From NCBI RefSeq assembly GCF_000725385.1, contig NZ_CP008884.1, positions 3,286,001 to 3,350,000 on the forward strand: a DNA stretch of 64,000 bases. The letters run 5' to 3'. Shown here in pieces: positions 1 through 64,000 of the stretch; positions within the stretch are counted from its first letter, which is position 1, and every line of letters starts with the position of its first letter. This stretch comes from Dyella japonica A8. GTDB taxonomy: Bacteria > Pseudomonadota > Gammaproteobacteria > Xanthomonadales > Rhodanobacteraceae. The notes under the pieces are model-generated. The model was not told where the DNA came from, did no database searches, and worked only from the letters and a program-made list of their open reading frames with translations. Made by a program: the position numbers and the translations under genes.

Positions 1-353
1 AGGGCGGCGGCCTTTGCCGGCCCCGCGGCTTCGACGAGTGCGGATGGCTCCGTCACATGGGTGGCGAGTTGTGACAGCTCTGCAACATGCGCATAGGTTG
101 AAGGGTCTGCCGTCTTGAACGCTTCGGCCATGCGGGCTGCCATCAGCGGCTCCAGATCGGTCTTGCCGGTCAGCACTTGTGACAGCCGCAGGAACGCAGG
201 ATCCGCGGCAGGCGCCGTGGATGGGGTCGCTGCAAGGGACAGGGCTCTTCCTGACGCGACCCATACAAGCGCCGTGCCCGCGCCGATCAGAAACAGACGG
301 CGTGAGAGCGAATCGATCGAGAGGGGGTTGGAGCTTTCGAGAGTCTCGGACAT
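1..353 (-). CDS. Sorbitol dehydrogenase-type small subunit, N-terminal part (runs off the window)
   Basis: The first 117 codons of a reverse-strand gene are present; the rest lies left of position 1. Near residue 20 there is a twin-arginine motif, SRRLFL, followed by a hydrophobic run, so a folded protein exported by Tat is expected. The mature start, with FLRLSQVLTGKTDLEP and a following AARMAEAF, resembles the FAD-dependent sorbitol dehydrogenase small-subunit family (FAD-SLDH), which partners a flavoprotein and a cytochrome c in periplasmic sugar oxidation. The start at 353 is supported by AGGAG seven bases upstream. The partner subunits would lie outside the window. The family call rests on a short N-terminal match and is moderate. 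Confidence 0.6.
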   Translation of the reverse strand, partial: MSETLESSNPLSIDSLSRRLFLIGAGTALVWVASGRALSLAATPSTAPAADPAFLRLSQVLTGKTDLEPLMAARMAEAFKTADPSTYAHVAELSQLATHVTEPSALVEAAGPAKAAA

Positions 354-440
354 GGGACGCTCCTGTAGAGGGCCTCTCACGCCGCGCGGGTATGTTGCGC
401 GGGGTGAACTATTTTACGTCGATGCTGCGTATAGCCTGCG

Positions 441-1424
441 TCATGGTTTGGTAGAACTACGGACATCTCGTCGTGTGGCATGGATGGTCACCGTGCAGGT
501 CATGCCGGCCGCCAGATGAACATCGTCAGGAACGGCATCAAGGGCGATGCGAACCGGCACGCGCTGCGCAAGACGCACCCAGGTAAACACCGGGTTGACG
601 TCGGCGAGCAGATTGGCGCTCGAAGGGTTGTCGCGGTCGGCGATACCGCTGGCGATGCTCTCGACGCGCCCATGCAGAACGACATGCCCCGCCATGAGCC
701 GAACCTCGGCTGCGTCGTTGACGTGCACGCCGGGAATCTTGGTTTCCTCGAAGTAGCCGTAGACCCAGAACGAGTTCGCGTCGATCAGCGCCATGCGTGC
801 CATGCCCACGGACACGTAGTCGCCTGCGTAGAGATTGAGATTGGCGATGAACCCGTCAACGGGGGCGCGCACCACGCTCCTTTCAAGATTGAGCCGGGCA
901 GTTTGGCGTGCCGACAGCGCGGCATCGTGGCCGGCCGTGGCCGCGTTCAGGGATGCTTTGGCGGCATCCTCGGCCGCTAGCGCCTGGCGCGCCACCTCAC
1001 TGATGTCAGACTTGGCTTCCGCCGTGATCACCTCACCGGACAGCTGCGCGCGTCGCGATACCTGCTGGCTGCGCATGACCGATTCGGAATGGCGTTGTGC
1101 GAGCTGGGCCCGCGCCAGGGCAACCTGGGCTTCGCTGCGTGCGACTTCCGCCTCGGCCTGCGCCAGTGCGTCACGGAATCGTTCCGGGTCGATCACAAAC
1201 AGAACGTCACCGCGTTTGACACGCTGGTTGTCGATCACATGCACCTCGGCCACCAGTCCCGAGACGTCCGGCGCAATGTTGATCACCTGGGCGCGGACCC
1301 GGCCATCCCGTGTCCATGGCGCGTACATGTAGTCCCGCCATAAGGCATGGGCGAGCACGATCGCCAGCAGCAAGATGCCCAGGGTCACGATGATGCGGAG
1401 CAAGGATTGGCGGGTCATGGGCAT
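441..1424 (-). CDS. HlyD/EmrA-type membrane fusion protein of an aromatic-acid efflux system
   Basis: This 327-residue periplasmic adaptor has one N-terminal membrane helix (about residues 8-28), a lipoyl-like half (IAPDVSGLVAEVHV), a long Ala/Gln-rich alpha-helical hairpin (about 85-170) and the second lipoyl half (VVRAPVDGFIANLNLYAGDYV). This layout is typical of AaeA-type fusion proteins, which bridge an inner-membrane FUSC pump to an outer-membrane factor. It is the last gene of a same-strand set: FUSC, NodT, DUF1656, MFP. The gap to DUF1656 is 25 bases. An ATG two codons downstream (1418) is an alternative start, and no strong ribosome site separates the two. Substrate is not shown by the sequence; hydroxylated aromatic acids are inferred from aaeXAB gene content. 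Confidence 0.85.
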   Translation of the reverse strand: MPMTRQSLLRIIVTLGILLLAIVLAHALWRDYMYAPWTRDGRVRAQVINIAPDVSGLVAEVHVIDNQRVKRGDVLFVIDPERFRDALAQAEAEVARSEAQVALARAQLAQRHSESVMRSQQVSRRAQLSGEVITAEAKSDISEVARQALAAEDAAKASLNAATAGHDAALSARQTARLNLERSVVRAPVDGFIANLNLYAGDYVSVGMARMALIDANSFWVYGYFEETKIPGVHVNDAAEVRLMAGHVVLHGRVESIASGIADRDNPSSANLLADVNPVFTWVRLAQRVPVRIALDAVPDDVHLAAGMTCTVTIHATRRDVRSSTKP

Positions 1425-1449
1425 GAGTCCAGGAGGCGATGACGGTGCG

Positions 1450-1650
1450 TCATGGGCGTAGCCAAAGGCCGGCCAGCGCGAAGATCACGGTGAACAGCGA
1501 GGCACGGAAAAGCGCCGGATGCCACACGTGCCGATACATGCCGAGGCGCGAAAACCCGAGATCCAGGGCGATGAATAGCAGCGCGCTTCCGATCAGTACC
1601 GGAAGCAGGCTTGGAATGAGCAGCGAGAAAAAGGAGATCTCACGGGGCAT
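1450..1650 (-). CDS. DUF1656 family small membrane protein (AaeX-like)
   Basis: A 66-residue protein with two predicted membrane helices and the family hallmark near the C-terminal half, MYRHVWHPALFRASLF, which matches the F-V-W-H-P-A-L-F signature of AaeX/DUF1656 proteins. These small proteins occur with FUSC pumps and HlyD adaptors; their role is unknown. I start at 1650 (MPREISFFSLL) because that places the hydrophobic part at the N-terminus as in AaeX. This start overlaps the end of the NodT gene by 11 bases, suggesting translational coupling. A longer version starting at 1689 is possible but adds an unlikely polar extension. Confidence 0.8.
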   Translation of the reverse strand: MPREISFFSLLIPSLLPVLIGSALLFIALDLGFSRLGMYRHVWHPALFRASLFTVIFALAGLWLRP

Positions 1651-3133
1651 GGCGATCACCGTCGGGGCGCGCGGCATCGGGTGTGGCATCGGTGCCGCCT
1701 TCCAAGCCGCCGCCGATGGCCTGCATCAGCAAAGCCCAGCTATCCAGGCGACGCGCCTGGATGCCCGCCAGCTGCTGGCGATCGCGCAGCAACGTGGCCT
1801 CGGTGGCGATGACGTTGAGAAACTCGGTGATGCCGCTGCGATAGCCCTGCAACGCAAGGTCGTGCGCCGCAGTGGCCGACGCGACCGCCTGTTCCGCCTG
1901 CTGTTGCTGCGTGGCGAGCGACTGCAGAGAGACGACCTGGTCGGCTACCTGTTGCATCGCGAGAATCACGCTTTGATTGTAGGACTCCACCGCCGCGTCA
2001 TACCCAGCAACGGCGGCTCCATACTGACCCTGGAGCCGCCCGCCGTCGAAAATCGGGAGCGAGATGGCGGCGCCCACGCGATGGCCAATGGCATCGCTGT
2101 TGAGAAAGTTGAAGAAGCCACCGAAGGTGGTGGCAGAGGTCAAGCCTGCCGTCGCGATGAGATCGATATTGGGATAGAACGCCGCGTGGGCAGCGGTGAT
2201 TCCCTCGGATGCCGCCTCGACGCGCCATCGTTGCGCAATGATGTCCGGCCGGCGGCCTATGAGCTCCGCGGGCAGTCGCGTTGGCAATGCGATCGGTACG
2301 TCCAGCGCAAGACGTGGACGGGCTATCGCATCGCCCGCACCCGGGCCCTGCCCGCTCAGGGCAGCCAGCGTGTGGCCGAGCAGCGCGATCTGCCGCCGGG
2401 TCTGCTCGAGCTGACTGGCCTCGTTCGCCACCTGCGCGTCGGCCTGACTCAGATCGAGCCGTGTCGCCAGCCCCGCCGCCGCGCGCCGGGCGACGATATC
2501 CCGGGTTTGACGGGACTGCTCGGCGATGACCGTCTCGGCGTCCAGCAAGTCGTACTGCAACGAAAGTTCAATGTAGGCGCGCACCACGGCCGTCTCCAGC
2601 GCCAGTTGCACGCCACGGGACTCCACGCGGGACGCGTGGACCACATCCAGTGCGCCGCTCAGCTCCGCCTTGTGCTTACCCCAGAAGTCGAGGTCGTACG
2701 ACAAGGTGGCGCCGACCTCGTTGCTCCACACGGTGTATCCGCCGGGCGGTGACGGCGTGGCGTAGAGGGGGTAGCGTTCCCGACCCAGATCGGCCACCGC
2801 CCCGAGCTGAGGCGCTCGGGACGCGCCTGCGATGTGCGCTTGGGCCTGTGCCAGATCCAGGCGCGCCTGCGCGATGCGAAGGCTGGGCTGGCCTGCGATG
2901 GCTTGCTTCACCCATTGATCGAGCTGGGGATCCTGCCAACGCGTCCACCAGTCATTCGCAGGCCAGGTGCCATCCGCAGGTACGCCAGTCACGGCGGCGC
3001 CCGGCTCAAGCCTGGACGCATCGAGCAGTGTCGAGCGCGGGTGGATGCCACCGGTACCGATGCATCCACCCAGGAACAATGCCGTCGTGACGAGTAGCCA
3101 TGCAGGCTGCGAAGCGTGCTTTTGTGACCTCAT
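1640..3133 (-). CDS. NodT-family outer-membrane efflux lipoprotein
   Basis: A 497-residue outer-membrane factor. The N-terminus carries a signal peptide with lipobox LGGC near residue 24, so the mature protein should be lipid-anchored. Two repeated outer-membrane-efflux domains follow; recognisable landmarks are DWWTRWQDPQLDQWV at the start and ERYPLYATPSPPGG and SYDLDFWGKHKAELSGA in the first half, all typical of the NodT/OprM group. It would form the outer-membrane exit duct for the pump encoded next to it. Its start overlaps the FUSC stop codon (ATGA), and its end overlaps the DUF1656 start, so the four genes look like one operon. Confidence 0.9.
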   Translation of the reverse strand: MRSQKHASQPAWLLVTTALFLGGCIGTGGIHPRSTLLDASRLEPGAAVTGVPADGTWPANDWWTRWQDPQLDQWVKQAIAGQPSLRIAQARLDLAQAQAHIAGASRAPQLGAVADLGRERYPLYATPSPPGGYTVWSNEVGATLSYDLDFWGKHKAELSGALDVVHASRVESRGVQLALETAVVRAYIELSLQYDLLDAETVIAEQSRQTRDIVARRAAAGLATRLDLSQADAQVANEASQLEQTRRQIALLGHTLAALSGQGPGAGDAIARPRLALDVPIALPTRLPAELIGRRPDIIAQRWRVEAASEGITAAHAAFYPNIDLIATAGLTSATTFGGFFNFLNSDAIGHRVGAAISLPIFDGGRLQGQYGAAVAGYDAAVESYNQSVILAMQQVADQVVSLQSLATQQQQAEQAVASATAAHDLALQGYRSGITEFLNVIATEATLLRDRQQLAGIQARRLDSWALLMQAIGGGLEGGTDATPDAARPDGDRHAP

Positions 3134-5370
3134 GACGCAGCCTCCGCCCGGGGCATCAACGGAAGCGTGTCATCCAGCAGCGACAGCTCCGTGGCGTGAA
3201 GCAGCGCCCGCATGCGGAAGCACGCCAGCGTCCCGGGAGACGTGTCCACGAAGTTCCGTCGCGGAATGGCCTGCAAGGCAGCACGGGTGCTGGCCAGCGC
3301 CTGAGCATGGCGCTCGGGCGTCACCTGGTCGAACAGCGCAGCGATGGATGTCTGCCATGCGTACTGCGCGGCAGGCCACTCGGACGGCAGGCTCGCGGCG
3401 AAGTTCGCGCCGTCCATGCGGATCTGGATGATCGCGCGCCCAAGCTCGAGCGCCGCAAACGCCCAGCCAAGGAAATCGCTGCGAGCTCCTCCGCGGGTCG
3501 ATGCACGGGACTGCAGTTGAATGATGAAATCGCGCATGCCGCTCTCAAAGCGCAGCAGCAGACCATCCCGCAGCGGAGAACCACAGGCCACCCGCACCAC
3601 CTCCCGGCGGATCTGTCGCAGGTAACTTTGCATGGCCCAGTCGCTGCCGTAAGGCAGAACCACCGAGAACGCCAGCGCCGAGGTGCCTATGCCGAGCAAC
3701 ATGGCAAAGCCCGTATCCAGCAGCGCCGTGGGGTCGTAAACGTTGGGGTTGGCCAGGTTCCCGATGAAGCAGAAGTAGATATTGAAGCCAAGGCCAAGAA
3801 CCGCCGTGGATGGAAACGAATTCACGTAGCTGCCGACCATAAGGATCGGCGCCATGCACGCAGCCAGCAACGTAAAGCCATCCAGCCGCGGGAGCACGAA
3901 GAAGTTGAAGAGAAATGCCGTGACCCCACCGGCGAGGCAACCCAGGAACATATGGCGGCTGGCAACCGCGGGTTGTGGCACGACGGCAAAGAGCGCGCTG
4001 GTGATCGACACCGCAACGAGCGCGCTGGCGCCACCCACCCAGCCCGAGGCGAGCCAGAAAGACGCCACGGCCAGCACGGCGATGCCCGCCCGCAAGGCGG
4101 CGGCACTGGCCGCCATGTGATTGGCGGTGCTGACGATGTGCTCGGGACGTGCCTTGGCCGAGCCGTGATCGGCGCTCGCTGCGCCACCCTCGCGCAGCGC
4201 GATGAAGTCGGTGAGGTAATCGCGAAAGTCCCGCGCCGCGAAGTAGAGCAATGCCGCACCGGTCGCAAAGAGCTCCTGCCCCTCGTCGTCCATGCCGGCG
4301 AGGGTCTCTCGCTGCGCCTGGATGCGTCCGGGCAGTCCGTCCACATAGGCGCGGATGCTCGCATGGATCGCCTTGATGTCCGCCAGCGGGAGCAATGGCG
4401 TGCCCTCTGGCACGGTCAGGATGCCGAGGAAATCATCATGCAGCGCACGGAGCGCATTCCAGCAATCGTCGCGGTGCAGGCGTGCCATCCGTTCGCGTAC
4501 CTGACGTATGGCATGGAATCCTGCGCTCGCATCAAGGAACTCCCGGTTCAGGCGAATCATGATGGGATTGCGCAGCCGAAGTTGTGGATCCTCGAAAACG
4601 GCTGCGGATCGCAGACTTTCCAGCTGAGCCCTCTCGCTGACGAGTGCGATGTGCGCGGCATCGATGGCCTCGGGCGACAGCTGACCGCGCAATGCCTGGC
4701 GGACAAAAGCGAGAAAATGCGCAAAATGACGCTGGCCGCTCTGAAGCAATGCGGGCACCACATGCTGGGGGATCAGCAGCGCGCTGACGGCGCTGGCGCA
4801 GACCACCCCGATCGCTACGTCGCTCATCGTATAAACGACGCTGTCGAAGATACCGTAGGGATTGCTCCACGCGGGCACCGCGGTGATTGCCGTGGCATAG
4901 CCCGCAAGAACGAAACCGTAGGACTGATAATTGCGGTAGTACGACGCCCCCCACACGCAAAGAGCCACCCACGCCGACAGTGCGAGAAGGAACGGCATGG
5001 GCCGTTGCGGGAACAACGTTACGAGCATCAGGCCAGCGAGGCTTCCCACCGCCATCCCTATGCCGCGATAGAAACCGCGGGCAATCACCATGCCGGCCTG
5101 CTGGTGCATCATGAGGATCACGGTAGACACCATCGCGGTACGAGGCGTAAGCAGCTCGAGCCGCATGCAGAGCCACGCGGAAAGAAGCACGGCAACCGCC
5201 GTCTTGGCCGCATGTATCAGCCGGCCCCGATCAGCCTTCCAGTACTCCATGGCGTTTTGCGGCCAGGAGAGCGCGTTGGAGCGGTCAAGAACAGAACTCA
5301 TCGCGGCAAGGTCGGCACGGTGCGTGATTGGCTGGGTCGATAGCGGTGCGGGGGCCACTCCGAGGGGCAT
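3130..5370 (-). CDS. FUSC-family inner-membrane efflux pump (AaeB-like)
   Basis: A protein of about 746 residues with two halves, each a cluster of hydrophobic helices followed by a soluble stretch, as in AaeB and other FUSC proteins that export aromatic carboxylic acids. Landmarks are the first membrane block (AVAVLLSAWLCMRLELLTPR), YGIFDSVVYTMSDVAIG, and a second block starting near GIAVLAVASFWLASG. It ends four bases into the NodT gene. The first 23 residues are not hydrophobic and an internal ATG at 5301 (MSSVLDRS) is an equally plausible start; neither has a strong ribosome site. It should work with the downstream outer-membrane factor and fusion protein. Confidence 0.87.
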   Translation of the reverse strand: MPLGVAPAPLSTQPITHRADLAAMSSVLDRSNALSWPQNAMEYWKADRGRLIHAAKTAVAVLLSAWLCMRLELLTPRTAMVSTVILMMHQQAGMVIARGFYRGIGMAVGSLAGLMLVTLFPQRPMPFLLALSAWVALCVWGASYYRNYQSYGFVLAGYATAITAVPAWSNPYGIFDSVVYTMSDVAIGVVCASAVSALLIPQHVVPALLQSGQRHFAHFLAFVRQALRGQLSPEAIDAAHIALVSERAQLESLRSAAVFEDPQLRLRNPIMIRLNREFLDASAGFHAIRQVRERMARLHRDDCWNALRALHDDFLGILTVPEGTPLLPLADIKAIHASIRAYVDGLPGRIQAQRETLAGMDDEGQELFATGAALLYFAARDFRDYLTDFIALREGGAASADHGSAKARPEHIVSTANHMAASAAALRAGIAVLAVASFWLASGWVGGASALVAVSITSALFAVVPQPAVASRHMFLGCLAGGVTAFLFNFFVLPRLDGFTLLAACMAPILMVGSYVNSFPSTAVLGLGFNIYFCFIGNLANPNVYDPTALLDTGFAMLLGIGTSALAFSVVLPYGSDWAMQSYLRQIRREVVRVACGSPLRDGLLLRFESGMRDFIIQLQSRASTRGGARSDFLGWAFAALELGRAIIQIRMDGANFAASLPSEWPAAQYAWQTSIAALFDQVTPERHAQALASTRAALQAIPRRNFVDTSPGTLACFRMRALLHATELSLLDDTLPLMPRAEAAS

Positions 5371-5391
5371 ACCCCCGAAGCGGCCACTGCA

Positions 5392-6030
5392 TCAATCCTT
5401 GTCGTACGAGAACTGCAAGCCAGCGGTGCCACCGGTTTCAATGAAGAGATTGATGAAGGCCGGCACCGTGTCCTTCCGCTGCCAGTCGCGCTGCAGCTCG
5501 CAGAACAGCTGCGTTACGCTGATCATCTTGCCGCCTGCCTGTTCGATACGGCGCAGCGCCATTTCATGCGCAGCCACCGAGGTGCCACCGACCGCGTCGG
5601 CCACCACGTAGACCTCGTAACCTTCTTTCAAGGCATCCAGCGCAGGGAACGTCAGGCAGGCCTCCGTCCACAATGCCGTCATGATGAGCTTCTTGCGCCC
5701 TGTCGCTTCTACAGCCTTGCGGAATTCGACGTCCTCCCACGAATTGATCGTCGTGCGGTCATAGGTCGGATACTTGTCGAGCACCTTGCGGAGCTGGCTG
5801 ATCGGCGGCTTGTTCAGGCCTGTCTTCACGTTCACCGTGGAGTGGACAATGGGCAAGCCATAGGCGATAGCAGCTTTGGAAGTGCCGACAATGTTGTTCA
5901 CCAGAAGCTGGCGATCCATGGAGGCGATGGAGTTCACCTGCACCGGTTGATAGTCGATGATGATGAAAGCGGAGTTTTGCGGGGTAAGCAGATGGTCTTT
6001 GCTGGGGTCGCGAATCGGTTCACTAGCCAT
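5392..6030 (-). CDS. Isochorismatase-family hydrolase (YcaC-like)
   Basis: A 212-residue cysteine hydrolase. The family's nucleophilic Cys is in the segment TEACLTFPALDALKEGYEV (Cys125) and the conserved Asp is in FIIIDYQP (Asp26). Length and the C-terminal CELQRDW segment resemble YcaC, an octameric hydrolase of unknown physiological substrate. The start at 6030 has AGGAA eight bases upstream; an upstream extension to 6174 has no support. The gene ends only 21 bases before the longest form of the FUSC gene (90 before the shorter), so it may be the first gene of the efflux operon. A role on an aromatic or amide substrate exported or detoxified by that system is an inference. Confidence 0.85.
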   Translation of the reverse strand: MASEPIRDPSKDHLLTPQNSAFIIIDYQPVQVNSIASMDRQLLVNNIVGTSKAAIAYGLPIVHSTVNVKTGLNKPPISQLRKVLDKYPTYDRTTINSWEDVEFRKAVEATGRKKLIMTALWTEACLTFPALDALKEGYEVYVVADAVGGTSVAAHEMALRRIEQAGGKMISVTQLFCELQRDWQRKDTVPAFINLFIETGGTAGLQFSYDKD

Positions 6031-6296
6031 GAGCGTGTTTCCTGGAGTGTGGGAGTGGAAGCAAGCGCCCGGTGACCTCCCGGGCATGTAAGCGGAACGA
6101 TCAGGTACGTCCCGGATTCGATACTCGGTTGCGTCTCTCCGCCCTTTCGGTGGCGTGCGATCAGCAACCGACAAACAACCAGTTGGTTTAGTCAGGCGCC
6201 GCCCCCTTCATCAGGGTGACGGTTCAGTCCTGTCGGCGACATGCCGGGCACGAAAAACTCTTGCAACAGCGTCCCTTCCCAAGCCTGCCTTCCTGG

Positions 6297-7187
6297 TCAA
6301 CGAGACCTGCGATCTGGATCCCGATCGACCGCGCGCCCGAATTTCCCACCGTTGAAGTCGTCGACGGCCTGGTTGATCTCCTCGACCGTATTCATCACAA
6401 AAGGACCGCTCCCCACGACTGGCTCGGTGATGGGCTCGCCACTCAGTACCAATACGCTGGCATCCCCCTGCGCATCCAACATGACGCTGGTTCCTTTGCG
6501 CGAAAGCATCACCATTTGCGCCTCGCGAGCCATGGCGGAGCCGGCGACCTTGACGGCACCATGCAGCACGACCAAGGCAATCGTTTGACCTTCCGGAATC
6601 TCCAGACGGGTGTTGTGCCCCCTGCGCAATCGGAGGTCCCATACATTGATGGGCGTAAAGGTCTTGGCCAGTCCCTGGTGGCCGCGATAGTCGCCGGCGA
6701 TGACACGGATGTGTCCCGCCCCCGCAGGTAGCTCGAATGTGGGAATGTCCCCGGCCAGCAAGGGCTGGTAGCGAGGCGCGGAAAGCTTCGCTTTCGCTGG
6801 CAGATTGACCCAGAGCTGCACCATCTCGAGCACACCCCCGCTACGCGTGAAGGCTGGAGAGTGGAATTCTTCGTGCAGGATGCCTGACGCTGCGGTCATC
6901 CACTGAACATCCCCCGGGCCGATTTTGCCACCCGCCCCTGTGGAGTCCCTGTGTTCAAGTTCGCCCTGATACACGATGGTGACAGTCTCGAATCCACGAT
7001 GTGGGTGCTGCCCCACGCCACGCTTTTTCGCCGATGGTTCGAATGCGACCGGCCCTGCGTAGTCGAACAGCAGGAAGGGGCTCATATGCTGCCCGTGGCT
7101 GTCGTAACTGAAGATCGAGCGCACTGGAAAACCGTCGCCGACCCAGTGGTCATGTGGGGCGCTGTACACGCCCAACACCTTCTTCAT
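6297..7187 (-). CDS. Pirin family protein
   Basis: A 296-residue bicupin. The metal-binding signature is clear: HPHRGFETVTIVYQGELEH followed by GDVQWMTAASGILHEEFH supplies the His/His/His/Glu ligands of pirins. Some bacterial pirins have quercetin dioxygenase activity and others bind partner enzymes; the sequence does not decide between them. The C-terminal cupin (ELPAGAGHIRVIAGDY onward) is full length. The start at 7187 (MKKVLGV) has GGGAGAT seven bases upstream. It is divergent from the LysR gene at 7305, which makes it the likely target of that regulator. Confidence 0.9.
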   Translation of the reverse strand: MKKVLGVYSAPHDHWVGDGFPVRSIFSYDSHGQHMSPFLLFDYAGPVAFEPSAKKRGVGQHPHRGFETVTIVYQGELEHRDSTGAGGKIGPGDVQWMTAASGILHEEFHSPAFTRSGGVLEMVQLWVNLPAKAKLSAPRYQPLLAGDIPTFELPAGAGHIRVIAGDYRGHQGLAKTFTPINVWDLRLRRGHNTRLEIPEGQTIALVVLHGAVKVAGSAMAREAQMVMLSRKGTSVMLDAQGDASVLVLSGEPITEPVVGSGPFVMNTVEEINQAVDDFNGGKFGRAVDRDPDRRSR

Positions 7188-7226
7188 GAGGTATCTCCCA
7201 CCGCCCGGCACAGGCCCCTGGCGTCA

Positions 7227-7255
7227 TTGACAATGGACGATACCCTTGGAACGAT
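7227..7255 (+). promoter_or_regulatory. Candidate sigma-70 promoter for the LysR gene
   Basis: A perfect TTGACA lies at 7227-7232 in the gap between pirin and the LysR gene. With a 17-base spacer the -10 position reads AACGAT (7250-7255); GATAAG at 7253 is an alternative with a 20-base spacer. The match is strong only in the -35 box. The gap would also hold the LysR binding site. Confidence 0.3.
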
Positions 7256-7304
7256 AAGCCGTGTAGACGGCAATTTTGATTACCTGCGTCCTATTTTTAG
7301 AACG

Positions 7305-8228
7305 ATGAGTGCCCACATGCGGGATCTCAATGACCTGTACTATTTCGCCCAAGTGGTCGAGCACCAGGGTTTCACGCCGGCGAGTCGCGCCCTGCGAATC
7401 CCGAAGTCAAAACTGAGCCGCCGGATCGCCACGCTCGAATCCCGGCTGGCGGTGCAGCTGATACAACGATCGTCCCGATACTTCTCGGTGACTGAAATTG
7501 GGCAAGAGTTCTATCGGCGGTGTCAGGCCATGCTGGTCGAAGCGGATGCCGCTGATGAAATCATCGAATTCCGGCGCTCCGAGCCTCAGGGTGTGGTGCG
7601 AATCACCTGTCCCATTGCGCTACTCCACGCCCGGGTGGGCGTCATGCTTGGCGACTACCTGGCCATGTACCCGAAGGTGAAGTTGCTGCTGGAGGCCACC
7701 AACCGTCGCGTCGATGTCATCGCAGAAGGCGTTGACGTTGCCATTCGCGCAAGGCCGCCGCCGCTCGAGAACAGCGACCTCGTCTTGAAGGTGTTCGCCG
7801 CACGCAGATGGAGACTGGTGGGGTCGCCCGGTTTGCTCGCGTCCTTCGGAAACCCAGCCACACCTGCGGATCTGAGCCATTACCCAACCATCGACCTTTG
7901 CCCAAACAACGGTATCCATGTCTGGGAGTTCAAGGGACCCAATGGCCTGAAAGCATCCATCCACCATGATCCGCGCATGATCACGGACGACATGATCGCC
8001 CTATGTGCCGCAGCTGCCAGGGGCGTAGGTGTCGTACAGCTTCCCAGCATGGTGGTTTCTGGAGAACTCAAAGCTGGCAACCTCGTGGAGCTTTTACCGG
8101 ACTGGACGCCTGCCAGTGGCATCGTGCACGCGGTTTTCTCTTCTCGTCGCGGCTTGCTGCCTTCCGTCCGAAGTCTCATCGACTTTCTCGCGGAACGGCT
8201 CGCCATCGATGAGGACGACGTAAATTGA
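7305..8228 (+). CDS. LysR family transcriptional regulator
   Basis: A 307-residue regulator with the N-terminal winged helix-turn-helix (LNDLYYFAQVVEHQGFTPAS, then SKLSRRIATLESRLAVQLI) and a C-terminal co-inducer domain from about residue 90 (GVVRITCPIALL). It falls in the CrgA-like branch judged by the RRSEPQGVVRITCP linker. It is divergent from pirin and followed 30 bases downstream by DoxX on the same strand, so it may control both. I choose the ATG at 7305; the ATG at 7317 is an alternative. Reading upstream to 6951 overlaps pirin and is not credible. Confidence 0.88.
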   Translation: MSAHMRDLNDLYYFAQVVEHQGFTPASRALRIPKSKLSRRIATLESRLAVQLIQRSSRYFSVTEIGQEFYRRCQAMLVEADAADEIIEFRRSEPQGVVRITCPIALLHARVGVMLGDYLAMYPKVKLLLEATNRRVDVIAEGVDVAIRARPPPLENSDLVLKVFAARRWRLVGSPGLLASFGNPATPADLSHYPTIDLCPNNGIHVWEFKGPNGLKASIHHDPRMITDDMIALCAAAARGVGVVQLPSMVVSGELKAGNLVELLPDWTPASGIVHAVFSSRRGLLPSVRSLIDFLAERLAIDEDDVN

Positions 8229-8258
8229 GCCATAGAAAAGGCAACCGAGGAAACCTAC

Positions 8259-8639
8259 ATGTCTGATTACTATTTGTTGGCCGGAAGAATCTTCATCGCC
8301 TTCATGTTTGTCTTGAGTGGTTTCAATAAAGCCGTCTATTTCCAACACGGCCTGGAAGAGGTCAAGGCAAAAAATCTCCCTCTGCCACACCTCTCTCTGT
8401 TGGCAACCATCGTGGTGCAAATCGTCTGCGGCATCGCCATCATGGCTGGCCGTTTCATTACACCAGCATCCCTGGCCCTTGCGGCATTCACGCTCGCGAC
8501 TGCCGTGGTCTTCTACGACTTCTGGCGGCGTGAAGGATCCGAGCGCACCGTCATGTTCACGGGATTCCTTGAACACATCAGCATCATCGGCGGCTTCGCC
8601 ATCTTGATTGGCTCAGGTCCGGGGGCCTTCGTGCTCTAG
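8259..8639 (+). CDS. DoxX family membrane protein
   Basis: A 126-residue protein with four hydrophobic helices and the DoxX start signature (LLAGRIFIAFMFVLSGFNKA). DoxX-type proteins are found in quinone- and thiol-related membrane complexes; most bacterial members are uncharacterised. GAGGAAAC precedes the ATG. It follows the LysR gene by 30 bases and is probably co-transcribed with it. Association with pirin and LysR is common for stress-linked DoxX genes, but no function can be assigned from this sequence. Confidence 0.85.
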   Translation: MSDYYLLAGRIFIAFMFVLSGFNKAVYFQHGLEEVKAKNLPLPHLSLLATIVVQIVCGIAIMAGRFITPASLALAAFTLATAVVFYDFWRREGSERTVMFTGFLEHISIIGGFAILIGSGPGAFVL

Positions 8640-8732
8640 CCACCTGGGCAAGAGTTCGTCGAATCGCATCGCTTGTGGGGCGAGATGTGGAGTGACGTGC
8701 CTTTTCCAAGGCAACAAAAAAAGCCAAAAAAT

Positions 8733-8768
8733 GGGCCTATTTGCAAATCCGGGGGAGAGAGTGGGATT
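8733..8768 (-). repeat. Degenerate copy of the tRNA-Ser 3' end and its terminator
   Basis: This 36-base segment repeats 8916-8949, which covers half of the tRNA-Ser terminator hairpin and the tRNA's 3' acceptor/T-arm strand. The shared core GGAGAGAGTGGGATT is exact, and the rest matches with four substitutions and a two-base insertion. The offset is 181 bases, on the 3' side of the tRNA. The repeat stops at the T-loop, so it cannot form a tRNA. It is either a remnant att site or a tRNA-linked repeat like those distal to E. coli tyrT. Confidence 0.7.
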
Positions 8769-8771
8769 GTC

Positions 8772-8872
8772 GGGTGCATCCATGCACCCAAGCCCTCCGC
8801 GCTATGCGCTACGGGGCCAGCCTTCGGCTGTCCAAATTCGTTCCTGACGAATTTGTCGAACCCGAGTGGGTT
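8772..8872. repeat. String of four small hairpins between tRNA-Ser and its partial copy
   Basis: Four inverted repeats sit head to tail in 100 bases: GGGTGCAT/ATGCACCC (8772-8789), CAGCC/GGCTG (8818-8830), CAAATTCG/CGAATTTG (8833-8855) and AACCC/GGGTT (8859-8872). There is no credible open frame. The arrangement suggests a structured RNA segment downstream of the tRNA rather than spacer DNA. Confidence 0.55.
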
Positions 8873-8890
8873 CTCACCCAGTCTTTCCAT

Positions 8891-8932
8891 CAGATACGCA
8901 AAAGCCCCCATACGGGGGCCTTTGCGTATCTG
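8891..8932 (-). terminator. Long hairpin terminator of tRNA-Ser
   Basis: A 19-base stem (CAGATACGCAAAAGCCCCC against its complement, one G:T-type mismatch) with the four-base loop ATAC lies directly after the tRNA-Ser gene. It overlaps the encoded CCA end by two bases, so the hairpin competes with the mature 3' end and may help position processing. In tRNA sense the stem ends with a GCTTTTG run, a weak T-tract. Confidence 0.7.
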
Positions 8933-9020
8933 GCGGAGAGAGTGGGATTCGAACCCACGGTAGGCTTACACCTACGGCAGTTTTCAAGACTGCTGCCTTA
9001 AACCGCTCGGCCATCTCTCC
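8931..9020 (-). tRNA. tRNA-Ser (anticodon TGA)
   Basis: A complete class II tRNA. The acceptor pairs GGAGAGA with TCTCTCC, followed by discriminator G and an encoded CCA. The D arm begins GCCGAGCGG, the anticodon loop is CTTGAAA giving TGA for UCA codons, the long variable arm folds as GTAGGTGTAAGCCTAC, and the T loop is TTCGAAT. It lies about 480 bases downstream of serS on the same strand, an unusual but sensible pairing of a tRNA with its charging enzyme. Confidence 0.97.
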
Positions 9021-9060
9021 GTTTCTGGTTTTGCCCAATGACTGGGGCGGGCCCTCAAAG

Positions 9061-9090
9061 TCACTGGATTCCTGCCTTCGCAGGAATGAC
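9061..9090. repeat. Single REP-type extragenic palindrome
   Basis: A 30-base unit (stem ATTCCTGCCTTCGCAGGAAT within it) between the tRNA gene and the next gene. It is the same sequence as the right arm of the paired element at 28252-28280. No second arm is visible here, so it is a lone half-element. Confidence 0.75.
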
Positions 9091-9130
9091 GGGCCAAGGG
9101 TCGGCGCGTCGTTGCGGGGTGGCCATCCTA

Positions 9131-9493
9131 TCAGGAATGGCTCGCCGTTCCCCGCCCTTTTTTCGACAGGGCGATCATCGCCCACAGCATGATGCCCACC
9201 GGCACCGCTGCACCGACCAGCGGGAGCAGCAGTACCGGCTGGCGGATGACCATGGGTACGAGCTGGGTAGCGGCGGCGAAGGTGATGATGCCGAAGCGCA
9301 GGGCACGGCTGGTGCGGGCGAACCAGAAGGCGCCGATCACCAGCACGGTGGCGATGAGGCTGAGTACCAGGTCCACCGTGGGGATGGGGAACATGGTCCA
9401 CAGCCCCAGGCGGGTGAGCAGCTCGGTGGCAAGGATGGTCAGCAGCGTGTAGCTGGCGGTGAGTTCGACCTTGTCCCAGCGCGTGCTGCTCAT
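9131..9493 (-). CDS. Hypothetical four-helix membrane protein
   Basis: A 120-residue protein that I do not recognise. Four hydrophobic segments are visible (about residues 12-32, 40-60, 66-84 and 88-108) and the C-terminus is short and basic (SKKGRG). It starts 10 bases after the serS stop on the same strand, so it is probably the second gene of a serS transcript. There are no conserved catalytic motifs and no cysteines. It could be a lineage-specific membrane protein; no function can be proposed. Confidence 0.75.
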   Translation of the reverse strand: MSSTRWDKVELTASYTLLTILATELLTRLGLWTMFPIPTVDLVLSLIATVLVIGAFWFARTSRALRFGIITFAAATQLVPMVIRQPVLLLPLVGAAVPVGIMLWAMIALSKKGRGTASHS

Positions 9494-9503
9494 GCCACGG
9501 GCC

Positions 9504-10817
<1,314 letters not shown>

Positions 10818-10887
10818 TTATCGCTGCGGGGGTGGTTGGGGGGCAATGCGGCGAGCTCCCCTTCGGAAATTGCCGCAGTCCCCACGG

Positions 10888-11049
10888 CTCGTCATCCCGG
10901 CGTAGGCCGGGATCCAGAGCCTCAGTCCATCACACCCGGCAAAGCCGGGGCCCAGGCGCCTGAGCGCTGCGCGACCGATAAAGCCTCGATGCGTGAGGCG
11001 ACAGCCGGCCACTGAGGCTCTGGATCCCGGCCTGCGCCGGGATGACGAG
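10888..11049. repeat. Paired inverted REP element (REPIN type)
   Basis: Two 39-base arms in inverted orientation (10888-10926 and 11011-11049) differ at one position. Each contains the palindrome TCCCGGCGTAGGCCGGGA or its variant. The 84-base centre has no open frame. The element occupies the serS upstream gap and could fold as a long hairpin in read-through RNA from the gene at 11078. Confidence 0.85.
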
Positions 11050-11077
11050 CGAGAAGCTCGCGACGATGGGTGTCTCG

Positions 11078-11653
11078 TCAGCGGGCCCGCCGACCATCCC
11101 TTCCCAGCCACCACGCCATCACCGCCCCGGCCAGCAGCCAGCCCACTACCTGCTCCACCAAGGCCGCCACGGTGAAATTGGTCGGAAACCGGTACCAGTT
11201 CCAATACGGCACCAGGGTGCTGAGCCAGGCGAACACGCTGGCGGCGACCGCAATACCCAGCCGCGTCATGAAGCTGAAGGCAGCCAGCCCCATGACGAAG
11301 GCCAGCATGAGGGCGGACAAGGTATCGGACGCCCATTGCCGCGGCAGCTGGCCACTCATGTCAGACAGGTCGTCGCCTTGCGGCATATAGACCATGAAGG
11401 CATAGGGGGATGACTTGGACTTGGCCGAGTAGGCGGCCATGACCGTCTTGTCACCCATCTTGGCCGGGTCCACCGAAGGCAGGATGAATACGCCGGCCTG
11501 CTCGCCCAGCCCCGGCCGCAGGGTGGCGAGGACGGTATCCTCGGCCACGGGTTGCCGCATGCCGACGTTGCCCAGCCCCAGCGCCATATGCGCCACGGCA
11601 CCCCAAATGAACATGACGATGCCACCCAACAAGGCAGCTACGAGTACGCGCAT
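11078..11653 (-). CDS. Hypothetical membrane protein
   Basis: A 191-residue protein that I do not recognise. The first 25 residues are a membrane helix or uncleaved signal (MRVLVAALLGGIVMFIWGAV). A soluble stretch of about 75 residues follows (FILPSVDPAKMGDKTVMAAY is its centre), then three membrane helices from about residue 115 to the end. The overall plan is an N-terminal anchor, a periplasmic loop and a C-terminal helical bundle. It lies on the same strand as rarA and starts 61 bases after it. No motif indicates an enzyme. Confidence 0.8.
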   Translation of the reverse strand: MRVLVAALLGGIVMFIWGAVAHMALGLGNVGMRQPVAEDTVLATLRPGLGEQAGVFILPSVDPAKMGDKTVMAAYSAKSKSSPYAFMVYMPQGDDLSDMSGQLPRQWASDTLSALMLAFVMGLAAFSFMTRLGIAVAASVFAWLSTLVPYWNWYRFPTNFTVAALVEQVVGWLLAGAVMAWWLGRDGRRAR

Positions 11654-11714
11654 GACGACTCCCCCATTGGCTTCGGTGCGGTGAATCTATGCCCCGGGTT
11701 GGTGGGCGGCAACT

Positions 11715-13064
11715 TTACTTTCGGCCAGTGCGGTCGCGCGCCTCGCGGCGGGCTTCGCGCAGGCTCAACAGTTTCTCGCGCAGCTTCAGCTCCATCCCGC
11801 GCTCCACCGGCTCGTAGAACACGGTGCCGTCCAGCGCGTCGGGCAGGCACCGCTGATCGAGCGCAACGCCTCCGGCGCTGTCGTGGTCGTACTGGTAGCC
11901 CTGCCCGTAGCCCAGGCCCTTCATCAGCTTGGTGGGCGCATTGCGCAGGTGCATGGGCACTTCCAGCGTACCGGTCTGCTGCACCACCGCGCGGGCGTTG
12001 TTGTACGCCATGTACGCGGCATTGCTCTTGGGCGCGATGGCCAGCCAGATGGCGAGCTGCGCCAGGCCCAGCTCGCCCTCGGGGCTGCCGAGGCGCTCGT
12101 AGGTGTCCCATGCGTCCAGCGCCATCCGCCAGGCACGTGGTTCGGCCAGGCCGATGTCTTCCACGGCCATGCGGGTCATGCGCCGTGCAAGGTAGAGCGG
12201 GTCCACGCCGCCATCCAGCATGCGGGTGAGCCAGTACACGGCGGCATCCGGGTCGGACGAACGCACCGATTTGTGCAGCGCCGAGATCTGGTCGTAGAAC
12301 TGCTCCCCACCCTTGTCGAAGCGGCGCGTGCGGTCGGCCAGCACCTGCGTGAGCGTGGTTTCGTCGATACGGTGGTCTTCGGCCAGTTCCGAGGCGATTT
12401 CCAGCAGGGTGAGCGCGCGGCGCACGTCGCCATCGGCCGCCTGCGCGATGAGCCGGAGCGACTCGTCGGAGACGTCGAGCTGCATGGTGCCGAGGCCACG
12501 CTCATTGTTTTCCAGCGCGCGCTTGAGCGCCACGACGATGTCGTCGGGGGTCACCGCTTCCAGCACGTGCACGCGGCAGCGCGAGAGCAAGGCGGAGTTG
12601 AGTTCGAACGAGGGGTTTTCGGTGGTGGCGCCGATGAAGATGATCACGCCGCGCTCGATGTGCGGCAGGAAGGCATCCTGCTGTGCCTTGTTGAAGCGGT
12701 GCACCTCGTCCACGAACAGCACGGTGCGACGGCCCTGCGCGAAGTTGCCCTCGGCCTCGGCCAGCGCCTTGCGCACGTCGGGCAGGCCCGAGAGCACAGC
12801 GGAGATGGCGCGGAAATCGGCATCGGCGTAGCGGGCGACCAGCAAGGCCAGCGTGGTCTTGCCGCAACCGGGCGGCCCCCACAGGATCATGGAGTGCACC
12901 CGGCCGGCTTCCAGCGCGCGGCGCAGCGCCTTGCCGGGAGCCAGCACGCGCTGCTGGCCCACGATGTCATCCAGGGTGCGCGGCCGCATGCGTTCGGCCA
13001 GGGGCTTGAGGTCGTCGGGCTCGGCAAACAGGCCCGGCGTGTCGAACATATCGCTGCGTGACAT
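11715..13064 (-). CDS. rarA: Replication-associated recombination protein A (RarA/MgsA ATPase)
   Basis: A 449-residue AAA+ ATPase of the clamp-loader-like RarA family, which acts at stalled forks. Walker A is GPPGCGKTTLA, Walker B is LFVDEVHRFNK, and sensor 1 lies in IGATTENPSFELNSALLSRC. The C-terminal half holds the MgsA-type tetramerisation region (LYLARRMTRMAVEDIGLAEP). The start at 13064 (MSRSDMF) is preceded by GGAAGG; a longer frame to 13103 has no such support. In E. coli rarA sits directly between lolA and serS; here lolA is 14 kb away. Confidence 0.96.
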   Translation of the reverse strand: MSRSDMFDTPGLFAEPDDLKPLAERMRPRTLDDIVGQQRVLAPGKALRRALEAGRVHSMILWGPPGCGKTTLALLVARYADADFRAISAVLSGLPDVRKALAEAEGNFAQGRRTVLFVDEVHRFNKAQQDAFLPHIERGVIIFIGATTENPSFELNSALLSRCRVHVLEAVTPDDIVVALKRALENNERGLGTMQLDVSDESLRLIAQAADGDVRRALTLLEIASELAEDHRIDETTLTQVLADRTRRFDKGGEQFYDQISALHKSVRSSDPDAAVYWLTRMLDGGVDPLYLARRMTRMAVEDIGLAEPRAWRMALDAWDTYERLGSPEGELGLAQLAIWLAIAPKSNAAYMAYNNARAVVQQTGTLEVPMHLRNAPTKLMKGLGYGQGYQYDHDSAGGVALDQRCLPDALDGTVFYEPVERGMELKLREKLLSLREARREARDRTGRK

Positions 13065-13146
13065 GCCTTCCATGATAGGGCATTGCGCCGATGGGAGGCT
13101 CACTTATCCCCTGCCCCGGCAACTGACCATGCGTCACAAAAGAACC

Positions 13147-13288
13147 GTCATTCCCGCGAAAGCGGGAGACGCTCTTCAACAGCCCAAGGGCTGGTCATCC
13201 AGCGACTTTCCGCTCCTCCAAATCAAAGACATTTGGATGACCCGCCATGCGGCTGCTGAAGAGCGCCTCCCGCTTTCGCGGGAATGAC
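13147..13288. repeat. Paired inverted REP element (REPIN type)
   Basis: Arms of 38 bases (13147-13184 and 13251-13288), each with the core TTCCCGCGAAAGCGGGA, face each other with few mismatches. The centre holds a second small hairpin, CCAAAT/ATTTGG. The element fills the gap between the DUF3999 stop and rarA start. Confidence 0.85.
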
Positions 13289-13340
13289 GAGCGAAAATGT
13301 GGGTCTCGCCGCCTCGGTCAGGACTTCGACTCGCCCCTCC

Positions 13341-14699
13341 TCACTTCGACTCGCCCCCTTTCCCCTGGCGCAACACACTGAATGCCATAGCCGCCACACC
13401 CAGCGCGCCAAGCACCAACACCGCCCACAGCAAAGGCTTGGTCCAGTCGTAGGGCACCCTGGGTGCCTCCAGCGCCACGGCGCCGGCCTCGTCCACACGC
13501 GGGCCCAGTTCGGCCACCGGCGGCAGCCACTCGTCCCCATAGGTGCCACGCAGACGGCCGAAGGCCTCTTCCACCGGGTAATCACCGCGTCGCGCGGCGT
13601 AGCTGCCGACCAGCAGGCGGTACGGCGCGCTGCCTTCCGGCAGGAACGCGTACTGCGGTGGCAACCAGCCGATGCGCAGCGACGGCGCACCGGACAGCGG
13701 CGTGTCGCTGTGCACGCGCAAGTGCTCCACACTGCGCGGCGCCACGGTGGCGGTGGCATCACCCTCCTTGCCGGCAGCGCGCACCAGGTCGAGGGCGGTT
13801 ACTTCCGTCCACGCTGTGGCGTCCGGGCTTTGCACCAGCACATGCACCCGCGCGGCGTTATTGCCGGCCGGAAGGGTCAGCCGGAACGATTCCACCGGCA
13901 AGGCCGCGGGCAGCTCGTAGTCATAGTCGTTGGCGGCCTGCGCACCGGCCTTGGCCTCCAGCCATTGGAGCTGCGAGGCGCGTTCGGCCGCGGCATCGGT
14001 GTAGCTGCCCGTGAGCTTCACCGTGGGCGCGCGGCCCGTACTCCAGTCCACTGCACCTTCCACTACTCGGATGCGCAGATAACGCTCCGCGGCATTCGTG
14101 CCCAGGTCGATATTGAGCTGCTCGACCTGGTCTTGGTCGTTATGCACGCGGGTCAGGCTTGCGTCGTCGGCCAGCAGTCGCCAGTCGCGCAAGTCGTTGC
14201 TGCCTTCCACGGAGACGTGTAGCTGGAAGTCCTGCTGCAGTGACGAGGGCTCCAGCGCGATGCTGTCGATGGTGGCGACACGGCCCGCATCGATCAGCCA
14301 GGCATGGGGGCGCTGCGCGGTGTCGCCACGATCGTCCTGGCTGATCACGATGCCGCCATTGGCATTGCGCTCCACCTTCACGCTGTCGCTGCTGGCTGCG
14401 CTCACCGGCAGCGCGAGCAGGCGCGCCTGCGTTTCGAAATCGTGCCTGGCCGGCGGTGTTGCCGGCAGCGGCGCGAACGGCACCGGCTTGCCCTGCGCGT
14501 TGACCACGATCATGTCGCCCAGGTCCGCGGACGGATGGGCGGAGGCGTACACCTCGGGCGTGAGCACAACGCGATAGGCCTCGGCCTTCTCTTTCGTCAC
14601 CAGCGGAAAGGCGTACGCGTAATCGACATTGCTGTCCGCCCGGGCCGCAGCCACGGGCAGCATCAAGGCCAGCGCAATCCAGCGAACATCAAGGCGCAT
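13341..14699 (-). CDS. DUF3999 family periplasmic protein with C-terminal anchor
   Basis: A 452-residue protein with a signal peptide (residues 1-21, ending AAARA), a large soluble region and one C-terminal membrane helix (about 420-442) before a short basic tail. That order predicts a periplasmic domain held in the inner membrane. The segment around residues 150-235 (LHVSVEGSNDLRDWRLLADD, then RYLRIRV) reads like a discoidin-type beta-sandwich, often used to bind sugars. The start at 14699 has GGAGGAGA just upstream. It overlaps the DUF2339 gene by 11 bases, so the two are surely co-expressed. The biochemical role of the family is unknown. Confidence 0.85.
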   Translation of the reverse strand: MRLDVRWIALALMLPVAAARADSNVDYAYAFPLVTKEKAEAYRVVLTPEVYASAHPSADLGDMIVVNAQGKPVPFAPLPATPPARHDFETQARLLALPVSAASSDSVKVERNANGGIVISQDDRGDTAQRPHAWLIDAGRVATIDSIALEPSSLQQDFQLHVSVEGSNDLRDWRLLADDASLTRVHNDQDQVEQLNIDLGTNAAERYLRIRVVEGAVDWSTGRAPTVKLTGSYTDAAAERASQLQWLEAKAGAQAANDYDYELPAALPVESFRLTLPAGNNAARVHVLVQSPDATAWTEVTALDLVRAAGKEGDATATVAPRSVEHLRVHSDTPLSGAPSLRIGWLPPQYAFLPEGSAPYRLLVGSYAARRGDYPVEEAFGRLRGTYGDEWLPPVAELGPRVDEAGAVALEAPRVPYDWTKPLLWAVLVLGALGVAAMAFSVLRQGKGGESK

Positions 14700-17424
14700 G
14701 CCCGGTCTCCTCCATTGACGATGAACGGCGCGGCGGAGCCGGCGCCAGGTATCCAATGACACTGCACAGCAGGCCGAACGCGATGAACGAGCCGATGCCG
14801 AACAGATTGCCCAGCTGACGGCGATCGATCAGGACCAGCTTGGCGAGCACCACGCCCATGATGATGGCGCCGGCCAGCCAGAACAGGCGATGGCCGCGCC
14901 GCGAACCCCATACCCAGGCGCACAGGCCGAAGATGCTCCAGACCAGGGTCAGCGACATTTGCGCGAGGCTGGAGTCGAACAGTGCATCACTCCACGGCAC
15001 GCCACCCAGCTGGTGCACCGCCCGCAGGGTGATGCTGGTCGCCAGCGCCAGGGCGATACCGCCGAGCACGGGGCCGCGGAGGCGCTTCAGCGTCACCGGC
15101 AGCGCCGCATCGGTCAGCCAGGACGCGAAGGCCAGCGCGATCAGCAGCAACAGCAGCTCCACCGGATTGAGCACCGGCACGTAACGCAGCGGCGCGGCAT
15201 TGCCACCCACGAACAAGGCCACCACACCGGCCACCGCCATCACCATCAGCAGCGAATACTTCAGTGACGGCAACCAGCGCGAAGTGGCCTGCGCCATGGG
15301 TGGCGCAAGCAGGCGCGGCCACCACTGCGCGAGGACGAACACCAGCAGCACCGGCATCATCGCCAGCGAGGCATCCCAGCTGCCGGCAAGCCAGCGCAGA
15401 CGCGCCAGCGCCACGCCGATACCGAACGCCGCCAGCAGCACCCAGCGCCACAGCCAAGCCCACTGCGCGGCTGCGCCGGCCCATGCCGTATCGCGCAGGC
15501 ACAGCAGCGTGCGCCAGCCGAGCACGCCGGCAGCCAGCACCGACAGCAGGCTCCAGCCATGCCATGGCTGCTCGTGATCGAGCCCCGTGCCGACGATCAG
15601 CAACAGCATGGCCGTCATGAAGGCCACGGGACTCCACTCCAGCGCAACGTCCAGCTCGCGCGACGTGCGATGGCGCGACGCTTCCGCCACGCCCCACGCC
15701 GTAAAGGCCAGCCACGCCAGCCAGGCGGCGAAGGTCTGTGCGCCCGGCACGAAATGGCTGATTTCCTGCGCGCTCGCCGCCGCCCACCAGAGCATGCCCC
15801 AGCCGTACAACACCACGGCAAGCACCCGATGCAACAGGCGCCCATGGCCCAGCCGCGCAAACAGCCCGCTACTGGCAAAGCCGGCAACCACCAGCATCAG
15901 CGCGCTGAGGCATTCGCGATTGAGCACCGGCCACGCCGCACCAAGGCCGCCATGCATGGCACGGTCGATCATCAGCGCAAAGGCCGCGAACAGCTGCAAC
16001 GCAATGCCGCTCCAGGTGGCAAACACACGCTGCTGCCGCAGACCCAGCCAGATCAGCCCCGCGCCCTCCAGCGCGAAGATACTGCCGGTCACGTCCGCGC
16101 GCAGTGCGAGCGGAACCGTCAGTGTCGCCAGCGCCACGGCAAGGATGGCCCAGGTATCGCGCAGCAGGCGCATGGCCGGCAGGCGGCGCGTGGCATAGGC
16201 AATGCTGACGTAGATGGCCGCGGCGACCAGCGTGGACAGGGCCAGCGCCTTGCCATCCCAGTCCAGCAAGGCACCTTGCAGCAGCAGGCTGATCAGGGGA
16301 TTGCCGAACATCAGGCAGCCGTCGATCACCAGGCGCCGATCCACCGGCGCACGCAGCACATGCAGCAGCGGAATGAACAGGTAGAACAGGAAGTTCAGCA
16401 CCAGGAACGGCTCGGTACTGGCGAACAGCGAGTGCTCGTACTTCAGCACGCCCCACGCGGTGCCAACGGCAAATGTGGCGATGAAACCCAGCAGGTTCAG
16501 CACGCGCCACGAGCGCTTCCACGCGATGCCGAGAATGGCGAGGTTGAGCACGGCGTAGTAACTGAACAGCGCGACGTGACTGCCATTGCCCGTGGATACG
16601 AGGATGGGCGCCGCGAAGCCGGCGACCAGGCCAAGCACCGCCAGCGCGAGGGCATCCTGCATCACGGCCAGCACGCCGATACCCGCGACCAGCACCACCA
16701 GCAACGCGAAGGCCGCGCCCGCCGGCAGCAGGTCATACAGGCGGAAGGCGGCAAACACCGTCATCACCAGCACCCCGATGGCACCGCCTTGCAGGGACAG
16801 CGCGAACACACGCTGCGTTTCCCGCTTGCGCCAACCGAACGCCAGGCCACCCATGGCAGCCAGCGCGATCAGCGACACGCGCAAGGCCGGCGGCGTGTGC
16901 AGCAGGCCAGCGTCGGATGCGTACTTGAGCAAGGCCGCCACACCGGCGAACAACACCAGCATGCCGATCTTCACCGGCACATTGCCCTCGGTGAACCAGC
17001 GCCACACGCGCTGCATCAAGCGATCGAACCCCGACGGCGGGAGCGGCACAGGCGGCACAGACGCCTCGTCGGGCCAGGGCGCAGGCTCGGGCGACGGTTT
17101 GGCGCGCTCGACCGGCGGCACTGGCGGTTGCGGCGTCAGCGCAACGGGCGGCGAGGCCGGCTCGACCGGCTCGCGCAAGGCCTCGCGGGCTTCATGGGCC
17201 GTCATCCATGACCACTCCTCAGGGGTCACCTGCGCAGGCTGGGCTGCCGGCGCCGGCTTACTCGCTGCCAGCTGAGCGCGCAGGTGCTTCAGCTCACGGG
17301 ACAACTCAAGCTGTTTTCCCCAGAGCAGGCCCACGATGGCGCCGCCAATGGCGCCCGGCCACCCGGACGACAACAGCCCGCCAAGCACAGCGCCCATGAC
17401 CATCCATAGAAAAATCATGACCAT
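14689..17424 (-). CDS. DUF2339 family polytopic membrane protein
   Basis: About 911 residues, mostly hydrophobic: after an N-terminal helix, a coiled segment (ELSRELKHLRAQLAAS) and a Pro-rich linker, at least 20 membrane helices can be counted. The first block begins after the GFDRLMQRVWRWFTEGNVPV motif that is typical of DUF2339. No enzyme motif is known for the family. I start at 17424 (MVMIFLW) because GGTGGAG precedes it; the longer frame to 17547 would overlap the region of the metal-pump terminator. The tight overlap with the DUF3999 gene suggests a complex of a many-helix membrane protein with an anchored periplasmic partner. Confidence 0.87.
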   Translation of the reverse strand: MVMIFLWMVMGAVLGGLLSSGWPGAIGGAIVGLLWGKQLELSRELKHLRAQLAASKPAPAAQPAQVTPEEWSWMTAHEAREALREPVEPASPPVALTPQPPVPPVERAKPSPEPAPWPDEASVPPVPLPPSGFDRLMQRVWRWFTEGNVPVKIGMLVLFAGVAALLKYASDAGLLHTPPALRVSLIALAAMGGLAFGWRKRETQRVFALSLQGGAIGVLVMTVFAAFRLYDLLPAGAAFALLVVLVAGIGVLAVMQDALALAVLGLVAGFAAPILVSTGNGSHVALFSYYAVLNLAILGIAWKRSWRVLNLLGFIATFAVGTAWGVLKYEHSLFASTEPFLVLNFLFYLFIPLLHVLRAPVDRRLVIDGCLMFGNPLISLLLQGALLDWDGKALALSTLVAAAIYVSIAYATRRLPAMRLLRDTWAILAVALATLTVPLALRADVTGSIFALEGAGLIWLGLRQQRVFATWSGIALQLFAAFALMIDRAMHGGLGAAWPVLNRECLSALMLVVAGFASSGLFARLGHGRLLHRVLAVVLYGWGMLWWAAASAQEISHFVPGAQTFAAWLAWLAFTAWGVAEASRHRTSRELDVALEWSPVAFMTAMLLLIVGTGLDHEQPWHGWSLLSVLAAGVLGWRTLLCLRDTAWAGAAAQWAWLWRWVLLAAFGIGVALARLRWLAGSWDASLAMMPVLLVFVLAQWWPRLLAPPMAQATSRWLPSLKYSLLMVMAVAGVVALFVGGNAAPLRYVPVLNPVELLLLLIALAFASWLTDAALPVTLKRLRGPVLGGIALALATSITLRAVHQLGGVPWSDALFDSSLAQMSLTLVWSIFGLCAWVWGSRRGHRLFWLAGAIIMGVVLAKLVLIDRRQLGNLFGIGSFIAFGLLCSVIGYLAPAPPRRSSSMEETGHAP

Positions 17425-17460
17425 CCATCTCCACCCGCACCTGGGCGTCATGGCGCAAGT

Positions 17461-17496
17461 GTGCCACGGCCGCCCCGGAAGAGGCCGCCGTGGCAC
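17461..17496 (-). terminator. Hairpin after the metal efflux operon
   Basis: A perfect 10-base stem (GTGCCACGGC with GCCGTGGCAC) lies between the pump gene stop and the DUF2339 start. No T-run follows, so it may be a weak or factor-assisted terminator separating the metal operon from the DUF2339/DUF3999 pair. Confidence 0.5.
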
Positions 17497-17524
17497 GGGC
17501 GAATGCGCGCGCCAAGGAGACGCC

Positions 17525-20500
17525 CTACGCGGACTTACCCATACCACCCAACCGCCTGGCCTCCGCTCGCTGCTCCATCCAGTCGTACAACACCGGCAGA
17601 AGCAGCAGCGTCAGCAAGGTGGAGGTGATCAGCCCGCCCACCACCACGGTGGCCAGCGGGCGCTGGGTTTCCGCACCCACGCCACTGGACAGCAGCATCG
17701 GCACCAGTCCGAGGATGGCCACGCTGGCCGTCATCAGCACCGGCCGCAGGCGCAGGGCCGTGCCGCGCACCACGGCCTCGCGCACGTCCACGCCCCTGGC
17801 GCGCTGCTCATTGAGAAAACTCACCAGCACGATGCCGTTCAACATGGCCACGCCGAACACGGCGATGAATCCGATGGCTGACGGTACCGACAGGTACTGC
17901 CCCGTGATGGCCAGTGCCACGATGCCGCCGATGGTGGCGAACGGCACGTTGGCCAAGATCAACGCCGCGTACTTCATCGAGTTGAACGCGGTGTAGAGCA
18001 GGATGAAGATGAAGAAGATGGTGGCCGGCACGATCAGCGACAGGCGCTTGAGCGCACGCTGCTGGTTCTCGAACGCGCCACCCCACTCCGTGTAGTAGCC
18101 CGCCGGCAGCTTCACCTTCTGCGCGATGGCAGCGTTCGCCTCCTTGACGAACCCGTCGATATCGCGGCCACGCACGTCCATCTGGATCACCGCGTAGCGC
18201 TGCAGTTGCTCGCGACGGATGAAGGAATAGCCCTCCGCCTCCGACACCTCGGCCACCTGCGACAGCTGCACGATGGCGCCGCCCGGCGCCTGGACCGGAA
18301 TGCGCTGGATGGCCTGCATGGAACGCTTGTCCGCATCGTCCAGGCGCACGGCGATGTCGAAGCGTTTCACGCCATCGATCAGGGTGGTGACCGGGTCGCC
18401 GCCGATGCCATTGCGCACCACGGTAAGCACGTCATCGGCATTGAGGCCGTAACGCGACAGCGCGTCGCGATCCACGCGGATGCGGATCTGCGGCTTGCCC
18501 AGGTTGGCTTCCAGCGCCAGGTCCGCCACGCCAGGCACGCCGCCGAGTACGTCCTTGATGCGCGCACTCAGGCGATCCAGCTCACCCAGGTCGTCGCCGT
18601 ACAACTTGAGCGCCAGCGTGGCGCGCACGCCGGAGATCAGTTCCTCGATGCGCATCTGGATGGGCTGCGTATAGCTCACCACGGCCGTCGGCAAGGCCTC
18701 GGACAACTCGCGCTGCATGCCCGCCTCGATGCTTTCCAGCGTCTGCCCCTTGCGCCATTGCTCGCGCGGCCGGAGCGGCGTGTAGACCTCCATGTAGTTG
18801 ACGTCAGCCGTCTCGCCCTTCTCCGCGCGGCCGATCATCGCCAGCGTGGTCTCCACTTCAGGGAACGACGCCTTGATACGCTCCGCCACCTGGCGCGAGA
18901 CATCGATGGATTCGTCCAGCGAGGCGGAAGGGATGGAAGTGATGCGCCACATGATGGCGCCCTCCTTCAGGTTGGGCATGAACTCCTTGCCCAGAAACGG
19001 GAACAACGCGAGGCTGCCCAGCAGCGCACCGACCGCCATGCCAAGCACCAGCGCACGCCGCCGCAGCGACCACGCGAGCACGCTGGCGTAGTGCTTCTTC
19101 AGGAAGGCCACGAGCCGCGTGTCGCGCTCCTCCTTGGGCTTGAGCACCAGCGCGGCGATCACGGGGATCAGGGTCAGCGCGAGCAACAGGGAACCCGCCA
19201 TGGCGAAGCTGATGTTGAACGCCATCGGCTTGAACATCTTGCCTTCCAGCCCCTGCAGGCTGAACAGGGGCAGGAACACCACGATGATGATCACGATGGC
19301 GAAGGCGATAGGCGTAGCCACCTCGCGCGCCGCGGCCAGCACGGCCGCCGTGCGGTCCACCGGCAGGCCGTGCGCTTTGCGCTCGGCCATGATGCGGAAG
19401 GCGTTCTCCACCATCACCACGGCGCCATCCACCATCATGCCGATGCCGATGGCGAGCCCGGCGAGCGACATCAGGTTGGCCGACAGCCCCGCCTGCTCCA
19501 TGCAGATGAAGGCGATCAGCATGGCCAGCGGCAAGGCCACGACCACCACCAGCGCGCTGCGGCATTCGCCAAGGAACAGGAAAAGCACGAGTGCGACGAG
19601 GACAGAACCCTCCACCAACGCCCGCACGGCGGTGCCCACGGCCTTGTTGACCAGGTCCGTGCGCTCGTAGACCGGCTTGACCACCACGCCGTCGGGCAAG
19701 GCCTGCCGCACCACGTCCAGCTTGCCCTTCACGGCATCCACCACGCTCTTGGCGTTCTCGCCAATGCGCGCCAGCGCCTGCCCCATCACCACTTCCCTGC
19801 CATCGCGGGTCACCGCACCCGTGCGCGGCGCACCGGAGGCTTCCACGGTAGCCACGTCACGCACGAAGACCGGCGTGCCGTTTTCGCTCTTGAGCACGAT
19901 CTGCCCGATGTCACGCGAATCGCGCACCAGCCCCAGGCCGCGCACGAGATACTGCTCGCGCCCCACGTCCACGAAGTTGCCGCCCACCTGGGCGTTGTTG
20001 GCCTGCAAGGCCTCGATCACATCCTTGAAACCCAGGCCGTGGGCAATGAGCTTCATCGGGTCGATGCGCACCTGGTACTGCTTCTCCTGACCGCCCCACG
20101 AGGTGACGTCATCCACGCCGGGCGCCGTGCGCAGCATCAGGCGAATGGTCCAGTCCTGCAGTGTGCGCAGCTCGCGGTCGTCGGGCGCGCTCCCCAGCGC
20201 GTCGTCGGCACGCTCGACGGTGTACCAGAACACCTGGCCCAGGCCCGAGGTGTTGGGCCCCATCTCCGGCTTGCCGTAACCCGCCGGCAGGCGGTCGCCC
20301 ACCTGCTGCAGGCGCTCGTTCACCAGCTGGCGGGCGAAGTAGATGTCCATGTCGTCACTGAAGTACACGGAGACATAGGACAGGCCGAACAGGCTGACCG
20401 AGCGCACCTCCTCCACCTTCGGCAAGCCCGCCAGCGCGGATTCCACCGGCGTGGTGAGCAGTTGCTCCACGTCCTCGGCGGCAAGCCCCGGTGCCTCGGT

Positions 20501-20650
20501 ATAGACGTTGACCTGCACCGGCGTGACGTCCGGAAACGCATCGATGGGCAGTTTGCGCACGGCCTGGTAGCCGAGTACGCCGACCACCAGGAACCCGATG
20601 ATGACGAGCAGCTTGTAACGCAGCGAAAGTTCGACAAGGCGACCCAGCAT
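17525..20650 (-). CDS. Heavy-metal efflux RND pump (CusA/CzcA family)
   Basis: A 1041-residue RND transporter with 12 predicted helices and two large periplasmic loops. The heavy-metal subclass is shown by RKLPIDAFPDVTPVQVNV near the N-terminus, GLSYVSVYFSDDMDIYFARQ, and the fourth-helix segment AIGIGMMVDGAVVMVENAF. That segment has Asp and Glu-Asn of the proton relay but not the DFG start typical of zinc/cobalt CzcA, so the metal is uncertain: Cu/Ag-type or a divalent HME3-type are both possible. It would take ions from the periplasm and pass them to the TolC-like duct. The ATG at 20650 shares a base with the preceding stop (TGATG). Confidence 0.92.
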   Translation of the reverse strand: MLGRLVELSLRYKLLVIIGFLVVGVLGYQAVRKLPIDAFPDVTPVQVNVYTEAPGLAAEDVEQLLTTPVESALAGLPKVEEVRSVSLFGLSYVSVYFSDDMDIYFARQLVNERLQQVGDRLPAGYGKPEMGPNTSGLGQVFWYTVERADDALGSAPDDRELRTLQDWTIRLMLRTAPGVDDVTSWGGQEKQYQVRIDPMKLIAHGLGFKDVIEALQANNAQVGGNFVDVGREQYLVRGLGLVRDSRDIGQIVLKSENGTPVFVRDVATVEASGAPRTGAVTRDGREVVMGQALARIGENAKSVVDAVKGKLDVVRQALPDGVVVKPVYERTDLVNKAVGTAVRALVEGSVLVALVLFLFLGECRSALVVVVALPLAMLIAFICMEQAGLSANLMSLAGLAIGIGMMVDGAVVMVENAFRIMAERKAHGLPVDRTAAVLAAAREVATPIAFAIVIIIVVFLPLFSLQGLEGKMFKPMAFNISFAMAGSLLLALTLIPVIAALVLKPKEERDTRLVAFLKKHYASVLAWSLRRRALVLGMAVGALLGSLALFPFLGKEFMPNLKEGAIMWRITSIPSASLDESIDVSRQVAERIKASFPEVETTLAMIGRAEKGETADVNYMEVYTPLRPREQWRKGQTLESIEAGMQRELSEALPTAVVSYTQPIQMRIEELISGVRATLALKLYGDDLGELDRLSARIKDVLGGVPGVADLALEANLGKPQIRIRVDRDALSRYGLNADDVLTVVRNGIGGDPVTTLIDGVKRFDIAVRLDDADKRSMQAIQRIPVQAPGGAIVQLSQVAEVSEAEGYSFIRREQLQRYAVIQMDVRGRDIDGFVKEANAAIAQKVKLPAGYYTEWGGAFENQQRALKRLSLIVPATIFFIFILLYTAFNSMKYAALILANVPFATIGGIVALAITGQYLSVPSAIGFIAVFGVAMLNGIVLVSFLNEQRARGVDVREAVVRGTALRLRPVLMTASVAILGLVPMLLSSGVGAETQRPLATVVVGGLITSTLLTLLLLPVLYDWMEQRAEARRLGGMGKSA

Positions 20651-21732
20651 CACTCTTCCCCCAGTTGCGAGCGCAGCAGTCGTGCCTTGAGCGCGAAAGC
20701 GCCCTTGCTCACGTACGACGCACCAGGCTTAAGGCCCTGGCGAACCTCGACCCAGCCATCGCGGCTCTCGCCGACCTGCACGGCGACGGGCTCGAACGCA
20801 TCGCTGCCGCTGACCAGGAAGACAGTGGACTGGTTCTGCAGCAGCACCACGGCTTCGGCCGGCACGGCGAGGGCTTTTCGTCCGCCCACGGCGACGCGCG
20901 CGTCCACCAGCTCACCCGGATGCAGCAGGTCACGACGGTTGTCCACCTCGATGCGGACGGGCACGGTGCGCGTTTTTTCGTCCGTCTGGTGCGAGCGCTG
21001 CACGACCTTGCCCGGCAGGCTCTGGTCATGGATGAGGATGCGCGCGGCACTGCCCTGCGTTACGCGCTCGGCGTCGGCGGGCGGCATCCGTGCCTCCACC
21101 CACACGGAATCCTCCTTGACCAGGGTGAACAGCATGCGACCCGCGTCCACGCGCTCGCCGACAAGGAAAGAATCGGTGGTGATGCGGCCATCGACCGGCG
21201 CGAGCAGTTCATAGCTGCCATCGGCCTTGGCCGACCCGGCACGCAGCACGCTCTGGATCTGTCCATCCGACAGGCCGTAGGCACGCAGCCTGGCGCGCGC
21301 CTGGTCGCGCTGCACCTGCACTTCCGTATAACGGCGACCCGACACCGCCTGTGGACCCAGCGAGGACACACGACGCCACTCCTGCTCGGCCACGATCAGC
21401 GAACCCTGGGTTTCAGCGACCTGCACGCTGGACAGCACCACCAGTGGCTGCCCCGCTTTCACCACGTCGCCGAGTTTCACCTTGCGCGACAGCACCATCG
21501 ATTCGATGCGCGGCGACACCAGTACGGTCGAGTAGGCATCGATCTTCACTTCACCGGGCGCCTTGATTTCCTCCGCCAGCTCTCGCATGGCGAGTCTTGA
21601 AATGACGATGCCGGCGTCCTGCACGGCGCGCGCGTCGAGCGCCAGCGGGTTGCCGGCCTGTTCCGCGAATGCCGGCACGGCGGCAATTGCCAGGGCCAGC
21701 ACACAGCTGGCGAGTAAGGTCATGCGATTCAT
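20650..21732 (-). CDS. Metal efflux RND periplasmic adaptor (CusB/CzcB family)
   Basis: A 360-residue fusion protein with a signal peptide (residues 1-23, ending AFAEQ). The barrel-sandwich halves are APGEVKIDAYSTVLVSPRIE and GSYELLAPVDGRITTDSFLV, joined by a short helical hairpin. The C-terminal membrane-proximal domain ends in a Gly-rich GASYVSKGAFALK, as in CusB/CzcB. No N-terminal Met-rich metal-binding extension is seen. The start at 21732 overlaps the stop of the outer-membrane gene (ATGA), and its stop overlaps the pump start, so the three subunits are translationally coupled. Confidence 0.9.
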   Translation of the reverse strand: MNRMTLLASCVLALAIAAVPAFAEQAGNPLALDARAVQDAGIVISRLAMRELAEEIKAPGEVKIDAYSTVLVSPRIESMVLSRKVKLGDVVKAGQPLVVLSSVQVAETQGSLIVAEQEWRRVSSLGPQAVSGRRYTEVQVQRDQARARLRAYGLSDGQIQSVLRAGSAKADGSYELLAPVDGRITTDSFLVGERVDAGRMLFTLVKEDSVWVEARMPPADAERVTQGSAARILIHDQSLPGKVVQRSHQTDEKTRTVPVRIEVDNRRDLLHPGELVDARVAVGGRKALAVPAEAVVLLQNQSTVFLVSGSDAFEPVAVQVGESRDGWVEVRQGLKPGASYVSKGAFALKARLLRSQLGEE

Positions 21733-23000
21733 GGGGAGACATCCTGTGTGCGTCCATCCAGCCAGTCCGTCAGGCGGCCAGCGGCGGTGAGATAGTCGAA
21801 CCAGGCCTGCCAGGCCTGGCTTTCGAGGGCGAGCGCGGACAGCGCGGTGTCGAGGCTTTGCTTGAGCTGGACGAGGTAGTCGGACGTGCTGATTTCGCCT
21901 GCGCGCCACAGTTTTTCGAGCAGCGCGGCGCGGTCGTCGAAGGCCGCCGCGCGCCCCTGCCGGAACGCCTCGCCGGCGGTGCGCAAGGCGTCATAGCGCG
22001 ACCGCGCCTCGCGCAGCGAAGCCTGTGTGGCCAGTTGGCGCGACCGCACCATGGCCGCCGCCGCACCGGCCTCGGCGAGTGCGGCATCGATCTCCGCACG
22101 ACCGCTGTTGAGCACGGGCAAGGGAATCGACACGCTCAGGCCAATGACCTGGTCGCTCCCGGTGCCGGTACGCACGCGGCCACCCGTGAGGCTGATGGTG
22201 GGGTCAGGCAGGCGTGCCCGCCTCGCCACGTCGATACCGGCCTGCGCAGCCGCTTCACCGGCACGCGCCTTGACCAGCTCGGGGCGCTCATCCAGCGGCA
22301 GCGGCGCGATGCCGTTCGAGACGGGCGGCAGGCCAGCGGGCAGCAATGGAGCCGACTTCACCGCATCACCGGCGATGGCATCCAGGGCAGCAAGTGCGGC
22401 GGCCTCGCTGCCATCCAGCGACGCCTGCTGGATCTGCGACTCGCCCAGCGCAAGCGCCGCGAGGTCGCGTTCGGGACTGCTGATATCGCCCACCGCGAGC
22501 CGCTCGGCCGCCAGCGCATCGAAACGGCGCATCAACGCGACGCGATGCTCGCCCAGCTCCCGCTGGCGGGAAGCGAGCGCGGCAGCGGACCAGGACTTCA
22601 GCCAGCGCGACGCCACCTCCCTGCGCAGCAGCTCGTAGGTCGCCTCGCGGCTGCGCCATTCGGCATCGGCCTGCAGGGTGCGGGCCCGGCGCTTGCCTGA
22701 CACATCGAGGGGCAGCGACAAGCCCGCGGTGCGGCGATCAACGTCGGCATTCTCCGCATCGAGGGATAGCGAAGGGTTGTAGACAGGCTGCGACGCGGCG
22801 CGCACACGCGCCTGCGCCGCCTCTACATCGGCACGGGCCGCCTGGATATCGGGACTGGCATCCCACACCACCCGCACGGCGCCCTGCAAGGGCGAGGCAA
22901 TGGACGGAACCGGCGCGTCAGCACCGGCAGGCGACGCCACGGCGGTGGCGACGCAAAGCAGACAGGCAGCCCCCGCAAGGGCTGCGCGTAGAAAAGACAT
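21729..23000 (-). CDS. TolC-family outer-membrane factor of the metal efflux system (CusC/CzcC type)
   Basis: A 423-residue protein with a signal peptide (about residues 1-22) and two TolC-like helical repeats. The features ASPDIQAARADVEAAQARV, QPVYNPSLSLDAEN and VSIPLPVLNSGRAEIDAA match the CzcC branch. It lacks the NodT lipobox, so it is not obviously lipidated. AGGAGAT precedes the ATG. It is the first structural gene of the efflux set and begins 65 bases after the small Cys/His protein gene. It would form the outer-membrane channel that the adaptor docks onto. Confidence 0.9.
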   Translation of the reverse strand: MSFLRAALAGAACLLCVATAVASPAGADAPVPSIASPLQGAVRVVWDASPDIQAARADVEAAQARVRAASQPVYNPSLSLDAENADVDRRTAGLSLPLDVSGKRRARTLQADAEWRSREATYELLRREVASRWLKSWSAAALASRQRELGEHRVALMRRFDALAAERLAVGDISSPERDLAALALGESQIQQASLDGSEAAALAALDAIAGDAVKSAPLLPAGLPPVSNGIAPLPLDERPELVKARAGEAAAQAGIDVARRARLPDPTISLTGGRVRTGTGSDQVIGLSVSIPLPVLNSGRAEIDAALAEAGAAAAMVRSRQLATQASLREARSRYDALRTAGEAFRQGRAAAFDDRAALLEKLWRAGEISTSDYLVQLKQSLDTALSALALESQAWQAWFDYLTAAGRLTDWLDGRTQDVSP

Positions 23001-23065
23001 CGGTCGATCTCCTGAAAACGATCATGACGAGTGCGCCAGCGAGGGCGCACGGCACGGAGTCGTTG

Positions 23066-23446
23066 TCAGGCGATGGGTGGGCGCAGAAGCGAGCCCGCCG
23101 CGTCAGGCACGCGGCCCGCGTCGACGGAAGAAGTAGCGAAGGATGTGGCGGGTGCGCCGATGGCGAGCACGACCATCGTCGGCAGCGCCAGGGAGTGTGA
23201 ACAGGCGCAATGGCATGACGCGCCTTCGCCGAGCACGCAATCGCCGTCACCGGTGGCTGGGGCGGCGGCCTCCATGGTCATCGCCACGACGGCCTGCGAG
23301 CCACCCGCGAGCGAGTCACGCTCGCCGCCGTCGGCAAGACACACCGTGCCGCTCAGCAGCTTGATGAACATCACGGCCACCACCAGCACCCACAGGCCGC
23401 GATGGCGGCGCAGGCGTTGCAACAGTGATGTGGGACGTGACGGCAT
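23066..23446 (-). CDS. Small Cys/His protein preceding the metal efflux genes
   Basis: A 126-residue protein I cannot assign with certainty. A membrane helix or signal anchor spans about residues 17-34, and a compact metal-binding-like cluster sits mid-protein: DCVLGEGASCHCACSHS, with four Cys and two His in 17 residues. Its place directly upstream of the efflux genes on the same strand, and its small size, resemble CzcI or CopL proteins that accompany metal resistance operons; those show little sequence conservation. A periplasmic metal sensor or carrier is a reasonable inference. The start at 23446 lacks a clear ribosome site. Confidence 0.65.
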   Translation of the reverse strand: MPSRPTSLLQRLRRHRGLWVLVVAVMFIKLLSGTVCLADGGERDSLAGGSQAVVAMTMEAAAPATGDGDCVLGEGASCHCACSHSLALPTMVVLAIGAPATSFATSSVDAGRVPDAAGSLLRPPIA

Positions 23447-23654
23447 GCCGGGGATGCTAGAGGCCAGGGTGCGTGTTAGACAATTTCATTCGGCCGATGG
23501 CCCGCCCCTGCGGCAGGGCGCACCCTGCGCGCGAGCGCTCCCGCCCCGTGACGATGCAACGACACAGAACATGCGCAAAACCCACACATTTGTGGAATAG
23601 GATGGTCATTGCCGCGGCCAACACGTAGCCGCATACACAGGGCGGGGTCGGCAG

Positions 23655-26600
23655 GTGGCGCAAAGGCTGGTGCGAGCAGGCAGGCAGGACGTCCGCAGAT
23701 GCGTGCCGGCGCCCACCGGGCGCCGCTGGCGGCAACTTGGTTTTCAACTCATCGCCGCCCTGCTCTGCGCACTGGCTCTGCCCTCCCTGGGCATGGCACG
23801 CGGCGGCGACCCGTGGGCGCCCTTCGATACCCCCTGGTTCGACCGCCTCGGCGTCGCCGATGGCCTTCCCCACTCGATCACCACGGCCCTGCAACAGGAC
23901 CGGCGCGGCCTGGTGTGGATCGGCACGCTGTCGGGCCTGGTCCGTTACGACGGCTACCGCATGCAGGTATTCACCGGCAACGGCAGCAGCAAGAACGACA
24001 TCCCCGACGCTTACGTCCGCTGCCTGCTCACCCTGCCCGATGGCAGTCTGCTGATCGGCACGAATGCCGGCGGCCTCAGCCGCTTCAATCCGTTCGACAA
24101 CAGCTTCCACAATTATCCGGTGGGACGTGGCGGCACCAGCGACCGGAAGATCTACGCCATGGCGCTGGACGGCAACCGAGGGGTATGGATCGCGACGGAT
24201 CGTGGCATCGACTATCTGGAGCTGCACAGCGATCGCATCACCGCCACCCCGCTCGGTGCGGGCATGGCGGCGCGCAGCTTCAGCATCCTGCAGGATCGCG
24301 CAGGCAACCTGTGGGTGGGCAACAACAGCGGCCTTTTCGAGCGCGCGGCGGGCTCGAAGACGTTCGCACGCAGCGGCCACGCCACCAGCGACGATGTCGA
24401 TGCCGTGTTGAACGACGGCATCTGGGCGCTGCGGGAAGATCGCGAAGGACGCCTGTGGGCGGGCAGCACGCAATCGGGTGCCGCGTGGCGCGACGACGCC
24501 GGTCACTGGCACGCGGTTGCCGGCTTCAGCGGCCTTGAGCACGACCACTCGCGGCGCCCGACGGTACGCGCCTTCAATCAAATGGCCGGCGACACGATGT
24601 GGATGGCCACCGACGGCGGCGGCGTGCTTGCCTATGACGTCGCCACCGGTCACCTGAACGCCATCGTCCACGACACAGCGATGCCATCTTCGCTGCCGGG
24701 CGACTCGTTGCGCGACCTGCTCCGGGACAGCGCCGGCAATATCTGGGTGGCCACCGACCTGGGCGTCGCCCGTTACGACCCCGGCGCCCGCAAAGCCTTC
24801 GCGCTGCTGCCGTCGACCAATGCAGACCGCGCACTGGCCAATGCCAACGTGCGCGGCATCTTCGTCGACAGCCGGCAGCGCATCTGGCTGGCGCTGGGTT
24901 CCGGGCGCGTCGACGTAATCGACCTGGCTGCCGCCACCATCCGCCATCTTGAGCTCGGCGGCGCGCAGACGCACCGCGACGTGCAGGCATTCGCCGAGAT
25001 GCCCGACGGCAGCATCTGGGTGGGCGCGCAGGGCCTGGCGGTGATCGACCCCGCCACGTTCGCCATTCGCGATTCCGCCATCCCCGAGCTGGACGACAAG
25101 CCCGTGCTGCACCTGCTGTCCGACGGGCCGCGCCTGCTCATCGCCACGTATGACGGCGTGTATCGGTACGACACGCATACGCGCACCCTCACGCATTTCA
25201 CCCACGACGCCAACGATCCCGACAGCCTTGCCAGCGACACGGTACGGCGCATTGCGCACATCGGCGACGATATCTGGTACGTCACCGGGCGCGGCATCAG
25301 CATCGCCACCAGCCCAATGCAGAACAGGGGCTTCCGGAACCTGCTCAATCGCCCGGGCGACGCCACCAGCCTGCCGAACAACCTGGCCAGCTCAATCGCC
25401 ATGGACCCCCAGGGCAACCTGCTGGTCGGCACGTATGGCGGGCTGGCCATCCTGCAGCCACGCAGCGCAGGCGACCCCTATCGCTTCACCACCATCGGCA
25501 CGGCCAATGGGCTGCCCAGTGCGAACATCAATGCCGTGCAGCCGGACGACTACGCCAACCCCTGGGTCAGCCTGCCCAACGGGCTGGCCATGATCGACGG
25601 CAACACACACGCCGTGCACAACCTGGGCGTGCGCGATGGACTGCGCATCGCCAGCTACATCTACGCTGCCTCGGCGCGCGCACCCGATGGCGAGCTGATG
25701 TTCGGCGGGCTGGGCGGCCTGACCGTGGTCCGGCCGGCATGGCAGCCGCCAGACGAACCGGACGCCGCCCTGGCCATCACCTATGCCGCCGTCAATGGCG
25801 CACCCCTGGCCTTCGGCAAGCTGCCCCGCCCCGGCGAATCACTGAGGATCAATGCGCGCAACCGCAGCCTGCGCGTGGATTTCGCCCTGCTCGACTACGA
25901 CGCTCCCAGCGAAACCAGCTACAGCTACCGCCTGCAGGGCTACGACGAGGACTGGGTCGAGATACCGCGCGGCAGCCTGCCCACGGCGATCTACACCAAC
26001 TTGCCGCATGGCGACTACAAGCTCCACCTGCGCGCGCAGACGCATGGCATGCAGCCGCGGCTGATCGAATCGAACTTCGACGTCAGTGCGGAACCGCGCT
26101 GGTATGAAACCGTGGCCGCACTGGTCGTCGCAGGCCTGCTGGCGCTCACCGCGATCGTCGCTGTCATCCAGCTGCGCACCCTGTACCTGCGCCGCCAGGC
26201 AAGGCATCTGCAGCAACAGGTCGAACTGCGTACGCAAGATCTGCTGGTAGCCAACAAGCGGCTCGACGAACTGGCCAACACCGACGCACTCACCGGCGCG
26301 TGCAACCGGCGACGGGTGCTGGAGCTGGCCGAAGAGGTGCGCGCGCAAAGCCCGGACGGCCAGGCCTGCATTGCTCTGCTGGACCTGGACCGCTTCAAGC
26401 GCATCAACGACACCTACGGCCACCTCGCCGGTGACGCCGTGATCCGCCATGCCTGCCGGGTCATGCAGCAGCATGGGCGGGACACCGATGCCTTCGGCCG
26501 CTACGGCGGCGAGGAACTGCTGGCCTGTCTGCCCGGAAGCACGCTGGAGCAAGGCATGGTGGTTGCGGAGCGCATACGCAGCGCACTGGCCGACGAGCCA

Positions 26601-26756
26601 CTGACCTACGATGGGCACACCATCGCCATCACCGTAAGCATCGGCGTGGCCGCTTATCGCGCGGGAGAAACCCTGTCGCAATGGCTGACACGGGCCGACG
26701 GCGCACTGTACGAAGCCAAGCATGGCGGCAGGAACCGCAGCGTCGCCGCACGATAG
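23655..26756 (+). CDS. Diguanylate cyclase with two-component-regulator propeller and Y_Y_Y sensor
   Basis: About 1033 residues. An N-terminal signal (ending near SLGMARGG) is followed by about 14 beta-propeller repeats of the WIGTLSGLVRYDG type (residues 70-700), a Y_Y_Y domain (SYSYRLQGYDEDWVEIPRG), one membrane helix near residue 825, a short coiled coil and a C-terminal GGDEF domain. The active site is GGEEL (951-955). The RxxD inhibitory site (RDTD) lies five residues before RYGGEEL, so product feedback is expected. It should synthesise cyclic-di-GMP in response to a periplasmic ligand. The annotated start is a GTG; the true start could be somewhat downstream. It is divergent from the metal operon. 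Confidence 0.92.
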   Translation: MAQRLVRAGRQDVRRCVPAPTGRRWRQLGFQLIAALLCALALPSLGMARGGDPWAPFDTPWFDRLGVADGLPHSITTALQQDRRGLVWIGTLSGLVRYDGYRMQVFTGNGSSKNDIPDAYVRCLLTLPDGSLLIGTNAGGLSRFNPFDNSFHNYPVGRGGTSDRKIYAMALDGNRGVWIATDRGIDYLELHSDRITATPLGAGMAARSFSILQDRAGNLWVGNNSGLFERAAGSKTFARSGHATSDDVDAVLNDGIWALREDREGRLWAGSTQSGAAWRDDAGHWHAVAGFSGLEHDHSRRPTVRAFNQMAGDTMWMATDGGGVLAYDVATGHLNAIVHDTAMPSSLPGDSLRDLLRDSAGNIWVATDLGVARYDPGARKAFALLPSTNADRALANANVRGIFVDSRQRIWLALGSGRVDVIDLAAATIRHLELGGAQTHRDVQAFAEMPDGSIWVGAQGLAVIDPATFAIRDSAIPELDDKPVLHLLSDGPRLLIATYDGVYRYDTHTRTLTHFTHDANDPDSLASDTVRRIAHIGDDIWYVTGRGISIATSPMQNRGFRNLLNRPGDATSLPNNLASSIAMDPQGNLLVGTYGGLAILQPRSAGDPYRFTTIGTANGLPSANINAVQPDDYANPWVSLPNGLAMIDGNTHAVHNLGVRDGLRIASYIYAASARAPDGELMFGGLGGLTVVRPAWQPPDEPDAALAITYAAVNGAPLAFGKLPRPGESLRINARNRSLRVDFALLDYDAPSETSYSYRLQGYDEDWVEIPRGSLPTAIYTNLPHGDYKLHLRAQTHGMQPRLIESNFDVSAEPRWYETVAALVVAGLLALTAIVAVIQLRTLYLRRQARHLQQQVELRTQDLLVANKRLDELANTDALTGACNRRRVLELAEEVRAQSPDGQACIALLDLDRFKRINDTYGHLAGDAVIRHACRVMQQHGRDTDAFGRYGGEELLACLPGSTLEQGMVVAERIRSALADEPLTYDGHTIAITVSIGVAAYRAGETLSQWLTRADGALYEAKHGGRNRSVAAR

Positions 26757-26780
26757 CGCTGCGGCGGCGCCGTCACCGGA

Positions 26781-27443
26781 TCAACGGAAATGCCGCAGGC
26801 GGTAGATGGTGTAGCCCAGCCCCACGACGCCGGTCAGTGCCGCTGGCACCAGCAGGACGCGCTCCTGCACGGCATGAAAACCCACGGCCCCCGCCGCCGC
26901 ACCGGCGATGAAGCAGGTCGCCACAAGCAGGCAGACATGGATACGCAGCATGTCGACCTGGAGTCCGCGCAGGCGCTGGCCAAGGTAGATACCCAGGTCG
27001 GTGAAGATGCCCGACAGGTGCGTCGTGCGGAGCGTGGCACCGCTATACGTGCTGACCATGGCGTTCTGCAGGCCGCAGGCCATGGAAGCCAGATAGAGCC
27101 CCAGGTCGCTTTGCCCATGGATCAGCGGCGTCGCCGCGAACAACAGCGCCGACTCCATCATCAACACCACGCCGTAGCGACGCCCCAGCTGGAGCGTGCG
27201 CTGCTGCACGATGAACCCGCTGAGCATGGCACCCAGCAGGAACGCGCCGATGACAAACCCCCAATGCAGGATTTCCGCCGCGTCGAGCTGGCCGAGCGCA
27301 ATGCCCAACTCGGTGCTCGTGCCGGTGAGGTGCGTGATCGGCTGGTGCCGGAAGCACAGGTAACCCACCGTATTGATGCTGCCCGCCACGAGCGCGAGCA
27401 GGCCACCGCCCACCCAGGCCCAGCGTGGCAACTGGCGCAGCAT
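26781..27443 (-). CDS. DUF1275 family membrane protein (YoaK-like)
   Basis: A 220-residue protein with about six hydrophobic helices and the DUF1275 features GSINTVGYLCF, ITHLTGTSTELG and LQNAMVSTYSGATLRTTHLSG. The paired T-H-L-T-G and T-H-L-S-G segments are an internal duplication that marks this family. Function is unknown; a small-molecule transporter has been suggested for the fold but not shown. It ends opposite the diguanylate cyclase and starts seven bases after the lolA stop, on the same strand, so it may be read from the lolA transcript. Confidence 0.88.
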   Translation of the reverse strand: MLRQLPRWAWVGGGLLALVAGSINTVGYLCFRHQPITHLTGTSTELGIALGQLDAAEILHWGFVIGAFLLGAMLSGFIVQQRTLQLGRRYGVVLMMESALLFAATPLIHGQSDLGLYLASMACGLQNAMVSTYSGATLRTTHLSGIFTDLGIYLGQRLRGLQVDMLRIHVCLLVATCFIAGAAAGAVGFHAVQERVLLVPAALTGVVGLGYTIYRLRHFR

Positions 27444-27450
27444 CGCCGGA

Positions 27451-28110
27451 TCAGTTCTTGATGGGCTGGGTCTGGATCACCGGCGCGTCACCGATAACGT
27501 CGGTGCCCGGCGGCGGTACGAAGTTGAAGGTCTCCGGCGCAATCGGCACATTGCGCTGCCAGCTCGAAAAACGGATATCCGTGACGGCACCCAGCTGGTC
27601 ACGGAAAATCATGCGCGACAGGCCGCTGGCATCGAACCCGAGGTCGGCGTAATCGAACTGTGGATCCTTGGCCTTGGACGTCAGGCGCAGCCAGCTCAGG
27701 CCGTCATGATCGCCCTGCTCCGCGACGTTGAAGTCCTTGTCCATCTGCTTCACGTCGGTAAGCACGGTCAGTGGACTGTGGGACTCTTCGGAGCTCTGGA
27801 TGCGCACGGTGACCTGCTCCAGATCCGGATCGTACAGCCACACGCGGCTGCCATCGGCGACGATGGTCTGCTTGGAGGGCGCCAGCGTTTCCCAGCGGAA
27901 CTGGCGCGGCGCCTCCAGCGCCAGCGTGCCGTTGCTGGGCTTGCCGGCGTTGCCATTGGCATCCTTCAGGGTTTGCGAGAACTTGCCGGTGAGCGAGTGC
28001 AGGCCGGTGGTGAAGGCGTCCAGTTTCGTCCGCGCAGGACCGGCGGCCATGGCGAGGCTGCTGATGGAGAGCGCGGCGGTGGCTGCAGCCAGGAGAAGCA
28101 AGCGTTTCAT
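27451..28110 (-). CDS. lolA: Outer-membrane lipoprotein carrier LolA
   Basis: A 219-residue periplasmic chaperone that carries lipoproteins from LolCDE to LolB. The signal peptide covers residues 1-22. Then come TTGLHSLTGKFSQTLKDANG, LALEAPRQFRWET, and SRVWLYDPDLEQVTVR, the standard LolA landmarks, with a C-terminal beta segment DIRFSSWQRN. AAGG precedes the ATG. It sits next to ftsK as in E. coli and Xanthomonas. A paired REP element separates it from the ftsK stop, so the two may be transcribed apart. Confidence 0.95.
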   Translation of the reverse strand: MKRLLLLAAATAALSISSLAMAAGPARTKLDAFTTGLHSLTGKFSQTLKDANGNAGKPSNGTLALEAPRQFRWETLAPSKQTIVADGSRVWLYDPDLEQVTVRIQSSEESHSPLTVLTDVKQMDKDFNVAEQGDHDGLSWLRLTSKAKDPQFDYADLGFDASGLSRMIFRDQLGAVTDIRFSSWQRNVPIAPETFNFVPPPGTDVIGDAPVIQTQPIKN

Positions 28111-28184
28111 AAATGCCTTGTGGATGAGGCGGCAATGTGGATTGTCGGGCGTAGAAGCTTAACGCTGAGAGGGGTTTCCCTCAT

Positions 28185-28281
28185 CGTCATTCCTGCGAAG
28201 GCAGGAATCCAGTGTCTTTGCTCGGCGCAAGCCAAGGTCAAAGCGTAAAGGCACTGGATTCCTGCCTTCGCAGGAATGACG
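28185..28281. repeat. Perfect paired inverted REP element (REPIN type)
   Basis: Two 30-base arms (28185-28214 and 28252-28281) are exact reverse complements around a 37-base centre. Each arm contains the palindrome ATTCCTGCGAAGGCAGGAAT. It lies between the ftsK stop and lolA start and could act as a transcript-stabilising or attenuating hairpin. Confidence 0.9.
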
Positions 28282-28292
28282 AGCAAAACCCG

Positions 28293-30617
28293 TCAATTCT
28301 TCGGCGGCGGCGGCGCCAGCACCTCGCGATTGCCATTGTGCTGCGGCGCGCTGACCACGCCATCCTGCTCCATCTGTTCGATCAGGCGGGCGGCGCGGTT
28401 GTAGCCGATGCGCAGGTGGCGCTGCACGCCGGAGATGGAGGCGCGACGCGTCTCGGTGACGATGCGCACCGCCTTGTCGTACAGCTGCGCGTCGGCGTCG
28501 CCACCCTCCTCGCCATCCTGCGGCAGGCCGGAGTCGTTGATGAACTTGCCGTCGCCGGTCGCCTGCACTTCCTCCAGCACGCCCTCGATGTACTGCGGCG
28601 CACCCTGCGCCTTCAGCCAGTTCACCACGCCATGCACCTCGTGGTCGTCCACGAACGCGCCATGCACGCGCTCCGGCGTAGCGGTACCCGGCGGCAGGTA
28701 CAGCATGTCGCCGTGACCCAGCAGCGCCTCGGCACCAGACTGGTCGAGGATGGTGCGCGAGTCGATCTTGCTCGACACCTGGAAGGCGATGCGGGTGGGG
28801 ATATTGGCCTTGATCAGGCCGGTGATCACGTCCACCGACGGGCGCTGCGTCGCCAGCACCAGGTGCACACCGGCTGCGCGGGCCTTCTGCGCGAGGCGGG
28901 CGATCAGCTCTTCGACCTTCTTGCCGACGATCATCATCATGTCGGCGAACTCGTCGATGATGATCACGATGTACGGCAGCGGCTCCAGCGGCTCGGCCGC
29001 CAGGTTCGGCATCTCGGGGTTCGGGCGGAACAGCGGATCCAGCAGCGGCTGGCCGGCGTTCTCGGCGTCCTTCACCTTCTTGTTGAAGCCCGCCAGATTA
29101 CGCACGCCCACGGCCGCCATGAGCTTGTAGCGGCGCTCCATCTCGGCCACGCACCAGCGCAGCGCGTTGGCGGCCTCCTTCATGTCGGTCACGACCGGCG
29201 CGAGCAGGTGCGGGATGCCTTCGTAGACCGAAAGCTCCAGCATCTTCGGGTCGATCATGATCATGCGCACGTCCTTGGCGCTGGCCTTGTACAGCAGGCT
29301 CAGCACCATGGCGTTCACGGCAACGGACTTACCCGAACCGGTGGTACCGGCCACCAGCAGGTGCGGCATCTTCGCCAGGTCGGCCACCACCGGGCGGCCG
29401 GCAATGTCCTTGCCCAGTGCCAGCGCCAGCGGCGACTTCATGGCGTCGTAGCGGTCCGAACGCAGGATCTCGGACAGATACACGATCTGCTTCTTGGCGT
29501 TGGGGATTTCCAGGCCGATGACGTTCTTGCCCGGGATCACATCCACCACACGCACGCTGACCACCGAAAGGCCGCGCGCAATGTCCTTGTCCAGGCTGGA
29601 CACCTGCGAACCACGCACCCCAGCGGCAGGCTCCAGCTCGAAGCGCGTGATGACCGGGCCCGGATAGACGCCGACCACCTTGGCCTCGATGCGGAAATCC
29701 TTAAGCTTCAGCTCAACCTGGCGAGACAGCACTTCCAGCGTTTCTTCCGAGTAGCCCGGCCCCTGCTCCGGCGCCTCGTCCAGCAGCGACAGCGGCGGCA
29801 GTTCGCCCGGCGCAGCGGCGCCGGTGAAAAGCGGAATCTGGGTTTCCAGCTTCGCGCGCTCGCTCTTCACCACCGGCGCAGGCGCGGTTTCGATGCGCAC
29901 GGGCTCGCGCTTGGCCTGTTTGACGGCCTCGGTCTTTTTGACCACCTCGCGCTCGGCACGGGCCTGGCGGGCAGCCAGCACCTCCGGCGCCTCACGCAGC
30001 TTGCCGCCAAACCAGCCGGCAACCTTCAACACGCCTTGACCGGTGATATCAGCCACCTTGAACCACGACAGGCCGGTGGCCAGGGTGACCGCAATCAGGA
30101 ACAGCGCCAGCAGCAGCAACGATGCCCCGCCGCCCAGTGCATGCGTCAACCCGCGACCGACCCACATGCCGATGATGCCGCCCACACCCTGCGGCAGGAT
30201 GGGCTCATCGATGTTGAGATAAAGCAGCGCCGGCAAGGTGATGAAAAAGAACACCGAACCGATCAGCCGCAGCGACGGCTCCCACGGCTGCACGGTGCGC
30301 TCGCCGCGATGGCGCAGCACCTGCACGCCCAGGAACAGCAGCAACAGCGGGAAGAAATAAGAAACCAGACCAAAGATGTAGCGCAGCACGTTGGCGATGT
30401 TGGCGCCGACCTCACCGCCGAAATTGCGGGCATGCTCGACCGTGCCGGCATGGCCCCAGCTGGGGTCCTGATCGTTGTAGCTGAACAGGCAGACCAGCAA
30501 GTAGAGGGCCAGGGGCAACAGCAGCAGTGCGCCGGCCTCGCGCAGGCGGCGCTTCAGCTCTTCGCTGAGACCTTCGCGCTCTTTCTTGTCCTTCTTGACG
30601 TTCGCGGTACGCGGCAC
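28293..30617 (-). CDS. ftsK: DNA translocase FtsK
   Basis: 774 residues with the full FtsK layout: four N-terminal membrane helices (about 28-50, 75-97, 113-135 and 160-180), a short linker, the alpha/beta motor with Walker A GTTGSGKS (Lys about 430) and Walker [12 protein letters not shown], and the C-terminal gamma winged helix ([20 protein letters not shown]) that reads KOPS. It is shorter than E. coli FtsK because the Pro/Gln linker is reduced to about 120 residues. It couples septation to chromosome-dimer resolution by XerCD at dif. Translation begins at a GTG with AAGGAT upstream. Confidence 0.97.
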
Positions 30618-30646
30618 GTGATCCTTATCCTGTCTTCAAGCATGAG

Positions 30647-30670
30647 TCCGGCCGCCAAGCGGCGGCCGGA
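30647..30670. promoter_or_regulatory. ftsK: Perfect 10-bp palindrome in the ftsK leader
   Basis: TCCGGCCGCC and GGCGGCCGGA flank the loop AAGC. The dyad is 30 bases upstream of the ftsK GTG and just downstream of the candidate -10 box. It could be an operator or a 5' hairpin that controls ftsK translation. It does not match a LexA box. Confidence 0.5.
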
Positions 30671-30672
30671 CA

Positions 30673-30700
30673 GTACTACATCCGCCAAGGCGGCAGGCAA
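30673..30700 (-). promoter_or_regulatory. ftsK: Candidate ftsK promoter
   Basis: On the reverse strand, TTGCCT (30695-30700) and TAGTAC (30673-30678) are separated by 16 bases, a reasonable sigma-70 pair. The start point would fall in the palindrome at 30647-30670. Confidence 0.35.
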
Positions 30701-32367
<1,667 letters not shown>

Positions 32368-32486
32368 TGGCCTCTGGGCGCGCCGTGAACTTCATTCGGG
32401 CGCGCCCAAAGTTTTTTGATCGTCATTCCGGCGCACCCCAAGAAGGGCGCAAGGGTGAAGATTTACGGTGCCTACTTGAGACTGAC

Positions 32487-33629
32487 GTGATCGAAGCCCG
32501 CTTCCACGACAGCATCGAGCGCATCCCTGCCGCGGCATGGGATGCGCTTCGCCCCGACGACAACCCTTTTGTCTCGCACGCCTTCCTGGCACTGCTGGAG
32601 CGCACCGGCTGCGTCCGCCCCGACGGGGGCTGGCAAGCGCACCATCTCGGCCTTTACGAAGACGGCGAACTGATCGCCGCCGCGCCGCTGTATCTCAAAG
32701 GCAACTCGCATGGCGAGTTCGTGTTCGACTGGAGCTGGGCCAGCGCCTGGGAGCGCGCGGGTGGCGACTACTATCCCAAGCTGCTCAATGCCGTGCCCTA
32801 CTCGCCCGTGCCCGGTCCGCGCCTGCTCGCGGGCCGCGGTGCACGCACCGCCGAACGACAGCAGGCACTGACGAGCGCCATGCGCCATTTCGCCGAGCGC
32901 ATGAACCTCTCGTCCGTGCACGCCAATTTTCTGCGCGACGACGAACTGGCCGCTTTCGATGGGCCCTGGATCAACCGCTCCGACGTGCAGTTTCACTGGC
33001 ACAACCGGGGTTACGCGGACTTTGCCGGTTTCCTCGGTGCACTCAACCACAAGAAGCGGAAGAACATCCGCCAGGAACGCGCACACGTGGCGCAGGCGGG
33101 GCTATCCATCGAGATGCGCGGCGGCGGCACGCTCGGCGCCGATGAATGGCGGCAGATCCACACACTCTATGAAGCCACTTTCGACGCCAAGGGCAACCAC
33201 GCCGCGCTGACGCGCCCCATGTTCCAGGGCATGGGCGACACGCTGGGCGACAGCGTGCAGGTGGCGCTTGCCCGCCACGGGGAACACATCGTCGCCATGG
33301 CCCTGTTCCTGCAAAGCAGCGACACCTTGTACGGTCGCTACTGGGGTGCCGAGCTCGACGTACCGGGCCTGCACTTCGAGCTGTGTTATTACCAGGGCAT
33401 CGAGCATGCGATTCGCCATGGCCTGCAGCGCTTCGAGCCCGGCGCCCAGGGCGAGCACAAGCTCGCGCGCGGCTTTCTTCCGGTGCGAACCCATTCACGG
33501 CACTATCTGGTCAATCGCAGCTTCCGCGACGCCGTGCAGCAGGCGATGTTGCGCGAGGCCGAAGCCATGGACGAGTACGCCCGGGAGCTGCTGCAACACA
33601 GCCCCTACGCGCACGCCCCGGGGACCTGA
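32487..33629 (+). CDS. FemAB-like / GNAT-fold protein (DUF482, PF04339 type)
   Basis: About 380 residues. The features DNPFVSHAFLALLERTGCV, EFVFDWSWASAWERAGGDYYPKL, HWHNRGYADFAGFLGALNHK and the tail EPGAQGEHKLARGFLPV match the peptidoglycan-related FemAB-like family (DUF482), which has a GNAT fold. Its substrate is not established. I place the start at the GTG at 32487 (VIEARFHDSI), where the conserved part begins; an in-frame extension to 32367 overlaps a degenerate REP-like sequence and is unlikely. It sits between trxB and aat, an arrangement that I recall from Xanthomonas relatives. Confidence 0.85.
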   Translation: MIEARFHDSIERIPAAAWDALRPDDNPFVSHAFLALLERTGCVRPDGGWQAHHLGLYEDGELIAAAPLYLKGNSHGEFVFDWSWASAWERAGGDYYPKLLNAVPYSPVPGPRLLAGRGARTAERQQALTSAMRHFAERMNLSSVHANFLRDDELAAFDGPWINRSDVQFHWHNRGYADFAGFLGALNHKKRKNIRQERAHVAQAGLSIEMRGGGTLGADEWRQIHTLYEATFDAKGNHAALTRPMFQGMGDTLGDSVQVALARHGEHIVAMALFLQSSDTLYGRYWGAELDVPGLHFELCYYQGIEHAIRHGLQRFEPGAQGEHKLARGFLPVRTHSRHYLVNRSFRDAVQQAMLREAEAMDEYARELLQHSPYAHAPGT

Positions 33630-33865
33630 CGCCTAGCCGATGGCATGCCGGCCACCTTGCCGTCGCCATCCAGCCCCACGCCAAACGGCAGGTTGCTACC
33701 GGTCGACGACGCCATTGCCACGGGCGCGACCCGCTTTATCCGCCACAAGCAACGACGACGCATGCCGGACCTTTGGGCCGGTGACGGTGGGGCATGCTAA
33801 CCACAGGGCCATGCCGGTAGCATGTACCGGTCCTCCCGGATTCACCCGACCTCTGCCCGACGCCC

Positions 33866-34600
33866 ATGATCCGACTGCCCCTGCTCGACGCGACCAGGCC
33901 GGAACACTTTCCTGATCCGCGCAAGGCGCTGAACGATCCGAACGGCCTATTGGCCTTCGGCGGGGATCTGTCGCCCAAGCGTCTGCTGGCGGCCTACGCG
34001 CAGGGCATCTTTCCATGGTTCAACGAGGATGAGCCGCTGCTGTGGTGGTCGCCCGATCCACGTTGCGTGTTCCACACCCGCGCGCTCGTACCCAACCGGA
34101 GCTTGCGCCGCCGCCTGGCACAGGTGGACTGGCGCATCACCATCGACCACGCCTTCCGCGATGTCGTGGAGGCGTGCGCGGCGCCACGCCCCGGCCAGAG
34201 CGGCACCTGGATCGTGCCCGCGATGGTCTCGGCCTACGAGCAACTCCACGCGCTGGGCCATGCGCACAGCGTCGAAGTGTGGGAACACGACCGGCTCGTC
34301 GGCGGCATTTACGGCATCGCGGTGGGACGCCTGTTCTGTGGCGAATCCATGTTCAGCCGTGAAAGCGGCGGCTCCCGCGTCGCCTTGATGGCACTCGCCA
34401 GGCTGCTGCGATGCTGGGATTTCCCCTGGATCGACGCGCAGGTCACCAACGCGCACTTGCTGCAGCTGGGCGCCGTCGAATACCCGCGCACCGAATTCCT
34501 GCGCACCATCGCCCAGCTCGCCCGGCTGCCGGGGCAACCCGGCAACTGGGCTCGCTTTACATCGCTGGCGCAACTGGTGGATCAAGCGGCCGCCGACTGA
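33866..34600 (+). CDS. aat: Leucyl/phenylalanyl-tRNA--protein transferase
   Basis: A 244-residue enzyme that adds Leu or Phe to proteins beginning with Arg or Lys, marking them for ClpAP by the N-degron route. Family landmarks are present: GLLAFGGDLSPKRLLAAYAQ, GIFPWFNEDEPLLWWSPDPR, GESMFSRESGGSRVAL and IDAQVTNAHLLQLGA. The length is normal. Its last 19 bases overlap the end of the convergent cysteine hydrolase gene at 34582. The clpA and infA genes that often follow aat in relatives are not here. Confidence 0.96.
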   Translation: MIRLPLLDATRPEHFPDPRKALNDPNGLLAFGGDLSPKRLLAAYAQGIFPWFNEDEPLLWWSPDPRCVFHTRALVPNRSLRRRLAQVDWRITIDHAFRDVVEACAAPRPGQSGTWIVPAMVSAYEQLHALGHAHSVEVWEHDRLVGGIYGIAVGRLFCGESMFSRESGGSRVALMALARLLRCWDFPWIDAQVTNAHLLQLGAVEYPRTEFLRTIAQLARLPGQPGNWARFTSLAQLVDQAAAD

Positions 34601-35220
34601 CGGGCCTGCGCGCGGCGATAGGAATCCAGAATGTTGTCGCGCACGGGCTTCTCGCCCGAGGCCAGCGAGTGCAACCATTCCTCCGTGCTCAACACCGCCG
34701 CGAAACGCGACTGCTGCACCACACTGTAGACACGATGGATTTCCTCGGCGCTGGCATAGCCCGCGCGATTGGCATAGGACACCGCCCCGGATGCATCGTG
34801 GACGAATTCAACGTCCATCCCGCGATCGAAGGCATGCTTGATGGTGGTGTCGTCGCAGTTATGCGTCATGTAACCGACCACGGTCACCGTATCGATGCCG
34901 TGCTGCTCCAGCCACTCGCCCAGGGCCGTGCCACTGAACGCACTGGGCAGCGGTTTGTGGAACAAGGCATCGCGGTGACGGCGGCCGATCTCGGCATGCA
35001 ACTGCCAGCCGTCGCTGCCCACGGCAAACGCCGGCGCATCGGCGGGCGAGTCCTGCTGGATCACCACCACCGGAACACCGGCCGCCGTGGCGGCATCCAT
35101 GATGCGGGCAATGTGCGCCAGCGACTGCGAGGAAGGCGGGTATTCGATCTGCAGATTGCCCGTGAAGTATTCATTCTGGACATCGACCACGATGACGGCG
35201 CGGCGCGGCTGGGTGGACAT
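34582..35220 (-). CDS. Isochorismatase-family cysteine hydrolase
   Basis: A 212-residue hydrolase with the complete catalytic triad of the family: Asp13 in VVDVQNEY, Lys89 in LFHKPLPSAFSG and Cys122 in THNCDD. The short spacing and the MTHNCDDTTIKHAFDRG segment place it with nicotinamidase/isochorismatase-like amidases. AGGGAG precedes the ATG at 35220. It is divergent from a GlxA-type regulator with 113 bases between them, a very common pairing in which the regulator controls the hydrolase. The physiological substrate is unknown. It is only distantly similar to the YcaC-like protein at 5392. Confidence 0.9.
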   Translation of the reverse strand: MSTQPRRAVIVVDVQNEYFTGNLQIEYPPSSQSLAHIARIMDAATAAGVPVVVIQQDSPADAPAFAVGSDGWQLHAEIGRRHRDALFHKPLPSAFSGTALGEWLEQHGIDTVTVVGYMTHNCDDTTIKHAFDRGMDVEFVHDASGAVSYANRAGYASAEEIHRVYSVVQQSRFAAVLSTEEWLHSLASGEKPVRDNILDSYRRAQARQSAAA

Positions 35221-35333
35221 GGCACAACTCCCTGTTGCGTTGAAGGATGTGTCCATGGTGCGCCCGAAGCCACTGGCCAACGAGTGGCCCGAAGGACAAT
35301 AATCGATGGTATCGGGCCAACGGAAACCCAGCC

Positions 35334-36293
35334 ATGAGTGCGATACGCATCGCTGTCGTCGCCTTCGAGGGCATCCTGCCCTTTCACCTCGCGGTCCCTT
35401 GCGGGGTATTCCAGTCGCCGACCCCGGAGGGAAAGTCGCCGTTCCGCCTACGCGTGTGCTCCGCGGAAGGCCGGCAGCTCCACAGCGCCTCAGGCTTCAC
35501 CATCGGCACGCCCTATGGGCTGGACGAACTGGGACGGTCGGACATCATCATCGTGCCCTCCTGGCGCGATCCGGACGAAACGCCGCCGACCGAACTGCTG
35601 GCGCAACTGCGAAGGGCGGCGGCACGCGGCAAGCGCATCGTCGGCCTTTGCCTTGGCGCCTACGTGCTCGCCCATGCCGGCCTGCTCGATGGCCGGCGTG
35701 CGACCACCCACTGGGCCTGGGCTGAAGCCTTGGTGCATCGCTTTCCCGACATCACCGTGGACGCCGACGTGCTGTACGTGGACGAAGGCCAGGTCGTGAC
35801 TTCCGCTGGCGCGGCGGCGGGCATCGATTGCTGCCTGCACATCGTCCGCCAGATGCTGGGTGCCGAGGCGGCCAATCGGGTGGCGCGACGCATGGTGGTT
35901 CCGCCGGTGCGCGGCGGCGGGCAGGCACAGTTCATCGAGAGGCCCCTGCCCGACGCACCCGGCGACCATCGCATGGCCCGCCTGCTCGAACACGTGCAGC
36001 GGCACCTGCAGGAAGAACACGACCTCGACACCATCGCCGAAAAGGCCGCCATGAGCCGGCGCAGCTTCACCCGTCATTTCCGCCAGCTGACCGGCGGCAG
36101 CTTCGGCGACTGGCTGCTCGCGCAACGCCTTGCCGAAGCGCAGCGGTTGCTGGAAACCACGCGGTTGCCGCTGGAGCGCATTGCGGCCGATATCGGACTG
36201 GGTTCGCCGGTGACGCTGCGCCAGCAGTTCCAGCGCGCCTACCGCACATCGCCAGCCAACTATCGGCGCACGTTTTGCGCCATGCGCGAATGA
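35334..36293 (+). CDS. GlxA-type AraC family regulator (DJ-1/PfpI domain plus HTH)
   Basis: A 319-residue regulator. The N-terminal half is a DJ-1/PfpI-like domain with the elbow GLCLGAYVLAHAGLLDGR (Cys present). The C-terminal third has two AraC helix-turn-helix units (DTIAEKAAMSRRSFTRHFRQ and LERIAADIGLGSPVTLRQQF). This is the usual GlxA arrangement, in which the DJ-1 part senses a ligand and is not an enzyme. The start at 35334 is the first ATG of the conserved domain. It likely regulates the divergent hydrolase. Its stop lies seven bases from the convergent marC stop. Confidence 0.92.
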   Translation: MSAIRIAVVAFEGILPFHLAVPCGVFQSPTPEGKSPFRLRVCSAEGRQLHSASGFTIGTPYGLDELGRSDIIIVPSWRDPDETPPTELLAQLRRAAARGKRIVGLCLGAYVLAHAGLLDGRRATTHWAWAEALVHRFPDITVDADVLYVDEGQVVTSAGAAAGIDCCLHIVRQMLGAEAANRVARRMVVPPVRGGGQAQFIERPLPDAPGDHRMARLLEHVQRHLQEEHDLDTIAEKAAMSRRSFTRHFRQLTGGSFGDWLLAQRLAEAQRLLETTRLPLERIAADIGLGSPVTLRQQFQRAYRTSPANYRRTFCAMRE

Positions 36294-36299
36294 CGCGCG

Positions 36300-36971
36300 T
36301 CACACGGCAATAAAGCCCCATGCCGTCAGCAGGTCATGCACGCCATTGATGGCGAACTGCACACCGATACACACCAGCAGGAACCCCATGAGGCGTGCCA
36401 GCGCATCGATGCCGGTTTCGCCCAGGAAACGCATGATGCGCGTGGCGCCGCGCAGGCACAGCCAGAACACCAGCGCGAACAACACCGTGGTCGTCAGCGC
36501 CACCGCGTGCACCATCGGCGTGAGCCTGCCGCCGGGGATGGACGATGCCGCGCTGATGATGAAGGCAATGGTGCCCGGCCCGGTGGTGCAAGGCATGGTC
36601 AGCGGAATGAAGGACACATCCGGCAGCCTGGCGCTCGCCTCATCCCCCGCCATCTCCGCCTGCACCTCGCCCTCCTTGGCATGCGCGGGCGGGAACAACA
36701 TGCCGAAGCCGATATAGCTGACGATCAACCCACCCGCCAGGCGCAGACCAGGGATGGAAATGCCGAACCCGCTGATGACCGCATTGCCCGCGTAGAAGCA
36801 GACCAGCAACACGATAGAGACAAACATCGTCGCGCGATTGATCTGCCGGTTGCGCTCCGCGTCGGGGTAGCGCCCGGTAAGCGCCAGCAGCACCGTCGCA
36901 CTGGTCAGCGGATTGGCGATGGGCAACAGACCCAGCAAACCGAAAGCAACATAATCGAGGAAAGCGAGCAT
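36300..36971 (-). CDS. MarC family membrane protein (UPF0056/NAAT)
   Basis: A 223-residue protein with six hydrophobic helices. It has the family start FGLLGLLPIANPLTSATVLL and the central IPLTMPCTTGPGTIAFIISA motif, and a hydrophilic loop at about residues 95-120. MarC proteins were named from the mar locus but are not established drug pumps; some relatives transport amino acids. It starts about 75 bases from the stop of the ATP-grasp gene at 37047 and is convergent with the GlxA-type gene. Confidence 0.9.
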   Translation of the reverse strand: MLAFLDYVAFGLLGLLPIANPLTSATVLLALTGRYPDAERNRQINRATMFVSIVLLVCFYAGNAVISGFGISIPGLRLAGGLIVSYIGFGMLFPPAHAKEGEVQAEMAGDEASARLPDVSFIPLTMPCTTGPGTIAFIISAASSIPGGRLTPMVHAVALTTTVLFALVFWLCLRGATRIMRFLGETGIDALARLMGFLLVCIGVQFAINGVHDLLTAWGFIAV

Positions 36972-37046
36972 CGGCGTCCTCTTCCTGGGGCCTGCGCCAA
37001 GACTACCTGCTCCGGCCTTCCGCCAGACAGTGCTGACGCAGCGGCC

Positions 37047-38150
37047 TCAACGGAACAGGTGGGGCACGAAGCAGCTCGTGTTGCGGGTCACGCGATCGTC
37101 ATCCTCGCGCAGGCCGATGCCAACGGCGTTGTCGCCCACCACCCAGGAGCCCACGAGGGCATGCCGTCCGTCGAATACCGGCAGTGGCGAGAAGGCTTGG
37201 TAGATGCACGGCTCGGTAACCGGCCCTTCGGCGCTCCCTGCATCCAGCACCACGACGCCCGCGCCTTCCCTGCCCCAGTACGGCTTGCGCACCACGGCAC
37301 CCTGCAGGTCACCGCGCCGGCGACTGGCCGGCAACAGGTTCGGATGGCCCGGGAAGAACTCCCATAGCAACGGCAGGATGGCCTTGTTCGACAGCACCAT
37401 CTTCCATGCCGGCTCGAACCAGCGCAGCCGGGTCTGCGGAAGATGCTGCGCGAATGGTTCGGCCAGCATCCACTCCCATGGATAAAGCTTGAACAGCCGC
37501 TCGATGGGCGCGTTGTCCAGGTCGATGAAGTCCTTCCCCGACCAGCCGACCTGCTCCACGTCGAGCGCGGTCGCGCGGTGGCCCGCCTGCAGGCAGGTAT
37601 CGACCAGGTAGTCGCAGGTCAGGGCATCTTCCGTGCTTTCGTAGCAGGCGGCGAAGTGGACGTGCGAAGCCGGTGGCAGCGTCCGCCAGCGTTCCACCAA
37701 GGCCTCGTGGATGGAGTTGAACTGGTCGGCGTCGGGTGCCGTGTCCTGCAGCCAATACCACTGCGCCACGGACGCTTCGAACAAGGCGGTGGGCGTGTCG
37801 GCGTTGTACTCGAGCAGGCGCGGCGGCGATGCACCGTCGCAGGACAGGTCCATGCGCCCGTACAGCGCCGGCTCGCGATCCCACCAGCTGCGCTCGATCA
37901 GCGTGGCGGCGCGCTCGTCCAGCCCAAGGTCCGCATAGCGCGCGTGGCGCACCACGCGGTCGACGGCCTCCAGGCACAATGCGTGCAATTCGTTCGTAGC
38001 CGCTTCCAGCACATCGATCTGGTCCGCGTCGAAAACGTAGCAGACGTCCTCGCGCCAGTACGGCTCGCCATCGATGGTGTGGAAACGGAAGCCCTGTGCT
38101 TCCAGCCGCTGCCGCCCATCGGCGCGCGGCGTGCTCGCGATGCGCCGCAT
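37047..38150 (-). CDS. Glutathionylspermidine synthase-like ATP-grasp protein (YjfC/YgiC type)
   Basis: A 367-residue protein of the C-terminal (synthetase) domain of glutathionylspermidine synthase. Seen in order are GEPYWREDVCYVF, LLEYNADTPTALFEASVAQW, CDYLVDTCLQAGH, LYPWEWMLAEPFA, VLSNKAILPLLWEFFPGHPN, then VVRKPYWGREGAGV and IYQAFSPLPVF, which form the ATP-grasp. There is no N-terminal amidase, as in E. coli YjfC and YgiC, which have not been shown to make glutathionylspermidine. It starts three bases after the DUF1190 stop and ends a three-gene operon. An amide or peptide ligase acting on an unknown acceptor is the safest reading. Confidence 0.9.
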   Translation of the reverse strand: MRRIASTPRADGRQRLEAQGFRFHTIDGEPYWREDVCYVFDADQIDVLEAATNELHALCLEAVDRVVRHARYADLGLDERAATLIERSWWDREPALYGRMDLSCDGASPPRLLEYNADTPTALFEASVAQWYWLQDTAPDADQFNSIHEALVERWRTLPPASHVHFAACYESTEDALTCDYLVDTCLQAGHRATALDVEQVGWSGKDFIDLDNAPIERLFKLYPWEWMLAEPFAQHLPQTRLRWFEPAWKMVLSNKAILPLLWEFFPGHPNLLPASRRRGDLQGAVVRKPYWGREGAGVVVLDAGSAEGPVTEPCIYQAFSPLPVFDGRHALVGSWVVGDNAVGIGLREDDDRVTRNTSCFVPHLFR

Positions 38151-38153
38151 CGA

Positions 38154-38624
38154 TCAGCTCGCCCGTGCCGACACGCGACCGGTGGAGCCGAAGCCGCCGC
38201 GCGTCCCCAGCTCGACGCTGCGCGGCCCGCCGAAACCTTCGCTACCGGCAAGACGGCCACCTGACGCCAGCGTGCGCCCCGGCCCCGGATCACCCTGGAC
38301 CGTACCGCCACTGCGATACCACGGACCGTAATAGTGCAGGCCTCCGGAAGGCCCGCTCACCGCATTGTCGATCTGGCATTGCCCGCTGGAGTAGTCGTGC
38401 ACGCAGTCTTCGTAGCTGTCGTAACGATTGCGCTGCACATCGTGCCCACGGCCAAGCATGGAAAGCCCGACCAGCGTGGCACCGCCCAGTGCGATCAACG
38501 GCACCGCGAACGAACGCTTCTGGTTGCGCGGCGGAACCGGACGGAACTGCGCATCACGGCGCTGCACCGGCTTCGTTGCGGTGCGAAGTTCGTGCGACGG
38601 GCCCTTCTTGTCGTCAGCACCCAT
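38154..38624 (-). CDS. DUF1190 family protein (YjfM/YgiB-like)
   Basis: A 156-residue protein with a basic N-terminus, one membrane segment (about residues 38-58, VPLIALGGATLVGLSMLG) and a disordered Gly/Ser-rich tail. The core YDSYEDCVHDYSSGQC with two Cys, then GLHYYGPWYRSG, fits DUF1190, whose members YgiB and YjfM are encoded beside YgiC and YjfC in E. coli. It could be a secreted or membrane-tethered protein that the adjacent ATP-grasp enzyme modifies; this is inference. Gaps to both neighbours are under seven bases. Confidence 0.85.
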   Translation of the reverse strand: MGADDKKGPSHELRTATKPVQRRDAQFRPVPPRNQKRSFAVPLIALGGATLVGLSMLGRGHDVQRNRYDSYEDCVHDYSSGQCQIDNAVSGPSGGLHYYGPWYRSGGTVQGDPGPGRTLASGGRLAGSEGFGGPRSVELGTRGGFGSTGRVSARAS

Positions 38625-38630
38625 CCGCGG

Positions 38631-39032
38631 TCACCACGTCATGGCCGCGGCGTTGACCAGGCCAACGGCGATGGCGATCACCGCCGCGAATATGGCCACG
38701 GCGCGATTGTCTTCCTCGATCTGCGTGGCGAGGTCACGGATGAGCAGGTGAATGGCTTGATGCGCCAGCCACTGCACGACCAGTGCCACTAACCCCCACA
38801 AGGCCAGGTCGAGCAGGTTCACGCTGTGCGACATGGCACTGACCAAGGGCGCGATGAAGCCGATCAGCGCACCGCCAAGACTGATCGCTGCCGCCTGGTT
38901 GCCATGGCGGATAAGCGCCATCTCGCGCTGCGGCGTCAGCCAGATGTGCACCGTGCAGAAAATGGCCAGGAAAAGGACACCCAACCCGAAGTACGCTGCG
39001 AAGGCGGGCAGCGTTGAAAGATCCGGCAGCAC
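38631..39032 (-). CDS. DUF350 family membrane protein (YjfL-like)
   Basis: A 133-residue protein with four membrane helices; the most typical stretch is FLAIFCTVHIWLTPQREMAL and then AAAISLGGALIGFIAPLVSA, repeated in part in the C-terminal half. This internal duplication is characteristic of DUF350 (YjfL). I start at the GTG at 39032 (VLPDLSTL) because AGGGGA lies seven bases upstream; an earlier in-frame ATG at 39083 has no support. It is the first gene of the operon with DUF1190 and the ATP-grasp gene. Its function is unknown; a link to envelope stress has been proposed for YjfL/M/C-type clusters. Confidence 0.87.
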   Translation of the reverse strand: MLPDLSTLPAFAAYFGLGVLFLAIFCTVHIWLTPQREMALIRHGNQAAAISLGGALIGFIAPLVSAMSHSVNLLDLALWGLVALVVQWLAHQAIHLLIRDLATQIEEDNRAVAIFAAVIAIAVGLVNAAAMTW

Positions 39033-39107
39033 CGTGTTTCCCCTGGTTCCGCCCCTCCCGGGCGACGGCGCAGTGTAGCGCACCGGATGGCCGTGTCGTC
39101 GTCCGTG

Positions 39108-39926
39108 TCAATCCGGCGACAGCTGCCCCAGGCCGATGTCCTTGAGCTCGTCGTAATGTTCCAGGAACAGCGCGACGATGCTTGGATCGAGCTGGCCACC
39201 CGCCGCATCGCGCAGATACTCGATGACTTCCAGCTCCGGCCACGCCGGCTTGTAGACACGCGGAAAACTCAGCGCATCCCATACGTCGACGACGCTGAAG
39301 AGACGGGCGGCCAGCGGGATATCCTCGCCGCGCAAGCCACGCGGATAGCCCGTGCCGTCCCAACGCTCATGGTGCGCAAAGGGAATGTCGATGGCCGGGC
39401 GCAGGAACGCGGTGCGCATGAGCAGGTCCCGGCCGAGCGCGGGGTGCCTGCGCATCAGCAGCGTTTCCTCTGGCGTGAGCGGACCGGGCTTGATCAACAC
39501 CGCGTCGGGCAAGGCCAGCTTGCCGATGTCGTGCAACAAGGCGCCGAAGCGCACGTGCCGGAGCGCATCGCCCTCCAATCCCACGCGCCGGGCCAATGCC
39601 ACGGTCATGCGCATGACGCGCTCGGAATGGTCGCGCGTTTCCTTGTGGCGAACATCCATCGCCGACACCAGCGCGCGCAGCGACTGCTCGTTGCCGGTGA
39701 GCAGCAGGTGGTTGAGGCGATCCATGCGGCGGACGTCGCGGCCAATCAGCCAATACAACAGCGCGCCGGTGACCACCACGTAGAAGCACCCCTTGATCGT
39801 ATGCAGGAGGCTCAGGGTGCGCGTATCCATCTCGAACGAAAGCAGCAGGCGATCAGAGAAGAACACCCACAGCAAAGCCACCACGACATAGATGGCAACA
39901 ATGCGAAATTGGGGCTTCACCGTCAC
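39108..39926 (-). CDS. HD-GYP domain cyclic-di-GMP phosphodiesterase, membrane-bound
   Basis: A 272-residue protein with two N-terminal membrane helices (about 8-27 and 44-61) and a complete HD-GYP domain. The motifs are HDIGKLALPD (HD at 132), RRHPALGRDLL, HHERWDGTGYP and the downstream VVDVWDALS, so all metal ligands are present and hydrolysis of cyclic-di-GMP is expected. It has no receiver domain. The GTG at 39926 has GGGGAG six bases upstream; an upstream ATG frame is unlikely. It is 75 bases upstream of the DUF350 operon on the same strand, which may place that operon under the same transcript. Confidence 0.9.
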   Translation of the reverse strand: MTVKPQFRIVAIYVVVALLWVFFSDRLLLSFEMDTRTLSLLHTIKGCFYVVVTGALLYWLIGRDVRRMDRLNHLLLTGNEQSLRALVSAMDVRHKETRDHSERVMRMTVALARRVGLEGDALRHVRFGALLHDIGKLALPDAVLIKPGPLTPEETLLMRRHPALGRDLLMRTAFLRPAIDIPFAHHERWDGTGYPRGLRGEDIPLAARLFSVVDVWDALSFPRVYKPAWPELEVIEYLRDAAGGQLDPSIVALFLEHYDELKDIGLGQLSPD

Positions 39927-40032
39927 CGCATCTCCCCCGCCGCTTCGACAGCCGGACACCAGCGCATGTACGGCACGAGGGAGCATACGCCCGCCGCCAC
40001 GCGCCGGCTGCCACGCGGTTCGCAACTATCTG

Positions 40033-40326
40033 TCAGGTGTCTTCAGGCTCGATCAGCACGTCGACCCACTGGCCGCGCCCCAGCGATGGAGCGGCACCGG
40101 AGGCTTCCTCCAGCTGCAGCCAGAACGTGCCCGAACGCTCGACCACGGCGCCGCGGAAATCCTGCCCGTTGAGGCTGCCGCGAACCCGATGGCCGTGCCC
40201 GCACTTCCACAGCGGACGTGCCGGCGTGGACCACTGGCTGACCGGATCGAACGGCAGCGGCACCAACCATGGCCGCTGGTCGTTATGTACGGTGGCGCGA
40301 AACGCTACGGCGCGATGCCTGTTCAT
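40033..40326 (-). CDS. DUF1905 domain protein
   Basis: A 97-residue protein with the beta-barrel pattern of DUF1905: AVAFRATVHNDQRPWLVPLP, HRVRGSLNGQDFRGAVV, FWLQLEE and QWVDVLIEPED. The start at 40326 (MNRHRAV) is preceded by an AGGGGGAC purine run and overlaps the end of the methyltransferase gene by 44 bases. DUF1905 proteins are small and have no assigned reaction; some occur as part of YdeI-type proteins. No catalytic residue stands out. Confidence 0.78.
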   Translation of the reverse strand: MNRHRAVAFRATVHNDQRPWLVPLPFDPVSQWSTPARPLWKCGHGHRVRGSLNGQDFRGAVVERSGTFWLQLEEASGAAPSLGRGQWVDVLIEPEDT

Positions 40327-41011
40327 CCCCGTCCCCCTGGCGTACCCCCGCCAAGAAGATAACGGACGCGGGGCGCCCAGTGTGAGGATGGGTTGGCTCC
40401 TTGAGATCCCGGAGGCAAAGACCCGCCCGGTCGAAAGCGGCCACCCAGCCGGCCAGGGTGCGGAAATACCAGGGCGCGGGCCGGCCAAAGCCCTCCCCGC
40501 AACCCGCCCAGGAGCCCTCCCGCCAACCGTCGGCATACGGCCCCGCCTCCGCCATCAGCGGGTGCAGCGTCTGGACCATCAGCACACCGCCCCGCGCCAG
40601 CAGGCGCGGCACGGCGGCAAGCAAGGCATCGACGGAAGAGCCGCCGAGCAGGGAAAAATTGCACACCACCACGTCGGCCCGCTCGTCGAGCAAGCCGGCC
40701 GCCAGGTCGTCATACGAGAGCACACGGAACTCACCACCGCCCCGGGATCGCGCCGCCTCGACCAGCGCCGGAACGGCATCCACCCCCAGCACGCGCACCC
40801 CTTCGGCAGCCAGCGCCCGGGCCAGCCAGCCTTCGCCGCACCCCACGTCGATCACCGTGCGGGGCTCATGCGACCGCACGGTCTCCAGGATGGCCCGGTC
40901 CGTCACCAGCCGGCGGCTTTCGATGCGTCCTTCGCGAACGGCACGCTCCCAGGCGTGCGCGTTCGCATGCCAGGCGTCGAGGATCTGGTCCTCGCTCGCG
41001 CTGGCAGGCAC
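40283..41011 (-). CDS. Class I SAM-dependent methyltransferase
   Basis: A 242-residue methyltransferase of unknown target. The SAM-binding motif is VIDVGCGEGWLARALA, followed by VLGVDAVPALVEAAR, ADVVVCNFSLLGG and LLARGGVLMVQTLHPL, the standard motif I-to-III order. The C-terminal Trp-rich region (WREGSWAGCGEGF and WYFRTLAGWVAAF) may bind substrate. I start at the GTG at 41011, eight bases after the ispG stop, because an ATG at 41098 would run through the ispG 3' end. The gene is probably co-transcribed with ispG. Confidence 0.85.
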   Translation of the reverse strand: MPASASEDQILDAWHANAHAWERAVREGRIESRRLVTDRAILETVRSHEPRTVIDVGCGEGWLARALAAEGVRVLGVDAVPALVEAARSRGGGEFRVLSYDDLAAGLLDERADVVVCNFSLLGGSSVDALLAAVPRLLARGGVLMVQTLHPLMAEAGPYADGWREGSWAGCGEGFGRPAPWYFRTLAGWVAAFDRAGLCLRDLKEPTHPHTGRPASVIFLAGVRQGDGDEQASRRSVSRHRT

Positions 41012-41018
41012 GCGGAAC

Positions 41019-42275
41019 TCAGCCCGCGCGGCTGGCGTACTTGGACGCCACGTAGTTGTCGAGGATGCCGATGAATTCGCTGGCGATGTGATCGCCACGC
41101 AGCGTCATCGCCTTCTGCCCATCGATGAACACCGGGGCCGACGGCGCCTCGCCATTGCCCGGCAGCGAAATGCCAATATTTGCGTGCTTGGATTCGCCGG
41201 GACCATTGACCACGCAGCCCATCACGGCCAGCGTAAGGTTTTCCACACCGTCGTACTTCACGCGCCACAGCGGCATCTGCTCGCGCACGTGATCCTGCAC
41301 GGTGCGCGCCAGCACCTGGAAGAACTCGCTGGTGGTGCGCCCGCAACCCGGGCAGGCCGTGACCAGGGGCGTGAACGCACGCAGCCCCATGGTCTGCAAC
41401 AGCTCCTGCGCCACGATCACTTCGCCGGTGCGGGAGGCGCCCGGCTCAGGCGTGAGCGAAATGCGGATGGTGTCGCCGATGCCTTCCTGCAGCAGCACCG
41501 CCAGCGCCGCCGAGGAAGCGGTGATGCCCTTGGACCCCATGCCGGCCTCGGTCAGGCCCAGGTGCAACGCGTAATCGCAGCGCCCGGCGATGTCGCGGTA
41601 CACCGCGATCAACTCCTGCACGCCCGACACCTTGCACGAGAGGATGATGCGATCGCGCGGCAGGCCGATCTCCTCGGCGCGCTTGGCCGAGTCGAGCGCG
41701 GAACGGATCAGCGCCTCGCGAGCCACGTGCGAGGCATCCCACGGCTCGGCGCGCTGATGGTTCTCGTCCATCAGCGTGGCGACCATGCTCTGGTCGAGCG
41801 AGCCCCAGTTGGCACCGATGCGCACGGGTTTCTCATAGCGCAACGCCATCTCGATGATGGACGCGAACTGCGTGTCCTTCTTCTTGCCGAAACCGACGTT
41901 GCCGGGGTTGATGCGGTACTTGGCCAACGCCTCGGCACAGGCCGGCTCGGCTTCCAGCAATTGATGGCCGTTGTAGTGGAAGTCACCGATGATCGGCACG
42001 TCCACGCCCATCATGGCCAGCTTGTCGCGGATGCGCGGCACGGCGGCGGCGGCGGCAGGCGTGTTCACCGTGATGCGGACCAGCTCGGAGCCGGCGCGCG
42101 CCAGCTCGGCGATCTGCTTGGCGGTGCTGGCCGGGTCCTCGGTGTCGGTGTTGGTCATCGACTGCACCACGATGGGCGCGCCGCCACCCACCGTGATCTT
42201 GCCGATCTTGACGCCGACACTGGGGCGGCGCGGGGCGGACAGGGCGGGACGCGGGGAAGGAGTCGTATCGCTCAT
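41019..42275 (-). CDS. ispG: 4-hydroxy-3-methylbut-2-en-1-yl diphosphate synthase (flavodoxin)
   Basis: A 418-residue iron-sulfur enzyme of the MEP isoprenoid pathway that converts MEcPP into HMBPP. The TIM barrel begins at [20 protein letters not shown]. The [4Fe-4S] ligands lie in [11 protein letters not shown] and GCVVNGPGE near the C-terminus. The insert-free length fits the bacterial short form. The start at 42275 (MSDTTPSP) is the first ATG after the divergent intergenic region. It is divergent from the fnr-like gene with 177 bases between them, which opens the possibility of oxygen-linked control of an oxygen-sensitive enzyme. Confidence 0.96.
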
Positions 42276-42363
42276 GGTGGGAATCGAGTGGTGGGACGGC
42301 AACGGGAAGAGAATACCCGAACCGCCGGACACTCCCTAGCAAGCGTCGCAGCGGGGTACGCGA

Positions 42364-42396
42364 TGCGGCAAAACCGCACATAAGAACACTCTTATG
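42364..42396. promoter_or_regulatory. Two adjacent dyads upstream of the FNR gene
   Basis: TGCGG/CCGCA (42364-42378) abuts CATAAG/CTTATG (42379-42396) in the ispG/fnr gap. The second dyad, with a six-base spacer, does not match the FNR box TTGAT-N4-ATCAA. Its centre is about 65 bases upstream of the fnr start, so it could be a binding site for some regulator. Confidence 0.4.
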
Positions 42397-42452
42397 CCCT
42401 GAACAAGGATCATGGAACCCTGTCCCCACGCACGAAAACAGGAGTGCACCCC

Positions 42453-43190
42453 ATGCTCCAGAGCTCCCGCCAGGATGGCGCCCAGCGCATGGCGCCCTCG
42501 CCCTCCTGCGCCGGCTGCGGCCACGCCGCCGTCTGCCAGGCCAGCGGCTATGACCGCCCCGAACTGTCAGGGCTTCGCCATATCGCAGAGCGCGTCGGCC
42601 CCATGCGCACGGGCGAATACCTCTATCGCCCCATGTCACCCTTCCGCGCGCTCTATGCGGTGCAGACGGGCATGGCCAAGACCGTGGCCGTCGACGTGGC
42701 GGGGCGCGAGCAGGTGCTCGCCTTCCACCTGCCCGGCGAAGTGATCGGCCTGGACGCCATGGAGCGCGAAGTGCACGACAACGCCGTGGTGGCGCTGGGC
42801 AAGACGCAGTTCTGCCGCTTCCCCTACCCGGCCGTGCGCCAGGTCGCCACCCAGCAACCGGAAGTGCCGTGGCATCTCGTGCAGTCGGCGAGCCAGCGCA
42901 TTTCGCGTCTGCAGCTCAGCAGCGGCAACTACATGGCCGAGGAACGCTTCGCCGCCTTCCTGGTCGACCTGCGCGACCGGCGGGCCGTGCTCGGCCTGCC
43001 GTCGGATTACCTGCCGCTACCGATGTCCCGCGCCGATATCGGCAATCATCTGCGCCTGACCACGGAGACGATCAGCCGCCTGCTCGGCCGCTTCCGCGAG
43101 CGTGGCTGGGTGCGGGCTGATCGCCTGGGCCTGCACATCACCGATCTTCCGGCGTTGCGGACGCAGGGGCAGTCGCTGTTGATGCACTGA
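42453..43190 (+). CDS. fnr: FNR-type oxygen-responsive transcription regulator
   Basis: A 245-residue Crp/Fnr family protein. Three N-terminal Cys (19, 22 and 28) match the CX2CX5C cluster of E. coli FNR, and a fourth Cys sits in QFCRFPYPAV, so an oxygen-labile [4Fe-4S] cluster is expected. The recognition helix ETISRLLGRFRERGW carries Glu, Ser and Arg of the FNR DNA contact. The start is the ATG at 42453 with AGGAG upstream; a GTG at 42444 gives a longer form. It is convergent with the acyl-CoA gene and their 3' ends overlap by 53 bases. Confidence 0.92.
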   Translation: MLQSSRQDGAQRMAPSPSCAGCGHAAVCQASGYDRPELSGLRHIAERVGPMRTGEYLYRPMSPFRALYAVQTGMAKTVAVDVAGREQVLAFHLPGEVIGLDAMEREVHDNAVVALGKTQFCRFPYPAVRQVATQQPEVPWHLVQSASQRISRLQLSSGNYMAEERFAAFLVDLRDRRAVLGLPSDYLPLPMSRADIGNHLRLTTETISRLLGRFRERGWVRADRLGLHITDLPALRTQGQSLLMH

Positions 43191-45150
43191 CCGCTTCCGC
43201 CCCCGGCCTGGCTGCCTGCCGCAGGGCAGCCTGCAGCAGCCGGCGCTGAACGCGCTCGCCCAGGCCAGACGGACGAGCCAGGCCCATGCGATCGACGGCC
43301 TCGTCCTCGCCACCGACCGCATGGCCCGGAGCCACCACGGCGCGAACGAGCTCCGCCTTGCCACGCCAGGTGGTGCTGCGCCGCTTGAGCCAGTCCAGCG
43401 CAGGCAGCAGGCGCTGCTCCACCTCGGTGAAATCGCTGCCGAACGGAAAGGGCGGCAACTGCCCTTTCAATCGCCACGGCGCCAATACCTGTTGCAGGTG
43501 CTCGGGACGATTGTTGCGCCAGCGCTCGGGAATCTGGAAATCCGCCGCCAGCTTGCCATGCGCCTTTGCCTCCGCGCACAGGGCGTCGATGAAACGCGCA
43601 TCGGCAATGGAAAGCATCGCCTCCACGCATTCGCTGTCGGTCTTGCCACGCAGGTCGGCCACGCCGTATTCGGTCACGTACAGGTCGCGCAGATGGCGCG
43701 CGATGGTCGTGTGGCCATAGTTCCAACGGATATTGGTTTCGACGCCGCCAGACCCTTGCCGGGTCGAGCGCAGCATCAGCACCGACCGGCCATCAGGCAA
43801 CTCGTGCGCCATCGCCACGAAGTTGTACTGACCACCCACGCCGCTCACCACGTCGCCGTTTTCGAGACCGTCCGACACCGCCGAACCCAGCAGCGTCGCC
43901 ATCATGCAGGTGTTGAAGAATCGCGCGCCGCGTCGCTGCAGCGACGCCAGCATCTGGTGGTCGCCGTACAGCTGATTGACGTTGGAGACGCGGCACATGT
44001 CCAGCGCATCCGGGTCGCTCGCATCCAGCTCGGCAAGCCAGCGATACAGCTCGCGTGAGCCCAGGAAGAACGCGCCCCGCAAATAGTGCCCGCCCGGCGT
44101 GCCCGGCGACAGGCGCCCGGCCGCGGCGGCGCGCTCCAGCGCCATGTTGTCCCACGCGCGACGCTTGAGGATGCCTGCGCGCTGCAGGTGCATGAAACCG
44201 TCCATCACCATTTCGCTGGCGCCATACAGGCCGGTGCGAAACGGTGCGAGCCCGCCCATGCGGGCCGCGAGCGCGTGCGTGCTGCCGCGCGGATCGAGCG
44301 CCACCAGCGCGCGGCGCCACTGCGTGTTGTCTTCCTGCCGCCAGCGCAGGCCACACACCAGGGCATCGGACAAGGCGCCGATGCCGATCTGCAGACAGCC
44401 ACCGTCGCGCACCAGGGCGCTGGCGTGCATGCCCAGCGCGTACTCGACGAGGTCGATGGGCTGGCGCGGCAGGGCAAACAACGGCGGGGAAGTGTCAGGA
44501 CGCAGTTCAACGTCGAAATACTCTCGCCCCACTTCGGCGTGCCCGGTGATGTACGGCAGGTCCGGATGCACCACGGCCACGCACAGCGGCCGCGGCTTGC
44601 CGGACTGCACCACGCGATCGATGAAATCGAACGTCAGGTCCGGGTTGCAGGAAAGACTGTAGCGCACGCCTTCCGGTGTTTCGCGGCGCGCCACCAGTTG
44701 CACGAGCAGGTTGATGTCCTGCACGGCGAGGTCGCGCGCCACGTGCGTGTAGTTCTGGCTGATGTAGTTGCGCTGCGCACTGCCCGAATGCAGCAGCGCG
44801 CCCGACTGCATGTAGAACTCGTGCACCGCCACGTTGGACGGCAACTGGTTGCGCGCCTGGTCCACCGCGTATTCGGGATCCACCGCATCCGCACCGAAAT
44901 GCCGCTCCACGAACGGCTTCACGAAGCGCGCCTCCAGCCCGGGTGCGGGGTGTGGGCGCGTCAACGACAGCGCGGTGTAGAGCGACAGCGAGCGCGACGT
45001 ATCGGCCTTGGTCAGGCGATAGAGCGCGTTGAGCAATTCATGGGGCTTGCCCAGCCCGAGAGGAGCGGCGACGCGCAGGTCAGGGCCGATCCTTTCGGCG
45101 ATCTGCTGTGCGCATGTTTCGGTGTCGGTATGACATTGCTCTGGCGACAT
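43138..45150 (-). CDS. Acetyl-CoA hydrolase/transferase family protein, long form
   Basis: A 670-residue CoA-transferase-like protein. The C-terminal acetyl-CoA hydrolase domain is clear: FRTGLYGASEMVMDGFMH, IRWNYGHTTIARHLRD, and YVTEYGVADLRGKTDSECV, the last holding the family's conserved GVADLRGK. The N-terminal half (NQLPSNVAVHEFYMQSGA) is also related to the same fold. At 670 residues it is longer than usual Ach1-type enzymes of about 500; the extra length is mostly C-terminal and poorly conserved. The start at 45150 is used because upstream frame has no signal. It may recycle acetate or propionate with CoA under the FNR-controlled state; that link is inferred. Confidence 0.85.
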   Translation of the reverse strand: MSPEQCHTDTETCAQQIAERIGPDLRVAAPLGLGKPHELLNALYRLTKADTSRSLSLYTALSLTRPHPAPGLEARFVKPFVERHFGADAVDPEYAVDQARNQLPSNVAVHEFYMQSGALLHSGSAQRNYISQNYTHVARDLAVQDINLLVQLVARRETPEGVRYSLSCNPDLTFDFIDRVVQSGKPRPLCVAVVHPDLPYITGHAEVGREYFDVELRPDTSPPLFALPRQPIDLVEYALGMHASALVRDGGCLQIGIGALSDALVCGLRWRQEDNTQWRRALVALDPRGSTHALAARMGGLAPFRTGLYGASEMVMDGFMHLQRAGILKRRAWDNMALERAAAAGRLSPGTPGGHYLRGAFFLGSRELYRWLAELDASDPDALDMCRVSNVNQLYGDHQMLASLQRRGARFFNTCMMATLLGSAVSDGLENGDVVSGVGGQYNFVAMAHELPDGRSVLMLRSTRQGSGGVETNIRWNYGHTTIARHLRDLYVTEYGVADLRGKTDSECVEAMLSIADARFIDALCAEAKAHGKLAADFQIPERWRNNRPEHLQQVLAPWRLKGQLPPFPFGSDFTEVEQRLLPALDWLKRRSTTWRGKAELVRAVVAPGHAVGGEDEAVDRMGLARPSGLGERVQRRLLQAALRQAARPGAEAVSASTATAPASATPEDR

Positions 45151-45246
45151 GGAGCGATACGGCCGAGTCGATGTTGCGTATTGGTGACATGGCAGAAGTG
45201 AATACGGCTTGAAGACGCCCCGAACGCATGCCCTACACTCCCGGCC

Positions 45247-46701
45247 ATGAGTCGACCCGCCGCACCCTTCCATGCCCGCCTGCTTGCCGAACAGGCGTTG
45301 AGCCGCGCCGCAGGCGCGCCGTTGCTGGCCGGCAATCACGTTGAGTTGCTGATCGACGCCGCCGCCCATTTCGAAGCATGGCTGGCCGCGATCCGTGGCG
45401 CGAAGGAACGCGTGCTGCTGGAGAACTACATCATCCGCAACGACGCCGTGGGCCGCGCCTTCCGCGACGCCCTGGTCGAATGCGCGCGGCGCGGCGTGTT
45501 CGTAGCGGTGGTCTACGACTGGCTTGGCTGCAAGGGCCAGTCGCGGGACAGCTTCTGGGCACCGTTGCGCATTGCCGGCGGACAGGTGCGCGCGTTCAAT
45601 CCCCCGCAACTGGGGCAACCGTTTGGCTGGATCAGCCGCGATCACCGCAAGCTGCTGGTGGTTGATGGCGCGCAAGGTTTCCTGTCCGGCGTGTGCATCA
45701 GCGAAAAATGGCTGGGCGACCCGGCCAAGGGCATAGCGCCCTGGCGAGACACCGGCGTCGCCCTGCAGGGCCCTGCGGTGATCGAACTGGAGCAGGCCTT
45801 TGCCGAGAGCTGGGCAAGCATCGGCACGCCGCTGCCGCCCCTGGCACCCGCCCCCGCGAACATCCCTGCCGGCAAGGTGGCGCTTCGCGTTATCGCAACC
45901 CAGCCCGCCACGGCCGGCATGTACCGCCTCGACCAGTTGATCGCCGCCATGGCGCGCAAGACGCTGTGGCTGACGGACGCGTACTTCGTCGGCGTCGCCC
46001 CATACGTGCAGGCACTGGCCGCCGCCGCGCGCGATGGCGTGGACGTGCGCCTGCTGGTGCCGGGCAGCAGCGATATCCCCATGGTGGCCGGCATGTCGCG
46101 CTCGGGCTATCGCCCCCTGCTGAAGGCAGGCATCCGCGTGTTCGAATGGAATGGCTCCATGCTGCACGCCAAGACCGCCGTGGCCGATGGCCTGTGGGCG
46201 CGGGTGGGCTCATCCAACCTCAATATCGCCAGTTGGCTGAGCAACCGCGAGATCGACGTGGCCGTGGAAGACGCCGGCTTCGCCGGACAACTTGCCGAGC
46301 AATACGAGCGCGACCTGCGGGGCGCCACCGAGATCGTGCTCACCCCCAGCCGCTGGCGCCGCCATGCGGATCACGTGCGAAGCAGCCAGGAACGAACACC
46401 CCGCGCCGGCCCCATGGGCGGCAGCTCAGGACGCGCGGCAGCCGGTGCCCTGCGCATCGCTAATACGGTGGGGGCAGCGTTGACGGATCGCCGGGTACTG
46501 GGAGACACCACCACCGGACCGCTGTTGGCCGGTGTACTCGCGCTGCTCGTGCTTGCGGCCGTGGCCATCTTCTGGCCCGCCGTCATAGGCTGGCCGCTGG
46601 GCGTGGTGGCCATGTGGTTCGCGCTGAACTTCGGGATTCGGGCCTGGCGGCTGCGCCAGCGGTTCAGACAGCTCACCGTCGAACAGGAAGACGAAACCTG
46701 A
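45247..46701 (+). CDS. Phospholipase D-like protein (cardiolipin synthase type)
   Basis: A 484-residue PLD-family protein with both HKD motifs intact: HRKLLVVDG in ISRDHRKLLVVDGAQG (about residue 131) and HAKTAVADG in SMLHAKTAVADGLWARVGSS (about 304). Cardiolipin synthases make cardiolipin from phosphatidylglycerol or other lipids. Unlike the classical ClsA, the membrane helices are at the C-terminus (about 425-460) rather than the N-terminus, so the topology is unusual. It is divergent from the acyl-CoA gene with 96 bases between them. A phosphatidyltransferase role is likely; the acceptor is not certain. Confidence 0.85.
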   Translation: MSRPAAPFHARLLAEQALSRAAGAPLLAGNHVELLIDAAAHFEAWLAAIRGAKERVLLENYIIRNDAVGRAFRDALVECARRGVFVAVVYDWLGCKGQSRDSFWAPLRIAGGQVRAFNPPQLGQPFGWISRDHRKLLVVDGAQGFLSGVCISEKWLGDPAKGIAPWRDTGVALQGPAVIELEQAFAESWASIGTPLPPLAPAPANIPAGKVALRVIATQPATAGMYRLDQLIAAMARKTLWLTDAYFVGVAPYVQALAAAARDGVDVRLLVPGSSDIPMVAGMSRSGYRPLLKAGIRVFEWNGSMLHAKTAVADGLWARVGSSNLNIASWLSNREIDVAVEDAGFAGQLAEQYERDLRGATEIVLTPSRWRRHADHVRSSQERTPRAGPMGGSSGRAAAGALRIANTVGAALTDRRVLGDTTTGPLLAGVLALLVLAAVAIFWPAVIGWPLGVVAMWFALNFGIRAWRLRQRFRQLTVEQEDET

Positions 46702-46708
46702 ATGCACA

Positions 46709-46731
46709 ATCTTTAGCTAATACATAAAGAT
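46709..46731. promoter_or_regulatory. AT-rich dyad between the PLD gene and xseA
   Basis: ATCTTTA and TAAAGAT flank nine bases in a stretch much richer in A and T than its surroundings. It may be a terminator for the upstream gene or an operator near the xseA promoter. Confidence 0.35.
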
Positions 46732-46826
46732 AGAAACCATGCCTTAGGCCGGGGCTACGCTAGGTGGGCCAAGCGGATGTAATCCCTGCATTCGCGGGAC
46801 GAATCTCATGTTAGGCTCGCCCCTTC

Positions 46827-48200
46827 ATGCGCTCGCCAGACGATTACAGCTCCGACCAGGTCGGCCCGCCGTCCCGCCAGATCCTCACCCCCAGCTCGCT
46901 CAACCGGCTGGTGCGGGATCTGCTGGAAGACGCGCTGCCGCTGATCTGGATCGAAGGCGAGCTGTCCAACGTCGCCCGCCCCGCGTCGGGACACATCTAT
47001 TTCACCCTGAAGGACGCCAGCGCCCAGGTGCGTTGCGCCATGTTCCGCCCCAAGAGCACGTGGCTGAAATTCCGTCCGGCCGACGGCATGCACGTGCTGG
47101 TGCGGGCGCGTGTCGGGCTCTACGAGCCACGCGGCGAATTCCAGCTGGTCGCGGAACATATGGAGCCGGCCGGCGAAGGCGCGCTGCAGCGCGAGTTCGA
47201 GCAGCTCAAGGCGCGGCTGGATGCCGAAGGCCTGTTCGACCCCGCCCGCAAGCGGCCCCTGCCCCGCTACGCGCGCCGGATCGGCGTGATCACCTCGCCC
47301 ACCGGCGCCGCCATCCGCGACGTGCTCAGCGTGATGTCGCGACGCTGGCCACTGGTCGACGTGGAGGTGCTGCCTGTCCCCGTGCAGGGACGCGAGGCAC
47401 CACCCGCCATCGTGCAGATGTTGCGCAAGGCTTCAACCAGCGGACGCTACGACGCCTTGCTGCTGACGCGTGGCGGAGGGTCACTGGAAGACCTGTGGGC
47501 CTTCAACGACGAACAGGTGGCACGCGCCATCCATGCCAGCGCGGTGCCGGTGGTGTCGGCCGTGGGCCATGAGATCGACTTCAGCATCGCCGACTTCGTG
47601 GCCGACCTGCGCGCACCCACGCCGTCGGCCGCCGCCGAGCTGCTGGTACCGGACGCCCATGCACTGCATCGCCATCTCGGCCAACTGCAGCAGCGGCTCG
47701 TCACGTTGGAACAACGACGGCTACAGGCACGCATCCAGCGCGTCGACCACCTTTTCGCGCGCCTGCAGGCTCAGCGGCCGCAGGCACGTCTGGCGCGCGA
47801 TCGCGAGCGCCTGACCCACCTGCATCGCCGCCTGCTGGGCGTGCAGCGCGAACAGACGCAGCTCCGCCGGAACCGACTGGAGCGTGTGCATGCACAACTC
47901 CTCGCCCAGCACCCAAGACTGCGCCTGACGCTGCTGCAACGCCGCTCGGCTGAATTGATGCAGCGCCTGCGTCACGCCATCGAGCGCAAGCTCGAACGCG
48001 AGCAGCTCAACCTTCGGCAGTCCGGCCGCGCGTTGCACGCCATCAACCCGCTGGCCACGCTGGAGCGCGGCTATGCCATCCTGTTCGACAAGGACGGCAA
48101 GGTTTTGCGCTCTGCGGCAGGTGTGGACGCAGGCACCCCATTGCGGGCGCGGCTGGCGGATGGCGAGTTGCCGCTGATGGTGACGAAGAAAGACACGTAG
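46827..48200 (+). CDS. xseA: Exodeoxyribonuclease VII large subunit
   Basis: A 457-residue protein with the N-terminal OB fold (LPLIWIEGELSNVARPASGH and FTLKDASAQVRCAMF), then the catalytic core (RRIGVITSPTGAAIRDVLSV, DALLLTRGGGSLEDLWAFND and PVVSAVGHEIDFSIADFVAD) and a long helical C-terminus. It degrades single-stranded DNA from both ends together with XseB, which is not encoded here. A near-perfect inverted repeat at 48213 begins 13 bases after its stop and may end the transcript. Confidence 0.95.
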   Translation: MRSPDDYSSDQVGPPSRQILTPSSLNRLVRDLLEDALPLIWIEGELSNVARPASGHIYFTLKDASAQVRCAMFRPKSTWLKFRPADGMHVLVRARVGLYEPRGEFQLVAEHMEPAGEGALQREFEQLKARLDAEGLFDPARKRPLPRYARRIGVITSPTGAAIRDVLSVMSRRWPLVDVEVLPVPVQGREAPPAIVQMLRKASTSGRYDALLLTRGGGSLEDLWAFNDEQVARAIHASAVPVVSAVGHEIDFSIADFVADLRAPTPSAAAELLVPDAHALHRHLGQLQQRLVTLEQRRLQARIQRVDHLFARLQAQRPQARLARDRERLTHLHRRLLGVQREQTQLRRNRLERVHAQLLAQHPRLRLTLLQRRSAELMQRLRHAIERKLEREQLNLRQSGRALHAINPLATLERGYAILFDKDGKVLRSAAGVDAGTPLRARLADGELPLMVTKKDT

Positions 48201-48212
48201 TCGCGAGTCCGA

Positions 48213-48277
48213 GTCGCGCACAGGGTGCGCTCCCGCAGGAGTACCGCGCACTTGTGGGAGCGCACCCTGTGCGCGAC
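48213..48277. repeat. xseA: Paired inverted extragenic repeat after xseA
   Basis: Two 25-base arms (48213-48237 and 48253-48277) match in inverted orientation except one base; the core is CGCACAGGGTGCGCTCCC. This belongs to a different repeat type from the other palindromes in the window. As an RNA hairpin right after xseA it could serve as a terminator or stabilise the 3' end. Confidence 0.8.
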
Positions 48278-48350
48278 GGCTCTTGCCTCACCTCACATGC
48301 CGTGAACGAGCCGTACTGCATCCTTCGCGCTTCCACACGAGGAGCGAGGC

Positions 48351-49994
48351 ATGAAGGCAGCGCAGTTGTTCGTGAAGGCACTGGAAGCCGAAGGCGTGCA
48401 CAGCATCTTTGGCGTACCGGGCGAAGAGAACCTGGACTTCGTCGAAGCGTTGCGCGAATCCTCCATCCGCCTCATCGTCACCCGCCACGAGCAGGCGGCC
48501 GGCTTCATGGCAGCCACGTGGGGACGACTGACGGGCGAGGCTGGCGTGGCCCTGTCCACGCTGGGTCCGGGCGCCACGAACCTGGTGACGGCTGCCGCCT
48601 ATGCCCAGCTCGGCGCCATGCCCATGCTGATGATCACCGGCCAGAAGCCGATCCGCGAGCACAAGCAGGGCCTGTTCCAGCTGGTCGACGTGGTCGACAT
48701 GATGCAGCCGCTGACCAAGTACACGCGGCAGATCGTGTCTGCCGCGACCATCCCGGCGCGTGTGCGCGAGGCGTTCCGCCGCGCTGAAGAGGAGCGCCCG
48801 GGTGCCGTGCACCTGGAGCTTCCCGAAGACATCGCCCGAGACTCGGTCGACGAGGCCATCCTGCTGCCCACGGGATACGCCCGCCGCCCCGCGCCGGACG
48901 AGGCGGCCTTGGTGCAGGCCGCCGAAGCGATCAGCCGCGCCAAGCACCCGATCCTGATGATCGGCGCTGCCGCGAACCGACAGCGCACCACCGTCGCCCT
49001 GCGCGATTTCGTCGACAAGCTCGGCATCCCCTTCTTCACCACGCAGATGGGCAAGGGCGTGATCGACGAAGACCACCCGCTGTGGCTGGGCAACGCGGCG
49101 CTCTCGGATGGCGACTTCGTGCATCGCGCCATCGATGCCGCCGACGTGATCATCAATGCGGGCCACGACGTGGTGGAGAAACCGCCATTCTTCATGCGCA
49201 AGGGACGCCGTACCGTCATCCACATCAACTTTTCCAGCGCCGAGGTGGATGCGGTGTACTTCCCGCAGATCGAGGTGGTCGGCGACATCGCCCACACCAT
49301 CGAGCGCCTTACCGATGCCCTGCAGCCGCAGGAGCACTGGAACTTCAGCTTCTTCAACCGCGTGCGCGACGCCTTCCACAAGCAGCTGGAGGAGCACTCG
49401 CGCGACGACCGTTTCCCCATGCACCCGGTGCGGGTGGTGGACGACACGCGCCGCTACATGCCTGACGACGGCGTGCTGTGCCTGGACAACGGCATGTACA
49501 AAATCTGGTACGCGCGCTACTACCGCGCCCGCCAGCCGAACACCGTATTGTTGGACAACGCGCTCGCCACCATGGGTGCCGGCCTGCCCTCGGCGATGGC
49601 CGCGAAGATGGTCTATCCGGAGCGCAAGGTGCTCGCCATCTGCGGCGACGGTGGCTTCATGATGAACGCGCAGGAGTTGGAAACCGCCGTGCGCCTGAAG
49701 CTGGACCTGGTGATCCTGCTGCTGCGCGACGACGCCTACGGCATGATCCGCTGGAAACAGGGCGAGATGGGCTACCCCGATTACGGCATGGTGTTCGGCA
49801 ACCCGGACTTCGTCGCCTTCGCCGAGGCGCATGGCGCGCATGGGCATCGCCCCGGCAGCGCCGACGAATTCCTGCCGACCCTGGAGCGCGCATTCAACGC
49901 GGGCGGCGTGCACCTGATCGACCTGGTCATCGACTACTCGGACAATCACCGCATTCTCAACCAAGACATTCCGCGGCTCAGCGCAGCCGTCTGA
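48351..49994 (+). CDS. Acetolactate synthase large subunit-like ThDP enzyme
   Basis: A 547-residue thiamine-diphosphate enzyme. It has the conserved Glu of the ThDP site in VTRHEQAAGFMAATWGRLTG, the ThDP/Mg motif GDGGFMMNAQELETAVRL, and LLRDDAYGMIRWKQGEMGYP. No small regulatory subunit follows, so a catabolic or related function is likely rather than the biosynthetic IlvB. It lies 24 bases upstream of an aldehyde dehydrogenase in the same direction, and no acetolactate decarboxylase is present. It may make an aldehyde or acetoin-type product handled by that enzyme. GAGGAGCGAGG precedes the ATG. Confidence 0.85.
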   Translation: MKAAQLFVKALEAEGVHSIFGVPGEENLDFVEALRESSIRLIVTRHEQAAGFMAATWGRLTGEAGVALSTLGPGATNLVTAAAYAQLGAMPMLMITGQKPIREHKQGLFQLVDVVDMMQPLTKYTRQIVSAATIPARVREAFRRAEEERPGAVHLELPEDIARDSVDEAILLPTGYARRPAPDEAALVQAAEAISRAKHPILMIGAAANRQRTTVALRDFVDKLGIPFFTTQMGKGVIDEDHPLWLGNAALSDGDFVHRAIDAADVIINAGHDVVEKPPFFMRKGRRTVIHINFSSAEVDAVYFPQIEVVGDIAHTIERLTDALQPQEHWNFSFFNRVRDAFHKQLEEHSRDDRFPMHPVRVVDDTRRYMPDDGVLCLDNGMYKIWYARYYRARQPNTVLLDNALATMGAGLPSAMAAKMVYPERKVLAICGDGGFMMNAQELETAVRLKLDLVILLLRDDAYGMIRWKQGEMGYPDYGMVFGNPDFVAFAEAHGAHGHRPGSADEFLPTLERAFNAGGVHLIDLVIDYSDNHRILNQDIPRLSAAV

Positions 49995-50017
49995 CCGCCT
50001 ACGAGCCGGAGCCCTCC

Positions 50018-51448
50018 ATGCTTGCCAAGAGTTACCCGTATTACCTCGCCAACCAGCCGCAGACATCCAAGGAGATGATGGACGTGCTGGACAAGTACAG
50101 CGGCAAGGTGGCCACCCGGGTCGCCGTACCCGATGCCAAGGCTGTCGAGAAGGCGATTGCCGCCGCCGTGAAGGCAACCGTTCCCATGCGCGAATTCAAG
50201 CCCTGGGCACGACAGGCCGTGCTGGCGCATTGCGTGCAGCGTTTCAAGGAGCGCCGCGAAGAGCTGGCCTATGCGCTTTGCGTGGAAGCGGGCAAGCCGA
50301 TCAAGGATTCCGACGGCGAGGTCACGCGCCTGATCGAAACCTTTTTCATCGCGGCGGACGAAGCCGTGCGCATCAACGGCGAAACGATCAACCTGGACCT
50401 CGCCAAGCGGCTCGATGGCTACCACGGCTACACCAAGCGGGTACCGCTGGGCCCGGTGTCGTTCATCACGCCGTTCAATTTCCCGCTGAACCTGGTGGCG
50501 CACAAGGTGGCGCCTGCCATCGCGGCAGGCTGCCCCTTCGTACTGAAGCCGGCGGAGCGCACGCCCATCGGCGCGCTCATCATCGGCGAAGTGCTGGCGG
50601 AGACGGATCTACCCAAAGGCGCGTTCTCCGTCCTCAATCTCGACGGCAAGCATGCCGGTCCGCTGGTGGAAGATCCCCGCTTCAAGCTGCTCTCCTTCAC
50701 CGGCAGCCAGATCGGCTGGGATCTGAAAGCGCGCGCCGGCCACAAGAAGGTGACGCTGGAACTCGGCGGTAACGCGGCCTGCATCATCGATGCGGACCAG
50801 GGGCCGCATCTGGACCACGTCATCGACCGGCTGGTGTTCGGCGCGTTCTACCAGTCCGGCCAGAGCTGCATCAGCGTGCAGCGCATCTATGCGCACGAGT
50901 CGCTGTATGAAGAACTGAAAAAGCGCCTCGTCGCCGCCGTGAAGAAGCTCAAGGCAGGCGACCCGAAGAAGAAGGACACCTTCCTCGGCCCGATGATCGA
51001 CGAAGCCGCCGCCGAGCGGCTGCACGGTTGGATCGAGGAAGCGCGCAAGGCCGGCGGCAAGGTGTTGTGCGGCGGCAAGCGCAACGGCGCCATGCTCGAA
51101 GCCACGCTGATGGAAAACGTACCCACCAGCGCCAAGGCCCATCGACAGGAAGCCTTCGGCCCGTTCGCCCTGCTCTCGCCGTTCCGCACCTTCGACGAGG
51201 TCGTGGACATGGTCAACGACTCCGACTACGGCCTGCAGGCCGGCATCTTCACCGACAGCCTGTCCAACGCCATGCGTGCGTGGAACGAACTCGATCAGGG
51301 CGGCGTCATCGTCAATGACATACCAAGCTTCCGTGTCGACAACATGCCCTATGGCGGCGTGAAGTTGTCCGGCATCGGCCGCGAAGGCGTGCGCTGGGCC
51401 ATCGAAGACATGACGGAGCTGCGTCTCATGGTGATGCGCGAGCGCTGA
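50018..51448 (+). CDS. NAD(P)-dependent aldehyde dehydrogenase
   Basis: A 476-residue aldehyde dehydrogenase. The Rossmann contact is FTGSQIGWDLKARAG, the general base Glu is in VTLELGGNAACI, and the nucleophile Cys is in QSGQSCISVQRIYAH. The cofactor segment LKPAERTP and the C-terminal PYGGVKLSGIGREGVRW are standard. It belongs with semialdehyde-type dehydrogenases by overall pattern, but the substrate is not settled. Being 23 bases after the acetolactate synthase-like gene, it probably oxidises the aldehyde produced by that enzyme or by a shared pathway. Confidence 0.88.
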   Translation: MLAKSYPYYLANQPQTSKEMMDVLDKYSGKVATRVAVPDAKAVEKAIAAAVKATVPMREFKPWARQAVLAHCVQRFKERREELAYALCVEAGKPIKDSDGEVTRLIETFFIAADEAVRINGETINLDLAKRLDGYHGYTKRVPLGPVSFITPFNFPLNLVAHKVAPAIAAGCPFVLKPAERTPIGALIIGEVLAETDLPKGAFSVLNLDGKHAGPLVEDPRFKLLSFTGSQIGWDLKARAGHKKVTLELGGNAACIIDADQGPHLDHVIDRLVFGAFYQSGQSCISVQRIYAHESLYEELKKRLVAAVKKLKAGDPKKKDTFLGPMIDEAAAERLHGWIEEARKAGGKVLCGGKRNGAMLEATLMENVPTSAKAHRQEAFGPFALLSPFRTFDEVVDMVNDSDYGLQAGIFTDSLSNAMRAWNELDQGGVIVNDIPSFRVDNMPYGGVKLSGIGREGVRWAIEDMTELRLMVMRER

Positions 51449-51468
51449 TTCCGTTGCAAACCGGCCAG

Positions 51469-51505
51469 CCGCCACGACGCGACAGGAACGTTGCGACCGT
51501 GGCGG
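51469..51505 (+). terminator. Possible hairpin after the aldehyde dehydrogenase
   Basis: CCGCCACG (51469-51476) pairs with CGTGGCGG (51498-51505) around a 21-base loop. No T-run follows, so termination is uncertain. Confidence 0.3.
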
Positions 51506-51579
51506 ACCGCCCTCTGGCTGTCACCTGCCTGTCTTGCGTCAGTGTTTAGCTTGCGCGGGACCGACTATGAGGGCACGTC

Positions 51580-53166
51580 ATGCAGACCGAAGCCGCCGTC
51601 GTCTCCGCCAGTGCGCCATCGCGCCAGGGTTCCGGTCGGTTCTTCGCCGTGATATTCGGCGTGATTCTGCTGATCGGTGCAGGCTATGCCGGCATGCACC
51701 TGGTGCAGGATCTCTCCACGGTCCATGTGCGATCGCTCGCGCCCTTCATCCTGCTGGGCGTGGCGCTGCTCATCGCACTGGGCTTTGAGTTCGTCAATGG
51801 CTTCCATGACACCGCCAACGCGGTGGCCACGGTGATCTACACCAACTCCATGCCGCCCAACATGGCGGTGATCTGGTCAGGCGCGTTCAATTTCCTTGGC
51901 GTGCTGATGTCCTCAGGCGCCGTGGCTTTCACGGTGGTGTCGCTGCTGCCGGTGGAGCTGATCCTGCAAGTGGGTGGGCAAGCCGGTTTTGCGATGGTGT
52001 TCGCGCTGCTGATCGCGGCCATTCTGTGGAACCTGGGCACCTGGTATTTCGGGCTGCCGAACTCCTCGTCGCACACGCTGATCGGTTCGATCATCGGCGT
52101 CGGCCTGGCCAACCAGCTTATTTCCACGCACAGCGGCGCCAGTGGCGTGAACTGGGATGCCGCCATGGGCGTATTCAGGGGCCTGGTCTTCTCGCCCATC
52201 GCCGGCTTCCTGCTCGCCGGCCTGCTCATGCTGCTGCTCAAGCAACTGGTGAAGATTCCCGCGCTGTACCGCGCGCCGGAGGGCAAGACACCGCCACCGT
52301 GGCCCATCCGCGCGCTGCTGGTGCTCACGTGCACCGGCGTGAGCTTCAGCCATGGCTCCAACGACGGCCAGAAAGGCATGGGCCTGATCATGCTGATCCT
52401 GATCGGCACCGTGCCCACGGCCTATGCCCTGAACGGTGCGGTATCCGGCGGGCAGGTAAAAACCTTTCACCAGGTATCGGTGGACGCGCAGCGCGTGCTC
52501 GGTGGCCTCGCCGGTAACGTGACGTTTGACGGCGACCCGCGTGCCGCCATCACCAGCGCCGTGCAACAGCGCGCCGCGCAGCCCTCCACGGCCTCCGCAC
52601 TGGCCTTGCTGATCGGGCAGATCGACCACGAAGTGGGCAATCGTCCGTCGCTCAAGTCCGTGCCGCCGGAACAGATGGGCAACGTGCGCAACGACATCTA
52701 CCTCGCCAACTCCGCCATTCCCCTGGTGCTGGCCCAGCCGGGGCTCGGCAAGGACCAGACCGCCACGCTGACTAGTTGGCGCGGCCTCGGCACGCAGGCC
52801 ATCCAGTTCATTCCGCCGTGGGTGAAGGTGGCCGTGGCCCTGGCCCTGGGGCTGGGCACGATGGTGGGCTGGAAGCGCATCGTGGTGACGGTGGGAGAAA
52901 AGATCGGCAAGGAGCACCTGACCTACGCGCAGGGCGCCTCGGCCGAACTGGTGGCGATGGGGCTGATCCAGGCCGCCGACATGTACCACCTGCCGGTCAG
53001 CACCACCCATGTGCTCACCTCGGGCGTGGCCGGCACCATGGCCGCCAACGGTTCCGGCCTGCAATGGGCGACCGTGCGCAACCTGCTGATGGCCTGGGTG
53101 CTCACCCTGCCCGCATCGATCCTGCTCGCCGGCGGCCTGTACGTTGTCCTCCGGCAGGTCTTCTGA
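51580..53166 (+). CDS. Low-affinity inorganic phosphate transporter (Pit family)
   Basis: A 528-residue permease of the PiT family with about ten membrane helices in two halves. The duplicated signature is clear: EFVNGFHDTANAVATVIYTN in the N-terminal half and FSHGSNDGQKGMGLIML in the C-terminal half, with GLPNSSSHTLIGSIIGVGLA and LPVSTTHVLTSGVAGTM as the partner loops. PitA-type proteins import metal-phosphate with protons. There is a soluble insertion of about 170 residues between the two halves. No PhoU-like DUF47 gene is adjacent. Confidence 0.93.
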   Translation: MQTEAAVVSASAPSRQGSGRFFAVIFGVILLIGAGYAGMHLVQDLSTVHVRSLAPFILLGVALLIALGFEFVNGFHDTANAVATVIYTNSMPPNMAVIWSGAFNFLGVLMSSGAVAFTVVSLLPVELILQVGGQAGFAMVFALLIAAILWNLGTWYFGLPNSSSHTLIGSIIGVGLANQLISTHSGASGVNWDAAMGVFRGLVFSPIAGFLLAGLLMLLLKQLVKIPALYRAPEGKTPPPWPIRALLVLTCTGVSFSHGSNDGQKGMGLIMLILIGTVPTAYALNGAVSGGQVKTFHQVSVDAQRVLGGLAGNVTFDGDPRAAITSAVQQRAAQPSTASALALLIGQIDHEVGNRPSLKSVPPEQMGNVRNDIYLANSAIPLVLAQPGLGKDQTATLTSWRGLGTQAIQFIPPWVKVAVALALGLGTMVGWKRIVVTVGEKIGKEHLTYAQGASAELVAMGLIQAADMYHLPVSTTHVLTSGVAGTMAANGSGLQWATVRNLLMAWVLTLPASILLAGGLYVVLRQVF

Positions 53167-53177
53167 GCGTTGACTTG

Positions 53178-53209
53178 CCCGTGGGTGCGGGCGACCGGCC
53201 GCCCACGGG
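53178..53209 (+). terminator. Possible hairpin after the phosphate transporter
   Basis: CCCGTGGG (53178-53185) and CCCACGGG (53202-53209) form an eight-base stem 12 bases after the stop. The T-run is missing, so this is a tentative terminator. Confidence 0.4.
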
Positions 53210-53320
53210 TGGTTGCATGGTGGTCTTCACGCGTCTGGCGTCGCGCTAACGGCTATTGTTCAATAATCAAGCCTGCCAAGGTGGGCCAAGGCCGTCGCGT
53301 CCCTATCAGGAGCTTGCCGG

Positions 53321-54349
53321 ATGCACTCGAAGATTGTCCCGTGGCTCGGCGCACTGCTGCTGACCACCTCCGCCTGGGCGCAGCACGCACCCGCGCCCGC
53401 CGGCACGGCACCCCCACCGCCGGCGCCAGCGGGTGCCGTCCAGCTGCAGACCGTCACCGTGCGAGGCGAACAGCCGGGGCCGGCCTTGTGGGAGGTGCGC
53501 CGTGGCGACCACGTGCTGTGGATCGTCGGCACGCTGTCGCCCCTGCCCAAACACGCCGAATGGCAATGGACCAAGCTGGAGCAGGCGCTGTCCCGCTCCA
53601 CGGAACTGCTGGAAGCACCCTCCGCCCGCCTGAAGATGCCGCCCAGCCTCTTCTCGCGCCTGGCCCTGCAACCGTCCGCCAAGCTCAACCCGGGCGGCGG
53701 CACGCTGCAGCGCCTGCTGTCGCCGGACATGTACGAGCGCTGGCTTGCGCTGCGCCACCAGTACCTTGGCGACGACGATGCGCTGCAGTTCATGCGCCCG
53801 ATCATCGTGGCCCAGCGGCTCTACGAAAAGGCATTGGCCGCGAACGACCTGACCAATGACATCGACGTCGCCGGCATGGTGGAGAAGCTGGCCCACCACC
53901 ACGGCGTGCGCGTGATCGGCGTGCGCTACGAATTGGTGGTGACCCACGCCCCGCCCGCCAAAACCTCCGACCAGGATCAGCAACAGGGCATCGCCTGCCT
54001 CGACGAAACCATGCGACTGGTCGAGCACGACATGCCCAAGCTGACCGAGCGCGCGAACGCCTGGGCCACCGGCGACATGAAGACGCTGCAGGGGCTGATG
54101 CCGCAGAAAAGCTACGAGCCGTGCATTGTCTCGTCGATCAATGGCGACTTCGAGCACCAGCTCAACATCCCCGACCTTCCGCAACGCATCGAGTCCGCGT
54201 GGATGGAAGCCGCCGATGCCGCACTTGTGCGCAACCGGCACACGGTGGCGATACTGTCGATGGACCAGTTACTGTCCTCCGACGGTTATCTCGCCAAGCT
54301 CAAGGAGCGCGGCTATGTCGTGCGCGCGCCGGAAGACGTGCAGCCCTGA
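53321..54349 (+). CDS. TraB/GumN family protein lacking both motif histidines
   Basis: A 342-residue exported protein: signal peptide (residues 1-20, ending SAWAQ), a Pro/Ala linker and a TraB/GumN domain. Active family members (TIKI-type metalloproteases) use two G-x-x-H motifs and Glu residues. The first motif reads GTLSPLP here, with Ser for His, and the C-terminal one reads ILSMDQLLSSDG, with no His. The fold pattern (LEQALSRSTELLEAPSA, LVEHDMPKLTERANAWATGD) is kept, so it may be a binding or structural relative rather than a protease. AGGAG lies upstream of the ATG. Confidence 0.78.
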   Translation: MHSKIVPWLGALLLTTSAWAQHAPAPAGTAPPPPAPAGAVQLQTVTVRGEQPGPALWEVRRGDHVLWIVGTLSPLPKHAEWQWTKLEQALSRSTELLEAPSARLKMPPSLFSRLALQPSAKLNPGGGTLQRLLSPDMYERWLALRHQYLGDDDALQFMRPIIVAQRLYEKALAANDLTNDIDVAGMVEKLAHHHGVRVIGVRYELVVTHAPPAKTSDQDQQQGIACLDETMRLVEHDMPKLTERANAWATGDMKTLQGLMPQKSYEPCIVSSINGDFEHQLNIPDLPQRIESAWMEAADAALVRNRHTVAILSMDQLLSSDGYLAKLKERGYVVRAPEDVQP

Positions 54350-54375
54350 GCCCCGCGACCTGACGCCAACAAAAA

Positions 54376-54406
54376 GGCCGCGCACCCTTCGATGCGCGGC
54401 CCTTCT
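54376..54406. terminator. Bidirectional rho-independent terminator
   Basis: GGCCGCGCA and TGCGCGGCC form a nine-base stem with an eight-base loop. AAAAA precedes and CTTCTT follows, so it can work for the TraB/GumN gene on the forward strand and for the S10 peptidase gene on the reverse strand. Confidence 0.85.
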
Positions 54407-54426
54407 TCAAGCAGTAACCCCTCCGA

Positions 54427-55986
54427 CTATCGCTTCGTGCCGTACAACGAGGCAGCATCTGCCTTGAACGACTCGGCGCTGCCAGGACGGCTGTAGAACA
54501 TGTGGCCACCCGGGTAAACCGCCAGCTTCACGCGCTGCGTCTGCCCGAAGGTCGGCATCTGGTCGATGATCAGCTGCGAGGTGAAGAACGGGCACGACAG
54601 GTCGTTGTAGCCGTGCACGATCAGCACCTTCATGTTCGGGTCGTTGCCGATGGCCTTGCGCAGATCCGCCACCGGCTTGTCGTCCGCGTCGCCACGATCC
54701 CAGGCCTTGTTGACGGCGTAGGACAGCGCTTCGTAGTGGGCGTCCGTCTTCCAGCCGACCTCGCGCGTCACGAAATCCACCATCGCACTGGTGGTGGGCG
54801 CCAGCAGCGCCTCGAGGATCGGGTCGCCCGACTGGCGTTCCGCCGAACCCGGGAACGGGTCGAACGCCGTGACGTTGGAGTCGTACACGCTGCCGATCTT
54901 CTTCTCGTTGCGATGTACTTCGCGCAGGTAGGTGGCGATGTCCACGCGGCCATCCAGTCGCGCCACCACCGCCGGGTCAAGCCCCGTATAGGCCGACACC
55001 TTCTGCACCATGCGACCAATCGCGCCCGGGTCCGAACGACCAGCCAGGAAGTCGGTGACGAACTGCGTGCGCACGTATTTCTCTACATCCTCCATGGCGG
55101 ACGGGGTGAGCCTGCCCTGGCTTTCGAGATGCGCAGCCGTCATCGACGGCAGGTTGATCATCCACGGCAGCGGCGACAACGCGTCGCCATCGCCGATGGC
55201 CGCCGGGTCGAGATACGGCGACACCATCACCAGGCCGTTGACGCCCACGCCCATGCGCGTCTGCAGCTCATAGGCGATGCGCGGCGCGCGATAGCCGCCA
55301 TAGCTTTCACCCATCACGTACTTGGGCGCGCGCAGGCGGCCGTGCTTGACCAGCCAGTCGTACACCACGCGGGAGAGATACTTGATGTCCGCCTCGGTGG
55401 CGTAGAAATCCTTCTTGGACTGGTCCTCATCTTCCAGCGAACGCGAGAAGCCGGTGCCGACGGGGTCGATGAACACCAGGTCGCTCATGTCGAGCCAGGT
55501 GTTGGGATTGTCCTTGGTGACGGCGGCATCGGAGGGCGCATCGCCATCCACGCCGAACTGGATGCGCTTGGGACCGATGGCGCCCATGTTGAGGTACACC
55601 GACGACGCACCCGGACCGCCATTGAAGGCGAACGTCACCGGGCGATGCGGGTCGTTGCCCGGCGCCACGTACGAGGTGTAGACCACGTCGGCGATCTTCT
55701 TGCCCTTGGCATTGCGCACCGGAATGGTGCCCACCGTCGCCTCGTAGGACACGGTGCGCCCACCGACGCGCACGCTTTGCTTGACGGTCTTGTCGGCGGG
55801 CAGCGCCGGCAGGTCGCTCTCGGGCTTCTTGTCCGCACCTTCGGCCGCTGGCTTGGCGTCCTTGCCTTCGGCCGCATGGGCCGCCCAGGGCGACATCGCG
55901 ACACCCAGCACAAACACTGCCGCGCACAGCACGGCTCCACGCCCAAGTCGGGCGAAACGACCTCGAACAGGCAGATCAGGATTCAT
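54427..55986 (-). CDS. S10 family serine carboxypeptidase-like protein
   Basis: A 519-residue exported alpha/beta hydrolase. The signal peptide ends near AAHAAEG. The nucleophile Ser is in VMGESYGGYRAP, and the oxyanion segment is FNGGPGASSVYLNMGAIGP. The Asp and His are in HGYNDLSCPFF and VYPGGHMFYS. These motifs match peptidase family S10, common in Xanthomonadaceae where it may trim peptides in the periplasm or outside the cell. I start at 55986 (MNPDLPV) because the signal follows directly; a longer frame to 56094 adds an unlikely polar extension. Confidence 0.9.
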   Translation of the reverse strand: MNPDLPVRGRFARLGRGAVLCAAVFVLGVAMSPWAAHAAEGKDAKPAAEGADKKPESDLPALPADKTVKQSVRVGGRTVSYEATVGTIPVRNAKGKKIADVVYTSYVAPGNDPHRPVTFAFNGGPGASSVYLNMGAIGPKRIQFGVDGDAPSDAAVTKDNPNTWLDMSDLVFIDPVGTGFSRSLEDEDQSKKDFYATEADIKYLSRVVYDWLVKHGRLRAPKYVMGESYGGYRAPRIAYELQTRMGVGVNGLVMVSPYLDPAAIGDGDALSPLPWMINLPSMTAAHLESQGRLTPSAMEDVEKYVRTQFVTDFLAGRSDPGAIGRMVQKVSAYTGLDPAVVARLDGRVDIATYLREVHRNEKKIGSVYDSNVTAFDPFPGSAERQSGDPILEALLAPTTSAMVDFVTREVGWKTDAHYEALSYAVNKAWDRGDADDKPVADLRKAIGNDPNMKVLIVHGYNDLSCPFFTSQLIIDQMPTFGQTQRVKLAVYPGGHMFYSRPGSAESFKADAASLYGTKR

Positions 55987-56117
55987 CGACACTCTCACGC
56001 ATAACCCACGGGAATCGCCCGGCAGGACGCGCGGGCGAAACGCCATAGATGCGGGAAGCGGCACCGCGTCACCAGTGCCGTAAGACAGGGTCAAGTGCTG
56101 GCGATGGCGCGCCCTCG

Positions 56118-56825
56118 CTAGCCGCCCGCCGGCACCGGGGCGACCTCGCCGCGCGGACGAGCCCCCATCACGACCAACCAGAGCACGAAGGCCACCTCAC
56201 CCAGTTGCAGCGGGAAGGCGATGCTGCTGACCGTGTCCTCGTACTGGGGCAACACCACGCCCGCCACGCACAGCGCCAGATAGGCCAGGCCATTGAGGAT
56301 CAGCCAGTAACCCAGGAAGCGCGGCAGGAAGCGCGAGCGGATCACCAATGCGGCCAGCGGGAACAGCCACAGGCCCCAGAACATTTCCGCGCAGGAGATC
56401 GCCCCTCCATGCATGCGCAGGAACAGCATGGCCAGCGCATCGCGCTGCGACGGGTCGAGCGACGCGAAGACATCGCCGCCATGCACCAGGAGAAGCGCGG
56501 CAACGTCGTTGAGGGTGTTGAAGAAATACAGCGGGGTATCCATGAAGCCGAGCACGAACATCAGCGCGGCCAGCTTTTTATCGACACCCTTGAACAGGTG
56601 GTAGAGGGTGAAGGTCAGGAACAGGCTGACGACGCCCGTCAGCAGGTCACCAAAAATCCCCAGCCGGAACAGCAGCTCGTGCGCCGCGATGTTGTGGGCC
56701 GTGGCGGCCGCATCGCCATGGACGAAAAGCTGTCCCGGGATATAGATGAGACGGAATGGCGCGATCAGCGTCAGCGCCAGGTAGATCAGGCCGGCGACTC
56801 TGGCATCGCGCTTAAGCGTGGTCAT
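56118..56825 (-). CDS. DUF4386 family membrane protein
   Basis: A 235-residue protein with six membrane helices. The family start is RDARVAGLIYLALTLIAPFR, then LFVHGDAAATAHNIAAHELL, and a central segment with LGFMDTPLYFFNTLNDVAAL; DUF4386 proteins carry these. A conserved HGGAISCAEMFWGLWLFPLA lies in the fourth helix. Function is unknown for the family. It lies on the same strand as the S10 peptidase, 131 bases upstream, but no operon signal is clear. Confidence 0.85.
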   Translation of the reverse strand: MTTLKRDARVAGLIYLALTLIAPFRLIYIPGQLFVHGDAAATAHNIAAHELLFRLGIFGDLLTGVVSLFLTFTLYHLFKGVDKKLAALMFVLGFMDTPLYFFNTLNDVAALLLVHGGDVFASLDPSQRDALAMLFLRMHGGAISCAEMFWGLWLFPLAALVIRSRFLPRFLGYWLILNGLAYLALCVAGVVLPQYEDTVSSIAFPLQLGEVAFVLWLVVMGARPRGEVAPVPAGG

Positions 56826-56955
56826 GGACTGGTCCCCCTGGAACGATCGACCGCGCCACTGTCACCCGGGAGCAAGGCCAGCCGCAAGAATGACTGATGG
56901 GATGGTGGCCGTTGGCAGCCGTCCCCGCGACGCCCTGTTCGCCAGGCTGGCTCCG

Positions 56956-57726
56956 TCAATCCGGCACGCCGGCCTTCTCGGCATCGCCCACCTTGACCGT
57001 GCCCGTCCACACCGCATCGCGTATGCGGAAATACTCCTTGGCGTCCCAGCGCCACGCCACATACAGGTAGCCGCAGCCCGTGATGGGAGCGCCATCGATC
57101 GACTTAGCGCCACAGGCCGGCATAGGGTCCGCCCCGAAGGCAAAACCGAGCCCCGGATTGGCGGCGGCGAATTGCGCACGCGTCAGCGTCTCCACGCTGC
57201 TGGCGCCAAAGCCCAGATACGAGCCGGTCATCTCGCCCTTTGCCTGCCGCAGCTCTTTCGCCATGCGCGGCTTGGCAACGGCGTCGCCATACACGACGGA
57301 CAATTGCGCCAGCGTGGCCGTCGCCTGCGCGCGCTGCGCGGCATCCAGTGTCTTCCAGAGCTCGTCCCGCGTGGCGACATAGCGGGGATAACCACGTTCC
57401 GCGGCGAGCGACAGCCATGCATAGGCCGTCGCCGGATCGCGTTCCACGCCTTCCCCGTGCAGATACATCAGGCCGATGCTGAGCTGCGACAGCTTGTCGG
57501 CGTAGCGGGCGCCGAGCCTGAAATACTCCATAGCCTTGGCGTAATTGCCGTCGGCGTAGTAACGCATGCCGGCGAACTCGCCGAACTCGTCCGGGTGTCC
57601 CCAGGTGGAGGTCCGCCCCATGGCGGCCAGCACTTCCCTGGATGCCGGGTCTTCCATCGATGCCGCCAACGCGGCACCAGCGACCAAGGACAACAAGACC
57701 GTCAAGCCGATGCGCTTCGCTTCCAT
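56956..57726 (-). CDS. Sel1-repeat periplasmic protein
   Basis: A 256-residue exported protein. After a signal peptide (residues 1-22, ending LAASM) there is one clear Sel1 repeat pair (GNYAKAMEYFRLGARYADKL and SIGLMYLHGEGVERDPATAY), usually a protein-protein interaction surface. The C-terminal part contains two Cys in DPMPACGAKS and ITGCGYLYVAWRWDAKEYF, which may form a disulfide. Start at 57726 is preceded by GGAGGGGAGG. Sel1 proteins serve as adaptors in signalling and secretion; no partner is evident nearby. Confidence 0.8.
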   Translation of the reverse strand: MEAKRIGLTVLLSLVAGAALAASMEDPASREVLAAMGRTSTWGHPDEFGEFAGMRYYADGNYAKAMEYFRLGARYADKLSQLSIGLMYLHGEGVERDPATAYAWLSLAAERGYPRYVATRDELWKTLDAAQRAQATATLAQLSVVYGDAVAKPRMAKELRQAKGEMTGSYLGFGASSVETLTRAQFAAANPGLGFAFGADPMPACGAKSIDGAPITGCGYLYVAWRWDAKEYFRIRDAVWTGTVKVGDAEKAGVPD

Positions 57727-57816
57727 GACCACCCTCCCCTCCTGGAGCCGGTGTACGGCCCGGGCATTTCAAGGCCGCCCGCATCCATGCCGCGTGAAGA
57801 AAAGACCTCCGCGGAT

Positions 57817-58410
57817 TCAGGCGACCTCTTGCCACTGGTAGTAACGCCGATGGGCCAGCTGCAGCAGATGCCTGTCCTCCGGAGTGTCACCATAGGCATA
57901 GATCAGCGGATAGCTCGCCAGGTCATAAGCCTCCGCGACACGCCGCGACTTCTCCGCATTCACGCACTGCGCGCCCCGGTAGCGCCCGGTAAGGCGTCCG
58001 CCGCGTGATTCGAGGCGCGAGCAGAGCAGCTCCAGCCCATGGTCGCGGCACCAGTGGGACAGATACACGTCCAGCGCGCCGGACACGACCACGATGCGGT
58101 CGCCCTGCGCCTTGTGCCATTGGATGCGATCCATCGCGTGCTCACGCAGCACGCCGGGAAGTTCGGCGCGGGCAAAGTCGGCACCCAGCGCGAATGCCCG
58201 TGTCTCGGGAACGCCGCGCAGCCCCATGTGCACCGCGCAGCGGCGCATCAGGCTGGGCGATACCCAGCCGAGCTTGTAGCCGGCCACCATGGGACCGAGC
58301 AGCGCGGCACCCAACAGGCGGCGTCGCGGCGACACCGCAAATTCAATGAAGGGGCGGAACATCTCCCGCGTGGTGATCGTTCCATCGAAATCGAACAAGG
58401 CAAGATTCAT
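57817..58410 (-). CDS. HAD-IB family phosphatase
   Basis: A 197-residue HAD phosphatase. Motif I is FDFDGTITTREMF with the nucleophile Asp9 and the acid/base Asp11, motif II is IVVVSGALD, and motif IV is YAYGDTPEDRHLL. Subfamily IB members include phosphoserine phosphatases and lysophospholipid phosphatases; residues after motif I (EMFRPFIEFAVSPRRR) resemble the small IB group found in proteobacteria without a defined substrate. The ATG at 58410 has AGGGAG upstream. Confidence 0.87.
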   Translation of the reverse strand: MNLALFDFDGTITTREMFRPFIEFAVSPRRRLLGAALLGPMVAGYKLGWVSPSLMRRCAVHMGLRGVPETRAFALGADFARAELPGVLREHAMDRIQWHKAQGDRIVVVSGALDVYLSHWCRDHGLELLCSRLESRGGRLTGRYRGAQCVNAEKSRRVAEAYDLASYPLIYAYGDTPEDRHLLQLAHRRYYQWQEVA

Positions 58411-58480
58411 GACGCTCCCTGGCCGCCAGCCATGGCGGGCGGCGCATGGTTGGTCGTGCAAGCGCAGGCGTCAAGTGCGC

Positions 58481-59419
58481 TCACGGCACGGGCTCGGCAT
58501 CCACCATCCGCAGTCGTGCCACGTCGCGCAAGGGCGGCGCGCCGAAATTGCGGCTGTATTCGCGACTGAACTGCGAGGGACTTTCATAGCCCACGCGGTG
58601 CGCCGCCGTGGCGACGTCGCACAGGCCAGCCAGCAGCAGGCGGCGCGCCTCGTGCAGACGCAGTTGCTTCTGGTACTGCAGCGGGCTCATGGCCGTGATC
58701 GCGCGAAAATGATGATGCAGCGAGGACGCACTCATGTTCATCCGCGCGGCCAGCTCTTCGATGCGCAGGGGTTCGTCGTAGTGCCTGCGCAGCCATTCGA
58801 TGGCGCGCGAAATCTGATGACTCTGGCTGCCCGACGTGGCGATCTGCGCCAGTCGCGGGCCCTGTTCACCGCTCAGCAGCCGATAAAGCAGTTCGCGCTC
58901 GATCAGCGGACCGAGCACCGCCAGGTCACGCGGCGCATCCAGCAGGCGCGCGAGGCGCAGCAGCGGATCGAGCAGGCCGCCATCGAGCGGGCTGATGGAA
59001 AGCCCGGATGCCGACGCCACGGCGGTGCGCGGCATGTTCACCTCGGGCAGCAGCTCGCGGATGCGCTGCACGTCCAGCCGGAAGGTCAGGCACAGGCACG
59101 GCTCGTCGCGCGATGCCCGCACCACCTGGGACGACACCGGCACATCCACGGCCGTCACCAGATAGGACTTCGGCTCATGCAGGAACGCCTGCTGCCCAAG
59201 CAGGATCTGCTTGGCGCCCTGCAGGGCGAGGCCGAGACCGGGCTCGTACATGGCGCAGGTCGGCACGCCAGTGGAATTGGCACGGAACAGCGAGAGCGCC
59301 GGCCAGGCGGTGGCATGCACGCCCTCTTCGGGCGCCAATTGTTCAAGCCTTGCTGTCAATTCCTCGCAATCCTGTGCGATACGCGCGGGAGCGAGGGCAT
59401 GGGAAAGTTTATCGATCAT
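58481..59419 (-). CDS. AraC family transcriptional regulator
   Basis: A 312-residue AraC regulator. The N-terminal AraC_N domain is marked by PTCAMYEPGLGLALQGAKQI and LVTAVDVPVSSQV. The C-terminal double helix-turn-helix is LRIEELAARMNMSASSLHHH and CDVATAAHRVGYESPSQFSR. YqhC-like relatives of this AraC_N type switch on alcohol or aldehyde reductases. It is divergent from the zinc alcohol dehydrogenase, with 175 bases between them, which fits that role. The start at 59419 (MIDKLSH) is preferred over an upstream Met at 59470. Confidence 0.92.
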   Translation of the reverse strand: MIDKLSHALAPARIAQDCEELTARLEQLAPEEGVHATAWPALSLFRANSTGVPTCAMYEPGLGLALQGAKQILLGQQAFLHEPKSYLVTAVDVPVSSQVVRASRDEPCLCLTFRLDVQRIRELLPEVNMPRTAVASASGLSISPLDGGLLDPLLRLARLLDAPRDLAVLGPLIERELLYRLLSGEQGPRLAQIATSGSQSHQISRAIEWLRRHYDEPLRIEELAARMNMSASSLHHHFRAITAMSPLQYQKQLRLHEARRLLLAGLCDVATAAHRVGYESPSQFSREYSRNFGAPPLRDVARLRMVDAEPVP

Positions 59420-59494
59420 GGACTTGCCATCGATTTGTACAGGACAAGATTGCCCGTTCCTGCACTGCATGGCGAGCCTCTCGGGACTGACCTT

Positions 59495-59527
59495 GCAGGA
59501 TCAGGCAAGCATCTCGCAGGATCCGGC
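59495..59527 (+). promoter_or_regulatory. Candidate AraC-family operator upstream of the alcohol dehydrogenase
   Basis: GCAGGATCAGGC (59495-59506) and GCAGGATCCGGC (59516-59527) are direct repeats with a 21-base period, two turns of the helix, in the gap between the AraC gene and the dehydrogenase. AraC proteins commonly bind such direct repeats. The downstream site lies about 70 bases before the dehydrogenase ATG, which suits an activator. No binding data exist for this site. Confidence 0.5.
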
Positions 59528-59594
59528 TACCTTGGCGTGCCGTGGGGCGGCCATACTGCGCCACCTCGCCGTACCGTCCCCAAGGAGTCATGCC

Positions 59595-60653
59595 ATGACG
59601 TTTCCTACCCGCGGCTATGCCGCCCAGTCCGCCACCACGCCGCTGGCCCCGTTCCAGTTCGAGCGCCGCGCGCCTCGCCCGGATGACGTAGTGATCGACA
59701 TCCTCTACTGCGGCGTCTGCCACTCGGACATCCATCAGGCGCGCAATGAATGGCACGGCAGCATGTATCCCATGGTGCCCGGCCATGAAATCGTCGGTCG
59801 CGTCAGCGCCGTGGGCAGTGCCGTGACGAAATTCAAGGCAGGCGACACCGTGGGCGTCGGCTGCATGGTCGATTCCTGCCAGCACTGCGCCTCGTGCAAC
59901 ACCGGCCTCGAGCAGTACTGCGAGCAAGGCGCCACCTGGACCTACAACGACAAGGATCGCCAGGACGGCTCACTGACCTTCGGCGGCTATTCCGAGCGCA
60001 TCGTGGTGTCGGACAAGTTCGTGGTGTCCATCTCCGACAAGCTGGACCTGAAGGCCGCCGCCCCGCTGCTGTGCGCCGGCATCACCACGTGGTCGCCACT
60101 GCGCCACTGGAACATCGGCAAGGGCAGCAAGATCGCCGTGATCGGCCTGGGCGGCCTGGGCCACATGGGCCTGAAGTTCGCCAAGGCGATGGGCGCCGAC
60201 GTCACCTTGTTCACCCGTTCGCCAGGCAAGGAAGAGGAAGCACGCCGCCTGGGCGCGGACCACGTGGTGCTGTCGACCGATGCCCAGCAGATGGCCGCCG
60301 TCGCGCGCCAGTTCGAATTCATCCTCGACACGGTGCCCTCCCCGCATGACCTCAACCCGTACCTGGACACGCTCGCCATCAACGGCGTGATCTGCCTGGT
60401 CGGCCTGCTCGAACCGCTGGAGCCGGCCGTGCAGACGGCCAAGGTGATCCTGGGCCGCCGCTCCATCTCGGGCTCGGCCATCGGCGGCATCGGCGAGACG
60501 CAGGAGATGCTCGACTTCTGCGCCGAGCACGGCATCGTCAGCGACATCGAAGTGATCGACATGAAGGACATCAACGCCGCGTACGAGCGCGTCGTGAAGA
60601 GTGACGTCCGCTATCGCTTCGTGATCGACATGGCTTCGTTGAAAGCGGCCTGA
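59595..60653 (+). CDS. Zinc-dependent NAD(P) alcohol dehydrogenase (YahK/CAD type)
   Basis: A 352-residue medium-chain dehydrogenase. Catalytic zinc ligands are in CGVCHSDIHQ and PGHEIVGRVS, and structural zinc cysteines are in DSCQHCASCNTGLEQYC. The cofactor motif is GLGGLGHMGLKFAKAMGA, followed by FTRSPGKEEEARRLGA, which suggests NADP preference. This pattern fits YahK and cinnamyl-alcohol-type enzymes that reduce aldehydes. It is controlled most likely by the divergent AraC regulator. A forward terminator appears at 60869, beyond a paired REP element. Confidence 0.93.
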   Translation: MTFPTRGYAAQSATTPLAPFQFERRAPRPDDVVIDILYCGVCHSDIHQARNEWHGSMYPMVPGHEIVGRVSAVGSAVTKFKAGDTVGVGCMVDSCQHCASCNTGLEQYCEQGATWTYNDKDRQDGSLTFGGYSERIVVSDKFVVSISDKLDLKAAAPLLCAGITTWSPLRHWNIGKGSKIAVIGLGGLGHMGLKFAKAMGADVTLFTRSPGKEEEARRLGADHVVLSTDAQQMAAVARQFEFILDTVPSPHDLNPYLDTLAINGVICLVGLLEPLEPAVQTAKVILGRRSISGSAIGGIGETQEMLDFCAEHGIVSDIEVIDMKDINAAYERVVKSDVRYRFVIDMASLKAA

Positions 60654-60694
60654 TTCACGAGTCACCAGCAGAACTCGATGGCACTTCGACATCC

Positions 60695-60795
60695 GTCATC
60701 CCGGCGAAGGCCGGGATCCAGTGGCGACAACCGATGAAAGTGCAAGGCACCTATCAGGACTGACGTCACTGGAATCCGGCCTTCGCCGCAATGAC
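60695..60795. repeat. Paired inverted REP element (REPIN type)
   Basis: Arms 60695-60723 and 60767-60795 face each other with a few mismatches; the left arm core is TCCCGGCGAAGGCCGGGA. It is related to the element at 10888-11049. It lies between the dehydrogenase and the chloride channel gene. Confidence 0.8.
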
Positions 60796-60868
60796 AGGTT
60801 TGTGATGTGGAGGAGTTTTGCAGGCAACGCCATATCCAGGGCGACGCTGATCGCCCTCTTGCCCCGCC

Positions 60869-60899
60869 AAACCGGCCCTTACACGGCCGGTTTTGTTTT
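60869..60899 (+). terminator. Rho-independent terminator reading forward
   Basis: AAACCGGCC pairs with GGCCGGTTT around CTTACAC, followed by TGTTTT on the forward strand, so it ends transcripts from the alcohol dehydrogenase. The loop holds the stop codon of the reverse-strand channel gene, so it is nested in that gene's 3' end. Confidence 0.7.
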
Positions 60900-62732
60900 G
60901 GCACCCAGATGCCGGCTGGCCTCGTGCGCCTCGCGCAGGCGCCGCGCGTGCGCCTTGAGCAGGTCGCCACGCGTGATGATACCCACCATGCGGCGCCCGT
61001 CCGGCGCCACCACGACCAGCCGACCCACGTCGGCTTCGACCATATGGTCGGCGGCCTCGCGCAGCGTGTGGTCCTCGCGCACCACGATGGGCGCACGACT
61101 CAACAGCGATTGCACCGTGGCATCGGCGGGCGTACTGGCACGCAGCAGGTCCCGACGGGTTAGCACGCCCAGCAGATGACCATCGCCGTCCACCACCGGG
61201 AAGCCCTGATGCTTCGCCGGCGCCGTGTCCGTCGCCAGCCACGCCTGCACCTCGCCCACCGTCTCCATGGCGCGCAGGCTGACCACCTGGCGGCTGCAGG
61301 CGTCGCCCACGGCAATACGCTCCAGCCAGTCCGCCGCGTACTCCGCCGGCACGCGCACGCCGCGGCGCGCGATCTTCTCGGTCATGATCGTGTTGCGCAT
61401 CATCAGCCCCGAAACCAGGTAGGCCGCGGCGCACGCGCCCAGCAGGGGCAGCAGGCCATGCGGCTGCTGCGTGGTTTCGAAAGCGAACACCACCGAGGTG
61501 AGGAACGCACGCGAGGCGCCCGCGAAAATCGCCGCCATGCACACCAGAGCGGCCACGCGCGGATCCACGTGCAGCCACGGCATCCACATCACGCACAGCA
61601 GGCCCAGTACGCCACCCAGCGCACTGCCGATGGTGAACAGCGGCGCGAGCGTGCCGCCCGACGTGCCGCTGCCCAGCGCCACCGACCATGACAGCAGCTT
61701 CATCAGGCACAACGACAACATGCCAGCCAGACCGATCTGGCCGGCGATCAGCGCACCGATGTTGGTGTAGCCCACGCCCAGCGTGGCTGGCATGAAGTAA
61801 CCCACGACACCCACCACGACACCGCCGATGGCGGGCCACCACATCCAGTGGATGGGCAGCTTCTCGAAGCCATCCTCGATGGCATAGGTGAGCTTGGTGA
61901 TGCCGACGCTCGCCACGCCAGTGATGATGCCCATCAGGATATAGGCCACCACCGCGCTCAGCGTCGGCGTATCGACGGTCGGCATCGGGAACATCGGCTC
62001 GTTGCCTTCCAGCATGTAGCGCACACCGGTGCCCATGACGGCAGCGAGCGCCACCGGAATCAGCGAACGGGCGCGGCGTTCGAACAGCAACAGCTCGATG
62101 GACAGCAGCACCGAGGAAATCGGCGCCGAGAACACCGCCGCCATGCCAGCCGCCGCACCCGCGGCAAGCAGCGTCTTGCGCTCATCGGCTGTCACGCGCA
62201 GCAGCTGGCCGATCAGCGAGCCTAGCGCGCCGCCGGTGGCGATGATCGGACCCTCGGCGCCGAACGGGCCACCGGTGCCTATGGCAATGGCCGAGGACAC
62301 CGGCTTCAGCCAGGTAATGCGCGGCGGAATCTTGCTCTCGTTGAGCAACACCTGCTCCATCGCCTCGGGGATGCCGTGGCCGCGAATGGCGCGCGAGCCC
62401 CAGCGCGCCATCGCACCGACGATCAGGCCGCCGACCACCGGCACGGCGACCACCCACAGGCCCAGGTGGTTGCCCGCCGGGCTGCTGAACTCCGTGCTGA
62501 TGCGGCCGTAGAACGCGAGGTTGGTGACCAGCCCGATCAACGCCGTCAGCAGGCGCGCCACCCCAGCCACGACCGACCCCAGCAGCATCGCAAGGAAGCA
62601 GATCCACAACACCCGGCGCCCCAGCGGCCGGAAACGGCGCGGCATATGAGCGTCGCTGAGCGTGGGATCCAGCGATGGGGCAAGCGGAAGCGCCGCACGC
62701 GAGTGCGGGTCAGAAGGCTTTTCGGGGTGCAT
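60879..62732 (-). CDS. ClC-family chloride channel/transporter with C-terminal CBS pair
   Basis: A 617-residue protein: ClC membrane domain (about residues 40-450) followed by two CBS domains (470-600). Selectivity-filter segments are GHGIPEAM in place of the usual GSGIP, GAEGPIIATGG (gating Glu kept, Arg replaced by Ala in GREGP) and GSGTSGGTLAP. CBS landmarks are HQGFPVVDGDGHLLGVLTRR and GRLVVVAPDGRRMVGIITRG. The CBS pair probably binds nucleotides for gating. A shorter start at 62645 is possible. Transport may be anion channel or H+/Cl- exchange; the gating Glu argues for exchange or gated conduction. Confidence 0.92.
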   Translation of the reverse strand: MHPEKPSDPHSRAALPLAPSLDPTLSDAHMPRRFRPLGRRVLWICFLAMLLGSVVAGVARLLTALIGLVTNLAFYGRISTEFSSPAGNHLGLWVVAVPVVGGLIVGAMARWGSRAIRGHGIPEAMEQVLLNESKIPPRITWLKPVSSAIAIGTGGPFGAEGPIIATGGALGSLIGQLLRVTADERKTLLAAGAAAGMAAVFSAPISSVLLSIELLLFERRARSLIPVALAAVMGTGVRYMLEGNEPMFPMPTVDTPTLSAVVAYILMGIITGVASVGITKLTYAIEDGFEKLPIHWMWWPAIGGVVVGVVGYFMPATLGVGYTNIGALIAGQIGLAGMLSLCLMKLLSWSVALGSGTSGGTLAPLFTIGSALGGVLGLLCVMWMPWLHVDPRVAALVCMAAIFAGASRAFLTSVVFAFETTQQPHGLLPLLGACAAAYLVSGLMMRNTIMTEKIARRGVRVPAEYAADWLERIAVGDACSRQVVSLRAMETVGEVQAWLATDTAPAKHQGFPVVDGDGHLLGVLTRRDLLRASTPADATVQSLLSRAPIVVREDHTLREAADHMVEADVGRLVVVAPDGRRMVGIITRGDLLKAHARRLREAHEASRHLGAKTKPAV

Positions 62733-62818
62733 CGGGAGAGCCCGTCGGGTGTAAGCCGCGGAAGATTACGCGGATATGCGCCCGATAGCTGGCTGGAAAA
62801 TGAACGGAATTTCTCGCG

Positions 62819-63574
62819 TCAGCCAGCCAGGGGCGGCGCCTTGGGTGCGTTCCACCCCAGCGCGTTGTAGACCTCGTAACGCAGGATGCCCAGATACTCG
62901 TGCAGCGTGGCGTCCATCACGAAGAAATCCCACGAGTCTGGCGCCACTTCGCGGCGGGTATTGATCCAGTCGCCCGCCACCGGCTGCGGCACGATGCCGA
63001 AGTGCGCGAAGTACAGCAGCGAGCGGCGCAGGTGGATGGCCGACGTGACCAGCACGATATGCTGGGGCGCGTACGCGACCAGGATGGGGCGGGCGAACTG
63101 GGCGTTCTGCCACGTGCTCATGCTGAGGGACTCGAGCGACATGTCAGCCTCCGGAACGCCGAGCGAGCGCAGCGCCCTGCCGTAGACCACGGCCTCCGGC
63201 TCGCCGTGATCCTGCGAGTCGCCACCGCTGACCACTAGGTGGCATTCCTTGCCCGCCGCCTTGCAGGCGCGATACAGCTGGGCAGCGCGCAACAGACGGC
63301 CATCGACAAAGAACGACGGCTGCAATGCCTGGTCGCCCGCCACGGCAGTGCCAGCGCCAAGCATCACGATGGCGTTACGCGGCGCCCACGCAATGGCGGG
63401 GTCCACCTCATAGGCACCTTGCAAACTCCTCGTCAGCAGGCGTGGCAGCGCACCACAACCGATACCGAAGAACAGCAACACAGCCAACCCCAACACGATG
63501 CGGGCGATCTTTCGCCAACGCCGCCGATGCAGCCACGCGGCCAACAGCAGCAGCACGAGCAGGACGGTGAGCAT
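62819..63574 (-). CDS. YdcF/SanA/ElyC-like DUF218 protein
   Basis: A 251-residue protein with two N-terminal membrane helices (about 2-18 and 27-47) and a DUF218 domain. The landmarks are NAIVMLGAGTAVAG, HLVVSGGDSQDHGEPEA, STWQNAQFARPIL and IVLVTSAIHLRRSLLYFAHFG. The DUF218 fold is alpha/beta and includes ElyC, needed for cell-envelope integrity, and SanA. The start at 63574 has AGGGAAT upstream. Position next to the chloride channel gene gives no clear operon. Confidence 0.88.
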   Translation of the reverse strand: MLTVLLVLLLLAAWLHRRRWRKIARIVLGLAVLLFFGIGCGALPRLLTRSLQGAYEVDPAIAWAPRNAIVMLGAGTAVAGDQALQPSFFVDGRLLRAAQLYRACKAAGKECHLVVSGGDSQDHGEPEAVVYGRALRSLGVPEADMSLESLSMSTWQNAQFARPILVAYAPQHIVLVTSAIHLRRSLLYFAHFGIVPQPVAGDWINTRREVAPDSWDFFVMDATLHEYLGILRYEVYNALGWNAPKAPPLAG

Positions 63575-63720
63575 CGGAATTCCCTGTTCCACGGAAAGGC
63601 ATGGCATCTTAGGGCCTTACAACACAACGAGGCGATAGCTCACGGCCTTGTTGCGTTCCGACTGATGGACACGCCGTCAATCCGGTGGGCGGAAGACGGA
63701 GCAACCCAGGGACCCGGTTC

Positions 63721-64000
63721 ATGGCCACACTCGTTTTTGTGCACGGCTGGAGCGTGACCAACACGTCCACCTATGGTGCCCTGCCCCGTCAACTCCAGGC
63801 GCAGGCAGCCGCCGCCGGCGTCGCGCTGAACGTGGCCGACATCTGGCTCTCGGAATATGTGAGCTTCGACGATGCGGTGACCATGCCCGACGTAGTGCGC
63901 GCCTTTGATCACGCGCTGCGCGACCTGCATCTGCAGGATGCGAGCTTCGCCTGCATCACCCACTCCACTGGCGGGCCGGTGGTACGCGAATGGCTGCGCG
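63721..64000 (+). CDS. Alpha/beta hydrolase (lipase/esterase-like), N-terminal part
   Basis: The first 93 codons are in the window and the gene continues to the right. It begins MATLVFVHGWSVTNTSTYG, an oxyanion-side strand and loop, and contains THSTGGPVVREWL, where Ser is the probable nucleophile. The lack of a signal peptide suggests a cytosolic esterase. The start at 63721 has weak ribosome support. It is divergent from the YdcF-like gene with 146 bases between them. Confidence 0.8.
   Translation, partial: MATLVFVHGWSVTNTSTYGALPRQLQAQAAAAGVALNVADIWLSEYVSFDDAVTMPDVVRAFDHALRDLHLQDASFACITHSTGGPVVREWLR

Follow-up and report, generated by a model that had tools for sequence, protein, structure and literature searches.

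A probable member of a family of small palindromic elements in gammaproteobacteria, which the E. coli tyrT repeats appear to match, lies behind a Dyella japonica tRNA-Ser gene

The tyrT locus of E. coli carries 178-bp repeats that are linked to the RtT RNA; they have long been puzzling and have been treated as an E. coli curiosity. RttR is annotated as an ncRNA in E. coli, and of 5426 genomes of this species, 4695 match a 191-base stretch with its gene, at 1 to 14 places in each. Small palindromic elements are known from Rickettsia, where they (RPE) insert in-frame in protein genes, as described in the available part of PMC10969869, and, according to an excerpt of PMC8144298, CsrA interacts in vitro with sRNAs whose genes lie between the dual terminators of rRNA operons in E. 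coli. No description of the element family reported here was found in the literature searched, which covered few subscription papers; PMC4853749, to judge from the portion available, has another subject.

We analyzed a window of 64,000 nucleotides from Dyella japonica A8, by which we mean the whole stretch of DNA. On its minus strand lies a tRNA-Ser(TGA) gene with an encoded CCA (9020-8931; ARAGORN, and Rfam RF00005 with 61.1 bits), and this tRNA alone matched Rfam at curated thresholds at the locus. According to the original prediction, the 3’ end of the tRNA recurs 181 bases downstream with an exact 15-base core, and the tRNA call and our repeat scan agree with this. A 50-nt direct repeat (8719-8768 and 8900-8949) has a spacing of 181 and an identity of 74%, and the 15-mer GGAGAGAGTGGGATT occurs at 8754 and 8935 and at no other place in the window on either strand. 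Reading on from the tRNA, always on the minus strand, the fold predicts a long GC-rich trailer hairpin (8930-8893, GATACGC...GCGTATC) that is terminator-like and has four T only. It is followed by an arm roughly antisense to the 3’ half of the tRNA, with TGAGAA replacing the T-loop (8893-8864), and by a short repeat, in sense orientation, of the T-arm’s 5’ half (8863-8856, GGGTTCGA), which is the left flank of the core. The structured core itself, delimited by two covariance models and by covariation, comprises 87 bp (8855-8769) with hairpins P3-P6 and GGA in the P3 and P6 loops. Its right flank repeats 15 bases of the tRNA 3’ end exactly (AATCCCACTCTCTCC, 8768-8754) and is likely an att-site copy left by an island, and the next bases (8753-8663) form a remnant that resembles the left end of integrase-type islands (matches to L225, L236, and L230).

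The antisense arm, behind which stands an inverted repeat with 33-nt arms that are 85% complementary, is a second relation to the tRNA end that the original prediction did not name, and in the predicted fold it pairs both with the tRNA 3’ copy and with the T-arm copy. Relatives of the segment are, by eye, arranged likewise, with the arm, the T-arm copy, and the tRNA 3’ copy around the core. The small hairpins announced between the two copies are well supported by folding: the segment (231 nt including the trailer hairpin) has an RNA MFE of -109.9 kcal/mol with a z of -6.2, which none of 200 shuffles equalled. The window locus holds one element unit. A simple terminator scan of 8600-9150, where shuffles average 0.7 sites, gave one terminator-like site, a hairpin past the element and inside the island-end remnant (8738-8721, -), and no call for the trailer hairpin (8930-8893, -). 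Because that hairpin has just four T and no terminator was called there, a read-through RNA is plausible. Two ORFs (8866-9192 and 8741-9001, both +) read the antisense strand of the tRNA, with peptides such as RVGFEPT, and look like artefacts of the tRNA sequence.

The original prediction had counted the absence of such a segment after other tRNA genes as a point against itself; the search found the segment in the own genome and in related genomes, and this objection fails. In the own genome, relatives of the segment follow tRNA-Ser(CGA), tRNA-Ser(GCT), and tRNA-Gln(CTG), making four tRNAs with that of the window, and at tRNA-Ser(GCT) three units of ~180 bp stand in tandem. By blastn the segment has matches in 42 of 61 genomes (the own genome and 60 relatives), and an exact pattern scan limited to a single genome of each species gave 72 stretches, mainly from Dyella and Rhodanobacter. 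Several congeneric loci proved identical to Dyella loci over the 100 bases that were compared (4/4 pairs), and we take the genus to be Dyella on this basis. We searched more widely with two covariance models, an earlier one (R1), which has the window copy among its training sequences, and one built from a class-wide alignment (R2). R1 matched the window element at 8876-8761 with 124.6 bits, its own training copy being scored here, and R2 gave it 90.4 bits. Matches to R1 were present in all 20 genomes of the genus, own included, in 122 of 200 genomes of the order and in 158 of 369 from the class, where no more than 10 candidates were scored for each genome, and R2 at E<=1e-6 found 75 of 299 genomes in the phylum. 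Read from tables, occupancy in the genus within 400 nt was 17/20 genomes at Ser(CGA) and 16/20 at Ser(GCT); at Ser(TGA) it was 9/19 genomes having the pattern. Genus loci without a downstream element had been meant as a negative control for both models, and these held copies in anticodon loops upstream of the tRNA; once six true copies were removed, the best residual R1 match was 7.4 bits in 51 kb. The window segment is one copy of a small hairpin-rich element found next to or within tRNA genes of many gammaproteobacteria.

At E<=1e-6, R2 has 12 matches in the own genome. Three matches of ~52 bits (G000:C1:4740029-4740124, 883383-883478, and 4205644-4205739) may belong to another subfamily. 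Plasmid searches with 72- and 181-bp queries, which are of low sensitivity, gave no element match, and the phage search with the same queries matched two Salmonella records. There is an R2 copy in a Salmonella houtenae gene annotated as M42 glutamyl aminopeptidase (L220:1480-1582), and two neighbouring R2 copies lie in an unannotated 2.9-kb Salmonella record (L221:1067-1282).

Across the family, the core measures ~75-90 bp, has four hairpins, and usually lies between ...GA and A.... We aligned 78 sequences (alignment A1), leaving out 16 blast stretches without the TTCGAC anchor, 10 with an unplaced end, and 33 above the similarity cut. This alignment supports four hairpins, with 93.6% of cells paired and 152 two-sided changes against 37 in shuffles. 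In 124 matches from the order and class (118 distinct, in an alignment fitted to the model) 94.0% were paired and two-sided changes numbered 639 against 163 shuffled; the values for 45 further matches were 93.7%, and 224 against 61. The P3 loop contains GGA in 77/78, 120/124, and 41/45 of these sequences and the P6 loop in 75/78, 117/124, and 43/45, compared with 0, 4, and 0 for the loop of the middle hairpin, P4. At the tRNA-Ser(CGA) loci of the genus, where 15 sequences including two second tandem copies were compared, compensatory changes were also found in place: they numbered 26 cells, whereas 1000 shuffles averaged 7.9 and did not exceed 15. G-U makes up only 0.9, 0.8, and 1.1% of stem pairs in the sets of 78, 124, and 45 when one conserved G-U position is excluded (4.2, 2.3, and 1.9% when it is included), and other mismatches account for 5.2, 4.9, and 4.3%, part of them from one outer pair that is unformed in many sequences. 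As a control we took 119 tRNAs of the loci studied, whose acceptor and T stems have 3.4% G-U and 0.2% mismatches. The small share of G-U in the element stems suggests that the palindromes are kept up at the level of DNA.

Where the element sits was examined in several sets. Among 76 sites, 52 have an intact tRNA on the same strand within 700 nt upstream of the element (22 Ser(GCT), 12 Ser(CGA), 11 Ser(TGA), 6 Ser(GGA), and 1 Arg(CCG)). We inspected 23 of the other 24 by eye: in 17 the core lies in the T-loop of a second tRNA copy (GGTTCGA / core / AATCC), with an intact tRNA beginning just downstream in most, and the others consist of remnants of tRNA trailers or ends, or are too close to the stretch end to judge. 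A set of 124 matches came from 78 loci that were for the most part selected by score: the 30 best of the order, 28 of the class, and 20 hand-picked from the list. Within 600 nt, the nearest tRNA was on the same strand in 104 cases and on the opposite strand in 3, and 17 matches had none. A second set of 45 matches, from 20 loci included largely because they hold copies distant from tRNAs, gave 12 same-strand, 2 opposite, and 31 without a tRNA within 600 nt. GA stands immediately left of the C of the core in 104/124 and 37/45 of these matches, and always in the 78 of A1, by selection. Other loops of the tRNA are occupied as well: the core lies in the D-loop at L170, L171, L180, and L199 and in the anticodon loop at L144, L150, and L209. 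Although eight tRNA-Ser(TGA) loci of the genus (L222-L229) lack an element right downstream, six loci (L224, L225, L226, L228, L230, and L236) have one in the anticodon loop of a partial tRNA-Ser copy upstream of the intact tRNA-Ser(TGA), twice in tandem at L228. Beside tRNAs, then, the intact gene stays next to a partial or interrupted copy.

Many copies of the element also lie in protein genes (L200, L201, L202, L207, and L208; Methylococcus genome G357 and genome G346). G357, whose helicase is listed as Methylococcus sp. Mc7, has copies in the reading frames of this helicase and of a PglZ protein (Pfam), and in the helicase they stand in both orientations. Compared at the level of protein, the three insertion sites of the helicase are empty in 12, 9, and 12 of the 14 proteins aligned with it, which were chosen from 120 listed. 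The copy at L208 is in a sequence provisionally named serine-recombinase-like, whose frame is open over 138 codons, with no spanning ORF of 250 aa. The peptides that the protein-gene copies encode look like ...NLDSRQAGPEGAASMDG.... A seventh R1 copy in the own genome (C1:1857943-1858051, - strand; L203:4944-5052) stands where a likely metallo-hydrolase ORF begins; by eye, ~55 bp of target are duplicated there and an intact gene start remains, whereas the Methylococcus sites have no such duplication.

The DNA past the second tRNA copy has a separate history. The original prediction took it for part of the tRNA terminator; instead, the ~90 bp beyond the exact 15-base copy are like the left ends of islands at tRNA-Ser(TGA) in three congeners. 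Counting the 15-mer, which these matches include, window 8770-8663 (-) matches the island left ends of G001 (L225) over 107 bp at 78%, G004 (L236) over 98 bp at 79%, and G005 (L230) over 68 bp at 87%, and that of G013 over a shorter 56 bp at 86%. In G005, the tRNA-Ser(TGA) and its trailer are followed by an integrase gene (DUF6538 and Phage_int_SAM_1), and the element is found past the distal end of the island insertion, 15.7 kb from the tRNA; in G007 the element is 19 kb from tRNA-Ser(TGA). In G001 and G004 the island left end is followed by a DUF6538 N-terminal frame, which is truncated where the available sequence stops. The order in G004 is tRNA, hairpin, element, AATCCCACTCTCTCCGCCA, and island end, like the window except that CCA is kept, and in the island-free G016 the tRNA-end copy decays after AATCCCACCC. 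Because its far side matches island left ends and G004 has the same order, the exact 15-base copy is best read as the attachment-site scar of a lost island, placed against the element. An exact repeat of a tRNA end can thus be the stacked product of two unrelated elements.

The original prediction had also likened the segment to the E. coli tyrT repeats by its spacing, and the comparison extends further. By eye, the tyrT region has its parts in the same order as the window locus. R1 and R2, neither of which had E. coli in training, both matched four of four tyrT repeats in a 2.4-kb E. coli region searched beside other loci: 26.0, 24.2, 20.6, and 13.6 bits with R1 (E 1.8e-6 to 0.021) and 33.8, 31.8, 28.1, and 23.4 bits with R2 (E 1.1e-7 to 1.1e-4), all E-values of covariance models being rough. 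The R2 search gave one other weak match, L224 at 27.0 bits, which is a true anticodon-loop copy, and with L224 removed the best residual match was 10.5 bits, in the window outside the element. In the reverse direction, all four E. coli repeats obtained 133-138 bits from the Rfam RtT model (RF00391), which had no match in window 8640-9100 up to E 5 or in L015-L017 up to E 0.1. From these sequence comparisons, the tyrT repeats seem to belong to the same family as the window element. A further Rfam family, sX4 (RF02223), has as its consensus a tRNA-Ser plus a trailer whose last bases, GGGGGGUGAGA, are those with which the element arm begins; it scored 61.2 bits at L015, against a gathering value of 70, and 23.8 in the window. 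At L015:656-819 this family model appears to be the tRNA-Ser(CGA) gene plus trailer, ending where the element arm starts.

We hypothesize, with a probability of roughly 0.7, that the segment belongs to a gammaproteobacterial family of small palindromic elements with present or past mobility, that the tyrT repeats match this family, and that an island scar lies beside the copy. The presence of the core in protein genes together with the few G-U pairs points to a DNA element. Much of the same evidence would also be expected of a functional RNA linked to the tRNA and released from its transcript like E. coli RtT, for example one that binds RsmA/CsrA through its two GGA loops: the strong covariation of the stems, GGA conserved in P3 and P6 and almost absent from P4, the location mostly on the strand of the tRNA, the retention at Ser(CGA) in 17 of 20 genus genomes and the in-place compensation at those loci, an annotated ncRNA in RttR, an sX4 model that reads through tRNA-Ser into the element arm, and the sole scanned terminator-like site lying after the element. 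Furthermore, CANGGANG presumably resembles a CsrA site. However, G-U is rarer than other mismatches in the element stems, the reverse of the tRNA control; copies inside protein genes, found in either orientation, retain the GGA loops; and the E. coli copies, by eye, have no GGA loops. We keep a functional RNA as a rival explanation, though an unlikely one. The original prediction of a structured RNA rather than an att scar was in part a false choice, in that the 15-base copy is bounded by an island-like end, but its structured core is real; core copies in protein genes and scarce G-U favor DNA over RNA for that core, and an RNA product may be made from it as well.

An attachment scar by itself, with the repeat as attL and attR of a lost island and the hairpins as its debris, would agree with the integrase-type islands at the same tRNA in congeners and with the match of the 3’ copy and ~90 bp to their left ends. 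Such a scar leaves unexplained that the structured segment follows other tRNAs too and occurs in tandem, and that G005 has it on the other side of the island, away from the tRNA. As an account of the whole segment it is improbable; we rule it out for the core and accept it for the 15-base copy. The same division applies to the relative that the original prediction had thought could overturn it, one with an integrase insertion bounded by the 15-mer: the island left ends in three congeners come close to this for the 15-base copy and not for the core. Plain duplication of the tRNA or chance, with no element at all, is hardly credible. Partial tRNA copies do belong to the pattern, but a homologous core recurs in 158 of 369 class genomes and covaries strongly, and the genome-wide family excludes a chance repeat.

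In the mobile-element reading that we favor, the element would move through a single-stranded DNA intermediate and would enter hairpin loops, with a preference for the coding strand displaced where a tRNA gene is strongly transcribed. A partial duplication of the target would keep the tRNA intact, and tandem arrays would grow by recombination between the repeated tRNA ends. At the window locus, an island would have used the tRNA end beside the element as its attB, before or after arrival of the element, and its loss would have left the scar. Any read-through RNA, for which RttR is the E. coli parallel, would have come as a by-product or have been gained later. As mover we tried a Y1 transposase (PF01797), which we take to be of the IS200/IS605 type, and found too weak a link to adopt it: the gene is present in 109 of 158 carriers and in 107 of 211 non-carriers (odds 2.2, p 4e-4, with kinship ignored), a weak association, and 49 carriers lack any Y1 transposase. 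At the junctions printed for inserted copies, we saw by eye no terminal inverted repeats with a short target duplication, whereas longer duplications do occur beside tRNAs and at the protein-gene copy of the own genome. The proposed mechanism does not explain the antisense arm with TGAGAA and the partial target duplication. Two observations that count against mobility, the 104:3 strand bias beside tRNAs and the in-place compensation at Ser(CGA), also fit selection on RNA, and membership of tyrT is weakened by low scores (13.6-33.8 bits), rough covariance-model E-values, and the lack of GGA loops in E. coli.

A bolder version, which we consider doubtful though worth stating, is that the tyrT repeats and these segments make up one ancient class-wide family that inserts in the single-stranded loops of tRNA hairpins (D, anticodon, and T) by an undescribed mode of transposition, with arms complementary to the target, and that has been the source, in tRNA operons, of sRNAs such as RtT. 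If the tyrT repeats do belong to a family present in 158 of 369 class genomes, their origin becomes testable and RtT RNA gains a comparative frame. An element that enters tRNA loops and yet leaves an intact tRNA would, if true, be a system for the study of loop-targeted insertion.

Known systems each cover part of this locus. The CsrA-interacting sRNAs in the excerpt of PMC8144298 offer an analogy only. A tyrosine-integrase island scar accounts for the 15-base tRNA 3’ copy and the flank to 8663, which match island left ends, but not for the hairpin segment. The sX4 model reads through tRNA-Ser into the start of the element arm and does not include the core. RPE and MITEs differ in the class of host in the case of RPE, and in that our element prefers tRNA loops, has an antisense arm, partially duplicates the tRNA, and shows no terminal inverted repeats; they are alike in being small palindromic elements that also stand in-frame inside protein genes, with several insertions facing empty sites in homologues (the helicase and the Ser(TGA) loci of the genus). 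The tyrT/RtT repeats have different hairpin sequences without GGA loops (by eye) and a tRNA-Tyr instead of a tRNA-Ser, and otherwise, by eye, share the layout of our family: units that follow a tRNA and occur in tandem, with an antisense T-arm containing GATGAGAA, a sense AAGGTTCGA, hairpins, and a copy of the tRNA 3’ end.
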